Assembly (NCBI GenBank): GCA_943736015.1
Contig: OX031058.1
Span: forward strand, 1,131,001 to 1,195,000
Direction: 5' to 3'
DNA length: 64,000 nt
Source: Tridacna crocea
Taxonomy: Eukaryota; Mollusca; Bivalvia; Cardiida; Cardiidae
The notes under the pieces are model-generated. The model saw only the letters and a list, made by a program, of their open reading frames with translations. It was not told the DNA's origin and ran no database searches. The translations under genes and the position numbers were made by a program. This document shows positions 1 through 64,000 of the stretch, in pieces (the stretch's first letter is position 1; the number at the start of each line of letters is the position of its first letter).

Positions 1-227
1 ATTACCACACAATCCGTACGATTGACGCCCCTGAGAAAGAAGTCTTTAGAAAACATTGTGGGAAAAGGAGAAAATGCTGGTAACCAGCATTTTCTCCTTT
101 TCCCACGATGTTTTCTACCCGTCAAAAAACAAATTTCAAATTTTCAGTCACTTTTATTTTGTCGTCTGCAAATGCTTTAAAATTGGACCAGTCTGAAATA
201 TTGTCGTTTTGTGTTGTAACGAGTTAA
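1..227 (+). mobile_element. Family A hairpin MITE (left TTAA outside window)
   Basis: The family A consensus is TTAACCCTTTACCAAACAATCC, then CTGAGAAAGAAGCCTTTTG, a 65-70 bp near-perfect hairpin (AAAACATTGTGGGAAAAGG ... mirrored), an AT-rich arm with TTTTGTCGTCTGCAAATGC, and TTGTCGTTTGGTAAAGGGTTAA. It encodes nothing. Here the hairpin is 50-114 and the right TTAA 224-227. TTAA ends with CCC/GGG-starting terminal repeats fit a piggyBac-type MITE, an inference from ends only. Confidence 0.85.
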
Positions 228-345
228 CTCTGTTCAAAACAACGGTACTCTGTCTTTTTCCGCCTGTACCAGTTTCAAACCAAGTGCAGCCAACAAAATA
301 GTAATATAATCGCTTAAAGTGATTGGAATGATCTTTTAAAATAAA

Positions 346-440
346 GAAAACATTGTGGGAAAATGGAGAAAATGCTTCTTACCAGCATTTTCTCCATTTT
401 CCCACAATGTTTTCAAAAGATTTCTTTATCATGGGTCATT
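346..440 (-). mobile_element. Family A, hairpin core and short flank
   Basis: The hairpin is 346-414. Both arms carry the same extra T/A (AAAATGG and CCATTTT), so the change is symmetrical. The flank TTTCTTTATCATGGGTCAT matches the outer arm. The termini are lost. Confidence 0.7.
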
Positions 441-670
441 CAAACTGGATATTATTCGTTGTCAAAGAGTTAGAACATAAGTCTGGAGGCGGCGGGCAAA
501 ATCTAATTTTCTACGTCATATTAGGTAACAACTTCTTTCCATCTATTTTTTGTCTGTTTCCTGAGGTGGAAATCTCCCTTCAAGACATCATAACTTCTAA
601 CATGCGAGAAAAATGAACTATTCCTCACCGCTAAAGGGACAGTGCACTAGATTTTGACCTGGTTTCCTTT

Positions 671-720
671 AGGGGCGAGGGGGAGAGGGGGGGAGGGGGG
701 TACAGGGATGGGGTGGAGTG
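671..720 (+). repeat. G-rich low-complexity tract
   Basis: A purine-rich run of G blocks (GGGGCGAGGGGGAGAGG and more) with potential to form G-quadruplex. The surrounding 615-1100 holds no gene that I can see. At 838-915 (minus strand) there is a weak tRNA-like stretch with GGTTCGAG. Confidence 0.5.
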
Positions 721-1104
721 GGGAGAAGCAGAAGAGAAAGCTGATACATGTATTTCTACAAGAAAAATCGTGGTGACGTGATATGTTGACCCTCAGTTTT
801 GGGGAAAATTATGTTGAAAAAGCAAAAACAAAAATTGCTATCCGTCAAACTCGAACCAACGATCTTTAAAACTAGCCAGTAACTCTACCAGAAAGTCCGT
901 AGAGCACACCGTTGATAAGTTGTTTTAAAACTATATAGCTCTTGGAATGCAATTTCAGCTATACCATTTCTAACGGGAAAGGAAATCAGTCAGTTATAAA
1001 CGAAAATACCTCGGTAATACCCTGTTTTTTTCTTCAGGTCTTTTAATCTGTGTTTTAATCTTTAAGCCAAATTTTCTTGTGAATGAAAATGATGTATTAA
1101 ATTT

Positions 1105-1382
1105 GCGTTTATTTATCGTCGCCACCGGTTGCCCATATGGGCGACGCCCCCTGAAGGCTGTTAGTATTGTTACGGAGGATAGTGCAGATACAGGATGAAA
1201 CCCATCTTAAGTTACGCCTGGTTCTTTAGCGTGCTCGGTGTATAGCACCGTCACACAGGACCTCGGTTTAATGTCTCATCCAAAAGACTATTAGTAATTT
1301 TAGATGGCAAGCTGTGGGGATCAAACCCACGCCCTTGTGATCATGAGACCTATGCTCTACCAACTGAGCTATGCAGGCTGGT
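1105..1382 (-). mobile_element. tRNA-derived SINE, MetaSINE-like
   Basis: On the minus strand it starts with GCATAGCTCAGTTGGTAGAGC (A box) and GTGGGTTTGATCCCC (B box). A conserved central block with GATGAGACATTAAACCGAGG and GCTATACACCGAGC follows, and it ends near ATAAATAAACGC. It would be transcribed by RNA polymerase III and mobilised by a LINE in trans. The central block is what I recall of the Meta domain, so that name is from memory and should be treated as provisional. Confidence 0.8.
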
Positions 1383-1436
1383 CAGAATGAAAATTAGCAG
1401 TCTTTATCAACATAAAATTTTCTAAGAAAATCTGGG

Positions 1437-1805
1437 TTAAGGTAGTAGACTAGTAACACTTCTAGTGTAACATGGAATAAAAATTCTTTGTAGCTGATAA
1501 ATATGGATTTATATAGATATAATACTTTTGCATATTTTTAACCGACCAGAGAATCCTTTGATGTCCATCGTGAAATTATTTTTTGATACTTTTGTTACTT
1601 TCCAGGAAAAGGAGGTAATTATTATCTCCCTTTGTAATGAGAATATAGTGGTTTTAGGTTTATAAATGATAATTCTGAGACGGAAAAAGGGACAAAGTTG
1701 GCTCGGTTAAAGTAGTACAATAATACTCATTTTTAGTCATAGCAAATTTGGTAGGACAATATTATAGTGGAATAGCTGATTTCTATTACGGATCCATTAC
1801 CTTAA
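1437..1805 (+). mobile_element. Family M, TTAA-ended element
   Basis: Left end TTAAGGTAGTAGAC, right end ..CCATTACCTTAA. Internal landmarks are GAGATAATAATTACCTCCC-like and AATTTCTGGTCGGTTAAAA-like (both reversed here), shared with four other copies in the window. No coding capacity. Confidence 0.8.
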
Positions 1806-1927
1806 TGCTATTTTGTCATACAAAATGGATTTTATGGTCATGTAATTACATGATGACTGGCTTGTCATAAGGGGTCGTGGAGATACATTAAACCTTTTCT
1901 TTTTTGGACAGAGTATATTATATTTGG

Positions 1928-2080
1928 GCTGCAACACGCAACAAGGGGCATTCGGACATATGCGCAAAGTGTCGTCTCGGATCAGCCTGCGCAATTGGCG
2001 CAGGCTGATTCGAGACGACACTTCCCGATTTTATGAAGTTTTCTGTTTTGCTAAAATCTACTGAAGCTTGAAATCTATTA
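1928..2080 (+). mobile_element. Family C GC-rich hairpin element
   Basis: The terminal motif CTGCAACACGC..AAGGGG is at 1929, then a hairpin 1962-2027 with GTGTCGTCTCGGATCAGCCT and its mirror. The right terminal repeat is missing. It runs straight into a family E copy. Confidence 0.75.
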
Positions 2081-2087
2081 TTATACT

Positions 2088-2390
2088 GCATTGAAATTTC
2101 TCGTGATCTGATTGGATAATATGCCCTGAACAAAGATACCATGCACACTGGCAAAGCCAACGTAAAAGCAGTTTCCCTATCGGGAGCCCCGTATAAATGA
2201 GTACGCTGTCAACACCACATCAAAAATGGCGGCGTCATTCAAGATTAACATCAAGATTATGCGCCAAGCTGCACGTTTTGGCACGTATTACCAAGGTTTC
2301 AGTGACGCAAGTTCTCAGTGACGTCAGTTTTCATTGAATTGGGGCACTCAGAAGGGAAATTCTACTTCGTCAGCGTACTTGCAGTATAAT
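2088..2390 (+). mobile_element. Family E/P element body
   Basis: Shares GAAATTTCTCGTGATCTGAT, ATGGCGGCG, GTGACGTCAGTTTTCATTGA and GGGCACTCAGAAGGGAAATT with copies at 7411, 24814, 27288 and 30184. This copy lacks the terminal long inverted repeat. Confidence 0.75.
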
Positions 2391-2399
2391 AAATTTGTT

Positions 2400-2740
2400 G
2401 CTCGGTCGTGAAAATTTGCCCGAATATAGGCAGAGGTCCATGGAATAAACATGTATGCACTTTTGAGCAATGACACATTTCTATTTATTCTTTTTTTTTT
2501 TTAAATGTATGTCAAAATTCAGAATGTTCAGCTAAGCCGACAAACTACTACTTACCATGGTTTTGGCCCTCGTAATGGCACAATTTTTCTCCACAAAAAA
2601 TGAATTTATACGGATTGATAACCTAATCAAATATTTATATTAAAAAACATCTTTTAAAAATGCTTTTTCGTAAAATGTTTTAAATGGCTTCATAATATTT
2701 CTTCCAAATCAATGTTCTCTTTTTTTTAAATCCAAATTTC
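2400..2740. other. No recognisable feature
   Basis: AT-rich sequence with T and A runs. I see no gene, hairpin or shared repeat. Confidence 0.5.
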
Positions 2741-2784
2741 AAGACAACTTTTTTTTGTAACGGAAGAAGATAAAGACGTTTTGA

Positions 2785-2915
2785 AAGGTGAAAACGCTAA
2801 TCAGTAGGCCTTTGGCCGCTATGCACGACGCACTATTCTTTTTTGGATAGCGCAGATCACGATCAGACTGCACAGAATGTGCAGTCTGATCATTGATCTT
2901 CACTATCCAAAAGGA
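2785..2915 (+). mobile_element. Family B hairpin, diverged
   Basis: The hairpin is 2842-2912, centred on GACTGCACAGAATGTGCAGTC. The outer arms TTTTGGATAG and CTATCCAAAA replace the consensus CGGACAG/CTGTCCG but still pair. Left flank GGCCTTTGGCCGCTATGCACGAC matches the subterminal part. Confidence 0.7.
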
Positions 2916-2997
2916 GATATCAATCAAACGTACCTTTGAAATAAGAAAATATGATATTTTACTACAGGTTTGAAAGTTTATTTCTTTCATGTAATTG

Positions 2998-3107
2998 CAC
3001 CAATTCGGTAGGCTAAAGGATGGAACACAAATAAACCAACTGTACCGATTCGGTAGGCAAAAGGTTGGAAAACATAGTACCAATTCGGTAAGCAAAGGGT
3101 AGGATTG
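2998..3107 (+). repeat. Minisatellite, three diverged units of ~35-45 bp
   Basis: Units begin ACC(A/G)ATTCGGTA(G/A)GC at 2999, 3042 and 3071. The array abuts the 3' end of the following minus-strand SINE, so it may derive from a SINE tail. Confidence 0.7.
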
Positions 3108-3109
3108 GT

Positions 3110-3398
3110 TGTATAGTGTTTAACGGCGTTTTCATGATATCGTGTCGGCCAGTGCAACAAACCATGCTTTCCTGGAGTTTCTTTTTCTAGTACTCCGCAC
3201 ATTATTCTTTCCAAGCCACTGGCTGCTTTCCCGAATAACCATAATCGAAACAATGGTCAGTAGTTAGAAAGCATGAATTCTGTCGCAATGACTATCATCA
3301 ATCCTCGGAAAAAAAAATTTGCTGAGTCGGGGATCGAACCAGCGATCTCCTGTTCTTGAGTCCTATACGCTATCGACTGAGCTGCCGTGACTCTGTCT
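3110..3398 (-). mobile_element. tRNA-derived SINE, type S2
   Basis: On the minus strand a degenerate tRNA head (GGCAGCTCAGTCGATAGCG, GCTGGTTCGATCCCC) leads into GAGGATTGATGATAGTCATT, a CTTGGAAAGAATAATGTGCG block and a tail near AACGCCGTTAAACACTATAC. Related copies are at 18925, 29240, 42633 and 54558. Confidence 0.8.
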
Positions 3399-3786
3399 TA
3401 AGGGTTGGAAGACGGTATCGGAAATCACTTCCCACTTGTTTCCGAGAGAGAACTATTTTGTCATTTAACTCGGATAAACGGAATCTGCTCAGTGCTCGAT
3501 TTCGCTAAATATTACGCTCTTATCATATACCGTTATTTGCCAAGAAGTTATTGAGTGTAATGTACTATGTTAAAAGAAAAACAGTAGCTGTCGATCTGTT
3601 AAGTTAAATATATATAGGAGAGAATTTATTTCTTTCAGTAAGTATGGCGTTATTATTATAAGTACTGGAAATATTTATCCTTATCAAGCTAAATAAGTAA
3701 AATGAAAGTAAATCGGTTAAAAAAAAATAAAGAAAAACGAGAAATGCATTTTAATACTTGATATTTGGAGAAAAATATCTCTTTAT

Positions 3787-3900
3787 CGGACAGTGTAGAT
3801 CCAAGATCAGACTGCACGTTCTGTGCAGTCTGATCTTGATCTACACTGTCCGCAAAAGGTCAGTGAGTTGTGCCTAGCAGCTTTCCGCTTAATTATAAGA
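3787..3900 (+). mobile_element. Family B element, hairpin and right flank
   Basis: The hairpin is 3787-3852 with consensus arms (CGGACAGTGTAGATC, mirrored), followed by AAAGGTCAGTGAGTTGTGCCTAGCAGC, the family B subterminal region. The terminal TTAA is lost. Confidence 0.8.
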
Positions 3901-3944
3901 ATATTAAGCTTAACAGAAAAATTCTGAATTTCGACAGCTTTGAG

Positions 3945-4050
3945 GGAGAAAAGGCTTTGGAAAAAAGTGGTGGGAAAAGGAGAAAAGGGTGGTAGACAGC
4001 AGTTTTCTTCTTTTCCCACGATGTTTTCTCGTCCTTCAAGGGTAGAATTC
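3945..4050 (+). mobile_element. Family A, worn copy
   Basis: The hairpin is about 3958-4028. The centre is degraded (GGTGGTAGACAGCAG in place of CTGGTAACCAG) but the outer arms still pair. Confidence 0.65.
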
Positions 4051-4059
4051 TAATTTTCA

Positions 4060-4140
4060 ACCTTAGACTGCTAAGCGTGACACACTGACCTTTTCCGAAC
4101 AGTGTAGATCAAGATCTTTGATCTATGCTCTCCGATAAGG
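4060..4140 (+). mobile_element. Family B, internally collapsed hairpin
   Basis: GACTGCTAAGCGTGACACACTGACC then CGAACAGTGTAGATCAAGAT joined directly to TTTGATCTATGCTCTCCG. The palindrome centre (CAGACTGCAC and mirror) has been deleted, as expected for hairpin deletion during replication. Confidence 0.65.
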
Positions 4141-4176
4141 AATATTTTTCTGAAAAATGAATAAAAATGTATTGTA

Positions 4177-4366
4177 ATAATAATAATAACAATAAAAATA
4201 ATAATGATAGTGACGGAGATTATATCTATTTAATAGTAATAATAGTAATAATATTAATAGTAATAGCAATAATAATAGTAATAATAGTAATAGCAATGAT
4301 AATAGTAATAATAGCAATAATAATAGTAATAATAGCAATAATAATAGTAATAATAGTAATAACAGT
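4177..4366 (+). repeat. Trinucleotide microsatellite (AAT/AGT/AGC)n
   Basis: About 190 bases of AATAGTAATAGC-type repeats. The period of 3 keeps several frames open on both strands, which is not evidence of coding. Confidence 0.9.
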
Positions 4367-4441
4367 TTTGAAATAGCACTATTTAGGGCTTCTTTACTAC
4401 CGGCTTAACAGTTTCATTTAACCAGTTTAGCTGGATAAGCC

Positions 4442-4669
4442 TTAACTCTTTACCAAACTACAAAATTTTAGACTGGTCCAAATTGAAAGCATTTGCAGAC
4501 GACAAAATAAAAGTGACTGAAAATTTGAAATTTGTTTTGTGAAGGGTAGAAAACAGTGTGGGAAAAGGAGAAAATGCTGGTTACCAGCATTTTCTCCTTT
4601 TCCCACAATGTTTTCTAAAGTCTGTTTCTCAGGGTCATTAAAAGTAGGGATTGTGTGGTAATGGGTTAA
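4442..4669 (-). mobile_element. Family A, complete
   Basis: Ends TTAACTCTTTACCAAAC and GTGTGGTAATGGGTTAA, length 228. The hairpin is 4548-4617 with one mismatch (ACAGTGTG against CACAATGT). Confidence 0.9.
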
Positions 4670-5078
4670 TTGAGATCCTTTTTATGTCGTCTGGAAATGC
4701 TTTCAATTCGGACAGGTGAAATTTTTCGTCGTTTGATACAAAGCGATGCGGAATATTATTGGTATAAACAAACGAATCTGCTTATAAAACAGTTCGACTG
4801 AAATGCAGTTCGGTCCATTTTTAGCTATATTTCATATAAATGCCGATATTTTTACCTTAAAAAATACAAACGAATAAATTTATAATAGAAATAACATAAT
4901 AAAAAGTTAGTCATTCTTTATCATCAAATTTCATGTACAATTCACGAAATTAAACCTTTAATACATTATGAACTGAACCACGTGACAAAGTCAAAGATAA
5001 ACTAAAATCATTTAATTGAAAACAAAAATCATGGAATCATGCATAACTAACCAACCAAAATATGAAAAAAAGAAGCAC

Positions 5079-5186
5079 ATGATGATGATGATGATGATGA
5101 TGATAGTGAAAATAATGATGATGATGATGATGATGATGATGATAGTGAAAATAATGATATGATGATGATGATGGTGATGATGATGA
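5079..5186 (+). repeat. Microsatellite (GAT)n
   Basis: Three GATGAT blocks separated by AGTGAAAATAATGAT-type interruptions. Confidence 0.9.
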
Positions 5187-5337
5187 AATCAAGCTATTGA
5201 TGTTTTCAGACTGCCATGGTATCGTAGAATAGCTCAATTTGTTCTTATATATATTTTTAAGTCTAAAGTCTCTAAAATCTGTAAAATACTTGGTTTCATC
5301 AAGGCTTCGATTTTCTTCTTAACGCTCGAAAATTGAA

Positions 5338-5695
5338 GCCGGTGTAATGCAGAGAAATGACCCTCCCCTGCAAAATGACCCGTGGGTCATTTCTCAACGC
5401 AGAATAATGACCCGGGTCATTCCTGTACGTAGAGATATCACCGATGGGTCATTTTGTTGGGGAAGGTGTTTTAGTTTAGTTTGAACATTTTATTTTACAT
5501 CGATTGAGAAACAAGTTCTGCCAACTTATACTAATCTCTCTCGATTCTGTTTCCTGGGAACTACACCAGTACTCGCGCCGAATGTGTTGGCCAATGAAAA
5601 ATCCCAAAGTTGACACCCGCTCCCGGGAATCGAACTCAGGACCTTTTGGTTTCGAGGCCGGCGCCAAAAGGGTCATTTCTCTGCATTACACCGGC
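5338..5695 (+). mobile_element. Family N inverted-repeat element carrying a tRNA-like insert
   Basis: Terminal repeats GCCGGTGTAATGCAGAGAAA at 5338 and the mirror ending 5695. Inside are repeated GGGTCATT / AATGACCC palindromic blocks (5360-5455). The insert at about 5465-5672 is a separate tRNA-like repeat. The second copy at 46190 has no insert, supporting nesting. Confidence 0.75.
5560..5672 (-). mobile_element. tRNA-like repeat, type S4
   Basis: On the minus strand GAGTTCGATTCCCGGGAGCGG is a B-box-like block preceded by GGCCTCGAAACCAAAAGGTCC, and GGCGCGAGTACTGGTGTAG follows. It shares the GTACTCGCGCCG block with 12400-12535. Confidence 0.55.
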
Positions 5696-5696
5696 C

Positions 5697-6149
5697 GTTA
5701 CGGTAGCAAATAGCTTGAAAAACAAAACAGAAACAACAATAACAACGGTAGTTTTTTGATATTTGCAATACGACGGACAAAGAGGAAGATTTTTTTTTTT
5801 TTTGTATGTCCCCTCAATTTGAATTTAAGAGAGAAATACAGTAGAAACATTTTTGAAGAGAGATACAACTAAGAAGCTAAATTTGTCTCGTATGGACCGT
5901 TTTCTTAAGTAATGGTCGAAGAGGCGGTTGATAGGTTCCAAAGTCCAATGTTTGACTAAAAAGTCCTTGTACCGATATGGCTATTTCAAAAGTTAATGAA
6001 ATGTATGCATACTTTCCTTGTATACTAACAAGTAAGTTTATTGCATTGCGATTTTTGCCTCTTATGAAATTTACGTTGTTGATGAACGTCAAACGATAAT
6101 GTATGTGACAATGACCTGTACAATTTAATTAAACAAAATGTGTTCTGTT
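5697..6149. other. No gene seen
   Basis: AT-rich with a T12 run at 5790-5801. No recognisable coding region or repeat shared within the window. Confidence 0.5.
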
Positions 6150-6537
6150 TAAGAAATAAGCTTCTATCTATCACGATTTATCGTGCAATAAACCACATTT
6201 GTGAGTTATGAGGCACAATAAATAAATCACGAGGGCGATAGCCCTGGTGGTTTATTTATTGTGCCTCATAACGCACAACGTGGTTTATTGAACGATACAC
6301 CACGATAGAAAGAAGATTATTTCAATTCTAACATGACCAATTCTTGATGAAAGGAAAAAACAACTTATAGTGGAAAACGCAGATGAAGATTATGTTCCAT
6401 TGAATAACTCATTTTATACAGTATGACGTCACTCTACGAGTATACAGAATGACGTCAGTCTACATGGAATGTCGCAGATTTTACGCTTTCGTAGCACAAT
6501 GTTTATAAAGCCGAATTCACGTATCATGTTAGAATCT
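6150..6537 (+). mobile_element. Family I element with terminal long hairpin
   Basis: A hairpin at about 6155-6325 (CAATAAACCACATTTGTGAG ... mirror, inner GAGGGCGATAGCCCT) leads into a body with GCAGATGAAGATTATGTTCC and repeated TGACGTCA sites, and ends in CATGTTAGAATC. The same module occurs twice, back to back, at 60736-61497. Confidence 0.8.
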
Positions 6538-6919
6538 GGTTTACAGTAAAAGTACTGTTGGAGAAAGTGCTATAAAGGTAGGACGTTGACATCTCACATT
6601 AAAGGTTTTGAGTTTGTACCCCCTAATGAGCAGGGTCAGATTGTGGATCTACACTCGTCATGGTACTAGTAATGGTTCTTATTTCCGTCAAGCAATCGCC
6701 GAGAGTGATCAATATAGACTGTAAGAACTTGTTCCACAATAGATGTAAAATAGATTTTAATGGAGGCTAACCCTGCATTTACACCACGTACACCAGCCAA
6801 GGTAGCCCTGTTTGTCCGAAACATTGTGTGCCGTGAGATTTTGTTTGCTTTTTTCCTCCTTTACCAAGTTTAGTTAAGTTTCCTATGGTATCCGTGACAA
6901 GACCTACATTTACATCATG

Positions 6920-7137
6920 TTCCCGGCAGCCACATTTCTTACAACCGTGGACGAAACGGTATAAGCAAGGAATTCCACTTCCAAACGCGGATTTTCTCCG
7001 AGTCTTGGTACGGATTCTAACGTACTAGTAAGTTCTGATGCGATCATGCTTGCTTATCCCGTTCCTATGGGTTGTATTACGTCTGTCCTGTATTGGTTAC
7101 GGTTGTAAGAAACAGGGCTACTAGGGCTGCCGGGAAG
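6920..7137. repeat. Inverted repeat, 6920-6948 against 7099-7137
   Basis: TTCCCGGCAGCC..TTTCTTACAACCGT pairs with ACGGTTGTAAGAAA..GGCTGCCGGGAA. The sequence between includes a second pair (ATAAGCAAG / CTTGCTTAT). It is probably part of a mobile element not otherwise recognised. The upstream 6538-6919 shows no gene. Confidence 0.65.
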
Positions 7138-7138
7138 A

Positions 7139-7298
7139 TTATTAGTTGTACGGTCAGGAGGCAGGGGGCTTTATTAGTTGTACGGTCAGGTGGCAGGGGG
7201 CTTTATTAGTTGTACGGTCAGGTGGCAGGGGGCTTTATTAGTTGTACGGTCAGGTGGCAGGGGGCTTTATTAGTTGTACGGTCAGGTGGCAGGGGGCT
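7139..7298 (+). repeat. Five tandem copies of a 32-bp unit
   Basis: The unit TTATTAGTTGTACGGTCAGG + TGGCAGGGGGCT starts at 7139, 7171, 7203, 7235 and 7267. The copies are identical except one base in the first (AGGAGG). The unit equals the outer terminus of the family P inverted repeat that follows, so a transposon end has been tandemly amplified. Confidence 0.92.
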
Positions 7299-7650
7299 TA
7301 GAAACTTGTTCACGGCTGTGGTGAAACATGTCGCCCCGAGAGGAAGGCGAGGTGGCGACATGATTTGACACAGCCGTTAACAAGTTAGTTTCCAAGTCCC
7401 CTGCCACCGTACAACGAATTTATTATACTGCAAAGTTTTACACTTTCAAAGAGCGTTAAGCGAAATTTTCCTGTTTTCTAATCTCTCGAATAGAGTATGC
7501 TGACGAAATAGAAATTCCTCTCTCAGTGACCCAATTCCATGAAAACTGACGTCACTGGAAACTGACGTCACTAAAACGTGCAGATTGGTGCATAAACGTG
7601 GTCTAGTGATCGATCGAGTTTACGGGGCACTCAAAAGGAAAACTGGCTTT
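7286..7650 (-). mobile_element. Family P/E element: terminal inverted repeat plus body
   Basis: The inverted repeat 7286-7408 (GGCAGGGGGCTT, AACTTGTTCACGGCTGTG, mirrored around GAGGAAGGCGAGG) is followed by GTACAACGAATTTATTATAC and a reversed family E body with GAAAACTGACGTCACT. Confidence 0.75.
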
Positions 7651-7805
7651 GGGTGTTTTTTGCGAGGGTACATAAGATCAAGATAAATTTCTTTGCAGTA
7701 AAATAATAGTTTTTGCAGATATATTAAGCCACCCTTTTCACAGATCATTGCTAAAAAATATCATGAAATTTTTAGAACCACTCCAACACAACTACAAGAT
7801 TCGCT

Positions 7806-8711
7806 ATTGATATAGGTTGCGCCACTCGTGAAATATTACAAAATTAATGATGTTCCCTCGATGAAACAAATTTCGATCTTTCATCGGAAAAAAAGCATAT
7901 ATTTCATGCTTCTAGTCCTATTTCTTTTTGAGACTTTCGTCAAAACCCAGTTCAAATGTTTTCGGTTATTCCCCGTGGCGCACCCCTCTTCACATAATCA
8001 AAGCGTTGAGAAAGCTGAAGTGTTATTTGTCAAAGGAACCCATTGCATGGAATCAATAGTTTGGAAGAAAAAGGGACATATTGTTCAGATATTGGCTTAA
8101 AAGCAAATGAATACCTTTTCGGTAGAAAGGGGAGTACTCATGTACCTTAAAAACTATAATTTTGAAATATCTTTAGCCTTTTACATTTAATTTCCAACAT
8201 TACAATCAATTACTTCGATCTATAAATATTCATGAGCAACCAAATGGAGTAGCGCGCTATCATAGGACGAACAAGCCATGGAACGAAATGGTTTTGGAAC
8301 GAAAAAGCCCAGTGGGCAAATTTGTATCATTGCGCCAATAAAAGGCTATGAGCGAGAGAAGCTATTTTCAATCAAAAATAAGTATCCCGACGATCGATGG
8401 CCTCGCCCAATGTATTTTAACATGCCATTTCAAATTAACGAGCAATTTCTCCTTCTCCCACAATGTTTTCCACTCAATCAGATATTTATATCCTCATTTG
8501 TACATATTTTTGACATCCTATCTTTATTTGATGCAGAAATGGAAGAGCCTCAAATTGGCATATCAGGTAAAGGGTTTAAAGCACTTGCTGTGTTAACCTA
8601 GGTAACTAGTGCGCGGGAACAACTGTTTGCGCCTTCAATTGAAAACTTAGAAAATATATAATCGATAATTTTCACTGGTCGTAACCATGAAATATCAAAC
8701 TATAATCTACC
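7806..8711 (-). mobile_element. Family H element, split by an insertion
   Basis: 7806-8010 matches the palindrome end and the CCCCGTGGCG segment of family H. 8585-8711 matches its other half (CTAGTGCGCGGGAACAACTG, TTTTCACTGGTCGTAACCAT). The 8011-8584 block between them is foreign and contains a family A remnant (8440-8480, TTTCTCCTTCTCCCACAATG). Confidence 0.6.
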
Positions 8712-8984
8712 ATAATTCCCGGATAATGGCGATTGTATGCCACCATAATCTTTCTTTTTTTCTTTTTTCAAATCATACCATGTTAGATGACATAAAAATT
8801 ACTTGTCAGATGATGTGTTAATGATTCCTTTTTAAGGACAATTACGGGCTTCTTCGTTCGTCTCTAATTACACTGGTTTTAACCATTACGATTTTGTCCT
8901 TTTATAAGTATTGATAGTACAATATATGATCCTAAAATAGATCTAACGATACAAAAAATCCTTTACCGCACAATCTTGTCAGAA
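8712..8984. other. No gene seen
   Basis: AT-rich unique-looking sequence. Nothing recognised. Confidence 0.45.
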
Positions 8985-9062
8985 AACGTCTTTGAAATTA
9001 TTGTGGGGAGCAGGGATGTTGGGTAATTTCAGTTTTCCAGTTCCCACAATTTTTTATTCTTT
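8985..9062 (+). mobile_element. Family A, very worn hairpin
   Basis: AAACGTCTTTGAAATTATTG then GTGGGGAGCAGGG and CAGTTCCCACAATTTTTT keep only part of the outer stem. Confidence 0.4.
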
Positions 9063-9212
9063 AAGACACAATCCAGTTTTGAAGTCACATTGTTTTGCCA
9101 AATGTAGATGCTTTTAAATTGCATCTCACAAACAATATTTTAGAATGCGCATGTGCAATGTTAACTCCAATTGAACTTTTGAAATCTATGACAAGTTTTT
9201 TATTGTGAGTCC

Positions 9213-9411
9213 AGGGCCTGTATTCACCAACCATTCTTAAGAACGTTCTTTGTCTTATTCTCCAAAATTTTCTACATTTGTAAGTAACACAACTTCTGAT
9301 TGGCTAAACCGAATGGTTTGGCCAATCAAAAGTTGTGTAACTTACAAATGTAGAAAACCTTGGAGAATAAGACCAAGAATATTCTCAAGAATGGTTGGTG
9401 AATATGGGCCC
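9213..9411. mobile_element. Family F long inverted repeat (~199 bp)
   Basis: GGGCCTGTATTCACCAACCA at the left pairs with the right end ATGGTTGGTGAATATGGGCCC. The whole element is a fold-back with arms near 95 bp (TTGTAAGTAACACAACTTCT, GATTGGCTAAACC). The second copy is 24413-24612. Confidence 0.85.
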
Positions 9412-9604
9412 AGATATTCACAAGTAAATTGGGTCCAGCTAGGTATTTGGAACTATTTAGCCAATGTTGAGAAGTAACTGTGACTCCGCCGAGGACTTTG
9501 TTATGCTGATCAGTTCGCCTAAAATGAAACATGGGTGTTGTGTCGTTGTGTTATAAGCAGTACAATTTAGCTACACAGTTTACGATTATTATCTATCAAA
9601 GCAC

Positions 9605-10040
9605 TTAAGGCAACACAATAGGGGTTACCAAGGATTTTTTGTAGAGTTTGTGCTTACAATAAATATTGATTGCAAAGAAGCCTCCTTGGCCGCTCACCCA
9701 GGAGTCCTGTGACCCGCGATAAAAAACAGCTATTTCTACTATAATATTATCCCACAAAATTTGCCATGATTAAAAATGAGTATTATTGTACTACTTTAAC
9801 GAAGCCACTTTTTCCTGTCTGTCCTTCTCAGAATTATCATTTATGAATCTAGAACCATTATATTCTCGTTACAAAGGGATATAATAATTAGCTCCCTTTT
9901 CTGGAAACCAAGACAGGCATCAACAAATAATTTAAAGATAGACATCAAAGGAATTTCTGGTCGGTTAAAATGTGCACAAGAATTAAATCGTATTTATTAA
10001 CTATCAAGAAACTGTATGGCATGCTGCATTAGATATGGTA
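9605..10040 (-). mobile_element. Family M, reversed copy
   Basis: Starts TTAAGGCAACACAATAGGGG (worn terminus). Core ATGAGTATTATTGTACTACT, TCTGGTCGGTTAAAATGTGC, then GCATGCTGCATTAGATATGG. An additional ~60 bp near 9625-9710 is absent in other copies. Confidence 0.7.
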
Positions 10041-10477
10041 CTGCTCTGCTGCTTTAATTTTTCACAGTAACACCATTTGCCAACATTGCAACATCGACAC
10101 TGTATAATAAATGAATATCCACATATCAGGCTTTAACAATCGATATGTACTTTCTAAACGCTGCTTTCTGATTCAACAGAAAGTTACATGTACCTTTCTC
10201 CCAAATCCACAGGAGTCAAGGTTCGACACGGTTTAGTTACTTCCCTTGAAATAACTTGTAAAACGGAGTACAAGTCGAGTTTTTACGGTCTATCCAATGC
10301 CAAGATGAGGTGAAGTCATCTAATTCTTATGTCATTACCAGATAAGTTACTTTTTAAGACAGTAAATTAATTATAATATCATTTTAGAATTAAGATTTTA
10401 AGCAGATTGCTTATTATATTAGTATAAGTGCCACTGTTTGTTAAAAGGTGAACAGAATTTAAAACCAGTGGGCCAGT
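10041..10477. other. No gene seen
   Basis: AT-rich sequence, no shared repeat recognised. Confidence 0.45.
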
Positions 10478-10726
10478 GGCTTGACTCCCCAGCACCTCAT
10501 CATAGCCGGGTTTTCCCCGATGACTAATGGTGGTCATTGCGACAAGATTCATTCCTCTCCCACCGATAGTCATTGTTTCAACGGTAAATATTCGGGAAAG
10601 TATCCATTGGATTTGGAAGAAAATTGCACAAAGGAACCCATAAAAAACTCCTGGAAAGCATGGATTGGTGCACTGGCCGTCGCAATATTAGCTGAGATGA
10701 TGTTAAAAACGGCTTTAAATACTAAT
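10478..10726 (+). mobile_element. SINE type S2, headless and diverged
   Basis: TGATGGTCATTGCGACA-like, ATTCATTCCTCTCCC, CTCCTGGAAAGCATGGATTG, GGTGCACTGG and AAACGGCTTTAAATACT match the S2 body and tail. The tRNA-like head is not recognisable. Confidence 0.65.
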
Positions 10727-10828
10727 GAACCAACCAACCAACCGACCGACCGACCGACTGACCGACGAACGAACGAACGATCGAGCTAACGAACAATAAA
10801 CAGACAAACAAATAAACAAACAAACAGC
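10727..10828 (+). repeat. Tetranucleotide microsatellite AACC/GACC/GAAC/AAAC
   Basis: Successive (AACC)n, (GACC)n, (GAAC)n and (AAAC)n tracts directly after the S2 SINE tail, consistent with growth from a SINE 3' end. Confidence 0.85.
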
Positions 10829-11125
10829 TTATAAGACAGTTTAAATACTGTAGGAAATACTTCAAAAGGGGAAATTATGACCAGATATCTATCGAAACCT
10901 CTTTAGGTCTACAGCCTCATTCATGCCACCCTTAAATGCGATTTTACTTGAAGGAGAGAGAAAATTCATTTCTTTCTCATTTAGTTTTTATTGCGAGCAC
11001 TAAACACGTTCCGGGCTATAACGAGCATATTATTTCGCCATTGTAACTTTAGACCAGATTACAGATTAAAACTTTCTTTATTGTTTTAAACCACTTCACC
11101 CCGAAAGGCGACAACACAGGCTTTT
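10829..11125. other. No gene seen
   Basis: Plain AT-rich sequence. Confidence 0.45.
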
Positions 11126-11209
11126 GCGGACAATATAGTTTAAGATCAGACTGAAAAGAACAATATAGTTTAAGAACGTGCAATCTGATCTTAGATCTAT
11201 ATCGTCCGC
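11126..11209 (+). mobile_element. Family B hairpin with internal duplication
   Basis: Arms GCGGACAATATAGTTTAAGA and mirrored GATCTATATCGTCCGC. A second AACAATATAGTTTAAGA is duplicated into the centre at 11159-11175, breaking the palindrome. Confidence 0.6.
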
Positions 11210-11805
11210 GTTTTGCTTAAAATCTTTTTGAATTTCAGTAGGTTCTTACCAATCTCCGAGCAGAGTTGTCGTTCGTTACTCTCATCATACATCTATGCAA
11301 TAGGCTAAATCACAAGAATCTTGTCAAATCAAGGAAAACATGTTTTGTCACTGTTTATCTATTTCATTTGTAACATAATAAAGTAGACGAAGGAAACATT
11401 GTTCTGGATACATTATAGGTGCATTCAAACTGATGAATTTACCTGTATACAATGGAACTATTTTTTTCAAGCTTCTTTACTGATCATAATCTTACGCCAA
11501 TTTTAACAAAAATGGCTACGCCCATGAATGGTGACAACAGTTTTGATACACCGATGGATCTAAGTTTGTAGGATTAAAAAACAAAAAAATCCCTCTTTTT
11601 CACATTTACTACCACTAAGTCTGATTGGCTTATGCTGTTTGAACAACACACAAAACAATCGATATTGGTCTTTCTTTCACCGGCGTTTGTGTCGCCATTT
11701 TGAGTTATAGTCATGTGACAAAAATATCACTTGTAGATACTACAGATGTGAATGGGAATGATCCGTAGTGCAAGAGAGTGGGTTCTTACTTTTAGTTTAA
11801 ACTCG
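11210..11805. other. No gene seen
   Basis: No coding region or shared repeat recognised. Confidence 0.45.
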
Positions 11806-12133
11806 TTATCTGCGCATGTCATATTCATCGAATATATTCGATCTATCTGCTTTGACGCATCACCCGTCTCAAATAAACCGGGGGAAAAATAGGGCTTATG
11901 CCGAAGCTATTACTCAAGCCTGTATGTTGCTGTTTTGATGAATGGTCGGTATATCTGTAACTCGATAACTAATCATAGCTGAATGAATCGCACAAGGTAG
12001 TGTTTCAGTGAGTAAACGTCTGTTATGAAATTCAGAGTGACGGGTTTCGTTTTGAATAGTAGTCCGGTTCTGTACATCGGTTATCCAAATCGGCTAGATG
12101 TATACTTGAAGAATGCCATATAGCGGAAAATAA
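11806..12133 (-). mobile_element. Family L element
   Basis: Landmarks: GCGCATGTCATATTC at one end, TAGCTGAATGAATCGCAC, GAGTAAACG, GTAGTCCGGTTCTGTAC, AGAATGCCATATAGCGG. The same order is seen in six other copies in the window. Confidence 0.75.
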
Positions 12134-12138
12134 GGAGT

Positions 12139-12323
12139 TTAACCCATTACCATACAATCCTTATTTGACCCTGAGAAAGAAGCACATAGAAAACATTGTG
12201 GGAAAAAGAGAAAATGCTGGTAACCAGAAAACAAATTTCAAATTTTCAGTCACTTTTATTTTGTCGTCTGCCAATGCTTTCGATTTAGACAAGCCTAAAA
12301 TATTGTCGTTTGGTAATAAGTAA
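12139..12323 (+). mobile_element. Family A with the right hairpin arm deleted
   Basis: Left TTAACCCATTACC intact and left arm complete to CTGGTAACCAG, then it jumps straight to AAAACAAATTTCAAATTTTC. The palindrome has lost one arm. Confidence 0.8.
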
Positions 12324-12399
12324 AACCTAGTTACTTTTACATCGATTATAGTTCTTACATTATTTATTCATCAATTACGATAATTGCTTCCTGGATATG

Positions 12400-12535
12400 A
12401 TAACGAGTACTCGCGCCGTGATGTCGATGGTTCGAGGGGTGAATCCCGCTCATTAAGAGATTCAAACTCATGACCTTTAGTTTGAGAGGCTAGCGGTCTA
12501 GTCATCACAGCTCGACCCTTTCCACAATTATATCT
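12400..12535 (-). mobile_element. tRNA-like repeat, type S4
   Basis: GTACTCGCGCCG and, on the minus strand, GTCATGAGTTTGAATCTCTT (B-box-like). Partner of 5560-5672. Confidence 0.5.
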
Positions 12536-12735
12536 AACCTCGTACGCACCAAAGATCCAATTTGAACCACCGTCAGTCACGTGATCGTAACTTGGGCAGG
12601 TCTTGAATGCCGATGTCTGGTAAAAAAGAAATAATTGAAATAGAGGAATAGTTATCCTTCCAATTAGTCCAATGTATACAACACCTGATAGTCTGGTTAA
12701 TCGAATAAAAACATTTTAGTCATGATCCTTAGAAA

Positions 12736-12840
12736 GGGGGCTTAGAGCATCTGCAAAAAGTATCGACCCATGTCAGTCTGCGCAGTCCGCGCAGAATGAC
12801 ATGGGCCGAAACTGTTTGCTATCTTTAAATTTTCTGCGTG
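12736..12840 (+). mobile_element. Family D hairpin element
   Basis: GGGGGCTTAGAGCATCTGCA, then hairpin CCATGTCAGTCTGCGCAGTC mirrored to GACATGGGCC (12768-12808). The matching far end GCCCCCTTTTCACAGAGCAT lies at 13283-13302, so the element may span to there with a family G insertion. Confidence 0.7.
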
Positions 12841-13002
12841 TTCAAGAACCATTCTACCACTAGATCGACTATTTGATAGACTACAGGCCTTTGAATTTCG
12901 ATTGATCCATTACAGAATAATAAAATTTTCCTTGGTCGATCATTGAACACATATAAAAGTATAAAGGTGCATCGCCAGTATGTATTACGGAATTGTGAAT
13001 TT

Positions 13003-13120
13003 AACACCGTTACTATAAATAGCACAGTGGCAACTGCCTCTTTGCTGTATATTATAAGAAAACTTGTCTTTTTATATAAAATAGAGGGTTCACCAATGTG
13101 CTATTTATAGTAATGGTGTC
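13003..13120. mobile_element. Family G inverted-repeat element
   Basis: Arms ACACCGTTACTATAAATAGC at 13004 and the mirror GCTATTTATAGTAATGGTGT ending 13119, with a ~60-bp spacer. A one-arm relative is at 52360-52385. Confidence 0.75.
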
Positions 13121-13312
13121 CGATAATAAAAAATTCTTTAATCCCGTGATAGACCGATGAACGATTCTTTAATGCCGTGATAGACCAATGGAATTTCAGA
13201 GGCCATTTGATAGACTAAGATGATTTTATGAATCCAAAATAATGTGATGACCTGATTGTATCATACACACGGAAATGAAATAAGCCCCCTTTTCACAGAG
13301 CATGGCTCAAAT

Positions 13313-13563
13313 CTAATTCCTCTCACGTGTCAAAAACCAATAGTTCCTAAGCATCCCGACCCACAACCTCCCAACCACACATCCACAAAACCTATTTGGT
13401 TTAACCTTTACACGCTATCTCTTTATATTAAAACAACATTGGTTAACAGTTTACATAGAGTACTCGTATTTCGTTCACCATTATCCTGTTTAGTAAGCCA
13501 AGCCGATAACAATATACCAGAACATGCTTTATTAAAATTATCATTTGGTAAAGAATTTAATTA
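13313..13563. other. No gene seen
   Basis: An open frame here (LIPLTCQKPIVPKHPDPQPP) has no recognisable domain and runs into the next family B hairpin. Confidence 0.5.
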
Positions 13564-13640
13564 TCGGAAGTGTAGATTCAAGATCAGACTGCACTTTCTG
13601 TGCAGTCTGATCTTGATCAATACTGTCCGCTAAAGGCCAG
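13564..13640 (+). mobile_element. Family B hairpin
   Basis: The hairpin is 13564-13629 (left outer arm shortened), followed by AAAGGCCAGTCAAGTCAACC. The left flank (GGTAAAGAATTTAATTATCGG) still hints at a TTAA junction. Confidence 0.75.
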
Positions 13641-14144
13641 TCAAGTCAACCTTAGTAACCTAAAGGTTAAAATCAAAGCGCCTTACTGCCTTCGAATTAG
13701 GTTGTTAGGCACCGATAGATTATTTACAATTTGAGTTCTGCACGTGTTTATATTTATACTGTCTCGAAAAAACGCTTTCGATCGATTTCAGATTTCTGAA
13801 GTTCATAATATAGATTAATATAAATGCAGTCATTCTAAATTCTAACAGAAATACTCATTTCGATTTTTATTACATTTTAGGGAATAGGAGAGTGACTACA
13901 ATATGAGTGGAGGAACCTGGGAGCCAGATGAGTAAAGGGAGATAATTCAACCCAACACACAGTGCCATAAATTTTCATTTTGAAGTGACACAAATAGACC
14001 CCTTCGCTAATTAGACCATACGGATAAACCCATGTATCATTGGATGTACAAGTAATTACGTCGTGGACCATATCTGTAGACGAACGAAGCCTACTAAACA
14101 AGACTAATCTGTGCCATCATTTACCAGGCTTTTATTTGATCTAG
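13641..14144. other. Upstream flank of the GPCR exon
   Basis: No repeat recognised. The pyrimidine tract CTTTTATTTGATCTAG ending at 14144 could be the acceptor of an upstream (5' UTR) intron. No TATA-box promoter can be called. Confidence 0.4.
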
Positions 14145-14173
14145 GTCGGGAGAATCGAATTTACTTTTGAAAT

Positions 14174-14628
14174 ATGGAAGTGCACTTTCCACAAATTGGA
14201 AATGGAACGTTCCTGTTTAAGAATGACAGTAATTTTTCGCTATTTGATAGTGACAATAGTGAAGTTGATATATGTTTTAGGTTAATTGACGAACATAAAG
14301 ATTTCACACAACTTGTTTCCGTGACAGCAACAATCATCGTGGCGTATATCCTAGTCATGATTCTAGCCATATTAGGAAATGTTCTAGTTATATGGACCGT
14401 GTGGAAGAACAACCATATGCATACAGTGACCAATTATTATATTGTGAATTTGGCAGTCTCTGATATGTTGGTTGCCTGTCTTGTTATGCCATTAAAACTG
14501 TTGGAATATACGGCTGACTGTAAGTGGCAAGTGTTTCGTAGTAACGGGTTGTGCTCTGTGGTAACCTATCTCCTGCCGATCTTCGTGTTTGCGAGCGTCT
14601 TGACATTGGTGGCAATTTCGATAGAAAG
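14174..14628 (+). CDS. 5' coding exon of a class A (rhodopsin-like) peptide-type GPCR, TM1-TM3
   Basis: The first exon encodes about 151 residues of a plasma-membrane G-protein-coupled receptor. Seen: an extracellular N-terminus with N-glycosylation sequons at N10, N17 and N20; TM1 about 50-75 with GN (N69, position 1.50); intracellular loop 1 with HTVTNYYIVN; TM2 with LAVSD (D97, 2.50); conserved C127 at the top of TM3; TM3 ending ISIER, the start of the E/DRY motif. The frame runs into AG|GTAAAA at 14628/14629, a good splice donor that splits the Arg codon (phase 2). The ATG has A at -3 and G at +4, and a possible acceptor (pyrimidine run then CTAG) ends at 14144. Known: TVTNYxIVNLAxxD is typical of neuropeptide receptors (orexin/allatotropin, CCK, QRFP-like). 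Ligand class is not resolved. TM4-TM7 were not found in the window. Sure of class A GPCR, unsure of subfamily. Confidence 0.88.
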
Positions 14629-14640
14629 GTAAAAAAAAAT
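14629..14640 (+). promoter_or_regulatory. Splice donor ending the GPCR exon
   Basis: AAG|GTAAAAAAA directly follows the ISIER codons. Reading through gives a stop at 14630-14632, so splicing here is needed for the receptor to continue. Introns at the D/ERY position are common in peptide GPCR genes. Confidence 0.75.
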
Positions 14641-14653
14641 CCAATTATATTTC

Positions 14654-14908
14654 GCCATGCTCTGGCAAAAGGGGGCTTAATGCATCTCCGTTATACATGA
14701 TACAAGGCCAAGTCATCACGTGACCATGGATCCGTAGGAACAACCTTTTTAAATGACCGACTCAGTCGTGAGGCTGATTGGTTCATTAAAATGCAGGATT
14801 TTGGCCAATAGCGAAAAGTATCGACTCAGGTCAGCCTGCGCGGACTGCGCAGGCTGATCTGGGACGATATTTTTCGTAGATGCGTTAAGACCCCTTTTCA
14901 CAGAGCAT
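14654..14908 (+). mobile_element. Family D element, complete, inside the GPCR intron
   Basis: Terminal repeats CATGCTCTGGCAAAAGGGGG and GACCCCTTTTCACAGAGCAT (about 30 bp with TTAATGCATCT / AGATGCGTTAA). The hairpin is 14823-14874 with GGTCAGCCTGCGCGGACTGC. It begins 26 bases after the splice donor. Confidence 0.85.
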
Positions 14909-14968
14909 TGGTCGTTATTATTTGTTACAGTCTTATTTGTACATGGTTTTGAAATTAGGCAATTAGTT

Positions 14969-15345
14969 TTAAGGTAGTGGACACGTACTAGAAAACAACT
15001 GTTTCCACTATGATATTATCTTAAACAGTTTGCTATCATTAAAAATGAGTATTATTGTACTACTTTAATCGCACCACTTTTTTCCTTTTTTTCCCCTTTT
15101 TTGAATGATCATTTTATATCTTATACCACTATGTTCTCATCACGAAGTGAGATAATAATTACCTCCCTTTTCTGGAAACTGACAAAAGTATCAAAAAAAA
15201 TATTTCAAAATAGACATTAAAGGAATTTCTGGTCGGTTAAAATCGTGCAAAAGTATTATATCTGTATAAATCTGTATTTATCAACTGTCAAGAAATTTGA
15301 TTCCATGTTGCACTAGAAATGTTACGGATTTACTACCAAACCCTG
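14969..15345 (-). mobile_element. Family M, reversed copy
   Basis: Terminus TTAAGGTAGTGGACACGTAC, core GAGATAATAATTACCTCCC and TCTGGTCGGTTAAAATCGTG, far end near GTTACGGATTTACTACC. The far TTAA is worn. Confidence 0.8.
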
Positions 15346-15374
15346 TACCAATCAACATTGTTTTAGATTTCACA

Positions 15375-15620
15375 ACATTAAGGACACTTGCAGACAACAA
15401 ATTAAATGTTTCTCGAATAAACGGGATTGTCTTTGAAAGGTACTAAAACATTGTGGGAAAAACAGAAAACGCAAAGATTATTGTCTTGGCCGCAGTGAGA
15501 TGACAAAAACGTTTAAACTGATGTTTGATATCAAACAAACCGGCAACCAGCATTACTTCATTTTTCACAATGTTTTCACGGATTTCTTTTTTATCTTTGG
15601 AGCCACACTGATAATCCTAT
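15375..15620 (-). mobile_element. Family A, worn, with an insert in the hairpin centre
   Basis: Left arm AAAACATTGTGGGAAAAAC (15434) and right arm TTTTTCACAATGTTTTC (15559-15577) are separated by about 85 foreign bases where CTGGTTACCAG should be. Confidence 0.65.
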
Positions 15621-15808
15621 CACTGAGTCACAGAAGATTCTCATTCTGAAATCTGCTACACAGGTTCAACAGAAATACTATATATCAAGTCCGCAATTCT
15701 GGGTGCATTTCTGATGTGTATCTTTTTACGCATGCAACGATACCTGATCCGACTGTACAGAAAAACAGGTTCTAGAAATGATCATTTGTTATGCTCCTTC
15801 CTAATGTA

Positions 15809-15838
15809 AAGGGGCGGGGGTGGGGGTGGGGGGGGGGA
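15809..15838 (+). repeat. G-rich tract, possible G-quadruplex
   Basis: GGGGCGGGGGTGGGGGTGGG continues into a G9 run, giving four or more G blocks with one-base loops. Confidence 0.8.
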
Positions 15839-16624
15839 AAGAAAGCATTACAAAATATTATTAATAACTGATAAAAAGAAAATAACCGAGCCACATGTGC
15901 AGATTTACGAGATATGTCGGAAAGAGCCGAACATGGATACGAAAATAGTCCATGAACACAACGATGTTCGACAAAGCGTGCGTGTCTGAAAACGTATTCT
16001 GGCCTGTTTTACTTGCGTTGGACAGTGTGAATCCAACATCAATGTATATGTGTTCCTTACAATATACCGCTGACATATAGTCATTTTTTCATTTGATGTT
16101 GTGTCATGGAAATAGGGGACTTGATGTACATTTCCTTTTTGAACCAATATCTCTTTAACTAGATCTAAAGGACAAAATTTTTACGAACCTTCATATTTGT
16201 ATTGTTTATCAAAAGCCATAAACAAGCATTATTTGTTTGCATTTATTGAAATTCCATGTTATGAAAAAAGGGGTCTTAACGTATTTTTATGGACCAATAA
16301 TAGAAAGGTCACGTGTACATGCAAAACGCGGAACCTCTAGTATGTGTCTATAAACAAAGTTTTTTAGGGGATATCATTTCACCGAAATAACTTGTTTTCG
16401 ACTGAATGTTAACATAGTATTTACAGTTATTCCTATTTTGCCAAATTAGTCGTAAAGAGCGTTGGGTAAAATCAATGGATTGAACTAGATTCGGAATGAG
16501 CCGGCGGATCTACAATTGACTCAAAACTGAATTTTACAAGTTTTCTTCAATCTTGTATAACCGACCAAGTTTTATCTTTACTAAAGCCACTTTTTTCAAA
16601 TTCGCTAGTCTGGCAGTATTTTCA
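15839..16624. other. No gene seen
   Basis: AT-rich. GGGGTCTTAACG at 16269 resembles a family D terminus but lacks the rest. No GPCR exon found. Confidence 0.45.
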
Positions 16625-16839
16625 GCACTTTGATTTGATTTCTGGTGCGAAATCTAAAAATACAGTAAGTGGCTACGTAGACATTTAGGGGAACACCATC
16701 AAAGGAATTTTCTTTTGTAATTTTATGATTCTTAATTATTAATGACTTGTATTGTTTTTTTTTTTTTCGTATAAATTTCATTGATATACATATCTTTTCA
16801 ATTTGGTGAGATGAGAAAAATCTAATTACCCACCTTTAA
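16625..16839 (+). mobile_element. Family O, right part
   Basis: GCGAAATCTAAAAATACAGT through CAATTTGGTGAGATGAG to ACCCACCTTTAA, matching 39555-39744. The left half is absent. Confidence 0.75.
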
Positions 16840-17112
16840 TGGCATTTGAGGCCCAGTTCAGACCCACAGATGACATTCATAATGAATACTTAAAATGATA
16901 CAAGCTATTGTTGGTTGTGGTCGAGATGTTATCATAGTACCAAGTGAACACGGTTTTCAAATTAAGGAGTTCGATTGCGTTTCCCAGTTCAAGATTAACA
17001 AATGTCCTCGACATTCTGCAAGTGTTCTTCATATTGGAACTATTTCCTGTGACATTTAAAAAGTTTTCCTCCGCCATGGGTGAAACGGAAGTGCGATGTT
17101 GAATACAAATAA

Positions 17113-17394
17113 GCTATGCTCCATAAAAAACGGGGCTTAATGCATTTGCAAAAATTCTCGGCCCATGTCAGCCTGCGCAGTCCGCGCAGGCTGACCTGGG
17201 CCGAAACTTTTTGTAATATTTGAAATTTTTGTTTGTTCTGTGTGTCAAATGAACCGTTCTAACTACTGATTCAGTCCTTTTGTAGGCAAAATGGATATTG
17301 ATTTTTATGGATCCCAATGTGTAGGTGATGTCTTGTTTAATTGCGGAGATTAGTTATAACCGGTTTTTCCGGAGCATAGCTAAAATCAACTGGC
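17113..17394 (+). mobile_element. Family D element, complete
   Basis: Ends GCTATGCTCCATAAAAAACG and TTTTTCCGGAGCATAGC. The hairpin is 17159-17206 (GGCCCATGTCAGCCTGCGCA, mirrored). The body continues with TGTGTGTCAAATGAACCG. Confidence 0.8.
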
Positions 17395-17477
17395 AATGTT
17401 TTTTTTCTGAATGTCCTTGAATATTCACTCCGTTTCTTTAAAGGCACAGAAGCCGCCAGAAGTAAACAATGCTGGTG

Positions 17478-17555
17478 TTAATGCGGGTATAAAGATTTTT
17501 CACATCTCACCAAATTAAAATACACGTATATAATTATATATCACTTAAATCAATT

Positions 17556-17586
<31 letters not shown>

Positions 17587-17988
17587 TTAATAATTAAAAC
17601 TTTTTTGTGGTGTTCATTTAAAAGGCTAAAAGGTATTTTTTGATTTCGGACAAGAAATGAAAAAAAAACATTGTGGAATTGTCAAGTGACTGGCACGTGA
17701 CTAATGAAGCTTCAATTCCTACACATAACAAACATGTAATTATTTTCCATAATGTCTTCTTCGGACGCTATGTTTGAAGCTTCGTCTGTGTATTTCCGGT
17801 ATGTAAATGAACGAATTGCTTATGTCAAAATAGACCGTGTTTCCAGCCGACGTCGACCTAGGCCTGGTTTTTGACTACTAGGGCTCTATGTATGAAAAGT
17901 AAAGGGCTTTGGGAGTATAAGGATGATTTTTTTTCGTACTTTTTGTAAAATTTTCGTCCCAAAATCTGTTCAAGGGCCACCTTTGAGA
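17478..17988 (-). mobile_element. Family O, reversed, flanked by a direct duplication
   Basis: TTAATGCGGGTATAAAGATT at one end and TTCAAGGGCCACCTTTGA at the other, body colinear with 39197-39744. A poly-A run lies at 17555-17577. The flanks 17366-17477 and 17991-18112 are themselves similar (CGTTTCTTTAAAGGCACAG in both). Confidence 0.75.
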
Positions 17989-18177
17989 CCAATTTTGCCG
18001 GAAAATAGCTAGAATTAACTGAACTGGTCCTGTTTCCAATGCCTCGGAATATGCATGTCGTTTCTTTAAAGGCACAGTAGTGGCCAAAAAATAAACAATG
18101 CGGATGTTAAAATAAATTTGAATTTAAATCATAACATTTAAAAACATTCAAATTGTTAGGAGGATGACAATCTGCTA

Positions 18178-18339
18178 TTGTGCGGTCGGTATAACTGTTA
18201 GTCGCTAGCAGACAAAAAAATGAATTTTAAAATAACGTGAAAATATTAACAAAATATAAAGCCACTTAGTAACTTTTTTTATCACTTTTCAAAATTCATT
18301 TTTCTGTCAGCCACTAACATTTCGACCGACCGTACAACG
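18178..18339. repeat. Long inverted repeat
   Basis: TTGTGCGGTCGGTATAACTG with CAAAAAAATGAATTTTAAAA pairs with TTTTCAAAATTCATTTTTCT and CGACCGACCGTACAACG. Arms about 60 bp, loop about 45 bp. Confidence 0.7.
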
Positions 18340-18518
18340 TTTTCACATAATATATATGTGACCTATCACGCAAACAGGGACCATCTGGGAATTCTGTCCA
18401 TCAGTTGGATGAAAACAGATCAACAATAGTGCAGGTCAGTTTAAGCTGATAATTCAAGAATGATTGTATAAAAAGGTACAATGAACACTTTACATACAGA
18501 AAATGTCATTAAAGCGAA

Positions 18519-18605
18519 ACGTGCCAACCCTGGTCAGACTGCGCAATTTGCGCAGTCTGACCAGGGTTGACACTTTTCGCAGTTCTCAGAAGGTCCCTTT
18601 TTGCT
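18519..18605. mobile_element. Family C/D-like hairpin
   Basis: The stem 18519-18582, GTGCCAACCCTGGTCAGACT with a mirrored arm around GCGCAATTTGCGC. Right flank AGAAGGTCCCTTTTTGC is a worn family C terminus. Confidence 0.75.
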
Positions 18606-18924
18606 TGACGGGTCACACATTTCCCAATCAGTGCTTGATCTATTCAGTTTATCCTGAATATGAGAAAATGGTTTAAAAGTCGATTACTGCAGTCTTGACA
18701 GAAGGCGTAATGAATTAAATAAACTTGCCCGTATTCTCGAAAATTAAATCAAATTGAAAAGAAGTGTGCAGAAACTAATCAGACCATTCGTCATTGTGGA
18801 TTTGAAATGTACAGAACCGCTTCATCTTCTTTTGTTTTAGAATACAATTTATTCTCCGTTGAAGTTAACGGCCTGTAGAAGGCATTTTAAGCTCGGCTGT
18901 TTTCACAGAGTTATTGATTGTATG

Positions 18925-19217
18925 GGGATTAACGCGGTTTTCAACTTTATTTCAGTCATATCGCAGCGGCCAATGTACGTATAGATCTAAGTTTTCCTTG
19001 AGTCTATTATACCAGTACTCCGCACAGTTTTCTTTCGAAACCACTGGCTGTTTTTCTCACATTACAATCGTCGAAACAATCCTCAGCGGCGAGAGGAATG
19101 AATCCAGTCGCAATGACTATCACCAGTCCTCGGAAAGAAATTGGCCGAGCCAGGGATTGAAGTCACGGCCTCTTGTTCTCAAGGCCTGACCGCCACCGAC
19201 TGAGCTACCGGGGCTCG
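18925..19217 (-). mobile_element. SINE type S2, full head
   Basis: On the minus strand GAGCCCCGGTAGCTCAGTCG (A box) and GTGACTTCAATCCCTGGCTC (B-box region) lead into TTGGCCAATTTCTTTCCGAG-like, a GGACTGGTGATAGTCATTGC body and a tail ending AACCGCGTTAATC. Confidence 0.85.
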
Positions 19218-19225
19218 GCACTGTG

Positions 19226-19454
19226 TTAACCCATTACCACACAATCCCTAATTTTGACGCCCCTGAGAAAGAAGCCTTTTGAAAACACTGTGGTAAAAGG
19301 AGAAAATGCTGGTAACCAGCATTTTCTCCTTTTCCCACAGTGTTTTCTACCCTTCCCAGAAGAAATTTCAATTTTTCAGTCACCTTTATTTTGTCGTCTG
19401 CATTTGCTTTCAATTTGGACCAGTGTTAAATTTTCTTGTGTGGTACTGTGTTAA
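19226..19454 (+). mobile_element. Family A, complete
   Basis: TTAACCCATTACCACACAAT to TGTGGTACTGTGTTAA. In the hairpin (19281-19348) both arms carry the same T-to-C / A-to-G change (CACTGTGG and CCACAGTG). It sits 9 bases from the S2 SINE head. Confidence 0.9.
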
Positions 19455-19574
19455 GGAGAACATTGTGGTATATTGTAATAGAGCTGGCGTTGTCGTCTGC
19501 GTCGCCATAAGAAATCTTTGACATTTTATAATAATATATCTGCAGTTACTTGCAGATATAGAGGATATTTGTTT

Positions 19575-19755
19575 TTATGGTGAAAGATCGAAATTTATTT
19601 CATGGAGTGAACATCATCGGTAATATCGGTAATGATATTCACTCGATGAAAATGCCACCCAATGATGTTCAGTCGATGAAATAAACTTCGATCTTTCAAA
19701 AAAAAAAATATTTATATCTATTACCCCTCCCGGTGGCGTATCCCTCCGCATAGCA
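19575..19755. mobile_element. Family H palindromic end
   Basis: GTGAAAGATCGAAATTTATT and AATAAACTTCGATCTTTC flank a centre with GAACATCATCGGTAATAT, followed by CCCGGTGGCGTATCCCTCCG. Confidence 0.75.
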
Positions 19756-19779
19756 CTGCATTACAATAATAGGTCAAAA

Positions 19780-20232
19780 TAAAAATCCAAGTAATGAGGA
19801 CCATTCTTCAGTTATTTCCCTTGATTCTTCTCCGGCACTGCATTGGCCCTGAAAAGGGAATTACTTGGATTTTATCCTTGATTTTCCTGCACTGAACAGC
19901 TTTTTTCCCGAGACAATGTTTAAAGTCAATCTTGTCAGACTGTTTTACAAATCGATATATACAAAGTTCCTGGTGATTAAGGACAGAATTTTATTTGAGT
20001 TACAACTGGACCTTAAACATACATCATAAATTATTGCTATAATTATTGCAACATCCCCAAGGGACCAAGGATAAAAACAAAGGAATACAGGTGAAAGGAC
20101 CATCGTGTTATTTGGCAAGGGAGATAATTTAATTGACAGGAATGGCCTCCATTTCCAAAAAATGACCAATGTAGTACTAGAGAAGAATCAAGAGAAATAG
20201 CTGAAGAATGGCCCTCATTCCATGTATTTTTC
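19780..20232. mobile_element. Family Q element with ~43-bp terminal inverted repeats
   Basis: The arm 19792-19834 (AATGAGGACCATTCTTCAGT, TTGATTCTTCTCC) pairs with 20180-20222 (AGAAGAATCAAGAGAAATAG, GAAGAATGGCCCTCATT). About 345 bases lie between, without a gene. Single copy in this window. Confidence 0.7.
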
Positions 20233-20292
20233 TATCCGTTATGTCTGCAAAAGGTCAGTAACTCGTGCTTGGCAGCCTAAGGGTTTATAAAT
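20233..20292 (+). mobile_element. Family B right-end remnant
   Basis: TATGTCTGCAAAAGGTCAGT and GCTTGGCAGCCTAAGGG match the region right of the B hairpin. The hairpin itself is gone. Confidence 0.55.
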
Positions 20293-20379
20293 TTGACCAC
20301 AGTTAAGAAGAAATGATCAATAAGGGTGAAAATCAACTCTTTTTACAAGACAAAGTTCTGTCCTACTTGAAAAGTTATG

Positions 20380-20590
20380 TCTTTTCCAAACAACAAAATT
20401 TTAGATTGGTCCAAATTCAAAGCACTTGCAGTGGACAAAATAAACGATACTCAGAAATGGAAATTTGTTTACGGCATGGTAGAAAACCTTGTGAGAAAAA
20501 GATAAAATGCTGGCTACCAGCATTTTCTCCTTTTCCCACATTGTTTTCAGAAGGCTTCTTTTCCAGGGTCGTGAAAACTAGGATTAATAT
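20380..20590 (-). mobile_element. Family A, termini worn
   Basis: The hairpin is 20482-20549 with the centre GCTGGCTACCAGC. Outer blocks CAAAATTTTAGATTGGTCCA and CCAGGGTCGTGAAAACTAGG are recognisable. Confidence 0.8.
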
Positions 20591-21136
20591 CGATCTTTTG
20601 CGGATGCAAGGGAGAGGAAAAATGTGCTTCAATAAGGAACATCTTTGTTACTGCATTTTGAAATGGAATTCACACCACGCCAATTAGTTAGAATTCTGAA
20701 ATACGACGTTTTTTTGTCACGTGCATTTCCTTCCGAAGCGATATGCCTGCTAACATCAATCATAATCAATTATCCCACACGCGGGACGACTTTGTAAGAT
20801 TTCATTGGCCGAAATTCCTCAGGCACTATATGAGCCTTAATTTTCCAGTGATGGTTTAGATTTAGATTTCGGTTTCCTTCTACAGTTTTCTTACGGCACC
20901 CAACTAAAGGAAAAAGCCATAGAGTTGCCCTAAAAATGGCTGAGTTTACTGACATAGCCGAGCCAGAAAACACGACTGGTCACGTATGGGACTTGTTTCA
21001 GTCTCTATAGCTTTGCATTTTTTTCCGATGATCTATTACAATTACGATGTGTGCACTGGCCCCTGCGATATAAATGGAATAACCTTGGAAACGGCATTAT
21101 CGTGACACCATTATCGTGAACATAAGCAAATTATTC
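20591..21136. other. No gene seen
   Basis: No shared repeat recognised. Confidence 0.45.
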
Positions 21137-21250
21137 ATGCTCTGTGAAAATGATACTCAATGTATCGGCAATATGTAACGGTGAAAAGTTCCTGCGCAGT
21201 CTGAAACTTTTCATGATTGGTATTTTTTCTGTATGCCAAAGCACCAGTCT
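21137..21250 (+). mobile_element. Family D, collapsed
   Basis: CATGCTCTGTGAAAATG terminus, GTGAAAAGTTCCTGCGCAGT then directly TTTTTTCTGTATGCCAAAG. The hairpin centre is mostly deleted. Confidence 0.55.
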
Positions 21251-21585
21251 ACATCGTGATTAAGTAAGTTGTTAAAAATGTTTTATTATATACCTAGCAG
21301 TGAAATCCTGGAATTTCCCAGTTTAATACATTTTGATATCATCACTAGTGACGATATCAACTTTCACCTTCACTTCCTGCCGTTATTTAGGAACTACTTT
21401 TTTTCATTAAGCAGTTATATGTAAATGGCGACTTCTTCAGCTTTGTGAAGTCTCGTTTTGTTCTTTTAAATTATGTATTCATCCGCACTATGTTCCTGAT
21501 TTCTTCTCTCTATCGAAAGTATTGATTTCGACTTTCAAACGAAAAATTAAAAATAATAATGTAAATAAGGTATATAATAAATAGA

Positions 21586-21738
21586 ATAATCAACTGGTTA
21601 TTTTTTATATGAAAAATATCTCACTCGGATGCGTCGTAAGGCGTTAAAAAAAAACTTGTGCTATGCACTCGTTTTTTCAACGCCTAACAACGCATTCTCG
21701 TGAGATATTTTTCATATAAAAAATAACCAGTTGATTAT
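21586..21738. repeat. Long inverted repeat, ~153 bp
   Basis: ATAATCAACTGGTTATTTTT pairs with AAAAATAACCAGTTGATTAT. Arms near 68 bp include AAAAATATCTCACTCGGATG against its mirror, with a short loop around CTTGTGCTATGCACTCG. Confidence 0.9.
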
Positions 21739-21779
21739 CTTCTATGTATTGGTGTTTAAGGCCACTTTAACAGATAAGG

Positions 21780-21994
21780 TCATATCATGGCGGTCGGTGA
21801 AGCACATGTGTTTCATGGCTTTCTCATACCAGACCTAGCACAACTTTCTTTCCACGGAATACTTTTCTCACATGCTTCAGCAGAGGTGAGAGGCGAAAAT
21901 ACGCAGGAAAGAAAGTTCGCCTCAACCGGGTATCGAACTCACAACCACCAGGTCACGAGTCGGACACGCTCACTACTGAGCCACCCGAGCAGGT
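21780..21994 (-). mobile_element. tRNA-derived SINE, type S3
   Basis: On the minus strand GGGTGGCTCAGTAGTGAGCG (A box) and GTTGTGAGTTCGATACCCGG (B box), then GAGGCGAACTTTCTTTCC. A related copy is at 31500-31693. Confidence 0.75.
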
Positions 21995-22046
21995 TAATAA
22001 AAGATATTTTGGATCCATGAGCACGATGTACCGGTATATAGATGCA

Positions 22047-22078
22047 TCTAGCCCCCTTTTACCAGAGCATTGCTCGGA
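22047..22078 (-). mobile_element. Family D terminal remnant
   Basis: GCATCTAGCCCCCTTTTACC then AGAGCATTG equals the D right terminus. Nothing else of the element remains. Confidence 0.55.
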
Positions 22079-22106
22079 TAATTTTGAAAAGGCGTTATTC
22101 ACACCA

Positions 22107-22334
22107 TTAACTCATTACCAAACGACAATATTTTAGGCTTGTCCAAATCGAAAGCATTTGCAGACGAAAAAATAAAGTGACTGAAAATTTGAAATTTGTT
22201 TTGTGAAGGGTAGAAAATATGGTGGGAAAAGGAGAAAATGCTGGTTACCAGCATTTTCTCCTTTTCCCACAATGTTTTCCAAATGCTTCTTTCTCAGAGT
22301 CGTCAAAAGTAGGGATTGTGTGGTAATGGGTTAA
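22107..22334 (-). mobile_element. Family A, complete
   Basis: TTAACTCATTACCAAACGAC to GTGTGGTAATGGGTTAA. The hairpin is 22213-22280. Confidence 0.9.
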
Positions 22335-22419
22335 CACACAAAAACAAATAATTTTGAACGGCGTTAACACAATATACACAAACAGATAAATATAGGACAT
22401 TTGTTTTTTACTCGTGAAA

Positions 22420-22960
22420 TTATTACTGATGATATTCACTCGAAGAATTTAATTTCGATCTTTCACTGAAAATAACATATATTCTCTTTATTTCGTGCTT
22501 TTAACATTGTTTGCGGAGGAACTTGTATCAAAATCCAGTTCAATTTTTCTTTGTCATTCCCGTGGCGTATTTCCTCCGCATAGCAACGCGAGAAATGTAG
22601 AGTAAATTACGTCATATTTCCATTTGGCTGAGAGGCGCGGGCATTTTACCAAGGTGACTAGTGCGCGGGAACCACTGTTTTTCACAGTTTAACCCTTTAC
22701 CCCATAAGGCATAAGGTATGTCTAATTGACCCAAAAAAAAACAGCAAGGATGGAATGGTTTCTTATGTGTATATGACTCCTTTTGATAGCATAGAAAACA
22801 TTGTCACGAGCAATTTCACCTTTTGCCACAATGTTTTCCAAAGGCTCCTACAAGCAATGTGTAGAAATGAATATCTATGGAGTATAGGGTTAAGAGTTAG
22901 AATGTAAAATCTATATTTTTCACTGTTGTTAACCATGAAACATCGAAAAATATTTCATCG
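22420..22960 (-). mobile_element. Family H element interrupted by a family A insertion
   Basis: 22420-22688 and 22894-22960 are the two halves of one H copy (TTCCCGTGGCGTATTTCCTC, CTAGTGCGCGGGAACCACTG | GAGTTAGAATGTAAAATC). The homologous junction at 50395-50440 reads uninterrupted with a single TTAA. Confidence 0.75.
22689..22893 (-). mobile_element. Family A, diverged, nested in family H
   Basis: TTAACCCTTTACCCC on the left, TATAGGGTTAA on the right. A short hairpin with GAAAACATTGTCACGAGCAA and CACAATGTTTTCC. It lies at the TTAA of the H body. Confidence 0.75.
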
Positions 22961-23216
22961 CTATTTCTCAATAAAGACTAGAAAGCCTGAAATGAAATTA
23001 GCTTTAGTTAGAATGTCAAAAATATCTGACGATTTAATTACAAATCTTTACAATGGATTGTATAAGTCAGTTTCTAATTTCAGATATATATAGATTCCAA
23101 AAGATCCGTTGTTTGTTGCCTACAATAGTAACATTTGTGAACATACCCTGTATTTAAGACATCACGGGGCGTAACCGAGGGGTTCAGAATCATAATTCTC
23201 TTTAAATCGAGAGTGC
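22961..23216. other. No gene seen
   Basis: Nothing recognised. Confidence 0.4.
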
Positions 23217-23292
23217 CTTTTCACCCTTAGGCTGCGTAGCACGACTCAGTGACCTTTTGCGAAAAGTGTAGATCAAGATCAGACTGTGCTAA
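23217..23292 (+). mobile_element. Family B, left half only
   Basis: CACCCTTAGGCTGCGTAGCA, then TGACCTTTTGCG, GTGTAGATCAAGATCAGACT and a stop at the palindrome centre. Confidence 0.65.
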
Positions 23293-23438
23293 GATGGATT
23301 TAATGGTAAACATTTAAAAAAAGCGCTACATGTAGAAAACGCGAAAAATCACCGATCTTTTGTTTTACTGTGAAAATTACTATCCCGTTTGTAACGGTAT
23401 CTAAGACGTTACTTCATAGCATCAATCATTACGTATTT

Positions 23439-23512
23439 GGCTTTATAGCTCAGTTGGTACAGTCACCCACCTCGATTTTGAAGTGTGTTGGTTCGAATCC
23501 CTCTTACAAGAG
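23439..23512 (+). pseudogene. tRNA-like sequence (degenerate tRNA or SINE head)
   Basis: GGCTTTATAGCTCAGTTGGT (A box) and GTTGGTTCGAATCCC (B box) at correct spacing. The anticodon and T stems pair poorly and the acceptor ends do not match, so it is not a working tRNA gene. Confidence 0.6.
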
Positions 23513-23577
23513 TTTCTTTTTTAACATGTGTGTGTGTTTATTTTCCCCACCTAAGGTAAAACGTATCGAGACACTTT

Positions 23578-23661
23578 TCTTCGTTAGCCAAGGTGGATCT
23601 TATAAGATCTTATAAGATCTGATAAGATCTATGCAGTGATCGTCACCTTGGCTAGCGAAGA
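23578..23661. repeat. Nested inverted repeat
   Basis: TCTTCGTTAGCCAAGGTG pairs with CACCTTGGCTAGCGAAGA. Inside is a GATCTTATAAGATC repeat, itself palindromic. Region 23662-23900 shows nothing further. Confidence 0.8.
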
Positions 23662-23904
23662 TGCGAGACACTGAAAATTTTCTTTACAATATATGGACAC
23701 TTGCTCTCTACTCACCCTACAAAAGTTTTGGGTCCAAATCTGATTTAATGCCCCTTTAATGTCTCAAATAAGAATAGTCTTGGGCGCTTTCAAAATCCAA
23801 ATAAAGGAAGAGTAGTTGCAATTTAGCTCCGTTTATATTATCCCAGGGATTCATTTGGTGTCCGTGTAAGCCTGCTATAATTCCGCAGAACACAGAACCC
23901 AGAT

Positions 23905-24075
23905 GCTCAACAATCTATTACCCTTTGCAACTTGTTCTCGAATTTTACCTGCCCCTGAGAAAATAGGACTTTTGAAAACATTATGGGAAAAGGAGAAAAT
24001 GCTGCTTCACAGCAGCATTTTCTCCTTTTTCCGATAATGTTTTCTTTCAATTCAAAGACAAATTTCTTAATTTCG
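23905..24075 (+). mobile_element. Family A, termini worn
   Basis: The hairpin is 23973-24044 with a new centre GCTGCTTCACAGCAGC in place of the usual one. CCCCTGAGAAAATAGGACTT is the left block. Confidence 0.75.
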
Positions 24076-24412
24076 TAACTGATGAATTTCAAAATTTCTG
24101 TAACATTGAATTTGTTACCTACAAATCGAAACGAAATGCCTTCGTTTTGTACTAAACTTCGGTTGCCCGAAAAGAGTTTTGAAACTTATTTTTAGCTGAA
24201 TATCTATAAAAAAATGTTTCGTTTTTCTTACAGCTAAAAGTACAATGTGTTAGCTATATCGGGAGCCTGCATGGCTCAATGGTAAAGTTTGGAAATCGTT
24301 GCCGTTAGCTCCTGTTACAAGCCTCACTGAAAGTACTGCTTTTTTACGTGGGAGTGTCCTTGAGCAAGCCAACTTACAAACCAACCGTATTTTTGTCGTC
24401 CTGGCGAAACCC

Positions 24413-24612
24413 TGGGCCCGTATTCACCAACTGTTCTTGAGAATATTCATGGTCTTATTCTCCAAGATTTTCTATATTTGTAAGTAACACAACTTCTGAT
24501 TGGCTACACCATTTGGTTTAGCCAATCAGAAATTGTGTTACTTACAAATGTAGGAGATTTTGGAGAATAAAACAAAGAACGTTCTGAAGAATGGTTGATG
24601 AATACAGGCCCA
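24413..24612. mobile_element. Family F long inverted repeat, second copy
   Basis: GGGCCCGTATTCACCAAC on the left and GATGAATACAGGCCCA on the right. The inner arms TTACTTACAAATGTAG and mirror match 9213-9411. The 24268-24400 flank has a weak tRNA-like start (GCATGGCTCAATGGTAAAG). Confidence 0.85.
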
Positions 24613-24727
24613 GGACTCGTACATAAATACTGAGATGGTGATAATGAAGCTGAAAATTTAAGCATTTTTCGATGTAAAGCAAAACAAGTAAAGCACGTTT
24701 CCTTCGAAGTATTTCTGGTCTGTGACA

Positions 24728-25160
24728 TTATTAGTTGTCATTATACGGTCAGCTTTCGGCTCAGAGCGAATGATTCACCACAGCCGTGAACAAGTTTCCA
24801 AATCCCCTACCACCTCATCGTACAACGAATTTTGCCATTCCAACGTTTGTTAAGCTAATTTTACATGTCTTTTGGTTTGAAAAAATGAGTAGTAGATTTT
24901 CCCTTCCGAGTGCCCCAGTTCAATGAAAACTGACGTCACTAGGAACTGATGTCAGTTAAACCTTGGTAATACGTGCTAAAACGGGCAGCTTAGCGGATGA
25001 TCCTGACGTTAATCTTGATCGGCGCCAACATTTTAGGTGATGTGTTGATAATGTAGTAATGTATACGGGGCTCCCGAAAGGAAAACTGCTTTTACTTTGG
25101 TTTTGCCAGTGTACATGATATATATGTTGGGGTGTATTATTCAATCAGATCACGGGAAAC
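24728..25160 (-). mobile_element. Family P/E element, half terminal repeat plus body
   Basis: TTATTAGTTGTCATTATACG, then CAGCCGTGAACAAGTTTCCA and GTACAACGAATTTTGCC lead to a reversed body with GAAAACTGACGTCACTAGGA and GGGCTCCCGAAAGGAAAACT, ending at AATCAGATCACGGGAAAC. One arm of the long inverted repeat is missing. Confidence 0.75.
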
Positions 25161-25454
25161 TTCTTTGTTGTATAATAAAGAAACCTGTCAAAGAAACGTA
25201 TAGGCTTCAATTTCAATGCACATGTATTATATGCCTATAGTGTCAAACGTCATGCACTGTTGTTCCTGAAATACACTTATGTGATAGAAAAAAAAATCTG
25301 ATATTTTTTGGCTTTTGAGGTGACATTTTATCAACCTCGTATATAAAAAATGTTATTAAGGCAGACAAATGCTTTTACATAATAGTTTTCGTAGACTTGT
25401 TAAAAAACATTTCAATTCTAAAGGCAACACATGCCAGAATTAAATTGACTTTTC
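25161..25454. other. No gene seen
   Basis: Nothing recognised. Confidence 0.4.
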
Positions 25455-25958
25455 GTTTATATCGTCGCCATATTAGCGACTCCCCCTGAAGGCTGTTTGT
25501 ATTGTTACGGGGGATAGTGCAGATACAGGACGAAACCCATCCTAAGTTTCGCCTGGTTCTTTAACATGCTCGGTGTATAGCACCGTCACACGGGACCTCT
25601 GTTTAACGTCTCATCCGAAAGACTATTAGTAATTTTAGTTGGCCAGCCGTGGCGATCGAACACACACCTTTAACCCTTTCCCAAACAAGCCCTGGTTTTT
25701 GCGTGTCTGCAGTAAAAGTCTTTTGAAAACACTGTTGGAAAAGGAGAAATTGCTCGTAACGAGCAATTTCTCCTTTTCCCACAGTGTTTTCTACCCTTTT
25801 TGAGAACATTCTGCCATTTTCTCCAAATCTGAAATTGTCGTCTACAAACTGTTAGGGTTTGGAAGGGTCCAAAATTTGTCTTTTGGGAAAGGGTTAAGTG
25901 ACCTGAAACATCACTTTCACGAGTCCTATGCTCTACCAACTGGGCTATGCGGGCTGGT
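25455..25958 (-). mobile_element. MetaSINE-like SINE interrupted by family A
   Basis: The central block (GTCTCATCCGAAAGACTATT, GTATAGCACCGTCACACGGG) lies at 25500-25669. The tRNA head (CTCTACCAACTGGGCTATGC) lies at 25929-25948. Family A at 25670-25897 splits the B-box region at a TTAA. Confidence 0.85.
25670..25897 (+). mobile_element. Family A nested inside a SINE
   Basis: TTAACCCTTTCCCAAACAAG to TTTTGGGAAAGGGTTAA. The hairpin centre is GAAATTGCTCGTAACGAGCA and mirror, symmetrically changed from the consensus GAAAATGCTGG. The outer stem CACTGTTGG / CCACAGTG is also nearly symmetrical. Confidence 0.92.
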
Positions 25959-26011
25959 CGTTTATGGCAGATCCTTTATATCTAAAACATTATTAAAGAA
26001 AAGATATTGGG

Positions 26012-26240
26012 TTAACTCTTTACCAAACGACAAATTTTCAGACTAGTCCAAATTAAAAATATTTGCAGACTACAAAATAAAAGTGACTGAAAATTTGAAA
26101 TTTGTCTTTGGAAGGGTAGAAAACATTGTGGGAAAAGGAGAAAATGCTGGTTACCAGCATTTTCTCCTTTTCCCACAATGTTTTCTAAAGACTTCTTTCT
26201 CAGGGGCGTCAAAAGTAGGGATTGTGTGGTAATTGGTTAA
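26012..26240 (-). mobile_element. Family A, complete, sharing TTAA with family M
   Basis: TTAACTCTTTACCAAACGAC to GTGTGGTAATTGGTTAA. The hairpin 26119-26185 is essentially perfect. Its right TTAA (26237-26240) is also the left end of the next element. Confidence 0.92.
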
Positions 26241-26602
26241 GGTAATAGACACACAATACTTCTAGTGCAGCATGGCATAAAATTTCTTGTTAGTTGATAA
26301 ATACAGATTTATACAGATATAATACTTTTGCACATTTTTAAGCGACCAGAAATTCCTCTTACGTCTATCTTGAAATTATTTGTCGATACTTTTGTTAGTT
26401 TCCAGAAAAGGGATGTAATTATTATCTCCCTTTGAAATATAGTCGTTTTAGATTTATAAATGATAATACTAAGAGGGACAAAACGGATAAAGTGGCCCGG
26501 TGAAAGTAGTACAATAATACTCATTTTCAACCATAGCAATTTTTCGTAGGATAATATTATAGCGGAAATAGTTGTTTTTCTATTATGGGTACACTACCTT
26601 AA
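26237..26602 (+). mobile_element. Family M, complete
   Basis: TTAAGGTAATAGACACAC to GGTACACTACCTTAA. 366 bp, colinear with 1437-1805. Confidence 0.88.
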
Positions 26603-26902
26603 GACACAACAAAGCACATTTAGCGGTTTTAATTTACGTTGTCCCTTGAGTAACAAGATGTTGCGATTTGTTTTCGAAGGCCGTCCGCTTTTGTAACAGA
26701 ATCTAGATTTTCTATCTATTTGTGGTGCCCTGGGATTAAAGATCGCGGCGAAATGTAATAATGCATAATTCATCAGATATCAAATTGTTCGTATAACTTT
26801 TTCTCTAACGATAAGTTTTGTTCCCTACGGTGATTTATTCTTCGAGACTAACCGTCAATTTCTACAGGTGCCGTTTCTTTTTCTTGATAAAAATCGTGTT
26901 TT
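26603..26902. other. No gene seen
   Basis: Nothing recognised. Confidence 0.4.
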
Positions 26903-27112
26903 TTAACCCTTATGCGACTCATTGCGACTCACTGACCTTTTGCGGACAGTGTAGATCAAGATCAGACTGCACAGAACGTGCAGTCTGATCTTGATCTACA
27001 CTGTCCGCTAAGGAGATATCTATCCGCCAAAAATGCCATTTCAAATAGGAGTTTGGGCTTTTACCAACGGCTAGAAAGTTCCATAAATTTTATTTGGCCT
27101 AATAAGGGTTAA
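26903..27112 (+). mobile_element. Family B, complete
   Basis: The best reference copy: TTAACCCTTATGCGACTC on the left, CCTAATAAGGGTTAA on the right, 210 bp. Hairpin 26942-27008 (GCGGACAGTGTAGATCAAGA, mirrored around CTGCACAGAACGTGCAG) is perfect by eye. TTAA ends and CCCTT termini resemble family A although the interiors are unrelated. Confidence 0.92.
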
Positions 27113-27287
27113 CAGTTGGGTTTTGTGATAAGGCCGTTTTGAGCAAGAATGTGTCACTATTACATATAACTCACTTTCTGTTAAAACGGGATTTGATGTA
27201 TACAAAAAAAAAAAGCATCAACCCAGGTTAATCTGTGTAGGCTGCTCGGATCGACCAGTGTTGAAACGTTTTTATTCTATTGCAAAG

Positions 27288-27625
27288 AAATTTCTCGTGA
27301 TTTGATTAGATAATATGTCCCTAACAGACATATAATGTACACTGGCAAAACCAACGTAAAAGCTGTTTCCCTTTCGGGGGCCCCGTGAAAATGACTACAC
27401 TATCAACACAACATCCAAAATGGCGGGGTCGATCAAAATTTACATCAAAATTATGCGCCAAGCTACACGTTTTAACACGTATTAACGAGGTTTCAGTGAC
27501 GTCAGTTCCCAGTGACGTCAGTCTTCATTGAATTGGGGCACTCAGAAGGGAAATTCTACTTCGTCAGCACACTCAATTTCTTATAGCAAAAAACAGGAAA
27601 CATTCGCTTAACAAACGTTGGAATT
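27288..27625 (+). mobile_element. Family E/P body
   Basis: GAAATTTCTCGTGATTTGAT, CCAAAATGGCGGGGTCGATC, GTGACGTCAGTTCCCAGTGA, GGGGCACTCAGAAGGGAAAT, CGCTTAACAAACGTTGG. A worn C-like stretch (AGCATCAACCCAGGTTAATC) precedes at 27208. Confidence 0.75.
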
Positions 27626-27949
27626 ATTTTCCTACAATGTTTCATACCTTATCAAAGTCAGAAATCATCATATAACCAAGAGATGATTTGTCGTTAGCAG
27701 ATGTTTTGAATTTGGCCAAGTCCTAAAATTTCTCGTTTGGGAAAGAGTTAAGCGATGCTTTGAATGTGAAAAACGATCTCGCTTCGTTAAATTCATGAAA
27801 TCCACGAAAAACAATGACCATCGAATTTTTTTCTAACAGAGAAGCGGATTTCACTCTCGAATTTCTTATCACTGTTTTCTAGCCGATAAATACAGCTTTA
27901 AATTCCCCATTTTATTTTCTTAAAAAAAAAACAGAAAAATTCTTGAGAT
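27626..27949. other. No gene; worn family A block
   Basis: 27625-27750 retains TTTTCCTACAATGTTTCATA and CCAAGTCCTAAAATTTCTCG then TTTGGGAAAGAGTTAA (27736-27751), one half of a family A copy. The rest is unremarkable. Confidence 0.5.
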
Positions 27950-28062
27950 CTAACCTTTTGGCTGCTAAGCGCGACCCACTGACCTTTTGCGGACAGCGTA
28001 GATCAAGATCAGACTGCACAGAACGTGCAGTCTGATCTTGGATCTACACTGTCCGATAAGAA
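27950..28062 (+). mobile_element. Family B, abutted by family A
   Basis: TAACCTTTTGGCTGCTAAGC, then hairpin 27989-28055. The right half of the element is cut by the next copy of family A. Confidence 0.8.
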
Positions 28063-28080
28063 GACATTTTTCTTCATTCT

Positions 28081-28300
28081 TTAGCCCTTTACCAAACAAT
28101 CCCTGGTTTTTATGACCCAGAGGAAGAAGCCTTTTGAAAACATTGTAGGAAAAGGAGAAAATGCTGGTAACCAGCATTTTCTCCTTTTCCTGCAATGTTT
28201 TCTTCCCTTCCTTAAACAAATTTCAATTCTAAAGTCACTTTTATTTTGTCTGCTTTCACTTTTAACCAGTCTTAATTTTTGTCCTTTGGTAAAGAGTTAA
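28081..28300 (+). mobile_element. Family A, nearly complete
   Basis: TTAGCCCTTTACCAAACAAT (TTAA mutated) to CTTTGGTAAAGAGTTAA. The hairpin is 28136-28203. Confidence 0.88.
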
Positions 28301-28615
28301 CAGGTTAGAGGTTAAAACGCCCCTCAATGAGTATGACTCAAGCCTTTATGGAGGCAGCTTTCTGAAGTTACGACAAAAACTTCCTAAGTACGAACTTGAG
28401 ACGAAACAATCTGCAAACAATAACTCAGGCAAAATTGATATTTTTCATTTGTTGGACAAAGAGGTTGTTCCAGACAGATTAAATAGAAATCAAGAAAGCA
28501 TTTCTTATCAACCCTTGAACAGTTGGATAAATGGACATGTTCAGTATAGAATAAGACCATGATAATTGCAATTTTCTAATTGCCTTTTATCTTTTCCTTT
28601 GTAGTGTTTCATTAA
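28301..28615. other. No gene seen
   Basis: Nothing recognised. Confidence 0.4.
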
Positions 28616-28684
28616 CGCGGACAGTGTAGATCAAAGATCAGACTGCACGTTTTGTGCAGTCTGATCTTCATCTACACTTTCCGC
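28616..28684 (+). mobile_element. Family B hairpin
   Basis: GCGGACAGTGTAGATCAAAG mirrored to ATCTACACTTTCCGC around CTGCACGTTTTGTGCAG. Confidence 0.8.
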
Positions 28685-28809
28685 AAAGCCAACTATAAGT
28701 TCAAAAGGCGTTTTAGGAGTGAAGCATTCATGCCGATTGATGGTGATTTGATTTTCATTATTGCCCCATTCTTTGCCGACCCCTGTTGCTTTACGTCTCT
28801 ATTGATCTC

Positions 28810-29172
28810 GAATTAGCCCGTTGTCTGCGCATGTCATATTCTTCGAAGATTCGACCTGTCTGCTCATTATTTCCAGCTAGATGGCATTCTACAAATACAT
28901 ATCTATCTAATTTGGGCATCCTGGGTACAGAACCGGACTGCTTTTCTATACGACAACCGTTACTTTGAATTTTAAACTGAAATAAACGTTTACCCCAATA
29001 AAACGCCACCAAGTACGATTCATTCAGCTATGATCAGAACTTTAGAGAAATCTGTAACTGACTTTCCTCAAACGTATTGATAAAAGCCATTTTCTCCATT
29101 ACTACTTTATAGCTCGTAGTACTACAGGCCCCCAAAACTTTGGGGAGTGATGCGCCACAAAGACAGGTCGAA
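28810..29172 (+). mobile_element. Family L with inverted extra terminus
   Basis: CTAGATGGCATTCTACAAAT, GGGCATCCTGGGTACAGAAC, GCTATGATCAGAACTTTAGA, GGGGAGTGATGCGCC, GACAGGTCGAATC. The other terminus GCGCATGTCATATTCTTCGA also stands inverted at the front (28828), so the copy is bracketed by inverted ends. Confidence 0.75.
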
Positions 29173-29239
29173 TCATCCTCCTTTTTTTTTTCATTTTTTA
29201 ATTTGCTATTTTCTTTTAAGTCCTAATAAATTGAAACAA

Positions 29240-29497
29240 GCCCCGGTAGCTCAGTCGGTAGCCAGAACAGGGGGTCGTGGACTCGATCCCTGGCTTGGCC
29301 AATATCCTAGGACTGATGATGGTCATTCTTCTCTCATCTCTGAACACTATCTCGACTAGGGTTGTGGGGGGAAAGCAGCCAGTGGCTTGGAAAGAAAATT
29401 ACACACAATACTGGTACAAGAGACTCCTGGAAAGCACGGATAGGTGAACTGGCTGCCACGATATAACTGAAATAATTTGAAAACGGTGTTAAACACT
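29240..29497 (+). mobile_element. SINE type S2, reference copy
   Basis: GCCCCGGTAGCTCAGTCGGT (A box), GGACTCGATCCCTGGCTTGG (B box), GACTGATGATGGTCATTCTT, AGCAGCCAGTGGCTTGGAAA, GACTCCTGGAAAGCACGGAT, and a tail AAAACGGTGTTAAACAC. Confidence 0.88.
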
Positions 29498-29624
29498 ACA
29501 AAAATCAATCAACCTAATACATTAAAGGAAAATATGAACGGCTGGAACCCACTCTAATCTCCATCATGACGACTTCAAAAGCTATTAGAATTGGTTCAAC
29601 TTTTTAACCTGTTCTCATAGCTAT

Positions 29625-29839
29625 TTAATCTTTTACCACACAATTCCGACTTTTAACGACCCAAAGAAAGAAGCCATTTGAAAACATTGTGGGAAATGAA
29701 GAAGTGCTGGTTACCAGATTTTTTTCCTTTTCTACCCTTCATATCACAAATTTTGATTTTTCACTCGCATTTATTTTTTCGTCTGCAAATGCTTTCAATT
29801 TGGGCCAGTCTATAATTTTGTCGTTTAGTAAAAAGTTAA
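29625..29839 (+). mobile_element. Family A, hairpin partly collapsed
   Basis: TTAATCTTTTACCACACAAT to GTTTAGTAAAAAGTTAA. The left arm is full (AAAACATTGTGGGAAATGAA), the right arm shortened. Worn A-like hairpin pieces continue at 29840-29900 and 30080-30160. Confidence 0.8.
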
Positions 29840-30183
29840 ATCATTGTGAGAGAAGGAGCATCTGCTAGTTGCAAACAATTGTTTATTGTCCTACAATTAT
29901 TTTAATTCCATAAAAAAGACTACATGTATGCTTGTCATCTTCTAATACGTCTCCTGTTTGCTTCTTGAACCCAGTTAGTGCTTCAATTGAAAATTGTCTA
30001 GATTTTAGCCTGCCATTGCTCCTTTACTCATAATGTTTTAAAAGCTATTAGAATAGGTAAATCTTTTTTAACAAATTCTAATTGCTTTTAAAATCGTTTT
30101 GAGAAAAAGAGCATCTGCTGTATAGACATAAACAGTTGCCCTCTTTTCCCATTATCCTATTGTATCTTACACGATACACTCCA

Positions 30184-30456
30184 AAGAAATTTCTCGTGAT
30201 CTGATTGGATAATATGCCCCGAACATATATATCATGTACACTGGCAAAGCCAAGGTAAAAGCAGTTTTCCTTTGGGGAGCCCTGCATACAAGACTACACA
30301 ATCAACAAAACATCCAAAATGGTAGCGTCGATCAAGATTAACATCAAGGTTATGCGCCAAGCTGCACGTTTTAATACGTATTACCAAGGTTTCAGTGACT
30401 TCAGTTCCCAGTGACATACATTTTCATTGATTGGGGGCACCCAGAAGGCAAAATAC
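30184..30456 (+). mobile_element. Family E/P body abutting minisatellite K1
   Basis: GAAATTTCTCGTGATCTGAT, CTGGCAAAGCCAAGG, ATGCGCCAAGCTGCACG, CAAGGTTTCAGTGACTTCAG. Its GGGCACCCAGAAGGC end runs directly into the 27-bp array. Confidence 0.75.
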
Positions 30457-30643
30457 ATGCAAACTGCATCGAAGGCAACATAAACGCGAACTGCAAGGAA
30501 GACATCATAAAGGCAAACTACATCGAAGGTATCATAAACATGAGTTGCAACGAAAGCCTCATAAATGTGAACTGCATGGAGGGTACCATGAACGCGAACT
30601 GCAACGAAGGCACCATAAATGTGAACTGCCTTGAAGGCACTTA
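30457..30643 (+). repeat. 27-bp minisatellite K1 (~7 units)
   Basis: Unit AACTGCATCGAAGGCACCAT + AAACGCG with variants. The period of 27 (9 codons) keeps frames open without implying protein. Same unit as at 32471 and 35929. Confidence 0.88.
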
Positions 30644-30649
30644 TGTAAC

Positions 30650-30753
30650 GGTTAGAGCACAAAAAAGAGAATTCTTCGAGAAAATAAAAGCTACGGCGCA
30701 GAGCGCCTTCGCTTTTATTTTCCCGAAGAATTCTCTTTTTTGTGCTCTAACCA
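30650..30753. repeat. Near-perfect inverted repeat at the edge of K1
   Basis: GGTTAGAGCACAAAAAAGAG pairs with CTCTTTTTTGTGCTCTAACC. Arms about 45 bp (to CGAGAAAATAAAAGC / GCTTTTATTTTCCCG), loop TACGGCGCAGAGCGCCTTC. Confidence 0.88.
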
Positions 30754-31499
30754 ACTTAGTGATCGACTGGTTTTTATATAAATCATTTTATAGAGACTGC
30801 ATTCTCTATAAAGTTTGTCCTAGATATTATGCAAAGACATGCCTTCATTACCGCATGACCCTATAAACACGCCCACATGACATAAGTATCTGAAGAAACA
30901 TGACTTTCATCAAATTTCATTGTTTTGTTTTATTGTAAAGACACGCCCGAAACACGAGAAAACAACACTATCACGTGGATTTCCTCAAGCACAGTACCCA
31001 CATGTTATGCGTGTCTCCAAGCCCAAATTTTGCGAAAGAAAAGTGCATGGCATTGCTGTCTTTACAATGGCGGAAGCCAAACCAAATTTTGACTTTTCTT
31101 AGGAAATGACGAAATTTTCAAGGATATATCATGTTTGAAATTGTTGCAATTGCCCACATAAGAACTTGTAAAAACAGGTAACTGATATGATTTATGATTG
31201 CAGTCCTTTTTTTTTCTTTTTTCAAATAATACAAGTTCACATGTTTATCAATAGATTTCGTTCTTTAGGGTATATGCAAAACACTATTAATTTTAGTATA
31301 TGTTGATTTTTCAGTGTCAACATTTTAGGTACAGATGTATCCACTTTTCATTTATAAATGCGTTGTCTTGGATATATAAGATAATCTAGGTATGACATCT
31401 CAATTGTTGTTGCTCCTCGTTTTCAATTGTTATCACATGAGGTCGACATTTTAAGAGATTGAATAATTGGTTAATTTATTGATGATTGTTATTTTACAC
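30754..31499. other. No gene seen
   Basis: AT-rich. An open frame at 30920-31102 has no recognisable domain. Confidence 0.45.
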
Positions 31500-31693
31500 C
31501 GCTTCTGTTTCCTGGCTTATTCACACCTGTACTGACACAATTTTGTTTCCAAAGCCACTGACTAATTTTCTCACATGCATCAGAGGTGAGATGCAAAAGT
31601 TCACCGCAAAGAGAGTTCGCCGCAACCAGGTATCGAACCCGTAACCTCCAGGTTACGAGTAAGATACAGTAACCATTGTACGTGGCTGGGCTG
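31500..31693 (-). mobile_element. SINE type S3, diverged
   Basis: On the minus strand GGAGGTTACGGGTTCGATAC (B box) and GGTTGCGGCGAACTCTCTTT then CACCTCTGATGCATGTGAGA. The A-box side (CAGCCACGTACAATGG) is worn. Confidence 0.65.
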
Positions 31694-32470
31694 CTTTTAA
31701 TATGCTAGAGCCTAAAGTTTTGGCATCTTGTAAAAAGTGCATGGCAAGCATTTTCGGACTTTCCTTTATACCTGTACTTGCTAAATACTATCTTTTTTAG
31801 GATTATCTTTAAAAGAAAACAAAAGGACAAGTTGAACTTTTCTAAAAACTAATCAGTTGGCTCTTGCTGTAGATAATCTTTTTTTACTTTCGAGATTTTC
31901 AAATGTCATTTCTTTCTTGTCAATTTTTTGTCATGATGCAGTGCAGAACGGACAACGTGCAATCAGTCTATAAATTTTAACATTGCGCTGTTTAGCACAA
32001 TGTTTCAATTCATGATCAGACTACACGTTCACTGCAGATTGATCGTTAAAGTACGCAAAAGCTACTTGGGTCGTCTATTTGGGTGTAAAATTTATTGGGG
32101 GTAAAAGGGGGTAATAATATAGAGAAGAAAAATCAGATTTTGTTTTATTACTCAATTCCTCTATTTGAATTTCCCCTTTTGGCCCCCCTTTTTCTGCAAT
32201 ATTTTCTAAAATCAAACTTTCACCGATAACATACGGGATTACTTGGTATAGGGTTTAGGTTGTGTTGTAACAAGTTTCAAATCGTGCTTTAAATGGTTGG
32301 GAGGAGCATGAATTCATTTTACGTTGATGTGGGAGGGGCCAGTAGAATTCATACGCGCGGAACGGCTGTCTTTATTTCAAGCAGACAAAATTTTATGGAC
32401 TTTTAGAGGTAGAAAATTTCCACAAAAACTCCTCTCTGATTGGACAAAAAATTAGGTCGATCACTAAATA
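31694..32470. other. No gene; one worn B-like hairpin
   Basis: 31990-32055 (CATGATCAGACTACACGTTC, GCAGATTGATCG) is a faint family B hairpin. Nothing else recognised. Confidence 0.4.
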
Positions 32471-32616
32471 CGCGGACTGCAGCAACAGCACCATAAACGC
32501 AAAATGCAACAAAGGCACCATAAACGTGAACTGCATCGAAGGCACCATAAACGCAAACTGCATCGAAGGCTCCATAAACAAGAACTGCATTGAAGGCTCC
32601 ATAAACAAGAACTGCA
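32471..32616 (+). repeat. 27-bp minisatellite K2 (~5 units)
   Basis: ACTGCATCGAAGGCACCATA and GGCTCCATAAACAAG variants. On its right it joins part of family L (32632-32797). Confidence 0.88.
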
Positions 32617-32631
32617 CACTACAGAGCCAAA

Positions 32632-32797
32632 CCACTTTCCTACGCGACAACGATTACTCTGAATTTCAAAATGAAATAAACGTTTACTAAATAAAACGCT
32701 ACCTCGTGCGAAACACTCAGCTATGATCAGCAGTTTAGAGAAATCTGGGGTTAAAACAGGCCTGATTTTTCCTCAAACGTATTGATAATCAAAGTAC
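32632..32797 (+). mobile_element. Family L, partial
   Basis: CTACGCGACAACGATTACTC, TAAAACGCTACCTCGTGCGA, ATGATCAGCAGTTTAGAG, CCTCAAACGTATTGATAA. Confidence 0.7.
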
Positions 32798-33089
32798 TGA
32801 AAGTACTGTTAGAAGGCGAGTTTAGAATATAGACATAACATATTGCAACATTCCTGTACTTAAATCGCCTCTCCTGATACAGCGAAGTCTATAGAGTTGT
32901 GCAATGTTCCTGCGAAATGAATACTAGTTTATCATCCTGATTGAAGAAGGCTTGTGAAAATATGTTGAAATTAATAAAAACGAATGGACTTTTCTGAAAC
33001 TTTATTCAGTTTCATTTGAAGGAAAAGTTTTATGTGATAGCAAAGAGTTTGATTTACCGTTACCCGTATATGTTTTTACGTTGTATAGA

Positions 33090-34890
33090 AACTTAAAACT
33101 AACCCTCTATTACCCCAATAGTGAGTTTAAAATTTAAGGTCAAGGAAGAAGGCTTGAGAACTTTTGGTCTGAAAAGGAGAAATCGGTGCTAATTGACATT
33201 TTTCCTTTTCCTAAAATGTCTTCCATCCTATTTCATACAGGTTCCATCAATGGTGCCAGATCAAAAAGTCGCTACCTGAAAATGCATTCAATATTGGAAA
33301 GTTTGATTTTTCTTCTTCGTGTAAAGTTTCAAGAAAGTTTCTCCTTTTCAAAATTAAGTTTTCAAATGGCCTCTTTCTCAGGGTTGTTAAAACTGTACTT
33401 GATATGGTATGGTGAAGGATTAAAGAATAGTTTTTGCTTGAAAATGCAATCAATTTTGACAGGTCTAAAACTTTAACTCGGTAAAGAGATGATTAATTTC
33501 TTGAAAGTCTTTACCATTTTATGCCAGGACAATTTTATTGAGAGAGCAAAGAGTTTCTAGAAAGGGACATTTTAGAGTATAGAAGATGAGATTCAGCCTT
33601 TTAGATCACAATACTGACTTTCAACTATGTTGAAGAAGAGGCTTTTCAAAGCATTGTAGGAAAAGTACCAAATAATGATAATCAACCTTTTGTTTGACTT
33701 TCCCACAGTGTTTTCCATCTTAGTAACCCTTTACAAAACCCTTCAGAAAATAACAAATAAAAAAAGAGTCGTCTACATTGAAGCAATTAGCAGATAATAA
33801 GTTAAGAGCAGCTGAAAATGTGCCGTTTGGCTGTGGAAAAGTACAAAACATAGCCGTAAAAAGAGAAAATACTGATGACTAGCTTTTTCTCCTTTTCCAA
33901 AAGTATTTTGAACTTTTTTATCCCTTAAGGTTGTCAAAATTTTGTCGTTCAGTGAAAAGTCTTTTTTTTTTCCCTATTTGTTTACCATTTTATTTGAAAT
34001 TATACGTTATCAAGACTGAAAAAGACTTTCAAAACAAACGACTTTCAATGTTCAAAACGGATATTTAACTTTTAGATTACAAAACATGTGCTGATTTTAA
34101 TGACCTTAAAGGAAGGGAAGGGTATTTTGAAAGCATGCAGGAACATGAGAAAATACTGGCAACGAACATTTTTTCCGTTTTGCGCAATGTTTACAATCCT
34201 ACTAAGGATAAAAAACCAACATCATTTGACGGTTGATTTCATAAGGAACGTCGGAAGATGTTCTTCGTTTATACGATTCTTGAAATCTATGTCTGTGTTA
34301 ACCCTTATACTAGAGTGCTGGATTGATGAAAATGGCATTTTACATCTCGGGAAAAAGACTCGGGGAAAATGCTCAATTATTGCAACTCCACCTAGGGTTG
34401 TTTTGATTGGGTTATTTTACAATATAGCTAATCCGACATAAGATTGCATATTCTATGCAGAATATATAGAATCATCTGCCTTGTCTTCAAAAGAGACAGG
34501 CGTAATAAGCGATTTAAGGGTTCATTTGGAAAAAAGTGTATAATTGAAGGAAATTCTTTCGAGGAAAATAAATGGGGTATATTACGTAAAGATTTCAGTT
34601 CTAATAATGACGGAGTCCTGAACGTGATTATGATAACAATTAATTGCGATACGCTTTTATTCTTTACCTGACAAAGAAATTTCAGACTAAATTGAAATTG
34701 AAAGCATTGATTCATGCAGATGACAAATTCAGAATGGCCCAAATTAGCGGCGAAATTTGTTCTTTATAGGGTAGAAACATTGTGGTAAAATGAAAAAAAA
34801 TGCCGGTTTCCGGTTGCAATTTCCCCTCTCCTCTCGATGTTTTTAAAAGCTTGATTTTCAGAGTCGTTTCAAGCCAGTGGTAAAGGGTTA
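33090..34890. mobile_element. Cluster of ~6 decayed family A elements
   Basis: Worn hairpin pairs at 33165-33230, 33330-33390, 33640-33715, 33845-33920, 34125-34195 and 34780-34850, each with TTCCTTTTCC/CACAATGTTTTC-like remnants. Some keep the outer block, such as AATTGAAAGCATTGATTCAT..GCAGATGACAAATT (34692-34728) and GTGGTAAAGGGTTAA (34879-34890). They look older than the near-perfect copies elsewhere. Confidence 0.6.
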
Positions 34891-35797
34891 AATATTTATG
34901 AATACTTGCTGAACGTTAAGCAACGTGACGACCAAAAGAAGAAGTTAAAACTTTTTGCGTGTTAAAACGGTTACAGATCATGTTATTGCGCGGGAAATCC
35001 GATCATACTCATATAGAAGGAAAGAAGCGATCAGACGGAACCCAGGCCATATACTAGTACATCGGTACATTATACTGACCAGAACTACTTCGAAATGACA
35101 CATATTGTGATTTCAACTGATTTACCTTTTTCTTTTCACGGGTCTCCGGAATCAAAACTCTGCCACGCCGACGTTTAACAATAACCTAGTCATTAATCAT
35201 AAAGTCAAGCACAACTTTGATAAAAGAAAAATAATATTTCTTTGAAAGAGAAAATTTTGTTTAAAGACTTGATGATTCAAAGGAATTTATTTGATTGAAA
35301 TATTACTTCTCACAAAGACAGAATAAGGTTGCTAACAGAGGAAAGGGGTCTATCAGTGATACGTCACTCAAAGAGGCTGTCCGATTGGTTAGTTCTGGGA
35401 AAGTAAATTTACATGTACGATCCCACTGGTCAGTTGTTTATGCGTTGTGAAGTGGAAGTATGTCCGAATGACGTCATGTTAGTAGCTTTCGATTGGCTTA
35501 TAATATAGCTACGGTTTATTTGTTGCTGTAGCAACATGATTATATCAATGAACTGATCCAAAGTATTTTGCATTTGTCAAAAACGATGCTTTTACGAACT
35601 GGATTTCATTCCTTCTAGAAACTTGAAGTTTCTTCTTGTTGTTCTGATTAAATTTACAATGGTCTCGACATTATTTTGTTCTAATGTACTCAAGAAGTAT
35701 TGAACTATTTGAGAGGCGTTTTGATAATGCTGTTCAGAGGCATTTTCAGCAAGCTGCTGAGCGTTGACATATGAAGGCGAGAATGAAAATCTCGCCT
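34891..35797. other. No gene seen
   Basis: Nothing recognised. GATACGTCACTC at 35359 is like the TGACGTCA sites of other elements, but isolated. Confidence 0.4.
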
Positions 35798-35922
35798 TCC
35801 AAAAACCATTTTCTCCATTGCTACTTTATATCGTGTATTACCACAGTCAGCCCAATATCGGGGATAGTGATACGTCATATAAGACAGGTCGAATCTTCGA
35901 AGAATATAACATGCGCAGACAG
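35798..35922 (+). mobile_element. Family L, right end
   Basis: CCATTTTCTCCATTGCTACT, GACAGGTCGAATCTTCGAAG, ACATGCGCAGAC. K3 follows immediately. Confidence 0.7.
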
Positions 35923-35928
35923 CGAGGA

Positions 35929-36346
35929 CGTGAACTGCAGCGACAGCACGATAAACGCGGACTGTAAAGACAGCACCCTTAACGCGGACTGCAACGACAG
36001 CACCCTTTTTACGTGGACTGCATCGAAGGCACCATAAACACGGACTGTAACGACAGCACCCTTAACGCGGACTGTAACGACAGCACCCTTAACGCGGACT
36101 GCAGTGACAGCACCATAAACGCGAACTGCAGTGACAGCACCATAAACGCGAACTCTATCGAAGGCACCATAAACATGGACTGTAACGACAGCACCCTTAA
36201 CGCGGACTGCAGTGACAGCACCATAAACGCGAACTCTATCGAAGGCACCATAATCGCTGACTGCAACGACAGCACCCTTTTACAAGTACTGCAGCGACAG
36301 CACCATAAACGCGAACTGCATCGAAGGCACCATAAACACGAACTGA
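35929..36346 (+). repeat. 27-bp minisatellite K3 (~15 units)
   Basis: Mix of two unit types: GAACTGCATCGAAGGCACCA+TAAACAC and GGACTGTAACGACAGCACCC+TTAACGC, in higher-order order. Both strands read open because 27 is divisible by 3. Confidence 0.9.
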
Positions 36347-36359
36347 GAAAAAAAAAAAA

Positions 36360-36548
36360 CTGGTAAAATTCACTTAACAAACGTTGCTGTGGTAAAACTT
36401 TGCATTATAATAAATTCATTGAACGGTCAGATGGTAGGGGACTTGGAAACTTGTTTACGGCTGTGGTGAATCATGTTGCCACCTGGCCTTCGGCTCTGGG
36501 CGACATGATTCAACACAGCTGTGAACAAGTTTCCAAGTCCCTTCCTAT
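36360..36548 (+). mobile_element. Family P terminal inverted repeat with short body
   Basis: CACTTAACAAACGTTGCTG (body) then inverted repeat 36433-36548 (GGTAGGGGACTTGGAAACTT mirrored around CTTCGGCTCTGG). Confidence 0.8.
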
Positions 36549-36814
36549 TCAGTGAAGCTGTTGCAGTTGGGAATCTAATACACATTTTCAGATCCTATTG
36601 ATGCACATGTGGTATTTCCGCTGACCTTTGAGCACCACATTCTTTGGCCTTGACCCTTCCAAGGTATGACCTATTAGAACGTACACAGAGACATATTGAA
36701 GAGTCAACGAAATGTTGATATTTCCTGTGTACCTATTCATTATACAGCCGGGGAAAACGTGCTGTACATCAATCACGCTCTAGTACATCCAAGGGTCATC
36801 CAATACCGTATAGA
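36549..36814. other. No gene seen
   Basis: Nothing recognised. Confidence 0.4.
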
Positions 36815-37032
36815 TTTTTAACGCTTTGCCAAAAAGTCTTGTTTTTTTAACAACCATGAGAAAGAAGCCCTTTGAAAACATGGTGGGAAAAGGTAACCAG
36901 CACTTTCTTCTGTTCCTATACTTTTTTTCATTATTTCATAATGATGTAAAACGCATGCTTTGGGACAAGTTAAATTGGTACCACAATGTGTTCATTCTGG
37001 TTTCAAAAATTTGTAGCTTGGAGAGAGTTAAG
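36815..37032 (+). mobile_element. Family A, collapsed hairpin
   Basis: TTAACGCTTTGCCAAAAAGT on the left, GGAGAGAGTTAA on the right. The arm GAAAACATGGTGGGAAAAGG jumps to TAACCAGCACTTTC, losing AGAAAATGCTGG. Confidence 0.75.
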
Positions 37033-37093
37033 ATATTTGATGGGATTTCGTGAGCTAATTTACCCTTCAGCACAAAATATTCTAGTGTTAGAA

Positions 37094-37328
37094 ATGCTTT
37101 GTGGAAGGGGGTGGGACTTAATGCATCTGCGAAAAGTATCTGTGCAGGCTGACCCGGCCCGACATTTTTCGCTGTTGGTTGATTTTCTGTATGTCAAAGG
37201 AACAGTTTGCCTAATGATATTGACGGTTTTTGGACAGACTGGATCTTACGGGTCCGTAATCACGTGATGACTTGCTTGATATAATGTAGGATGGAGATGT
37301 ATTAAGCTCCCTTTTGAGAGAGCATGTT
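37094..37328 (+). mobile_element. Family D, hairpin partly deleted
   Basis: GACTTAATGCATCTGCGAAA, GTGCAGGCTGACCCGGCCCG (one arm only), TGTATGTCAAAGGAACAG, right end GCTCCCTTTTGAGAGAGCAT. Confidence 0.75.
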
Positions 37329-38057
37329 TCAATAATCTATTTGAAGAATATTGGAAAAAGGAGTGGTTACTTGTTTCAACCATTTGTTTTCCTTCATGTT
37401 TTACAAATAATGTTTATATAAAAGAACGCATTTCCTTTCTTTAGATTCAGTTTTATGGAATAGTTAAATGGTTTGGTGTAATATCAGAATTTGTGACGCG
37501 AATGGGGTGTTATAACTCGGTTGTTTAAAAAGAAATCCGAGGGAATAAAATTATGAATACATTTACGTATATTTTGACAAAAGGATAAAGCAAGTGATTT
37601 CTCCAGAGGCCTCATCGTTTTTCATAGTTAAGTCTACTCATTAGGCAGATCCTGATCTACATTTGCCTAAAAAACAAGTATGAATTTTTAAAAGGCTCTT
37701 TAAAGGTTTCGATTATATCAATGTCGCCAGCCAATAAGAAAAAGCAAATAATAAAAATAACCTTAAGTCCGTAATCTGACACACAAAAAAAAACTTCATA
37801 ACAAAAAAAAAAAATTACGTATGCTCTGAATGTCTCTATACTTTCAATTTTATTTCAACTTTATTTCTACTATATATTAATACAATTTACTGAATATAAA
37901 CAGTTGCAAACAATTACATTTGTTACATATGTAGAAAATGATGTTTGTATATTATGTAGAAAGTGGAAATAATGTTTATAAAAAAAGTCTACTCATAGGC
38001 ACTCGGCTTCCATGACCCTCACAACTTAACATTTATTTCTGTATATCTTACATACTT
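37329..38057. other. No gene seen
   Basis: AT-rich with A-runs near 37788 and 37805. Nothing recognised. Confidence 0.45.
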
Positions 38058-38306
38058 GAAGGTTTCGCAGCGGCCATGTTTTAAAGCAATGGAAGTCCTT
38101 AATCAGGTTTTTATTTACACTGGCTCCTGAATCATCTCTAAGGCGCTGGCCGATACGGGTACCAGGATAGTAAACATGTACTTCTTGCTAAATTCTTCTG
38201 GTACATGTATTGGCCGGCGTAAATGACATTTCGGGAGCCAGCGTGAACCGAAACCTGATTAAGGACTTCCGTTGATTTAAAACAGGGCCACTGCGAAACC
38301 TTCCAG
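38058..38306. repeat. Long inverted repeat (~250 bp)
   Basis: AAGGTTTCGCAGCGGCCATG and GAAGTCCTTAATCAGGTTTT pair with AAACCTGATTAAGGACTTCC and GGCCACTGCGAAACCTTCC. CTGGCTCCTGAA also pairs inside. A fold-back element of unknown family. Confidence 0.82.
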
Positions 38307-38594
38307 TAAATATGATCTGCAGAAATAGAGGAAATAACGTACAAAAATAAAAGATAGAGAAGCCGATACACCATGATCTGCAGTAAGATGCGATGAGCTC
38401 TCTGATGGAGGAATGGAATTTCGGTGACCAAGGTCACAGTTCGACGTCCTCGGAAACCCGTGAGTTACGGTGATAAGCTTATGGTTTTCTTAAACACAGC
38501 TATAAAATACAGGATCTTCTTAATAACATGTCTGTTTCATGTCTGAGACCTTATTCATGCCAAACTATACCCTTTACACGAGGACTGAGTTACC
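38307..38594. other. No gene seen
   Basis: Nothing recognised. Confidence 0.4.
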
Positions 38595-38803
38595 TTAACC
38601 CTTGTCCTGCTAAATAACTAAATATGGAATTTTGAATTCTATAGTAAAATCCTTACGATCGCAATTTCAAAGTTATGTGTTGGGGAATAATATCCCTTTA
38701 GCGGACTGTGTAGATCAAGATCAGTCTGCACAGAATGTGCAGTCTGATCTTGATCTACACTGTCCGATAAAGGTCAGTGAGTCGATTAGCTGCCTAGGGG
38801 AAA
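38595..38803 (-). mobile_element. Family B, nearly complete
   Basis: TTAACCCTTGTCCTGCTAAA on the left; hairpin 38702-38766; right AAAGGTCAGTGAGTCGATTA, GCTGCCTAGGGG (final TTAA lost). Confidence 0.88.
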
Positions 38804-38971
38804 AGTGCGTCTCTTAAAGAAACCATACTGCTATATCTACTAGATTTCAGACTTGTTCTTTCCTTTTCTTTTTTTTACTTTAACGCAAAAATTCATTGGA
38901 AAGTACCATAACACTCTATACAAACTATATCCTTTTTCCTTGTCTTATTTTCCCATTATTTATGGTCGTAC

Positions 38972-39200
38972 TTAAATCTTTACCAGACGACAAAATTTCA
39001 GCCTTGTCCAAATTGAAAGCATTTGCAGACGACTATTTCAATGTGGCTCAAACAATACAATTATTTTTTGATGGAGTAGAAAACGTTTTGGGAAAAGAAG
39101 AAAATGCTGGTTACCAGAATTTTCCTTCTGTCCCAAAATGTTTTCCAAAGGCTTCTTTCCCAGGGTCCTTAAAAGTCGTACTTGTATGGTAAAGGGTTAA
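38972..39200 (-). mobile_element. Family A, complete, sharing TTAA with family O
   Basis: TTAAATCTTTACCAGACGAC to GTATGGTAAAGGGTTAA. The hairpin 39069-39150 is partly worn (TTACCAGAATTTTCC). Its right TTAA 39197-39200 opens the next element. Confidence 0.88.
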
Positions 39201-39744
39201 AGGTGGCCCTTCAGATTTTGGGACGAAAATTTTACAAAAGTGCAAAAAAATCATCCTTATACTCCTAAGGCTTTTTAATTTTCATTCATAAAACCCCAGT
39301 AGTCGAAAACCGTCCGACAACACGAGAAATTAGAGATTTACTACAGCCCAGGTTGACAACAACGGGAGACACATTCTATTTTTAGATGATCAATTCGCTC
39401 ATTTACTTACAGGAATACACACAAGAAGCTTCAAACATAGCGTCCGAAGAAGATATCATGGAAAATAATTATTACATATTTGTTATGATAGGGAATTTAA
39501 GCGTTATGAGTCACGTGCCAGTCACTTGACATTCCCACAATGCTTTATTGATTTTTGGCGTGAAATCTAAAAATAGCTTAGGAGGCTACGTAGCCTTTTA
39601 AGGGAATAACATCAAAAAAATTTTTTTTTCTAATTTTATGAATCTTAATTATTGATGATTTGTATTATTTTTTCATATGAATTTCAGTGATATATATATT
39701 TTTTAATTTGGTGAGATGTAAAAATTCTAAATACCCACCTTTAA
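39197..39744 (+). mobile_element. Family O, complete
   Basis: TTAAAGGTGGCCCTTC to ATACCCACCTTTAA, about 548 bp. Landmarks TTTTGGGACGAAAATTTTAC, GAAGCTTCAAACATAGCGTC, CACGTGCCAGTCACTTGACA, GGTGAGATG. TIR GGTGG..CCACC inside TTAA. No coding capacity. Confidence 0.8.
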
Positions 39745-39875
39745 GCCATGACATGATGACCATGAATCAACTATCAATCGGAGATTGCAGAAGAAAAATT
39801 ACACGTATCTTTGTTACCAATGTAATTTGTACTCTTATAACGATATTTTGTTTCCCAATTTTGGGGTTTACATAA

Positions 39876-40020
39876 TTGGCTTGCAACACGCGAAAAGGGG
39901 CTTTCGAACATCCGCGTAAAGTGTCGTCTCGGATTATCCAGTGCAATCCGCACAGGCTGATCCGAAACGACACTTTCCGTTTTTATGTAATTTTCTCTAT
40001 CACGAAAATCTACTATAGGA
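39876..40020 (+). mobile_element. Family C hairpin element
   Basis: TTGCAACACGCGAAAAGGGG terminus, hairpin 39914-39980 (GTGTCGTCTCGGATTATCCA, mirrored), then TCTCTATCACGAAAATCTAC. Confidence 0.75.
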
Positions 40021-40027
40021 TAAAATC

Positions 40028-40467
40028 TAATGTATTATTTCATGCTTTCCGGTAGGATATCGAGAAATAGCAGTGAAAATATTTTTCGATCTTACACTGG
40101 TACCACCAGTGAAAATACCGATTTTCACGTTCTTGTTGCCTAGGTAAATTGCGCGTGCCTAACAACCAGATGGGAAATATGACGTCATATACCTTATATT
40201 TCTCGCGCTTGACGTAACGTTGCTATGCGGGAGGGGTACGCCACGGGGAATAAGGGAAAAGAACTGTACTGAATTTTGATAAAGCTCCTCCCAGAAAGGG
40301 TTAAAAGCATGAAATAAATAGAATATTTATTTCTTTCGGTGAAAGATCGAAATTTTTTTCATCTCGTTAACACCATCGGTAATATTTTCACTCGTGGCTG
40401 CGCCACTCGTGAAAATATTACCGATGGTGTTCGATCTTTCACAGGAAAAAATAAATATCCTCTATTA
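40028..40467 (+). mobile_element. Family H, complete
   Basis: TTTCATGCTTTCCGGTAGGA, GCGCGTGCCTAACAACCAGA, ATGACGTCAT, GGGAGGGGTACGCCACGGGG, then terminal palindrome 40338-40445 (AAAGATCGAAATTTTTTTCA ... CACTCGTGGCTGCGCCACTC ... mirror). A second copy lies at 50305. Confidence 0.82.
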
Positions 40468-41439
40468 TGTTTTTGTTACACTCTATTTCTCCAACAAAGA
40501 GGGTTTCTACGTTGCCTAGGTTATTTAGAGCTCAGAGTTTATTATTTGCAGCCTCCTTTCCTTGATTGGCAGAGTATTCTTTACATTCAACAAACGTTTA
40601 AAAATGGGAGGGGGTCTTTATCCTGCGTAGATCTGTGGCATAGAGTTCCACTCGAAACCTCTATAAATGGTCACGTTAAATGATCGTGAATATATAGGCA
40701 AGCGCTACTAAAAGCGCCATATTCATTGCAAAGTAAGGTCTATTTTAGTCATTATAACATTTGAAAAAAATGCGATTTTTACAATTTTTTTTTTCACCGC
40801 ATGTGGGGTGGCGCCGCAATTTTATTCGCGTTGAAAAGTGACTGAGGAAGCCATATTGTTTACTATATGTCTTTTTTAACACACATGTAAAAATACGGTA
40901 CTTTCATTATCAAATCGAGCTCGTACCAATTTTTTTTTTTTTCAATATGGATTGGTTTCTTGTTTATAACATGTAAAATACCGTACTTTCAATGGCAGAT
41001 CGATAAAAACCAGATCGTATATCCTAGATGGCCCAGATTTTTAAATATTTGTCATGTAGTATCAACATGTGGACATCTACGAAGTTTGTTCAAGTAATAC
41101 CCTTGGCGTGAAAAAAATAACCTCTGTATTATGAAGAAGTAAGCACTTCCCAAATCATACAAAAGTAACACGACCATTTCTCCAGAGACGTACAAAAAAT
41201 AATCGTCATCTCTCAAGTAATATCTAAATAGGCCCTCGATACCAATGTGCGATTCTGGAGAAACTTTTGTGTGACAATTGTCATTGCAGGTCAAGCCTTA
41301 TAGAAGATCCGTGTTGGGGTTTTCCGAGATTAGCAATTGGAGCCTATCGATCTTTTAATTAAAAACTAATCGACAAAATACTTTTATTTATCATCAGGAA
41401 AAGAGAAGTATTCATTGATTCACCGATTCACTCACCGAT
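40468..41439. other. No gene seen
   Basis: AT-rich with T-runs. Nothing recognised. Confidence 0.45.
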
Positions 41440-41572
41440 AAATGAATGAATGAATGAATGAATGAGTGAGTGGGTGAGTGAGTGAGTGAGTGAATGAATG
41501 AATGAATGAATGAATGAATGAATGAATGAATTAATTAATCATTCATTCATTCATTCATTCATTCATTCATTC
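41440..41572. repeat. Inverted tetranucleotide microsatellite
   Basis: (AATG)n with a (GTGA)n middle, then after TTAATTAATC the complement (ATTC)n. The two tracts can fold on each other (41491-41528 against 41540-41571). Confidence 0.92.
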
Positions 41573-42054
41573 GTTTCTTTTCCCATTTGTTCATATGTCA
41601 GGTATACCTATTTTTCTACTGTAAGTTTTAAAAACCTTTTTTTTTTTTCTCATTACCATAAAAGCACTTCATTTCTGTCATTTTCCATACAAATAATTCA
41701 TCAAGCTGTTTTAGATCTGGTATATTAGGCTTTTTGTATTGACTGTAAGATCGCTTGGAACACTGATTAAGCGGTTTCAAGAAGTGGGCGCAATAGATGG
41801 ATCCGTAAAGCAATATATAGGATTCACCTGCTATCTTGATTAAATGGTTTTTAAAGCATTTTATGACATAAAACCTACTCTGTCAGTGTTTAAAAAGTTC
41901 AACATGAAGAAAAACTCCGTAATTTCCAGTGTTTTTGCTGCAAAAATTTCTATCTATATTTTAATCCTAAATCAACTTTTGGACCCCAATGAAAATAAGC
42001 AGTCTTTTTTAAGATTTAGAAAAAATATTAGAAGCTGCAGAAACGAAATCTTGC
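41573..42054. other. No gene seen
   Basis: Nothing recognised. Confidence 0.4.
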
Positions 42055-42286
42055 TTAACCTTTTTACCAAACAATCCTTGGTTTTTACGACTTTTAGATG
42101 GAAGGCTTTTGAAAACATTGTGGGAAAAGGAGAAAATGTTGGTAACCAGCATTTTCTCCTTTACCAACAATGTTTTCTACCCCACTGGAAACAAATTTTA
42201 ATTTTTTTGAGTTGGGTTTATTTTGTCGTCTGACAGTGCTTTCAATTTGGACCAGTCTAACATTTTGTCCTTTGGTAGGGAGTTAA
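42055..42286 (+). mobile_element. Family A, complete
   Basis: TTAACCTTTTTACCAAACAA to CTTTGGTAGGGAGTTAA. In the hairpin 42109-42176, CTCCTTTACCAACAATG differs from the other arm. Confidence 0.9.
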
Positions 42287-42632
42287 AGCCACTTTTATAT
42301 CGAGGACCAAACTCTTGTTTATCATGCAACATTCCGATCACCTTCTCGACAGATTTTGTAAGATGTTTTGACAGAATAATAAGCCCTAAATTTGACAGTG
42401 TCTGTTGGTTTGACATAGGCACGAACAGTATGTTGATGAAATAATTATATCTGATTTTTTTGTTCATTTCCTCTCCGATGTGTTTTAATCTTTTTGTCGG
42501 AAATTTTGTGTCGTGCTTGTCGACTTTTGGTAGGAAGATGCTAGATTTATCATGCATTTTGTTGACGATTGTTACCTCAAACATCAGTTGAGTCACTGGT
42601 CTTTATATCACATTCTTTGCTATCAGTGTGCT
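42287..42632. other. No gene seen
   Basis: Open frames on both strands overlap here but no domain is recognised. Confidence 0.4.
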
Positions 42633-42908
42633 GAGCCCCGGTGGCTCAGTCAATAGCCTACAGGAATTGAGAATAAGGGGTCGTGGGTTCGATCTCTGGC
42701 TCGGCCAATTTCTTTCTGCGACGATTGATGATAGTCAGTGCGACAGGATTCATTCCTCTCCCATTGCTGACCAACATTTCGACGATGGTTATGTGGGAAA
42801 GTAGCCAATTGCTTGGAAAGAATATTATGCGGAGCACTGGTAAAAGAGACTCCATGAAAGCATGAATAGGTGCACTGATCGCGATATAATTAAAGTAATG
42901 TTGAAATC
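42633..42908 (+). mobile_element. SINE type S2
   Basis: GAGCCCCGGTGGCTCAGTCA (A box), GGGTTCGATCTCTGGCTCGG (B box), GATTGATGATAGTCAGTGCG, GACAGGATTCATTCCTCTCC, GACTCCATGAAAGCATGAAT, a tail near AAAGTAATGTTGAAATC. Confidence 0.87.
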
Positions 42909-43097
42909 AATCATTCATTGTTTTCGGTATAATACAGGAATTATAAAGGATCATACATGAGTGAAAAATAAAAAATCTTACATACGTGTTTCTAATATTA
43001 TGTTATCATTTTTATTAAAATCGTTGACTAAATGCTGGTATTGATACTGATTGAAATACTATGGAGGCCAGTAGGTGCCATGCTATACATTTTTTTT

Positions 43098-43289
43098 TAA
43101 TTTCGAAATAACGAAATCCTAAGTCGTTCAGACGAAACACTATCTCGCAAAAACGAAATACGAAAACTTCTAAAACGAAATGCTATTCCGAGAAAACGAA
43201 ATACTCAATCGTTAAAACGAAATGCTATTTCGAGAAAACGAAATACTCAATCGTTAAAACGAAATGCTATTTCGAGAAAACGAAATTAG
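43098..43289 (+). repeat. 42-bp minisatellite of ACGAAAT-type units
   Basis: TCGTTAAAACGAAATGCTAT + TTCGAGAAAACGAAATACTCAA repeats, with worn units at the left. Each unit contains short inverted ATTTCG/CGAAAT pairs. Confidence 0.85.
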
Positions 43290-43399
43290 CATGTTTGGAA
43301 CACTAGCTTGCCATCGTATAGAGACTGTGTCATCGCTTATTCTATGTTGTCAAGACAGAAGATGACTAATAAGTGTTCGAACAGAACCTTTTTGTTTTA

Positions 43400-44130
43400 T
43401 CGAAATAGCACCGAAAGTTCCTTCTGACATGAAAAGGCATAAAACAATGTGGAGGAAGGAAAAGGGAAAATGCTGATTACAAGCGTTTTCGATTTATTTT
43501 CCACCACGATAATTTTTCTTAAAGACTTATCTTTCTCGGAATCGTCTAACCATTTACTATACAGTTCCGAGCTTTAACTCTTTGCCAAACGACAGAATTT
43601 AGACTTAACCAGATTGTAGGCATTTGTAGATGACAAAATAAACGTAACTAAAAAAATTTAATTTGTTTCTGGCACGGTGGAAAACATTGTGGGAAAAGGA
43701 GAAAATGCTGGTTACCAGCATTTTCTCCTTTTCCCACAATGTTTTCAAAAGGCTTCTATCTAAGGGTAGTGAAAACCAGGGATTATTTGGTAAAGGGTTA
43801 ACGCTCCTGGGAAGAATCTGCCTGGAATCAAAGTGGGAAAAACGCAAAAGTAGATGGCCATCATTTTCTCCTTTTCCCACAATGTTTCTTATACTTTCCA
43901 AGAGAAATCCCGTTATTTGAGTAACATTCGGTTTTATCGTTTGCAAATTGTTCTTTCAGAAACAACATGAAAAAAAAAAAAAGAAATATGGAAATGTGGA
44001 AAAACGGAAAATGCTGGTTACAATATTTTTTTTTCCTTTTGCCAAAATGTTTTCTACATTTCCAAGAAAAATTCGATTAATTGAGGCCATTTTAATTTGT
44101 CGTCTGCAAATGCTTCAGTTTGGACAAGTT
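43400..44130. mobile_element. Four family A elements in succession
   Basis: Worn hairpin 43447-43516; complete copy 43574-43801 (TTAACTCTTTGCCAAACGAC to TTTGGTAAAGGGTTAA, perfect hairpin 43679-43746); partial 43830-43890 (AAGTGGGAAAAACGC / CTCCTTTTCCCACAATG); partial 43990-44060. The third starts at the TTAA of the second (43798-43801). Confidence 0.82.
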
Positions 44131-44300
44131 CTTACGAACAATGTCCGTAACAAAGAAACAAACGAACAAATGTATAGCTGAAATACAAATAGCATCTGGC
44201 GGGATTCGAACCTATGACGGGCAAATAACCTCGTTTTTCGAGGTTTAAAAGACCAATACCATAACCACTGAGCCAAAGAGATATCTTCCTAACGCAGTGC
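44131..44300 (-). mobile_element. tRNA-derived repeat with long variable arm, copy 1
   Basis: On the minus strand TTTGGCTCAGTGGTTATGGT (A box), GGTCTTTTAAACC (anticodon-arm-like stem), CCTCGAAAAACGAGG (a 5-bp hairpin like a class II variable arm), then GTCATAGGTTCGAATCCCGC (B box). A tail with CGGACATTGTTCGTAAG follows. Confidence 0.75.
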
Positions 44301-44333
44301 ATACGAGAGTGGTTTCCAGTAACACACGCCCTC

Positions 44334-44562
44334 TTAACTGTTTCCCAAACAATCCCTGCTTTTTACAGGTTTGGAATAGTTGCCTTTTGAAAACATTGTG
44401 GGAAAAGGAGAAAATGCTGGTAACCAGCATTTTCTCCTTTTCCCACAATGTTTTCTACCCAATCATAGACAGAAATCATCTTTTCAGCAAGAGTTGAAAT
44501 GTTGTCTGCAGATGCTTTCAATTTGGTCTAGTCTAAAAGTTTGTCGTTTGGGAAAGGGTTAA
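44334..44562 (+). mobile_element. Family A between two tRNA-derived repeats
   Basis: TTAACTGTTTCCCAAACAAT to GTTTGGGAAAGGGTTAA. Hairpin 44389-44456 is perfect by eye. Confidence 0.92.
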
Positions 44563-44666
44563 AGGCATCATTTATTGATGACTCAAAGCCTCATTAGGCA
44601 GAAAGTCCTTTTTTGGACAACAAATGGAATAAATAGCTTAATGGCCAATCCCGGACGAGCCCCTAT

Positions 44667-44832
44667 CTTACGAACAAAGTCCGTAACAAAGAAACAAATG
44701 AACAAATGCTGAAATAGGAACTGCATTTGACGGGACTCTAACCCATGACGGGCCAATACCCTCGTTTTTCGAGGTTTAAAAGACCAATACCATAACCACT
44801 GAGCCAAATGAGATATCTCCCCAATGCAGTGG
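44667..44832 (-). mobile_element. tRNA-derived repeat with long variable arm, copy 2
   Basis: Same structure as 44131-44300 (CTTACGAACAAAGTCCGTAA, CGTTTTTCGAGGTTTAAAAG, CCATAACCACTGAGCC). The B box is altered (GGGACTCTAACCC). Offset about 535 bases. Confidence 0.75.
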
Positions 44833-44890
44833 TCAGGTATTTTAATCGGGACGAAAATATGCATGAAGGAGTTGTCTCGCGTAACAAAGT

Positions 44891-45101
44891 TTAACCCTTA
44901 AAGTGCTGATTAAAACCAGAGGCATTTATAAATAGGAAAAACATCTGAAATATTGCTGTACCAAGGTTATTTTTGCCATAATATGAAACAACATAGTGGA
45001 CAGAGTAGATCCAAGATCAGACTGCACGTTCTGTGCAGTCTGATCTTGATCTACACTGTCCACAAAACAAGTTAAGTTGGTTCCAGCGCTTTAAGTGTTA
45101 A
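44891..45101 (-). mobile_element. Family B, complete
   Basis: TTAACCCTTAAAGTGCTG and CAGCGCTTTAAGTGTTAA are clear inverted ends. Hairpin 44997-45062, outer arms TGGACAG / CTGTCCA changed symmetrically from CGGACAG. Confidence 0.92.
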
Positions 45102-45274
45102 AATTATGTCCTTCGGTATACCGTTCAGGTTACGTCAACACAGATAAGCTTCTACCGGAAACCATAAAAAGTCATTGGATAATTTGTTCATTACGTACAA
45201 TTCACGTTATATAGGTTTCACGTATCAACGATGAATAAAGTTTTATGCGAAGCTAATTTCACGCCTAATTATAC

Positions 45275-45370
45275 CCCCGCAAAAATGTTTTTTGTGGGGT
45301 ATACTGGGATCAGCGGACCTGTCCGTGTGTCTGTCCGTGCGTCGGTTTGTCCGTTTGTGTACAAAATACT
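45275..45370 (+). repeat. GTCTGTCCGT-rich repeat of molluscan type
   Basis: CCCCCGCAAAAATG, TTTTTGTGGGGTATACTGGG and CTGTCCGTGTGTCTGTCCGT. The first two pair as a short inverted repeat. The association with molluscs is from memory. Confidence 0.5.
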
Positions 45371-45512
45371 ATTATTGCCTGTCTCTGTCAAAGCGATGGC
45401 GGGGTTATTAAGTTACATTCAGTAACAGCTCTAGTTTCATCTAAATGTAAGTTTTGCTTTATGGGGGAAAGTAGCTCATGGCTTGTAGAGACGTTGTAGA
45501 AACTACTGTTAA

Positions 45513-45713
45513 GGATAGGATACCTTTCGTGTAACATCGTTTTTCATCGCAGAAAATCGTACGGGTTCGGCTTTAACTCGGGTAATCCGTAATCGATCGG
45601 CCGATAAATGCTGGTTCCACGCATCGATTACGTGTTACCCGAATCTTAGCCGAATACGTACGATTTTCGGCGATGAAAGACGATGTTATACGGAATCTCA
45701 GGGTGTCCTATCC
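45513..45713. repeat. Long imperfect inverted repeat
   Basis: GGATAGGATACC / GGGTGTCCTATCC at the ends. Inner arms AACATCGTTTTTCATCGC, GAAAATCGTACG, CGGGTAATCCGTAATCGATC pair with the mirrored right side. Confidence 0.82.
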
Positions 45714-45829
45714 GTAAAATAAGATCGGGAATTTTCGTCGACTGATACCTTCTTCACCATGGTTTACATAAATTGAAAGATAGTTGAAAAGAATGTTAAA
45801 CACAAATGATATTGGTAATACTTATTTAA

Positions 45830-45934
45830 GGAATAAAGAGAATTTTATTTTTTTTTTCATGGAGATATGACACTTTTGTGTGATTAGGTTTTATTTTTAT
45901 ACCTCCATGAAAAAAATAAAATTCTCTACATTCC
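45830..45934. repeat. Inverted repeat, 105 bp
   Basis: GGAATAAAGAGAATTTTATT pairs with AATAAAATTCTCTACATTCC. TTCATGGAG / CCTCCATGAA also pair. Confidence 0.85.
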
Positions 45935-46189
45935 TTATAATTTAATATTACAGACAACATACACCCACGGAAATAATTCAAACTGCATTCATTTTCTTTA
46001 GTTTTAAATCTAACGTTGGACTTTCTAAAGTCTCCCCCCCCCCCACTCATATTTGTATGGCACAAGAAAACAATAGGGAAGCAGTTTTCAGATCCCCAAA
46101 ACTGAAAATTAGCCAATAGAATGAAAGTTATTGAGCAAAGCAGTGTGTAGGACCCGCAAAAGTAATCTTCAGCAAAAGTAGTTTCGTTG

Positions 46190-46346
46190 TAATGCAGAGA
46201 AATGACCCTGTTCATTATTCTACGTAGAGAAATGACCCCAGAAGTCATTTTACTACATAAAATAATGACCCGGGCCATTCCTCTGCGTAGAGAAATGACT
46301 CATGGGTCATTTTGTAGGGGAGGGTCATTTCTCTGCATTACACCGG
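46190..46346. mobile_element. Family N, uninterrupted copy
   Basis: GTAATGCAGAGAAATGACCC to GGGTCATTTCTCTGCATTAC + ACCGG. Internal CTACGTAGAGAAATGACCCC blocks. Smaller than the 5338 copy because it has no insert. Confidence 0.82.
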
Positions 46347-46489
46347 CACAAGATGATTTTTTTCACGGAGAAATTTTTTTTTCAGCCCATCAGAACTCAC
46401 CAATGTTCATGAAAACAACTGATATCAAATTATACTTCCATAAGTAATAAAACTAATGCTACTAAAACTGGTAAACTGGTAGCTGCTTC

Positions 46490-46640
46490 TACTAATTATT
46501 GACTATTAAGCTGTTAAGAACGACTAACTGACCTTCTGCGGACAGTGTAGATTAAGATCAGACTGCACAGAATATTCTGTGCAGTCTGATCTTGGTCTAC
46601 ACCGTTCGAAACTGGTCAGTCAGTCGCGCTTAATATCAAA
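46490..46640. mobile_element. Family B with extended palindrome
   Basis: Hairpin 46538-46608 with the centre GCACAGAATATTCTGTGC. Pairing carries on outward (AACGACTAACTGACC / GGTCAGTCAGTCGCG), so most of this copy is one palindrome. 46641-46960 shows nothing. Confidence 0.82.
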
Positions 46641-46959
46641 GGATAATTTGAGTTGGGAACTATTTATTTTTCATAAACGAATGGATGATAGTATAACAGA
46701 ATGTAACGGTTCCTCGATGAGAGAGAGAGAAGGAAAAAACTTTGCCGCGATGACCTTCGCAAATCCATATTAATGTTAGCGTTTCCTATGAATGACAGCT
46801 AGATCTGGCAATCTGCTTTTTTACAATAGAAGAAATTTCATGCCTGCGTCTTGCTTGACAACTATTATTCTGGTTCGTAGAATTGTCCTTACAGAACGTG
46901 CCAGCTTTTGATAATAAGGTTCTGCGAAATCACAATTGGAGAAGTGGTGGTATAATTGT

Positions 46960-47446
46960 CCTGCCACACGCAAAAAGGTGCAGTCCGACATTTGCGTAAA
47001 GTAACGTTTCGAATTAGCCTGCGCAGTGAGTGCAGGCTAATTCGAGACGGCGTTTTACGACTACATTCGATTTTGTTCTAAAACAGACTTACGCAAAACA
47101 GAAAATTGCATTTAAACGGAAAGTGACATCTCGGATTGCGCAGGCTGATCCGAAACGTCACATTACAACTACAATCGATTTTGTTTTAAAGCAGAGTTGC
47201 CCAAAACAGAAAATTGCGTTAAACGGATAGTGTTGTCTCGGATTAGCCTGCGCCGACTGCGCAGGCTGACCCCAGACGGCATTTTACGAATATATTCGAT
47301 TTAAATCTACAGCTGACTTGCACAAAACAGAAAATTGCGTTAAAAGGAAGAGTTGTCTCGGCTCAGCCTGCGCGAACTGCGCAGGCTCATCCGAGACGAC
47401 ATTTTACGCAAATGTCTGAAGGTCCCTTTTCGCGTGTTGCAGACTA
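46960..47446 (+). mobile_element. Family C element with four tandem hairpin units
   Basis: Terminal repeats CTGCCACACGCAAAAAGG and CCCTTTTCGCGTGTTGCAG enclose four ~118-bp units starting near 46988, 47108, 47223 and 47341. Each is a hairpin (CTCGGATTAGCCTGCGC.. mirrored) followed by a linker with CAAAACAGAAAATTGC. The second unit has lost one GCCTGCGCA half. Confidence 0.88.
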
Positions 47447-47473
47447 ATTATCTAGAGTGGGTTAATTTTCACT

Positions 47474-47651
47474 TTAACCGTTATTCTGCTAAATAGAAAA
47501 ATAAAACTTTCAAGCCCCTAGGAAAAAGCCCAAATTTTCCAATTTCAAGGGCATTTTAAGGGGAAAAATATCTCCTCATTGGACAGTTTGGATTCAAGAT
47601 AAGAATGCACGTTCGTGCAGTTTGAGTTGCTTTTGGCAATGTAAGCGTTAA
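47474..47651 (-). mobile_element. Family B, worn
   Basis: TTAACCGTTATTCTGCTAAA to ATGTAAGCGTTAA. Hairpin remnant TGGACAGTTTGGATTCAAGA, TGCACGTTCGTGCAG. Confidence 0.7.
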
Positions 47652-47654
47652 TTC

Positions 47655-47790
47655 GTCATCAATTGACTAATTTTAAGATTGGTCCATGTTGAAAACTATT
47701 TGCAGAGGACAAATTATATATAGCTCAAATGATTTTTATATTGATATTTTAGATAACATTGCGAGAAAAGGAGAAAATGCTAAAATGATA
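47655..47790 (-). mobile_element. Family A, half
   Basis: AATTTTAAGATTGGTCCATG, TAACATTGCGAGAAAAGGAG, then cut at the palindrome centre. A decayed B copy follows at 47835-48010 (GCTGCACGTTCTGTGCAGTC). Confidence 0.65.
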
Positions 47791-48247
47791 TCTGACCTTG
47801 GATTGCAGATATTCATAATCTAACCCAATTTCCCGCTAAGAGGGTAAATAAAACCTCCAGTTAATTATAGTAAAATCCCAATTTGTGCTATTTCATTCGT
47901 ATTTTTTGGGAGGAATGGGGGGATGACTAAGCTGCACGTTCTGTGCAGTCTGATCTTTATCTACAGTTTGCGCAAAAGCCCATAAAGTCAGACTTGGCAG
48001 CATAAGTATTGTTGGTGATTAGATTCTTGTTGTGGGTACGAGGTCTGTCCTTAAAACTGAAGTCAAAACACTAAGTTGAAAGTGCACGAGCTCTTCAATC
48101 GGGTTTTGCACGTTTGAAATTGTGCAATTTTGTGTCAACTTAAAACTTTGGAATTTTAGAATGTGTCCTAAGTCTGTTTATATTGGTAAAATAGGTCTCA
48201 CGTAACAAACTCAATTAAAGTAAAAATGGGTTCGTAAACATTATCTA

Positions 48248-48582
48248 CCGCTAGATGGCATTCTACAAAATACACATCTATCTAATTTGGGCATTCTGGG
48301 TACAGAACCGGACTACTTTTCTACGCGACAATCGTTACTTTGAATTCCAAACTCGATAAAACGCTACCTGGTGCGATTCATTCAGCTATGGTCAGCAGTT
48401 TAGAGAAATCTGGAACTAAAATAGGCCTGATTTCTGTTCAAACGTATTCATAAAAGCTAATTTATCCATTGCTACATTATAGCGCGTATTAGTACAATCT
48501 CCGAAATTCGTGGGGGAGTGATGCGTCTTAGCAGACAGGTCGAATCTTTGAAGAATATGACATGCGCAGATAACGGGTCCAT
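48248..48582 (+). mobile_element. Family L, complete
   Basis: CGCTAGATGGCATTCTACAA, GGGCATTCTGGGTACAGAAC, TCAGCTATGGTCAGCAGTTT, GGGGGAGTGATGCGTC, GAATATGACATGCGCAG. Confidence 0.82.
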
Positions 48583-48593
48583 CTGTCTCACTC

Positions 48594-48816
48594 TTAACCA
48601 AGCCACAAAATTCTAAACTTGTTCAAATTCAAAGCATTTTGCAGGGGAAAAATTAAAGGTGAGTCAAATGTTAAAACTTGCCTTTAAGTGAATAGGAAAC
48701 ATTGCGGGAAAAGGAGAAAATGCTGGTTACCAGAATTTTCTCCTTTCCCCACAATGTTTTCAAACGTTTTCTGTCTCATGGTCTTTAGGACTCGGGATTG
48801 TGTGGCTAAGGGTTAA
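48594..48816 (-). mobile_element. Family A, complete, between two L copies
   Basis: TTAACCAAGCCACAAAATTC to GTGTGGCTAAGGGTTAA. Hairpin 48697-48763. Confidence 0.88.
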
Positions 48817-48896
48817 AGCCACCTTTGTACGATTTAAGATGTTTAAATCTTGCTAAACAGAATTCGGTTTAATGCTCCTTTAAACAAGGATCCGCT

Positions 48897-49234
48897 CTCA
48901 TAGTCCATTGTCTGTGCATGTCATACATATTCTTCGAAGATTTGACCTGTCTGCTATGACGCATCGCCGATGCCATATGCTACAGAAAAGTAAGGCTTAG
49001 AACGAAGCCATTACCCAAGCCTGTAGGGGCTGTTTTAATAAATGGCTGGTTCATGGGTTTACATGCTAGCTGAATGAATCGCATCAGGTAGTGTTTTATT
49101 GAGTAAACGTTTATTTCACATGTAGTTTAAAATTCAAAGTAACGGTTGTCGCGTAGAGAAGTGGTTCGGTTCTGTACCCAGAATGCCCAAATTAGATAGA
49201 TGCGTGTTTGTAGAATGCCATTTAGCGGGAGATA
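48897..49234 (-). mobile_element. Family L, reversed copy
   Basis: GTGCATGTCATACATATTCT, TAGCTGAATGAATCGCATC, GAGTAAACGTTTATTTC, GTAGAATGCCATTTAGCGGG. Opposite orientation to 48248-48582, with family A in between. Confidence 0.8.
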
Positions 49235-49495
49235 ATGCTCTCATAGTCTATATCTATCTGTACGTGTTTTATTTTTCATACGACACCATTGGCCTTTTGC
49301 CACAAAAACAATATCTTTATTAGGGAAGGTCGCCCGGCAGCACAAATTTGTTATACAGTAGCCAACAACGTTTTTTTCCCATCTCCTGTGTATTTGATCA
49401 TCAATAACTTGCACACTACCAAGGAATAAGAAAATTTGCGAGAAAAAAAAATTTAATGGTACGTGACGCATAAAACGAAGAAAGTCATTATACAA

Positions 49496-49726
49496 TTAAA
49501 TCTCTACCAAACGACAAAATTTTAGACTTGTCCGAATTTAAAGCATTTGCAGAAGACAAAATTAATGCAAATCAAAAATTAAAATTCATTCTAGGAGGGG
49601 TGAAAAAAACATTGTTGGAAAAGGAGAAAATGCTGGTTACCAGCATTTTCTCCTTTTCCCACAATGTTTTCAAAAGGCTTCTTTCACCAGGTCGTTCAAA
49701 AGCGGTATTGTGTGGTAAAGTGTTAA
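49496..49726 (-). mobile_element. Family A, complete
   Basis: TTAAATCTCTACCAAACGAC to GTGTGGTAAAGTGTTAA. Hairpin 49607-49673. 49235-49495 shows nothing recognised. Confidence 0.9.
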
Positions 49727-49803
49727 CGGATGCAAAAAGTCTTTTTGTATCTGGCGACAGTCTAAATGATGAAGTGCAGTCTTTTGACATGCAAAGAATC
49801 TAC

Positions 49804-49828
49804 AAACAACAACAACAACAACAACAAT
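49804..49828 (+). repeat. Microsatellite (CAA)n
   Basis: Eight CAA units. Confidence 0.9.
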
Positions 49829-49865
49829 CTACCAAAATTTCTGCAATGACTACGCAGGCTGACTT

Positions 49866-50206
49866 GGGTCGTCGTCTGCGCATGTCATATTCTTCGAAGA
49901 TTCGACCTTTCTCATATCACGGACGCATTACTCTCCCCATAGTTTGAGGGATTGTAGTAATACGCGCTATAAAGTATCAATGGAGAAAGAGCTTTTATCA
50001 ATCAATAGCTTTGATGAGTAATCAGGCCTGTTTTAGCTCCAGATTTCTCTAAACTGCTGATCATAGCTGAATGAATCGCACCAGATAGCGTTTTATTGAG
50101 TAAACTTTTATCTTAGTTTGAAATTCAAAGTAACGGTTGTCGCGTAGAAAAGTAGTCCGGTTCTGTTAGATGTGTATTTGTAGAATGCCATCTAGTGGGA
50201 AATTAT
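49866..50206 (-). mobile_element. Family L, reversed copy
   Basis: CTGCGCATGTCATATTCTTC, ATCATAGCTGAATGAATCGC, AAGTAGTCCGGTTCTG, GTAGAATGCCATCTAGTGGG. Confidence 0.82.
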
Positions 50207-50304
50207 GGACTTGGGTTGATACTTCTTTCTGGGGATGCATTAACACCCCCCTCCCCTCCCCCAGCCCCATTTAAAGATTGCATGGCTCCAATAATTTACA
50301 CGTT

Positions 50305-50800
50305 TTATTTCATGCTTTCTGGTAGGTTATCGAGAAATATCGGTGAAATATTTTTCGATATTACATGGTAACGACCTGTAAAAATACGATTTTTTATATT
50401 CTAACTCTTCCATTAAAGGCGAAAACTGTTCTTCCCGTGTTCTTGTTACCTAAGTAAACTGCGCGTGCCTCACAACCAGATGGAAATATGACGTTATTTA
50501 CCGTACATTTCTCAAGCTTGACGTAGTAGTGTAATGCATCGCTATGCGGAGGGGGTAAACACCACGTGAAATAATCGAAACGAACTGATTAAGTCCTCTC
50601 TAAAAAGGGTTCAAAGCCTGAAATAATAGAATATTTGTTTTGTACGGCGAAAGATCGAAATTCATTTCATCTCGTGAACATCATCGGTAATATTTACACT
50701 CATGGCTGCGCCACTCGTGACAAATTTACCGATGATGTTCACTGGATGAAATAAATCTCGATTTTTCAACGTAAAAAAAACCAAATATCCTCTATATCTC
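50305..50800 (+). mobile_element. Family H, complete
   Basis: CATGCTTTCTGGTAGGTTAT, GCGCGTGCCTCACAACCAGA, GGGGGTAAACACCACGTG, terminal palindrome 50646-50770 (AAAGATCGAAATTCATTTCA .. ATGGCTGCGCCACTCGTG .. mirror). Confidence 0.82.
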
Positions 50801-51260
50801 TTTTCTGGACAGTTGGTAAAAAAAAAAGAGGTCCACAGGAAATTCCAGCTTAAAAGTGGCCGTTTATAGAAGTTTTGTTGAAGTGTAAACATGTATTTTA
50901 ACGTGCCGACAGACCATTCCAAGCAAATAAGACGATCGTCGTAAAAAGCTGTCAAACGGGGTTTGCAGACGACAGTTCTTTCAATTCCAACAGCAGACGA
51001 TGAAATCTGGCGATTTCTGAGTGTCGCTAAATTGAAAAGTCTCTGCATTATTATGTAAGAGAAAATCGTTTGATCCTGACAGCTTAATTTGACCCGGGAC
51101 GATATTGGCCGGGACAAAATCAGGCAGAAACTTATGAATAACGTCTATACGGGGAAGTCTCTTTGTCCCTCAGATACCGGAAACAATATAACATGCTTTG
51201 GCGGAGAGCACGGAACGTGTGCATTTGGGTTTTTTTTTTACTGTTTGCTTCTTTGTTCGT
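50801..51260. other. No gene seen
   Basis: Nothing recognised; an open minus frame over 50662-51117 overlaps the H palindrome. Confidence 0.4.
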
Positions 51261-51483
51261 TTAACCCTTTACCAAACAATCCCTGGCTTTTACGACCCTG
51301 AGATAGAAGCCTTTTGAAAACTTTGTGGGAAAAGGAGAAAATGCTGGTTACCAGCATTTTCTCCTTTTTCCACAATGTTTTCTATCCTGCTGGGAACAAA
51401 TTTTTTAAGTACTTTCATTTTGTCGTTTGCAATTGCTTTCAATTTGGGCCAGTCAAAAATTTTGTCGTTTGGTAAAGGGTTAA
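51261..51483 (+). mobile_element. Family A, complete
   Basis: TTAACCCTTTACCAAACAAT and GTTTGGTAAAGGGTTAA are exact inverted ends over 17 bases. Hairpin 51314-51381. Confidence 0.93.
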
Positions 51484-51488
51484 TCGTG

Positions 51489-51575
51489 CGGCTTTTGGCG
51501 CCGTTTTCAACATTATTTTAGTTATATTGTAGTTTATTTATCTATTCATCCTTCTGTAGAGTTTCTTTTTCCAGT
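51489..51575 (-). mobile_element. SINE type S2, tail fragment
   Basis: GCGCCGTTTTCAACATTATT and TTAGTTATATTGTAG correspond to the S2 3' end. Confidence 0.55.
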
Positions 51576-51589
51576 TTTTTTTTTTGCAT

Positions 51590-51870
51590 AGAATGATCAC
51601 TTATAAATCTAAAACTACTAATTTCTCATTACAAAAGGTAGATAATAATTACCCCCCTTTTCAGGAAATAAACAGAAGTATCAACAAATAATTTCACGAT
51701 AGACATCAGAATAATTTCTGGTCGGTTAAAAACTGTGCAATGGTATTATGTCAGTATAAATCACTATTTATCAACCATCAAGAAATTTTATTCCATTGCG
51801 AAGGAAGCGTCAAGTAATAAGAAATTTCATTCCATGTTGCACTAGAAACGTAATGGGTCTACTGCCTTAA
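51590..51870 (-). mobile_element. Family M, truncated
   Basis: GATAATAATTACCCCCCTTT, TCTGGTCGGTTAAAAACTGT, ATGTTGCACTAGAAACG to GGGTCTACTGCCTTAA. The other terminus is absent. Confidence 0.75.
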
Positions 51871-51977
51871 TTTATTTACTAGGATACCTCCAAATATATC
51901 AGTTCGACCGTTATAGACTATTGAAAAACAATCGCTAAAAAATAGATTTTTTAGATTTAACAGGCTTGTTGAAATAA

Positions 51978-52044
51978 GCGGACGACAAAGTTCAAGATCA
52001 GACTGCACAGAACGTGCAGTCTGATCTTGATCTTTGTCGTCTGC
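51978..52044. mobile_element. Family B hairpin with a co-changed stem
   Basis: GCGGACGACAAAGTTCAAGA against TCTTGATCTTTGTCGTCTGC. Both arms read GACAAAG/CTTTGTC where other copies read CAGTGTAG/CTACACTG. Confidence 0.82.
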
Positions 52045-52619
52045 AAAAGTGCATAAAATTGGCCAATGGCGCTGTGGGGATTGCAGCAGACGCACACACT
52101 CGCTATATTAGAAAAGGCGGGAAATTCTATTTCCCAGAGTGCCGCGGTTGACACCTTATTGCATATCACGTAGTCTCCGAGTATATCACAAGGTAATACA
52201 AAATCTCTCTCTAACATGCAATTGAAAATGTCTTTTAAAGGAAACTCTTCAGAAAATTATATTGTGAAACCAATCTTCAGAAATGTATTATTACAAAATT
52301 CAGTAAGGTTACAACATAGGTCCCTGAAACTCTATTACGAAATTTTCATTATCAGACACTGTTACTATGAATAGCACATTGGGGATTCCCTATGTATTGT
52401 TTGTAATAAGACAAGGTGTGTAACGAAAAAGAAAATTTGACACCTGTCGACTTTCAGAGATAAAATCTAGACGAAAACGGATAAATGAACTTAGTTACCG
52501 TTGCAGATGAATTCATTAATGATTTTACTTCTGTACCCTGACCTTTGAAAGTTCCAAACGGCTGGTACCATCAAGAAATAGCTCTCATTTCAAAAAAATA
52601 AAATAAAAATCTTATTTGA
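52045..52619. other. No gene; one family G arm
   Basis: 52360-52390 (GACACTGTTACTATGAATAG) is one arm of family G. Nothing else recognised. Confidence 0.45.
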
Positions 52620-52771
52620 CGTCCTCGGTATATAGCACCGTCATAAGGGACCACTGTTTAACGTATCACCCGAAAGACTATCAGGAATACCAGATAGCTG
52701 GCCGTGGGGCTCAACCAATATCTTGAAAACTTGAAGTACTACGCTCTACCGCTTGAGCTATGCGGGCTGAA
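52620..52771 (-). mobile_element. MetaSINE-like SINE, truncated
   Basis: Central block TATAGCACCGTCATAAGGGA and AACGTATCACCCGAAAGACT, head CTCTACCGCTTGAGCTATGC. The 3' part is missing. Confidence 0.75.
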
Positions 52772-53253
52772 CAGTTAAACGCATCGATAGATTGGAATTA
52801 AATCTAATTAGGTGTATAATGACGTCACATCTGACGGTATGAAGATAGACGGAATTACCAATTGAAAAAAAGGGCTAACTCATCATTCGAACGCCAGATT
52901 TGCAGGCTGATACTGCTCGTTACCGTCCATTCTTGTTTACGATTGCAGAAAGATCATTTTGAATTATTTCATACTTTGTGGTAGTTTATCGTGAAATAAT
53001 GGTGGATTACGATTTGATATTTCATAATTACGACCAGTAAATATACACCTGTATCATATTTTCAAACTCTTACATCTGAAGGCGGCAACTGTCCTTCTCG
53101 CTCAAAGAACGACACAATTTTGCAATGATTGACATTTTATTTGAAACGGTAAACAAAATGCAGCAGATAATGGTGAAGTAGCCGGTAACTTTGTTTTTAA
53201 TTATGGCGGATGAATATTAATTTTAAAATTTTGACCAATCAAAGTGCAGATCA
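52772..53253. other. No gene; worn family H piece
   Basis: 52970-53110 (GTTTATCGTGAAATAATGGT, ACGACCAGTAAATATAC, GGCGGCAACTGTCCTTC) is a diverged H fragment. Confidence 0.45.
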
Positions 53254-53330
53254 TGCGTGCGTTGTCAGAGCATGTCATATACTTTGAAGATTCGACCTGT
53301 CTTATATGACGCATCAACCCCCCCTTTCAA
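53254..53330 (-). mobile_element. Family L, end fragment
   Basis: GAGCATGTCATATACTTTGA and GATTCGACCTGTCTTATATG with GACGCATCA. Confidence 0.65.
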
Positions 53331-53579
53331 TATTACACATTCTCTAGTGTCTGGTCTAAATCTTTAACGATCTTACTATCTTTATATCATCTCAAGCTAA
53401 GGGAAAGGGTAGGGCTATAAGATAATCAAGTATTAGAAAATAATTTAAAGGAAAACACACGTAGGTGGGAACGACGTTTGAAAATGTCAATGGGGAGAAT
53501 AACATACAAGTAACTGACGTTCTATAGATATTTTCCTATAGACGGAGATGTTTCCCCTTGGCCTTTATATGGAATCCAC

Positions 53580-54559
53580 TTAATTCTTTTTACCGTGCAA
53601 TTCCTAGTTTTAATAACCTCTCTGACGACTTGTGAAATGGTCCTTTTGAAAACATTGTGGGAAAAGAAGAAAATGCTGGTAACCAGCATTTTCTTCTTTT
53701 CCCACAATGCTTTTTTTTCTATACTTTTCAGGACGAGATCCTTTAACCTATTACTATACAATCCATACTTTTGACGACCCTGAGAAAGAAGCTTTTAGAA
53801 AACATTGTGGCAAAAAGGAGAAAATGTTGGTAACCAACATTTTCTGCTTTTCCAACAATGTTTTCTATACTTTTAGGGACCAGATCCTTTAACGTATTAC
53901 CACACAATCCATACTTTTGACGACCCTGAGAAAGAAGCTTTTAAAAAACATTGTGGCAAAAAGGAGAAAATGCTGGTAACCAACATTTTCTTCTTTTCCC
54001 ACAATGTTTCTTACCCTTCCCGAAAAAAAATAAGATTTTCAATCACTTTAATTCTGTCGTCTGCACATGCTTTCGATTTGGACAAGTCTAAAATATTGTC
54101 CTTTGGTAGTGAGTTAAGCGACCTTTTAGGAAAAAGGCTTTTGAAAAAATTGTGGGAAAAGAAGAAAATGCTGGTTACCAGCATTTTCTTCTTTTTTTAC
54201 AAAATTTTTTATACTATTAAAAGCAAAAACAAATTATTTTGAGCCACCCTTTTTCTGTGGTGTACAAATGCTTTCAATTTCGACGAATTAAAAAAATGTG
54301 CTATGTGGTAGATTGATTGGTTATGTGGTGTTTTACCCTTTCCCAAATGGCAAATTTTGGACCAGACCAAATTGAAAGCATTTTGCAGATGACAAATTAA
54401 CAGTTGCTAAAAAGATTGTTTCTTACATGATAGGGCAGAAAACATTGTGGGAAAAGGAGAAAATGCTGGTCACCAGCATTCTCTCCTTTTCCCACAATGT
54501 TTTCAAAAGGCTTCTATTCCTGACCCGTAAAAACAAGGGATTTTTTGGGAAAGGGTTAA
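53580..54559. mobile_element. Run of five family A elements joined at TTAA
   Basis: Units start at the TTAAs at 53580, 53743, 53889, 54114 and about 54331, and the last ends at 54556-54559. The first three share orientation and a period of about 150, with the same truncated right part (CTATACTTTT..GACCAGATCCTTTAA). The fifth is reversed and full length. Hairpins: 53648-53712, 53797-53864, 53945-54008, 54136-54205, 54437-54505. Confidence 0.9.
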
Positions 54560-54801
54560 CGCCGTTTTTCAAAATTATTTTGGTTATATCGCGGCAAACA
54601 GTGCACAAATCCATGCTTTCCTTGAATCTCTTTTACCAGTACCCCGTACAGTTTTCTTTCAAAGCTACTTGCTGCCTTCCCATCTTTGAAACAATGATCA
54701 GCGATGGGAATCCTCGAAAAGAAATTGGCCGAGCCAGGTATCGAGCCCACGACCCGCTTTTCTTAAATCCTGCACGCCACAAACTGAGCCACCGCGGCTT
54801 A
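54560..54801 (-). mobile_element. SINE type S2 directly after the A run
   Basis: Tail AACGCCGTTTTTCAAAATTA, body TTGCTGCCTTCCCATCTTTG, head (minus) GCGGTGGCTCAGTTTGTGGC, GTGGGCTCGATACCTGGCTC. 54802-55017 shows nothing. Confidence 0.83.
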
Positions 54802-55017
54802 GCTGCTCTGTGGAAGAGTTCTTACGGGTCCCTAGGTCCTTCTATATGGCCGAAGCTATTGTTATGACAAGAATTAGATTTCCACACACGCTTTGAGGGT
54901 TTGAAGTATTGTGTTAATACTTATATATGAATTAAAGTTTGTTAATACGAGTGTTCAAAGTTGTAACAAATTATTTTCGACTATGAAAATCTAAAAACAT
55001 AAAAAAAAAGAAACATA

Positions 55018-55190
55018 TAGCTTGCATCGGACATTTGCGTAAAGTGTCGTCTCGGATTAGCCTGCGCAGTCCGCGCAGGCTAAGCCGAGACGGCACTTTA
55101 CGACAACATTAGTTTTTGTTCTTCACTAAACTTGCGTAAAACAGAAAATTACATATAAAGGAAAGGGTTTCGGACTTTTCGACTCAAAGC
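55018..55190 (+). mobile_element. Family C, one unit
   Basis: Hairpin 55035-55100 (GTGTCGTCTCGGATTAGCCT, mirrored), linker AACTTGCGTAAAACAGAAAA. It matches one unit of the four-unit element at 46960. Confidence 0.82.
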
Positions 55191-55307
55191 AAATAGCTTA
55201 TTGTCACGCAATACAAACCATTTCAGTACATACGTTAGAAATAATAAGATATATAGACATAAAGTTGGTAGATTAATTTACTAATATTACTATATTTACT
55301 GGATCTA

Positions 55308-55640
55308 ATATTTATTATATTGGATCTGACATGAGTTGGCCTTGAGATAAAATTTTATTAAACAAATCTAGGGAAAATGTTTTTAAGCGAGCCTTTGGCG
55401 TGCTCAGTAACATCTTTTCTTCACGAATTTAATAAATGTTTTATCTCATAGGCCAACGAATGTCAAATGACGATATTTTAGAAATCATAGATAAGACGAT
55501 GCAAAACTATCTATAAAGATGCACACGCAGTAATTTCCTTAAAACCCATTCACTTCCTTGAAGTTCGTACAAAATGACGTAAAAAATGACCTCACACATT
55601 TGTGATATTGACCGTTTATGAGCTATATTAGGCCAGTCAA
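55308..55640 (+). mobile_element. Family J element, uninterrupted
   Basis: GGATCTGACATGAGTTGGCC, TGAGATAAAATTTTATTAAA, TTTTTAAGCGAGCCTTTGGC, CATTCACTTCCTTGAAG, ATTTGTGATATTGACC. It serves as the empty-site reference for the copy split at 60690-61996. Confidence 0.8.
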
Positions 55641-56329
55641 CCTAGCCGAAAAAAGCACCAAACTTGGAACTAATTGCAAAAGAAATGATTTTGTCATTTT
55701 TGTTTCATGTGATACCTCGGTAATCTCAAGAAAAAAGTTGCAGGCTGAACTATGAGGGGAAGTTACCAAAAAATGTCTTCAAATAGGTCCACCATAAATT
55801 TCCCATCATCGTCTAGTTTTTCAACAAAATGCCATTTTATGCAAATTACTCAATGGAATATGATGTCCTGTTACCTAATTTGTGAAATTGGTATTGCAGG
55901 ACAGATTGTAATGTCAATATCGTTTGTTTTCAGATTAAAACAAGAAAATAAATAGAAGCTGATTGTTGCAAAACGGTATTAATTTACCCCACCCACTTAG
56001 CCTATGATGCATTTTTCATTTTTTTGTAAATTAATGAATTGCAAAACATTAAATACATATGATACATATATCTGTTTGAAATAAAACCTGTATATGGCAA
56101 AACATCATTATCATGTGCGTATATAATGCAAAATGCAGATCCACAGTTGAGGGAGCGGTAACTATATATAGATCTATAGTAAATAGTACATGTATCTGAG
56201 TCTTTGTCATAGCCCAAAAACATTAAAATTTTGCCTTTTGATATAAATTATTGCAAAGGAACAATCAAATTTTTACAGCACTACAGTTGCCAATATTGCA
56301 ACATTTCCCATTTTAATTTCACTTTTTAA
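55641..56329. other. No gene seen
   Basis: AT-rich. A faint family A terminus (AAACCCTTTATTAACAATCC) starts at 56326. Confidence 0.45.
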
Positions 56330-56468
56330 ACCCTTTATTAACAATCCCATGTTTTACTTGTCTGACATACATGCATTTTGAAAAGTTTTGAGAAATTTTA
56401 GGCGAAAGTGGATCAAGATGAGCAAGTTCTCTTAAATCCAAAGTATTTTCTTCAATAAAAACCTGCAT

Positions 56469-56815
56469 TATCTCCTGCTATATGGCATTCTACAAATACT
56501 CATCTATCTAATTTGGGCATCCTGGGTATAAAACCGGACTACTTTTCTGCGCGACAACTGTTAATTTGAATTTCAAAATAAAATAAATCTTTACTTAGTA
56601 AAACGCTATCTTGTGCCATTCATTCAGGTATGCCCAGCAGTTTAGATAAATCTGGAGCTAAAACAGGCCTGATTTTTCCTCAAACGTATTGAAAGAAGCC
56701 ATTTTCTCCATTGCTACTTCATAGTGCGTATTACTGCAATCTCGCCAATATCGGGGGAGAGTGATGCGCCATAAAAGACAGATCGAATCTTCGAAGAATA
56801 TGACATGCGTAGAAA
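56469..56815 (+). mobile_element. Family L, complete
   Basis: TGGCATTCTACAAATACTCA, GGGCATCCTGGGTATAAAAC, AGGTATGCCCAGCAGTTTAG, GGGGGAGAGTGATGCGCC, GAATATGACATGCGTAG. Confidence 0.82.
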
Positions 56816-56879
56816 ACGTGAAAACCTGTATAAACGTGTCACGTGTATTTTTTCATCTGGAGGAACTTTAGATTTAGCA

Positions 56880-57300
56880 GTGTAAACAATTTCGGCGTCT
56901 TTAGTCTGGAACAAAGTTTGGAAGCAAAACTTTTAGCAGCTTCATTTCAAGTACAACACTGTCAATATTTAAATCGAAATCAGGCTCTGAAAACCCTGAT
57001 AACCAGCATTTACTGTCATAGACATTGGATTCTGTCCTTTCATTCACAAACTCTGACATTTGAGACACATTTAATTTGTGGAGTACAAGTGCTGAGCTGT
57101 TGGACAAATCTAATTTTCTCGTCCTGGGTAAAGGGTTAAATTAGAACTTGTCACTATTGAATTTTAATCTTTCTCTCCCGCCCCCATTGGACTTTGGAGT
57201 TTCTACAGCATTCAACAGTTGTATACATTGAGGAAAAGAGGGAAATTGCCAGTAACGGGTAGTTCCCATTTCCCCCCCCCCCCCCACCATTTCATATAGT
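56880..57300 (-). mobile_element. Decayed family A copies
   Basis: CCTGATAACCAGCATTTACT and GTCCTGGGTAAAGGGTTAA (57121-57139). A second worn hairpin lies at 57228-57290 with a C15 run. Confidence 0.5.
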
Positions 57301-58142
57301 TATCATTCTTACAAAGTCTGTTCTTTTTTTCATCTGGAGATTCCTTCAAGTTTAGTCCACTATATTACCAGAGAGTGGCTTTACAAATACAAAGAAACTA
57401 ATCATAAACACATGATTAACATCGCATATATGAACACATTTTGCATTTATAAAACCTTGCCTGCTTCGCCTCACTTACAACATAGTGAGGTTGTTCAGTG
57501 ATCTAGAATGTAGTTCAGTTCCCCCAGATATGCTATGCAAAGTTATAGAGGGATTGTTGGAGTTTAGCGCTGTTATACACAGATTATTTTCGAGTCATCC
57601 CCAACATGCTCACTAAGTGCCATATCGATGGATAATGCACCCTATAAAACAATTTAATGTAGTTCTGGTAAAAAAAAAGTTTCATGTGAAAACAGCTGTA
57701 CACGCAGCAGTACCACCATATATATTGTATGCTTGTCTAAAGTTTGACCTAAAAAAAAAACATCGCCAAACTTCTTTGATGAGGGCATTGTGTTTTTGAT
57801 TAATTGGCTTACGCCTGCCCATAAAAGAACTGATCAACCATCCTTATGGTCACGCTCGATAATACAAGCATCACTAACTAAACATGTTCATTCTTCAAAC
57901 ACCAAACTCTAGTGCTAGGACCCGCTGGCCTCTGGTGTAGATAATGGAATCCTATACTCATTTGAGAACAGAAAACAGTTCATTTGAAGCCTGTATAAAT
58001 GGGTGTGTCTGTTTGGCCATGGTAATCTTTTCTCCTCCGTTCAATAAATAACACTGCTTTGCATGGACGCCAAGCAAAGCCTTGTGCAGCAAAAATTCAC
58101 TTAAGGGTTACGCCCCTAACCCATGGTAAACATAGAATTTTT
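57301..58142. other. Repeat-poor stretch, no gene recognised
   Basis: No shared repeat and no convincing exon. It may be intron or unique intergenic DNA. 58321-58921 is similar. Confidence 0.45.
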
Positions 58143-58320
58143 CATAAAGGCTTTTCGGCCATTCTAGGCAGCATCCGCATCTTATTATGAGAGTTAAGGG
58201 CTGGAGACTCATTAACTCATCTGTAGACATCATGCAATATTGATTGTTTTCGTAAAGGCTTTTCGGCCCATTTCGGCAGCTTCTGTCTTTTAATATGAGA
58301 GTTAGGGGCCGTAGATCTTA
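58143..58320 (+). repeat. Two-copy direct repeat, period 108 bp
   Basis: TAAAGGCTTTTCGGCC at 58145 recurs at 58253. Both are followed by GGCAGC, a TCTT..TAT tract and ATGAGAGTTA, at about 80% identity by eye over about 70 bases. Confidence 0.7.
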
Positions 58321-58921
58321 TAAATCAGTGCTCTTCTTGGGGAAATAGAGAATATCCCATAGCAAGGACTAACTTTACAATTTTGTTAATGAAACAAAGC
58401 TGGCAAGTTTTGATAAATTCAAGGACTTTTTGATTTTTGGAGAACTTTTCTTTTTGTATAGTATTCTATTTAAAAGGCTTTAGCAAGGTATCGAAAATAT
58501 ATGTATCTCCGAATGTAATACCACTTAATTACATAAAGGGAAAATTTATTCAAAACTTGTTATTTTCGGGCTAATTCTTATAAATAACAGCCAGTATTGT
58601 TTTAAATGTATTGCGTTTATACAGTAGAGAAACAAATTATATATCTTCAAGTCATAACACTTTCAGAAACTTTTCAAAAAGTACCAATCAATAGATTAAT
58701 CAAAACATACATAAGCTTTTAAATGGGTAAGGTCAATTGTTCTTTTTCTCAAGGTATCTGCTTTTTCATTGGCAGAATTTTACTGAATTTATTTTGATAA
58801 AATAAGAAAATAAGTCAATATTTTGCTTTATTGTCATATTTTAGCGTATCTTTTGCTCCAATTTTTAGGCTGCAAAATCTTATAGTATTTATTCATTGGT
58901 TCTCCCAATTTGAATTGATTC

Positions 58922-59579
58922 ACCAGTAAATTATTCTTTTGGACACATCAGCCATTTTCTCAAAGGGAATACATTGCATTTGTCATAAAAATCACCTTAT
59001 AATCTAAATCTGTTGATTATCGTAAGTTCTGTAAATGTAATATCTTATTTTTTGTTTCAGGTTCACAAGGAATGCTCAAAGATTAATATTATAATTCTGT
59101 TAAGAAAACAAGCATGCTTTTGTTCTACAAGTATAGTAAGTTTAAACAGCTCTCAGCACTAATGTAAGACCATCTGTGTTTCATTGCTGAAGGGTTGGAT
59201 TTTTAATCAAGGGGACTTTGAAAGAAATTCTACTAGCGTCATTGGTCGTATTTGCCAGTAAATTCTTATTTTGAAGAATCAGCCATTTTTCTAAAAGAGG
59301 AAAACGCTACATTTGTGATAAAAATCTCCTTATAATCTAAATCTGTTGATTATCATAAGTTGTGTACATGTAGCATCTTCTTTTGTGTTTCATGGTCACA
59401 GGGAATGCTTAAAGATAAACATTGTAATTCTGTTAAGAAAACAAGCATGCTTTCGCACTACAAGTATAGTAGGACTAAACAGCTTTCAGCACTTACGTAA
59501 GATCACCTGTTTCATTGCTGAAGGGTTGGATTTTTAATCAAAGCGACCTTGAATTAAATCCTACTAGCGTCATTGGTCA
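58922..59579 (+). repeat. Tandem duplication of a ~327-bp unit containing exon-like sequence
   Basis: Copy 1 is 58922-59248 and copy 2 is 59253-59579 (offset 331). They share long diverged blocks, including TTATAATCTAAATCTGTTGA, the AAACAAGCATGCTTT region and TACTAGCGTCATTGGTC. Copy 1 has TTTTTTGTTTCAG before GTTCACAAGGAATGC, a good splice acceptor; copy 2 has TTTCATGGTCACAG instead. Both encode a similar short peptide (ECSKIN / ECLKIN, then LLRKQACF), so this may be a duplicated exon or an intronic duplication. No domain is recognised. Confidence 0.7.
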
Positions 59580-60689
59580 TGTACAAGTATCTTTTTGATA
59601 GGGAGTTTAGCACTTTGAAACCAATGGACTATATGATTAAGTAAAGTTTGCTGTCATATCCATCGATGAAACATTGGTGAAAACCAGTAAAGCCTGCTAA
59701 ATCATCAAACACTGAAAAAAAATTTTAATTTGCTTCAACTTTTGTTGTAAAATCGATATGAATTAGACTACCATTCATCTTGTTGTTATGAATGCTCAAC
59801 TACTTGGGTTTGAAATTAATTAGTTCATTCAATCTATTTTCAGCTTAAATATTATTTATCTATTTGAATGAGACAATTCAAGTACAAATAAACTGAACAG
59901 AATGTTTGAATACAATACATTTAAAAAGAAAACCTAAAATGTTAATTGTAAACAGTAATAGTAATTACACACTAAAAGAAATAATTTCGGGAAATCGATA
60001 ACGATACGCTGAAATTCAGGCACTAAAGCGCTACCGTACTTTATTTGCAACCATCGCTTATAGTGACGTCATCAAATTTCATCAACATCTTTAGGTATCT
60101 TTCACACTTGGTACCGACACAAAAGATGGCTCGGAAAATCATTCTATTATCTTATAAATGACATTTTGGCGATCTATGAAGCTGATGTACAATTTTGTAA
60201 ACAATGAAGTGGGTATTACATGATCTGACACTCGTCAGTTGATCATCGACGATTTTGAAATAGTGGACCTAAAAATTGAAGTCGATTTTCGAATTTAAAC
60301 ATCAATCTGTTACAAAAGATACCAGTGAGTGAGAGATAAATACCTTTAAAGCCATGGTACAAGTTTCGTTCATACATCGGTAGATTAAATTTCTTAGTCA
60401 AAGTACGTTTTGCTGGTCATCCTCCTCTGTGTTTACATTTAACTCCCAGAATGGCGCGTGATAACTGTGACGTTAGTTGCATAGTATTGAATACGGCGGC
60501 TATTCGGGCCATCGTCGAGCACGTATATTTTTACGGAAATTTGCAATTTTAAATTACAAATAACTCTTTTCGGGCAATGAATTTTCAGTGCAACTTTTTT
60601 CTTATGATTATTACGTTCGTTTTCTTTCGTGGAATGTAAAAATAAAAACTTTTGCAATTAGTTCCAACCCATCTGCTAGTTTGACTGGA
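59580..60689. other. Repeat-poor stretch, no gene recognised
   Basis: Mostly unique AT-rich sequence. A minus-strand open frame 60439-60657 shows no domain. Confidence 0.45.
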
Positions 60690-60735
60690 CTATATAGGAT
60701 CTGACATGAGTTGGCTTTTGAGATAAAACTTTTAT

Positions 60736-61497
60736 TCTAACATGACACGCGGATTTGGCTCCATAAACACAGTGCAAGGAAAACGTGGTAAAATTAAGAA
60801 ATAATCTTCTTTCTATCGTGGTATATCGTTCAATAAACCACAGTTGTGAGTTATGAGGCACAATAAATAATCCACGAGGGCGATAGCCCGAGTGGGTTAT
60901 TTATTGCGCCTCATAACTCACAACGTGGTTTATTGAACGATATAGCACGATAGAAAGAAGATTATTTCGATTCTAACATGGCCAATTCTTAATGAAAGGA
61001 AAACACGCTCAAACAAAGAGTAAAAATGCGGATGAAGATTATGTTCCATTGAATAACTCACTCATTGAATGACGTCACCCGATATAGGATGACGTCACTC
61101 TACATGGATTGTTGCAGATTTTACCACGTTTGCCTTGCACTGTGTTTATAGAGCCAAAGTCGCGTGTCATGTTAGAATCTGCGACAATCCATGTAGAGTG
61201 ACGTCATCCTATAGCGAGTGACGTCATTCAATGAGTTGGTTATTCAATGGAACATAATCTTCATCCGCGTTTTTACTCTCAGTTTGAACTTGTTTTCCTT
61301 TCATTAAGAATTCGCCATGTTAGAATCGAAATAATCTTCTTTCTATTGTGGTATATCGTTCAATAAACCACGTTGTGAGTTATGAGGCGCAATAAATAAC
61401 CCACTCGGGCTATCGCCCTCGTGGATTAGTTATTGTGCCTCATAACTCACAACTGTGGTTTATTGAACGATAAACCACGATAGAAAGAAGATTATTT
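60736..61497. mobile_element. Double family I: nested palindrome of ~760 bp
   Basis: A full element 60736-61183 has ~59-bp terminal inverted repeats (TTCTAACATGACACGCGG..ACGTGGTAAAA and mirror). It carries a 160-bp hairpin at 60804-60968 (CAATAAACCACAGTTGTGAG ... mirror). A second, inverted module follows (61184-61497) with its own hairpin 61330-61490, so 60800-61490 is also one large palindrome with a palindrome in each arm. Confidence 0.88.
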
Positions 61498-61526
61498 CTT
61501 AATTAAACTAGTGGAGGGAAATGTTA

Positions 61527-61738
61527 TTAACTCTTATCCTGCTAAATAACTAAAATCAAATTTTCAATTCGATGGTAAAAACCCAAATATTCTTATTTCA
61601 AGGTTATGTTTTAGGAAATAATATCTCCTTACCGGACATTGAAGATTCAAGATCAGACTGCACGTTCTGTGCAGTCTGATCTTAATCTACAATGTCCGCA
61701 AAAGGTCAGTGAGACGCGATAAGCAGCCAAAGGGTTAA
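61527..61738 (-). mobile_element. Family B nested in family J at TTAA
   Basis: TTAACTCTTATCCTGCTAAA to GCAGCCAAAGGGTTAA, 212 bp, hairpin 61633-61698. The homologous site at 55408-55420 has one TTAA and no insert. Confidence 0.93.
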
Positions 61739-61996
61739 GCGAGCCTTTTGCGAGCTTAATTGCATTTTCCTTGACGACTTTAATAAAATCTTATCTCAAA
61801 AGCCAACAAATGTCAGATTCTTTTTATCACATAATGATAGATCTATTTCACAAAATATAGATCAAATGATGCAAAAACATTCATAAATGCATCCGCGGTA
61901 TTTTCCATGAGACCCATTCACTTGTATGAAATGCGTACCAAATGACATCAAAAATGACGTCACACAAATGTGATATCAAACGTGTGTAAGATATAG

Positions 61997-62142
61997 AGAA
62001 TACGTACCTAGTGTTGTAGAATATCAAAAATATCTAACGAGGTTGGGAGAATTGATAATTGTCGAGCCTTGGCGAGACAATTATCAATTCTCACAACCGA
62101 GTTAGATATTTTTGATATTCTACAACACTAGGTACGTATTCT
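61997..62142. repeat. Near-perfect inverted repeat, 146 bp
   Basis: AGAATACGTACCTAGTGTTG pairs with CAACACTAGGTACGTATTCT. Arms about 66 bp with at most a few mismatches, loop CGAGCCTTGGCGAG. It sits exactly at the right end of family J. Confidence 0.92.
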
Positions 62143-62665
62143 ATTTATCTTTCAGCGTCTGATTGGTCGGTTTTTGTTCTTCCTGATTATTATTCAACAA
62201 GAAAAAACACGAATTTATCGCTATATGCAAATTAGCTAATGATACAGCACGCGCTTTTAATCTAATACACAAACAATTTACTCATAGACGTACAAGCCTG
62301 CACAAAGAAAGAAGTTCAAGATGTTTCTTCGTTTTTGTACACAGTCAAACGTTTTCAAATATACAAACCCACAGAAATTGAATTTTTGTCAATATTGTAA
62401 CAGAAATCAAGTGTGCATTTGACGAGAAATACGTTGGATAAGCCGTCGCTTAAAAAAAATATGTCACGGGTAACCGGCAAACTCTTTGTGTACTCTCAAA
62501 CGGTCGTGTAGTACAAACCATTGAATTTTAAACGCAGAGTTTTTGACAATTCTATCGATCAGATAAGAGAATGATATGGATACACATTTAATGTGCCGAC
62601 GTTTAAGACGGTTACGTTGAACATTGGAGTTGTCACACTGCTATTACTAGTGGAGATATTCAAGT
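62143..62665. other. Flank of the putative small gene
   Basis: No repeat recognised. No promoter can be called with confidence. Confidence 0.4.
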
Positions 62666-62853
62666 TTGGAATATGCAGCTGTTCGGGTATGGCGGGTGGA
62701 GTTACTTGGCCTTCACACACTGGATTTTAATGGACTACAGCTTCATTTGCAAATGCGAATTGATTGGAAAGCTGAGACTGGGCTGTGGAGATTTGAGACA
62801 CGCTATTACTGGGTGGGGGACAGTGATTTTCAAGACCTGACAGCAGGTGAAAG
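62666..62853 (+). CDS. Putative first coding exon of a small two-exon gene, function unknown
   Basis: An ORF from the ATG at 62666 reads through a Trp/Leu/Glu-rich peptide (contains RIDWKAETGLWRFETRYYW) to a strong donor, GAAAG|GTACGT, at 62853/62854. Spliced to the acceptor at 63479/63480, the frame stays open for 23 more codons before TAA, giving about 85 residues. No known domain is recognised. No signal peptide or membrane segment is evident. The same transcript could be a lncRNA with a chance ORF, or the 3' end of a longer gene beginning upstream. The intron holds remnants of family A hairpins. Confidence 0.35.
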
Positions 62854-62904
62854 GTACGTATCACCGCTGCTTGTGTTTGCCAAAATGTTTGACCATATTT
62901 TATC

Positions 62905-63420
62905 TCGTTTCCACGATATTTTCTAAACGTTTCAAAACTAATTTCGAGATGCGCGTTGAATTTGATTTGTCATCTGCAAATGATTTCAATTTGGACTGTT
63001 GTATAATTTTTGTAAAGAGTTACATTACGTATTTTTTCTCTGATTTTCTATATTGAAAACAAAGTGGGAAATGGATAAAATGTGCATAACAAATTTTTTT
63101 CATCCTCCTCCTAGTACTGTTTAAAAACCTTTCTTCCCTATGGTGGAAAATTTGGAATTGTGTGCTAAAGGGATAAATTGTTTTGAAGTATGTATGAGAA
63201 AGAAAATCAAATATGCCAACATATAGAATATCAAGGAAACTCTCTGCTCTCGAGAGTAGATTTGCCATTCTCATAGTCACTGTGCTATTCTGTAAATCTT
63301 GATTCAGAAAATCAAGAAAATGTGCTCATAACAAGACAATTTTCCATTACTGCAATGCTTTCTATTGTAAAAGTGTGTTTACTCTGAAAAAGACATAATT
63401 ATGATGTAAAGGGTTACTCT
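62905..63420 (-). mobile_element. Decayed family A pieces in the putative intron
   Basis: 62960-63024 keeps GTCATCTGCAAATGATTTCA and TTTGTAAAGAGTTA. 63060-63180 keeps AACAAAGTGGGAAATGG and GTGTGCTAAAGGGATAA. 63300-63420 has ATGTAAAGGGTTA. All worn. Confidence 0.5.
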
Positions 63421-63479
63421 GCTGATTTTCTTTCCCATAATTAGGCATTCAATTTATAATTTCTTTTTTCTAATTTCAG

Positions 63480-63549
63480 TGCAAGACAACTCAAAATTTT
63501 AACAGAAATAAGGCATGGAGTTATGGAAGAAGTTTTAGTAAACATTTAA
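63480..63549 (+). CDS. Putative terminal coding segment joined to the 62666-62853 exon
   Basis: This is preceded by a pyrimidine-rich tract and ATTTCAG ending at 63479, a textbook acceptor. In the frame set by the upstream donor it encodes SARQLKILTEIRHGVMEEVL and three more residues, then TAA at 63547-63549. A 3' UTR of about 80-110 bases follows up to a polyadenylation signal. Confidence 0.35.
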
Positions 63550-63631
63550 AGATTTTGGAAGACAGCATTTTACCTGCCTACAGAACTACACCAGACCTGC
63601 AGTGTGACATATTCTGTATTTGTTTAATTTA

Positions 63632-63637
63632 AATAAA
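63632..63637 (+). promoter_or_regulatory. Polyadenylation signal AATAAA of the putative terminal exon
   Basis: A canonical AATAAA lies about 85 bases after the stop codon, with a GT/T-rich stretch 15-40 bases further on (TACTGTTTTTGTTC), the expected downstream element. The signal, acceptor and donor together support a real transcript end here. Confidence 0.45.
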
Positions 63638-64000
63638 GACAACAAAAGTACTGTTTTTGTTCTATAGATTTTTTTCTAGAGACTGTTGTCTTGCTTGGAT
63701 TTGTGTAATGACAAAATGTCAACAAGAGGTCATGTTTTAGGTAGAAAGTAGTTCCGGCATGTGCTATAAATATCCGTGGTATATCATTGTTCTAAAAATA
63801 ACCGTGGTATATCAAAAAAAATATATCATGGGTGATATTGCATGGATATTCGCGTAGTTGAAAGATAAAAGAAAAATTCATAATGGGTATATACTATACT
63901 GAAAACAAGGGAGGTTACTTGATAAAGATAAATTCTAACAGTTTTTTCGTGTTCTCTTCATATGATATCGATAAACGTTAAAGTCTCAGTAGCCTCCGAC

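Follow-up and report, generated by a model that had tools for sequence, protein, structure and literature searches.

The window (the whole stretch of DNA analysed, 64,000 nucleotides long) lies in an assembly of 1.05 Gb in 31 contigs and contains 45 palindromes, versus 0 in a 64-kb Markov control. A palindrome scan of the window and 20 further 10-kb places (264 kb) returned 151 palindromes, 94 of which fall into one cluster whose best members belong to a single hairpin family, family A. In nhmmer searches of the 64-kb window with one query copy each (E up to 0.05), 40 places were assigned to family A and 23 to family B or related hairpins. Other features of the window include an exon-like open reading frame (ORF) at 14174-14632 that encodes part of a receptor of the rhodopsin type (PF00001, E 1e-22) and that, along with the size of the assembly, suggests an animal, and a tRNA-like match at 1306-1378 (Rfam RF00005, 31.8 bits), which was not called by ARAGORN and is possibly a tRNA-derived SINE. 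A 27-bp repeat forms three separate, seemingly related arrays (30444-30639, 32476-32616, and 35934-36345) that lie partly in ORFs. An inverted repeat at 60792-61504 (335 bp, 95% complementary, 43 nt apart) holds a member of an ~80-bp hairpin family, which is also found at 6199-6278 and in the sampled places L017, L025, and L013.

Alignment of the copies with their flanks places the family A hairpin at the centre of an element of ~229 bp. The palindrome itself is 67 bp long, with two 33-bp arms and one unpaired centre base. The aligned element begins with TTAAC(C/T)CTTTACCAAAC at its 5' end and finishes with GTTTGGTAAAGGGTTAA at its 3' end, and its terminal inverted repeats are CCCTTTACC-like. 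Both ends could be aligned in 175 of the 204 copies; of these, 81 have exact TTAA at each end, 115 have it at the 5' end, and 116 have it at the 3' end, and ends other than exact TTAA are due to mutation, truncation or misalignment. The first four positions are followed by CTCTT (35/175), CCCTT (31/175) or CTCAT (15/175), and the last four are preceded by AAGGG (48/175) or ATGGG (28/175). The piggyBac superfamily is described as having TTAA target duplications and inverted repeats with CCCTT-type 5' ends (PMC10813416). These features are common to piggyBac MITEs and family A, whereas a conserved internal perfect palindrome is a feature of family A that is not part of the available piggyBac description in that source. 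Since ~229 bp is too short to encode ~500 residues, family A has no transposase gene of its own. By its ends and length, it is a non-autonomous piggyBac-like MITE.

The 31-bp core of family A has 183,553 exact matches in the genome. Its hairpins are unevenly spread in the sampled places, with 22 in one 10-kb place (L009) versus a mean of ~7 per 10 kb (139 in 200 kb), and none in 4 of the 20 (L011, L012, L017, and L025). Five hairpins (L020:953, 3057, 5162, 7266, and 9371) are identical in arms and flanks and are spaced by ~2,104 bp; these form a tandem array, with the MITE lying within its unit. A search for the core in viral contigs gave 0 matches, in a collection from which records near the source genome were possibly excluded. 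None of the open-access papers listed in text searches describes the element, as judged by titles and abstract openings.

Several copies in the window retain intact arms, including a perfect consensus hairpin at 26119..26185 (plus strand) and two hairpins with unchanged arms whose flanks are 16% (43680..43746, plus strand) and 25% (44389..44455, minus strand) off the consensus. According to the sequence-only reading, other copies carry the same change in both arms, and this is the case; the family A and B sequences quoted in that reading were recovered in place or within a few bases. For instance, 19G>A is two-sided (AAGAAG/CTTCTT) at 53648..53719 (minus strand); of 169 genome copies, 5 have 19A in both arms, where 1.6 would be expected, and 23 have it in one arm. 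At 53798..53865 (minus strand), within a 146-bp tandem array, 28C>T is two-sided (GTTGG/CCAAC), and the copy at 53944..54011 (minus strand) has the same change in its left arm only (element orientation), as would an intermediate. The right arms of these two copies differ twice, and both times the changed base fits the left arm of its own copy. The hairpin at 346..414 (plus strand) has a paired one-base insertion (T on the left, A on the right), the sole symmetric insertion among the 169 copies, 44 of which have any insertion in the hairpin. The hairpin at 19281..19347 (minus strand) has a two-sided 7T>C (CACTGTGG/CCACAGTG) and belongs to subfamily S2, and that at 25725..25791 (minus strand), of subfamily S1, has two-sided 25A>T and 30G>C (GCTCGTTACGAGC, element strand) as well as 7T>C. 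Further two-sided changes are 9G>A in a copy with an altered loop (23974..24044, minus strand), 11G>A (28136..28202, minus strand), 9G>T with 19G>A and six one-sided changes (39079..39145, plus strand), and 5C>A with 19G>A, four one-sided changes and centre A (54143..54211, minus strand).

Of the 40 family A copies in the window, 29 were usable, 11 being truncated or too decayed. Their arms show 17 two-sided, 111 one-sided, and 7 non-matching pair positions, versus a mean of 4.1 two-sided changes (maximum 15) in 20,000 whole-arm shuffles. Symmetrical change is therefore above chance. Mismatching arms are nonetheless the rule, with 111 of 135 changed pair positions one-sided; the mismatch that the sequence-only reading expected of random decay is thus what family A mostly shows. 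When the window copies are divided by hand according to age, the excess lies in the younger ones (n = 22; 13 two-sided vs. 1.6 expected), and the old copies have none (n = 7; 4 vs. 3.6).

A larger sample consisted of the window, 20 10-kb places at round coordinates, and seven 3-kb loci similar to a window copy, and because these seven entered by similarity it is not wholly random. It yielded 204 family A copies, 169 of them usable, including the five identical L020 array copies. In the arms of these genome copies, one-sided changes dominate (682 one-sided, 91 two-sided, and 28 non-matching). In the main family (146 copies), the two-sided changes number 35 versus 29.0 in age-matched shuffles (p = 0.12). 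Main-family copies with six or fewer changes (n = 96) have 16 versus 5.7 when age-matched (p = 0.0003), and a residue is therefore left in the younger copies; the remaining 50 have 19 versus 23.4 expected. Either small unsampled subfamilies, or more correction than is seen in the two changes counted genome-wide (below), would account for this excess in young copies.

The first source of symmetry is descent. Five variants (25T, 30C, 7C, 20T, and 13C) make up 53 of the 91 two-sided changes; 25T, 30C, 20T, and 13C mark subfamily S1 (with S1b), and 7C marks S2. Two-sided carriers resemble each other in their flanks for 20T (identity 0.744 mutually vs. 0.553 to the rest) and 7C (0.798 vs. 0.697), and only slightly for 25T (0.638 vs. 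0.575). One-sided carriers of the five variants have flank identities of 0.556-0.614, under the overall mean of 0.648. Two of the examples above, 19281-19347 and 25725-25791, bear such marker variants. Variants outside the five markers are two-sided 38 times versus 16.2 in a shuffle without age matching. Most two-sided changes in the sample are subfamily markers or are about as many as coincidence would produce in copies of mixed age. The sequence-only reading had named a few master subfamilies behind the symmetrical variants as the finding that would count against it, and they are largely what is found, with a residual excess beyond them. Inheritance and coincidence might even explain everything, the residue being small subfamilies and the centre base (below) a point-mutation hot spot. 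The subfamily markers favour this explanation, as does the non-significant excess over all main-family copies.

The opposite explanation sees the main cause of symmetry in the correction of one arm from the other, by template switching or gene conversion, within each resident copy. In addition to the two-sided excess in younger copies and the two right arms at 53798-53865 and 53944-54011, it draws support from genome-wide counts of exact core patterns, which cover two changes (27A and 28T, the latter being the change at 53798-53865; both are transitions) and one unmatched control (28T on one side with 27A on the other). One-sided 28T occurs in 4,240 copies and one-sided 27A in 5,890; the two-sided forms occur in 110 and 139, respectively, and the unmatched double in 167. 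Under independence, 24.5, 47.3, and 68.0 would be expected for these three doubles. The 2.45-fold excess of the unmatched double is taken to reflect copies of different age, and adjusting for it raises the expectation for the matched doubles to 60.1 (28T) and 116.0 (27A). Matched doubles still exceed unmatched ones, with an odds ratio of 2.20 (95% CI 1.48-3.26; p = 9e-5), which speaks against inheritance and coincidence alone. The surplus, for which arm homogenisation beyond coincidence and small unseen subfamilies are the candidates, amounts to ~1.1% of 28T carriers and ~0.4% of 27A carriers; local correction is therefore small.

The flanks of 20 fetched copies among the 110 with two-sided 28T are scattered and form no evident clade, another point against inheritance alone. 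The nearest flank relative lies outside the 28T set for 18 of the 20 and inside it for two (L032 and L034), in a test where the larger comparison sample favours outside relatives; mean flank identity is 0.678 among the two-sided 28T copies versus 0.648 in the whole sample. On the other hand, these copies are also more changed elsewhere in the outer arms (3.45 of 36 positions, n = 20, vs. 2.29 in cores with one change, n = 24), as expected of older double-hit copies, and this fits inheritance and coincidence alone.

As the main cause, correction inside resident copies was rejected on the counts (682 one-sided vs. 91 two-sided changes; 53 of 91 subfamily markers; an excess of 1.1% and 0.4%), and we hold it to be quite improbable. 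Nor do the arms of one copy mismatch less (118/949) than an arm does when paired with the opposite arm of its nearest flank relative (102/955 and 95/951), a comparison that was set aside as biased toward cleaner copies.

The centre base supplies a separate indication of events within resident copies. Of 142 oriented main-family copies, 124 have T at the centre, 13 have A, 3 have C, and 2 have G, and the nearest flank relative of the A-centre copies has centre T in 12 of 13. The ratio of T>A to T>C at the centre (13:3) differs from that in the arms (47:78; p = 0.001), the flanks giving 407:530. Genome-wide, a 56-bp pattern oriented by the 3' flank counted 10,224 centres with T, 888 with A, and 323 with C, so that T>A is 2.7 times T>C, versus 0.6-0.8 elsewhere. 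Scaled from C, 195-248 A centres would be expected, leaving an excess of ~640-690 copies (5.6-6.1%). In a comparison of 19 A-centre and 20 T-centre copies, mean flank identities were 0.744 (A-A), 0.741 (A-T), and 0.733 (T-T), the nearest neighbour had the same centre base for 23 of the 39 copies versus 19.0 in shuffles (p = 0.15), and the left arms were equally clean in both groups. The A-centre copies form no flank clade, and the centre change therefore arose many times.

We infer that the A excess probably comes from template switching or a cruciform-type inversion, in keeping with the spacer inversion that, in the available account of template switching between inverted repeats, occurs together with arm homogenisation (PMC8604942). 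Alternatively, the tip of the hairpin could be a hot spot for T>A mutation, and centre T>C (3.2% of T) is itself above the 1.2-1.6% per arm of 28T and 27A. The change of the centre base in ~6% of copies is a further point for correction in place, and, as a rough inference, ~6% flipping and ~1% copying are of the same order if half of the events meet a difference and half of those yield a double. The centre bias, like the odds ratio, goes against inheritance and coincidence alone, an explanation that we regard as distinctly unlikely.

While resident copies decay, the lineages they belong to keep their palindromes. Flank-only clustering of 147 copies placed 87 and 105 in clusters of 4 or more, and at thresholds of 0.28 and 0.32 the fixed arm differences were 4 two-sided and 0 one-sided; at a threshold of 0.22 they were 4 two-sided and 2 one-sided, the latter with support of 0.6-0.8. 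All four fixed two-sided differences occur in one cluster of 5 copies. In other clusters, 18, 23 or 30 of ~155 flank positions have changed with the arms unchanged. The hairpin is far less changed than its flanks: leaving out the edge windows, low-change main-family copies mismatch the consensus by 0.02-0.06 within the hairpin and by 0.14-0.31 outside it. Choosing copies for low change depresses the hairpin value, which makes the cluster consensuses the stronger evidence. Across the hairpin edges, two 10-bp windows have a mismatch of 0.11-0.15; it peaks at 0.18-0.31 in the adjoining flanks and falls to 0.14-0.20 toward the element ends. Diffuse gene conversion between copies was rejected as the cause of hairpin conservation, as the profile shows no gradual increase with distance from the hairpin. 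For the 14 closest pairs (flank difference 0.065), the arm difference is 0.044, a ratio of 0.69, and the ratio is ~0.4 at flank differences of 0.20-0.35. Recent decay is thus nearly common to arms and flanks, and older divergence is not; the close-pair ratio, being less than 1, may reflect slight arm protection even in recent copies. Read together, these data suggest that amplifying copies keep the hairpin and that the others lose it.

A selected stem is classically recognised by two-sided substitutions, and to that extent the family A pattern resembles selection for an RNA hairpin, such as a small RNA precursor. However, each of the four fixed two-sided changes of S1b flips a pair (from G-C to C-G or from A-T to T-A), which cannot pass through a G-U pair, and 25725-25791 has two of these four. 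In addition, the loop is 1 nt, and an Rfam search of the window at the gathering threshold gave only the tRNA-like match elsewhere. An RNA stem was rejected on the four pair flips, and such selection is highly improbable. Alternatively, the arms could be inverted binding sites for a protein that acts as a dimer, either a transposase or a host factor; the two arms would then track this one protein, and so would change together without a need to pair. The arm sequence itself, beyond its pairing, is conserved across lineages with diverged flanks, as this would predict. On the other hand, two 33-bp arms with a 1-nt centre would be long for a single dimer site, and symmetry is kept over the whole arm and not over a motif, which makes such sites an unlikely basis of the pattern.

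Family B hairpins, partly within another TTAA-ended element as judged by eye, follow a plan related to group C, whose possible resemblance to bivalve repeats would suggest a bivalve. Perfect 31-bp arms are found at 26942..27008 (plus strand). The two symmetrical examples claimed for family B are as described: the hairpin at 44998..45062 (minus strand) has a two-sided 5C>T, and that at 51981..52041 (plus strand) has a block of 5 adjacent positions altered in both arms. This block is the one case of a clustered multi-base change; it may be a single event and counts in favour of correction in place. By-eye comparison with the flanks common to other B copies shows an inverted loop at 38701..38766 (plus strand), which adds to the centre-base evidence for spacer inversion. 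At 46514..46633, the palindrome of a B copy extends into both flanks (60-bp arms, 82% complementary), which looks like a fold-back of one element half, as if it had been copied over the other. A C3 hairpin at 18514..18580 (plus strand) shares the plan of B with symmetrical differences.

In 15 usable family B copies out of 17, 11 changes are two-sided versus 2.7 expected (p = 0.00045) and 53 are one-sided, and 5 of the 11 are the single block at 51981-52041. Consensus arms of B, C1, C2, and C3 (n = 32, 22, 8, and 4) have two-sided differences at 5-10 of 30 positions, and otherwise differ at 0-2, whereas single copies within these groups have 326 one-sided and 50 two-sided changes; the groups were recovered via palindromic seeds, which biases them toward symmetry. 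One consensus position is asymmetric in each of B, C1, and C2, and this also holds for S1a and S1b. C1 hairpins occur in inverted pairs ~123 bp apart (L014:2447/2570, L019:7631/7754, and L007:2844/2967; likewise L018:4842/4965, L021:3843/3966, and L022:4906/5031), as though the two terminal repeats of a single short element folded into separate hairpins.

Taken together, we think it likely that the symmetry of family A has several origins: subfamily inheritance and coincidence, with a small share of correction or inversion, against a background of intact hairpins in amplifying lineages and one-arm decay in residents. The sequence-only reading is partly supported: of the two causes it put forward, arm correction is small, and pairing selection is one possible reason for the maintenance of symmetry in amplifying lineages that the subfamily consensuses support. 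Resident copies decay mostly one arm at a time; in the proposed sequence of events, replication template switching or cruciform-type inversion between their arms would produce matched doubles and centre flips, probably adding a small, countable share. Only copies with an intact palindrome would amplify further, or amplification itself would rebuild the palindrome, so that amplifying lineages would keep pairing arms while residents drift. Pairing selection, a shared binding protein or palindrome rebuilding may each be the keeper of symmetry in amplifying lineages, and the three would look alike from sequence alone. A bolder version, which we offer tentatively as possible but doubtful, has the palindrome as the element's replicating heart, itself under selection: amplification would need or rebuild a perfect hairpin, the arms would evolve as one in the amplifying lineages (likewise in B and C), and the centres of resident copies would keep flipping as the arms exchange strands, so that the rate could be read from ~10^5 parallel copies.

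Parallels exist in other systems, as far as the available portions of the sources describe them. Arm homogenisation, clustered changes, and spacer inversion are reported for quasipalindrome correction, and each has a possible parallel here; those are single events in yeast genes, whereas here ~180,000 identical palindromic cores make the affected share countable (Abraham and Hazkani-Covo, 2021; PMC8604942). Template switching is described as creating and maintaining RNA hairpins, with multi-base compensatory stem changes that may have a counterpart here, but in RNA genes under selection, whereas family A is a non-coding mobile element that inherited much of its symmetry (Monttinen and Loytynoja, 2022; PMC8794818). 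REPINs are likewise short, palindromic, non-autonomous mobile DNA with a conserved hairpin unit in which compensatory changes are said to be common; unlike family A, a TTAA-ended element in what is apparently an animal genome, they are bacterial and lie near RAYT tyrosine transposases (PMC3116915). The TTAA ends of family A point away from mobilisation by RAYT. The mechanism is already known, and the family A element, itself of a known kind, is unusually fit for measuring it.

Paired changes are usually taken as proof of selection on a stem. In family A, three sources of symmetry can be separated, namely inherited markers, chance coincidence among old copies, and possible arm-to-arm copying in a small share, and shuffles that are blind to subfamily and age overstate arm correction. 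With 183,553 identical cores in one genome, it becomes possible to count how often palindromes are inverted and corrected.
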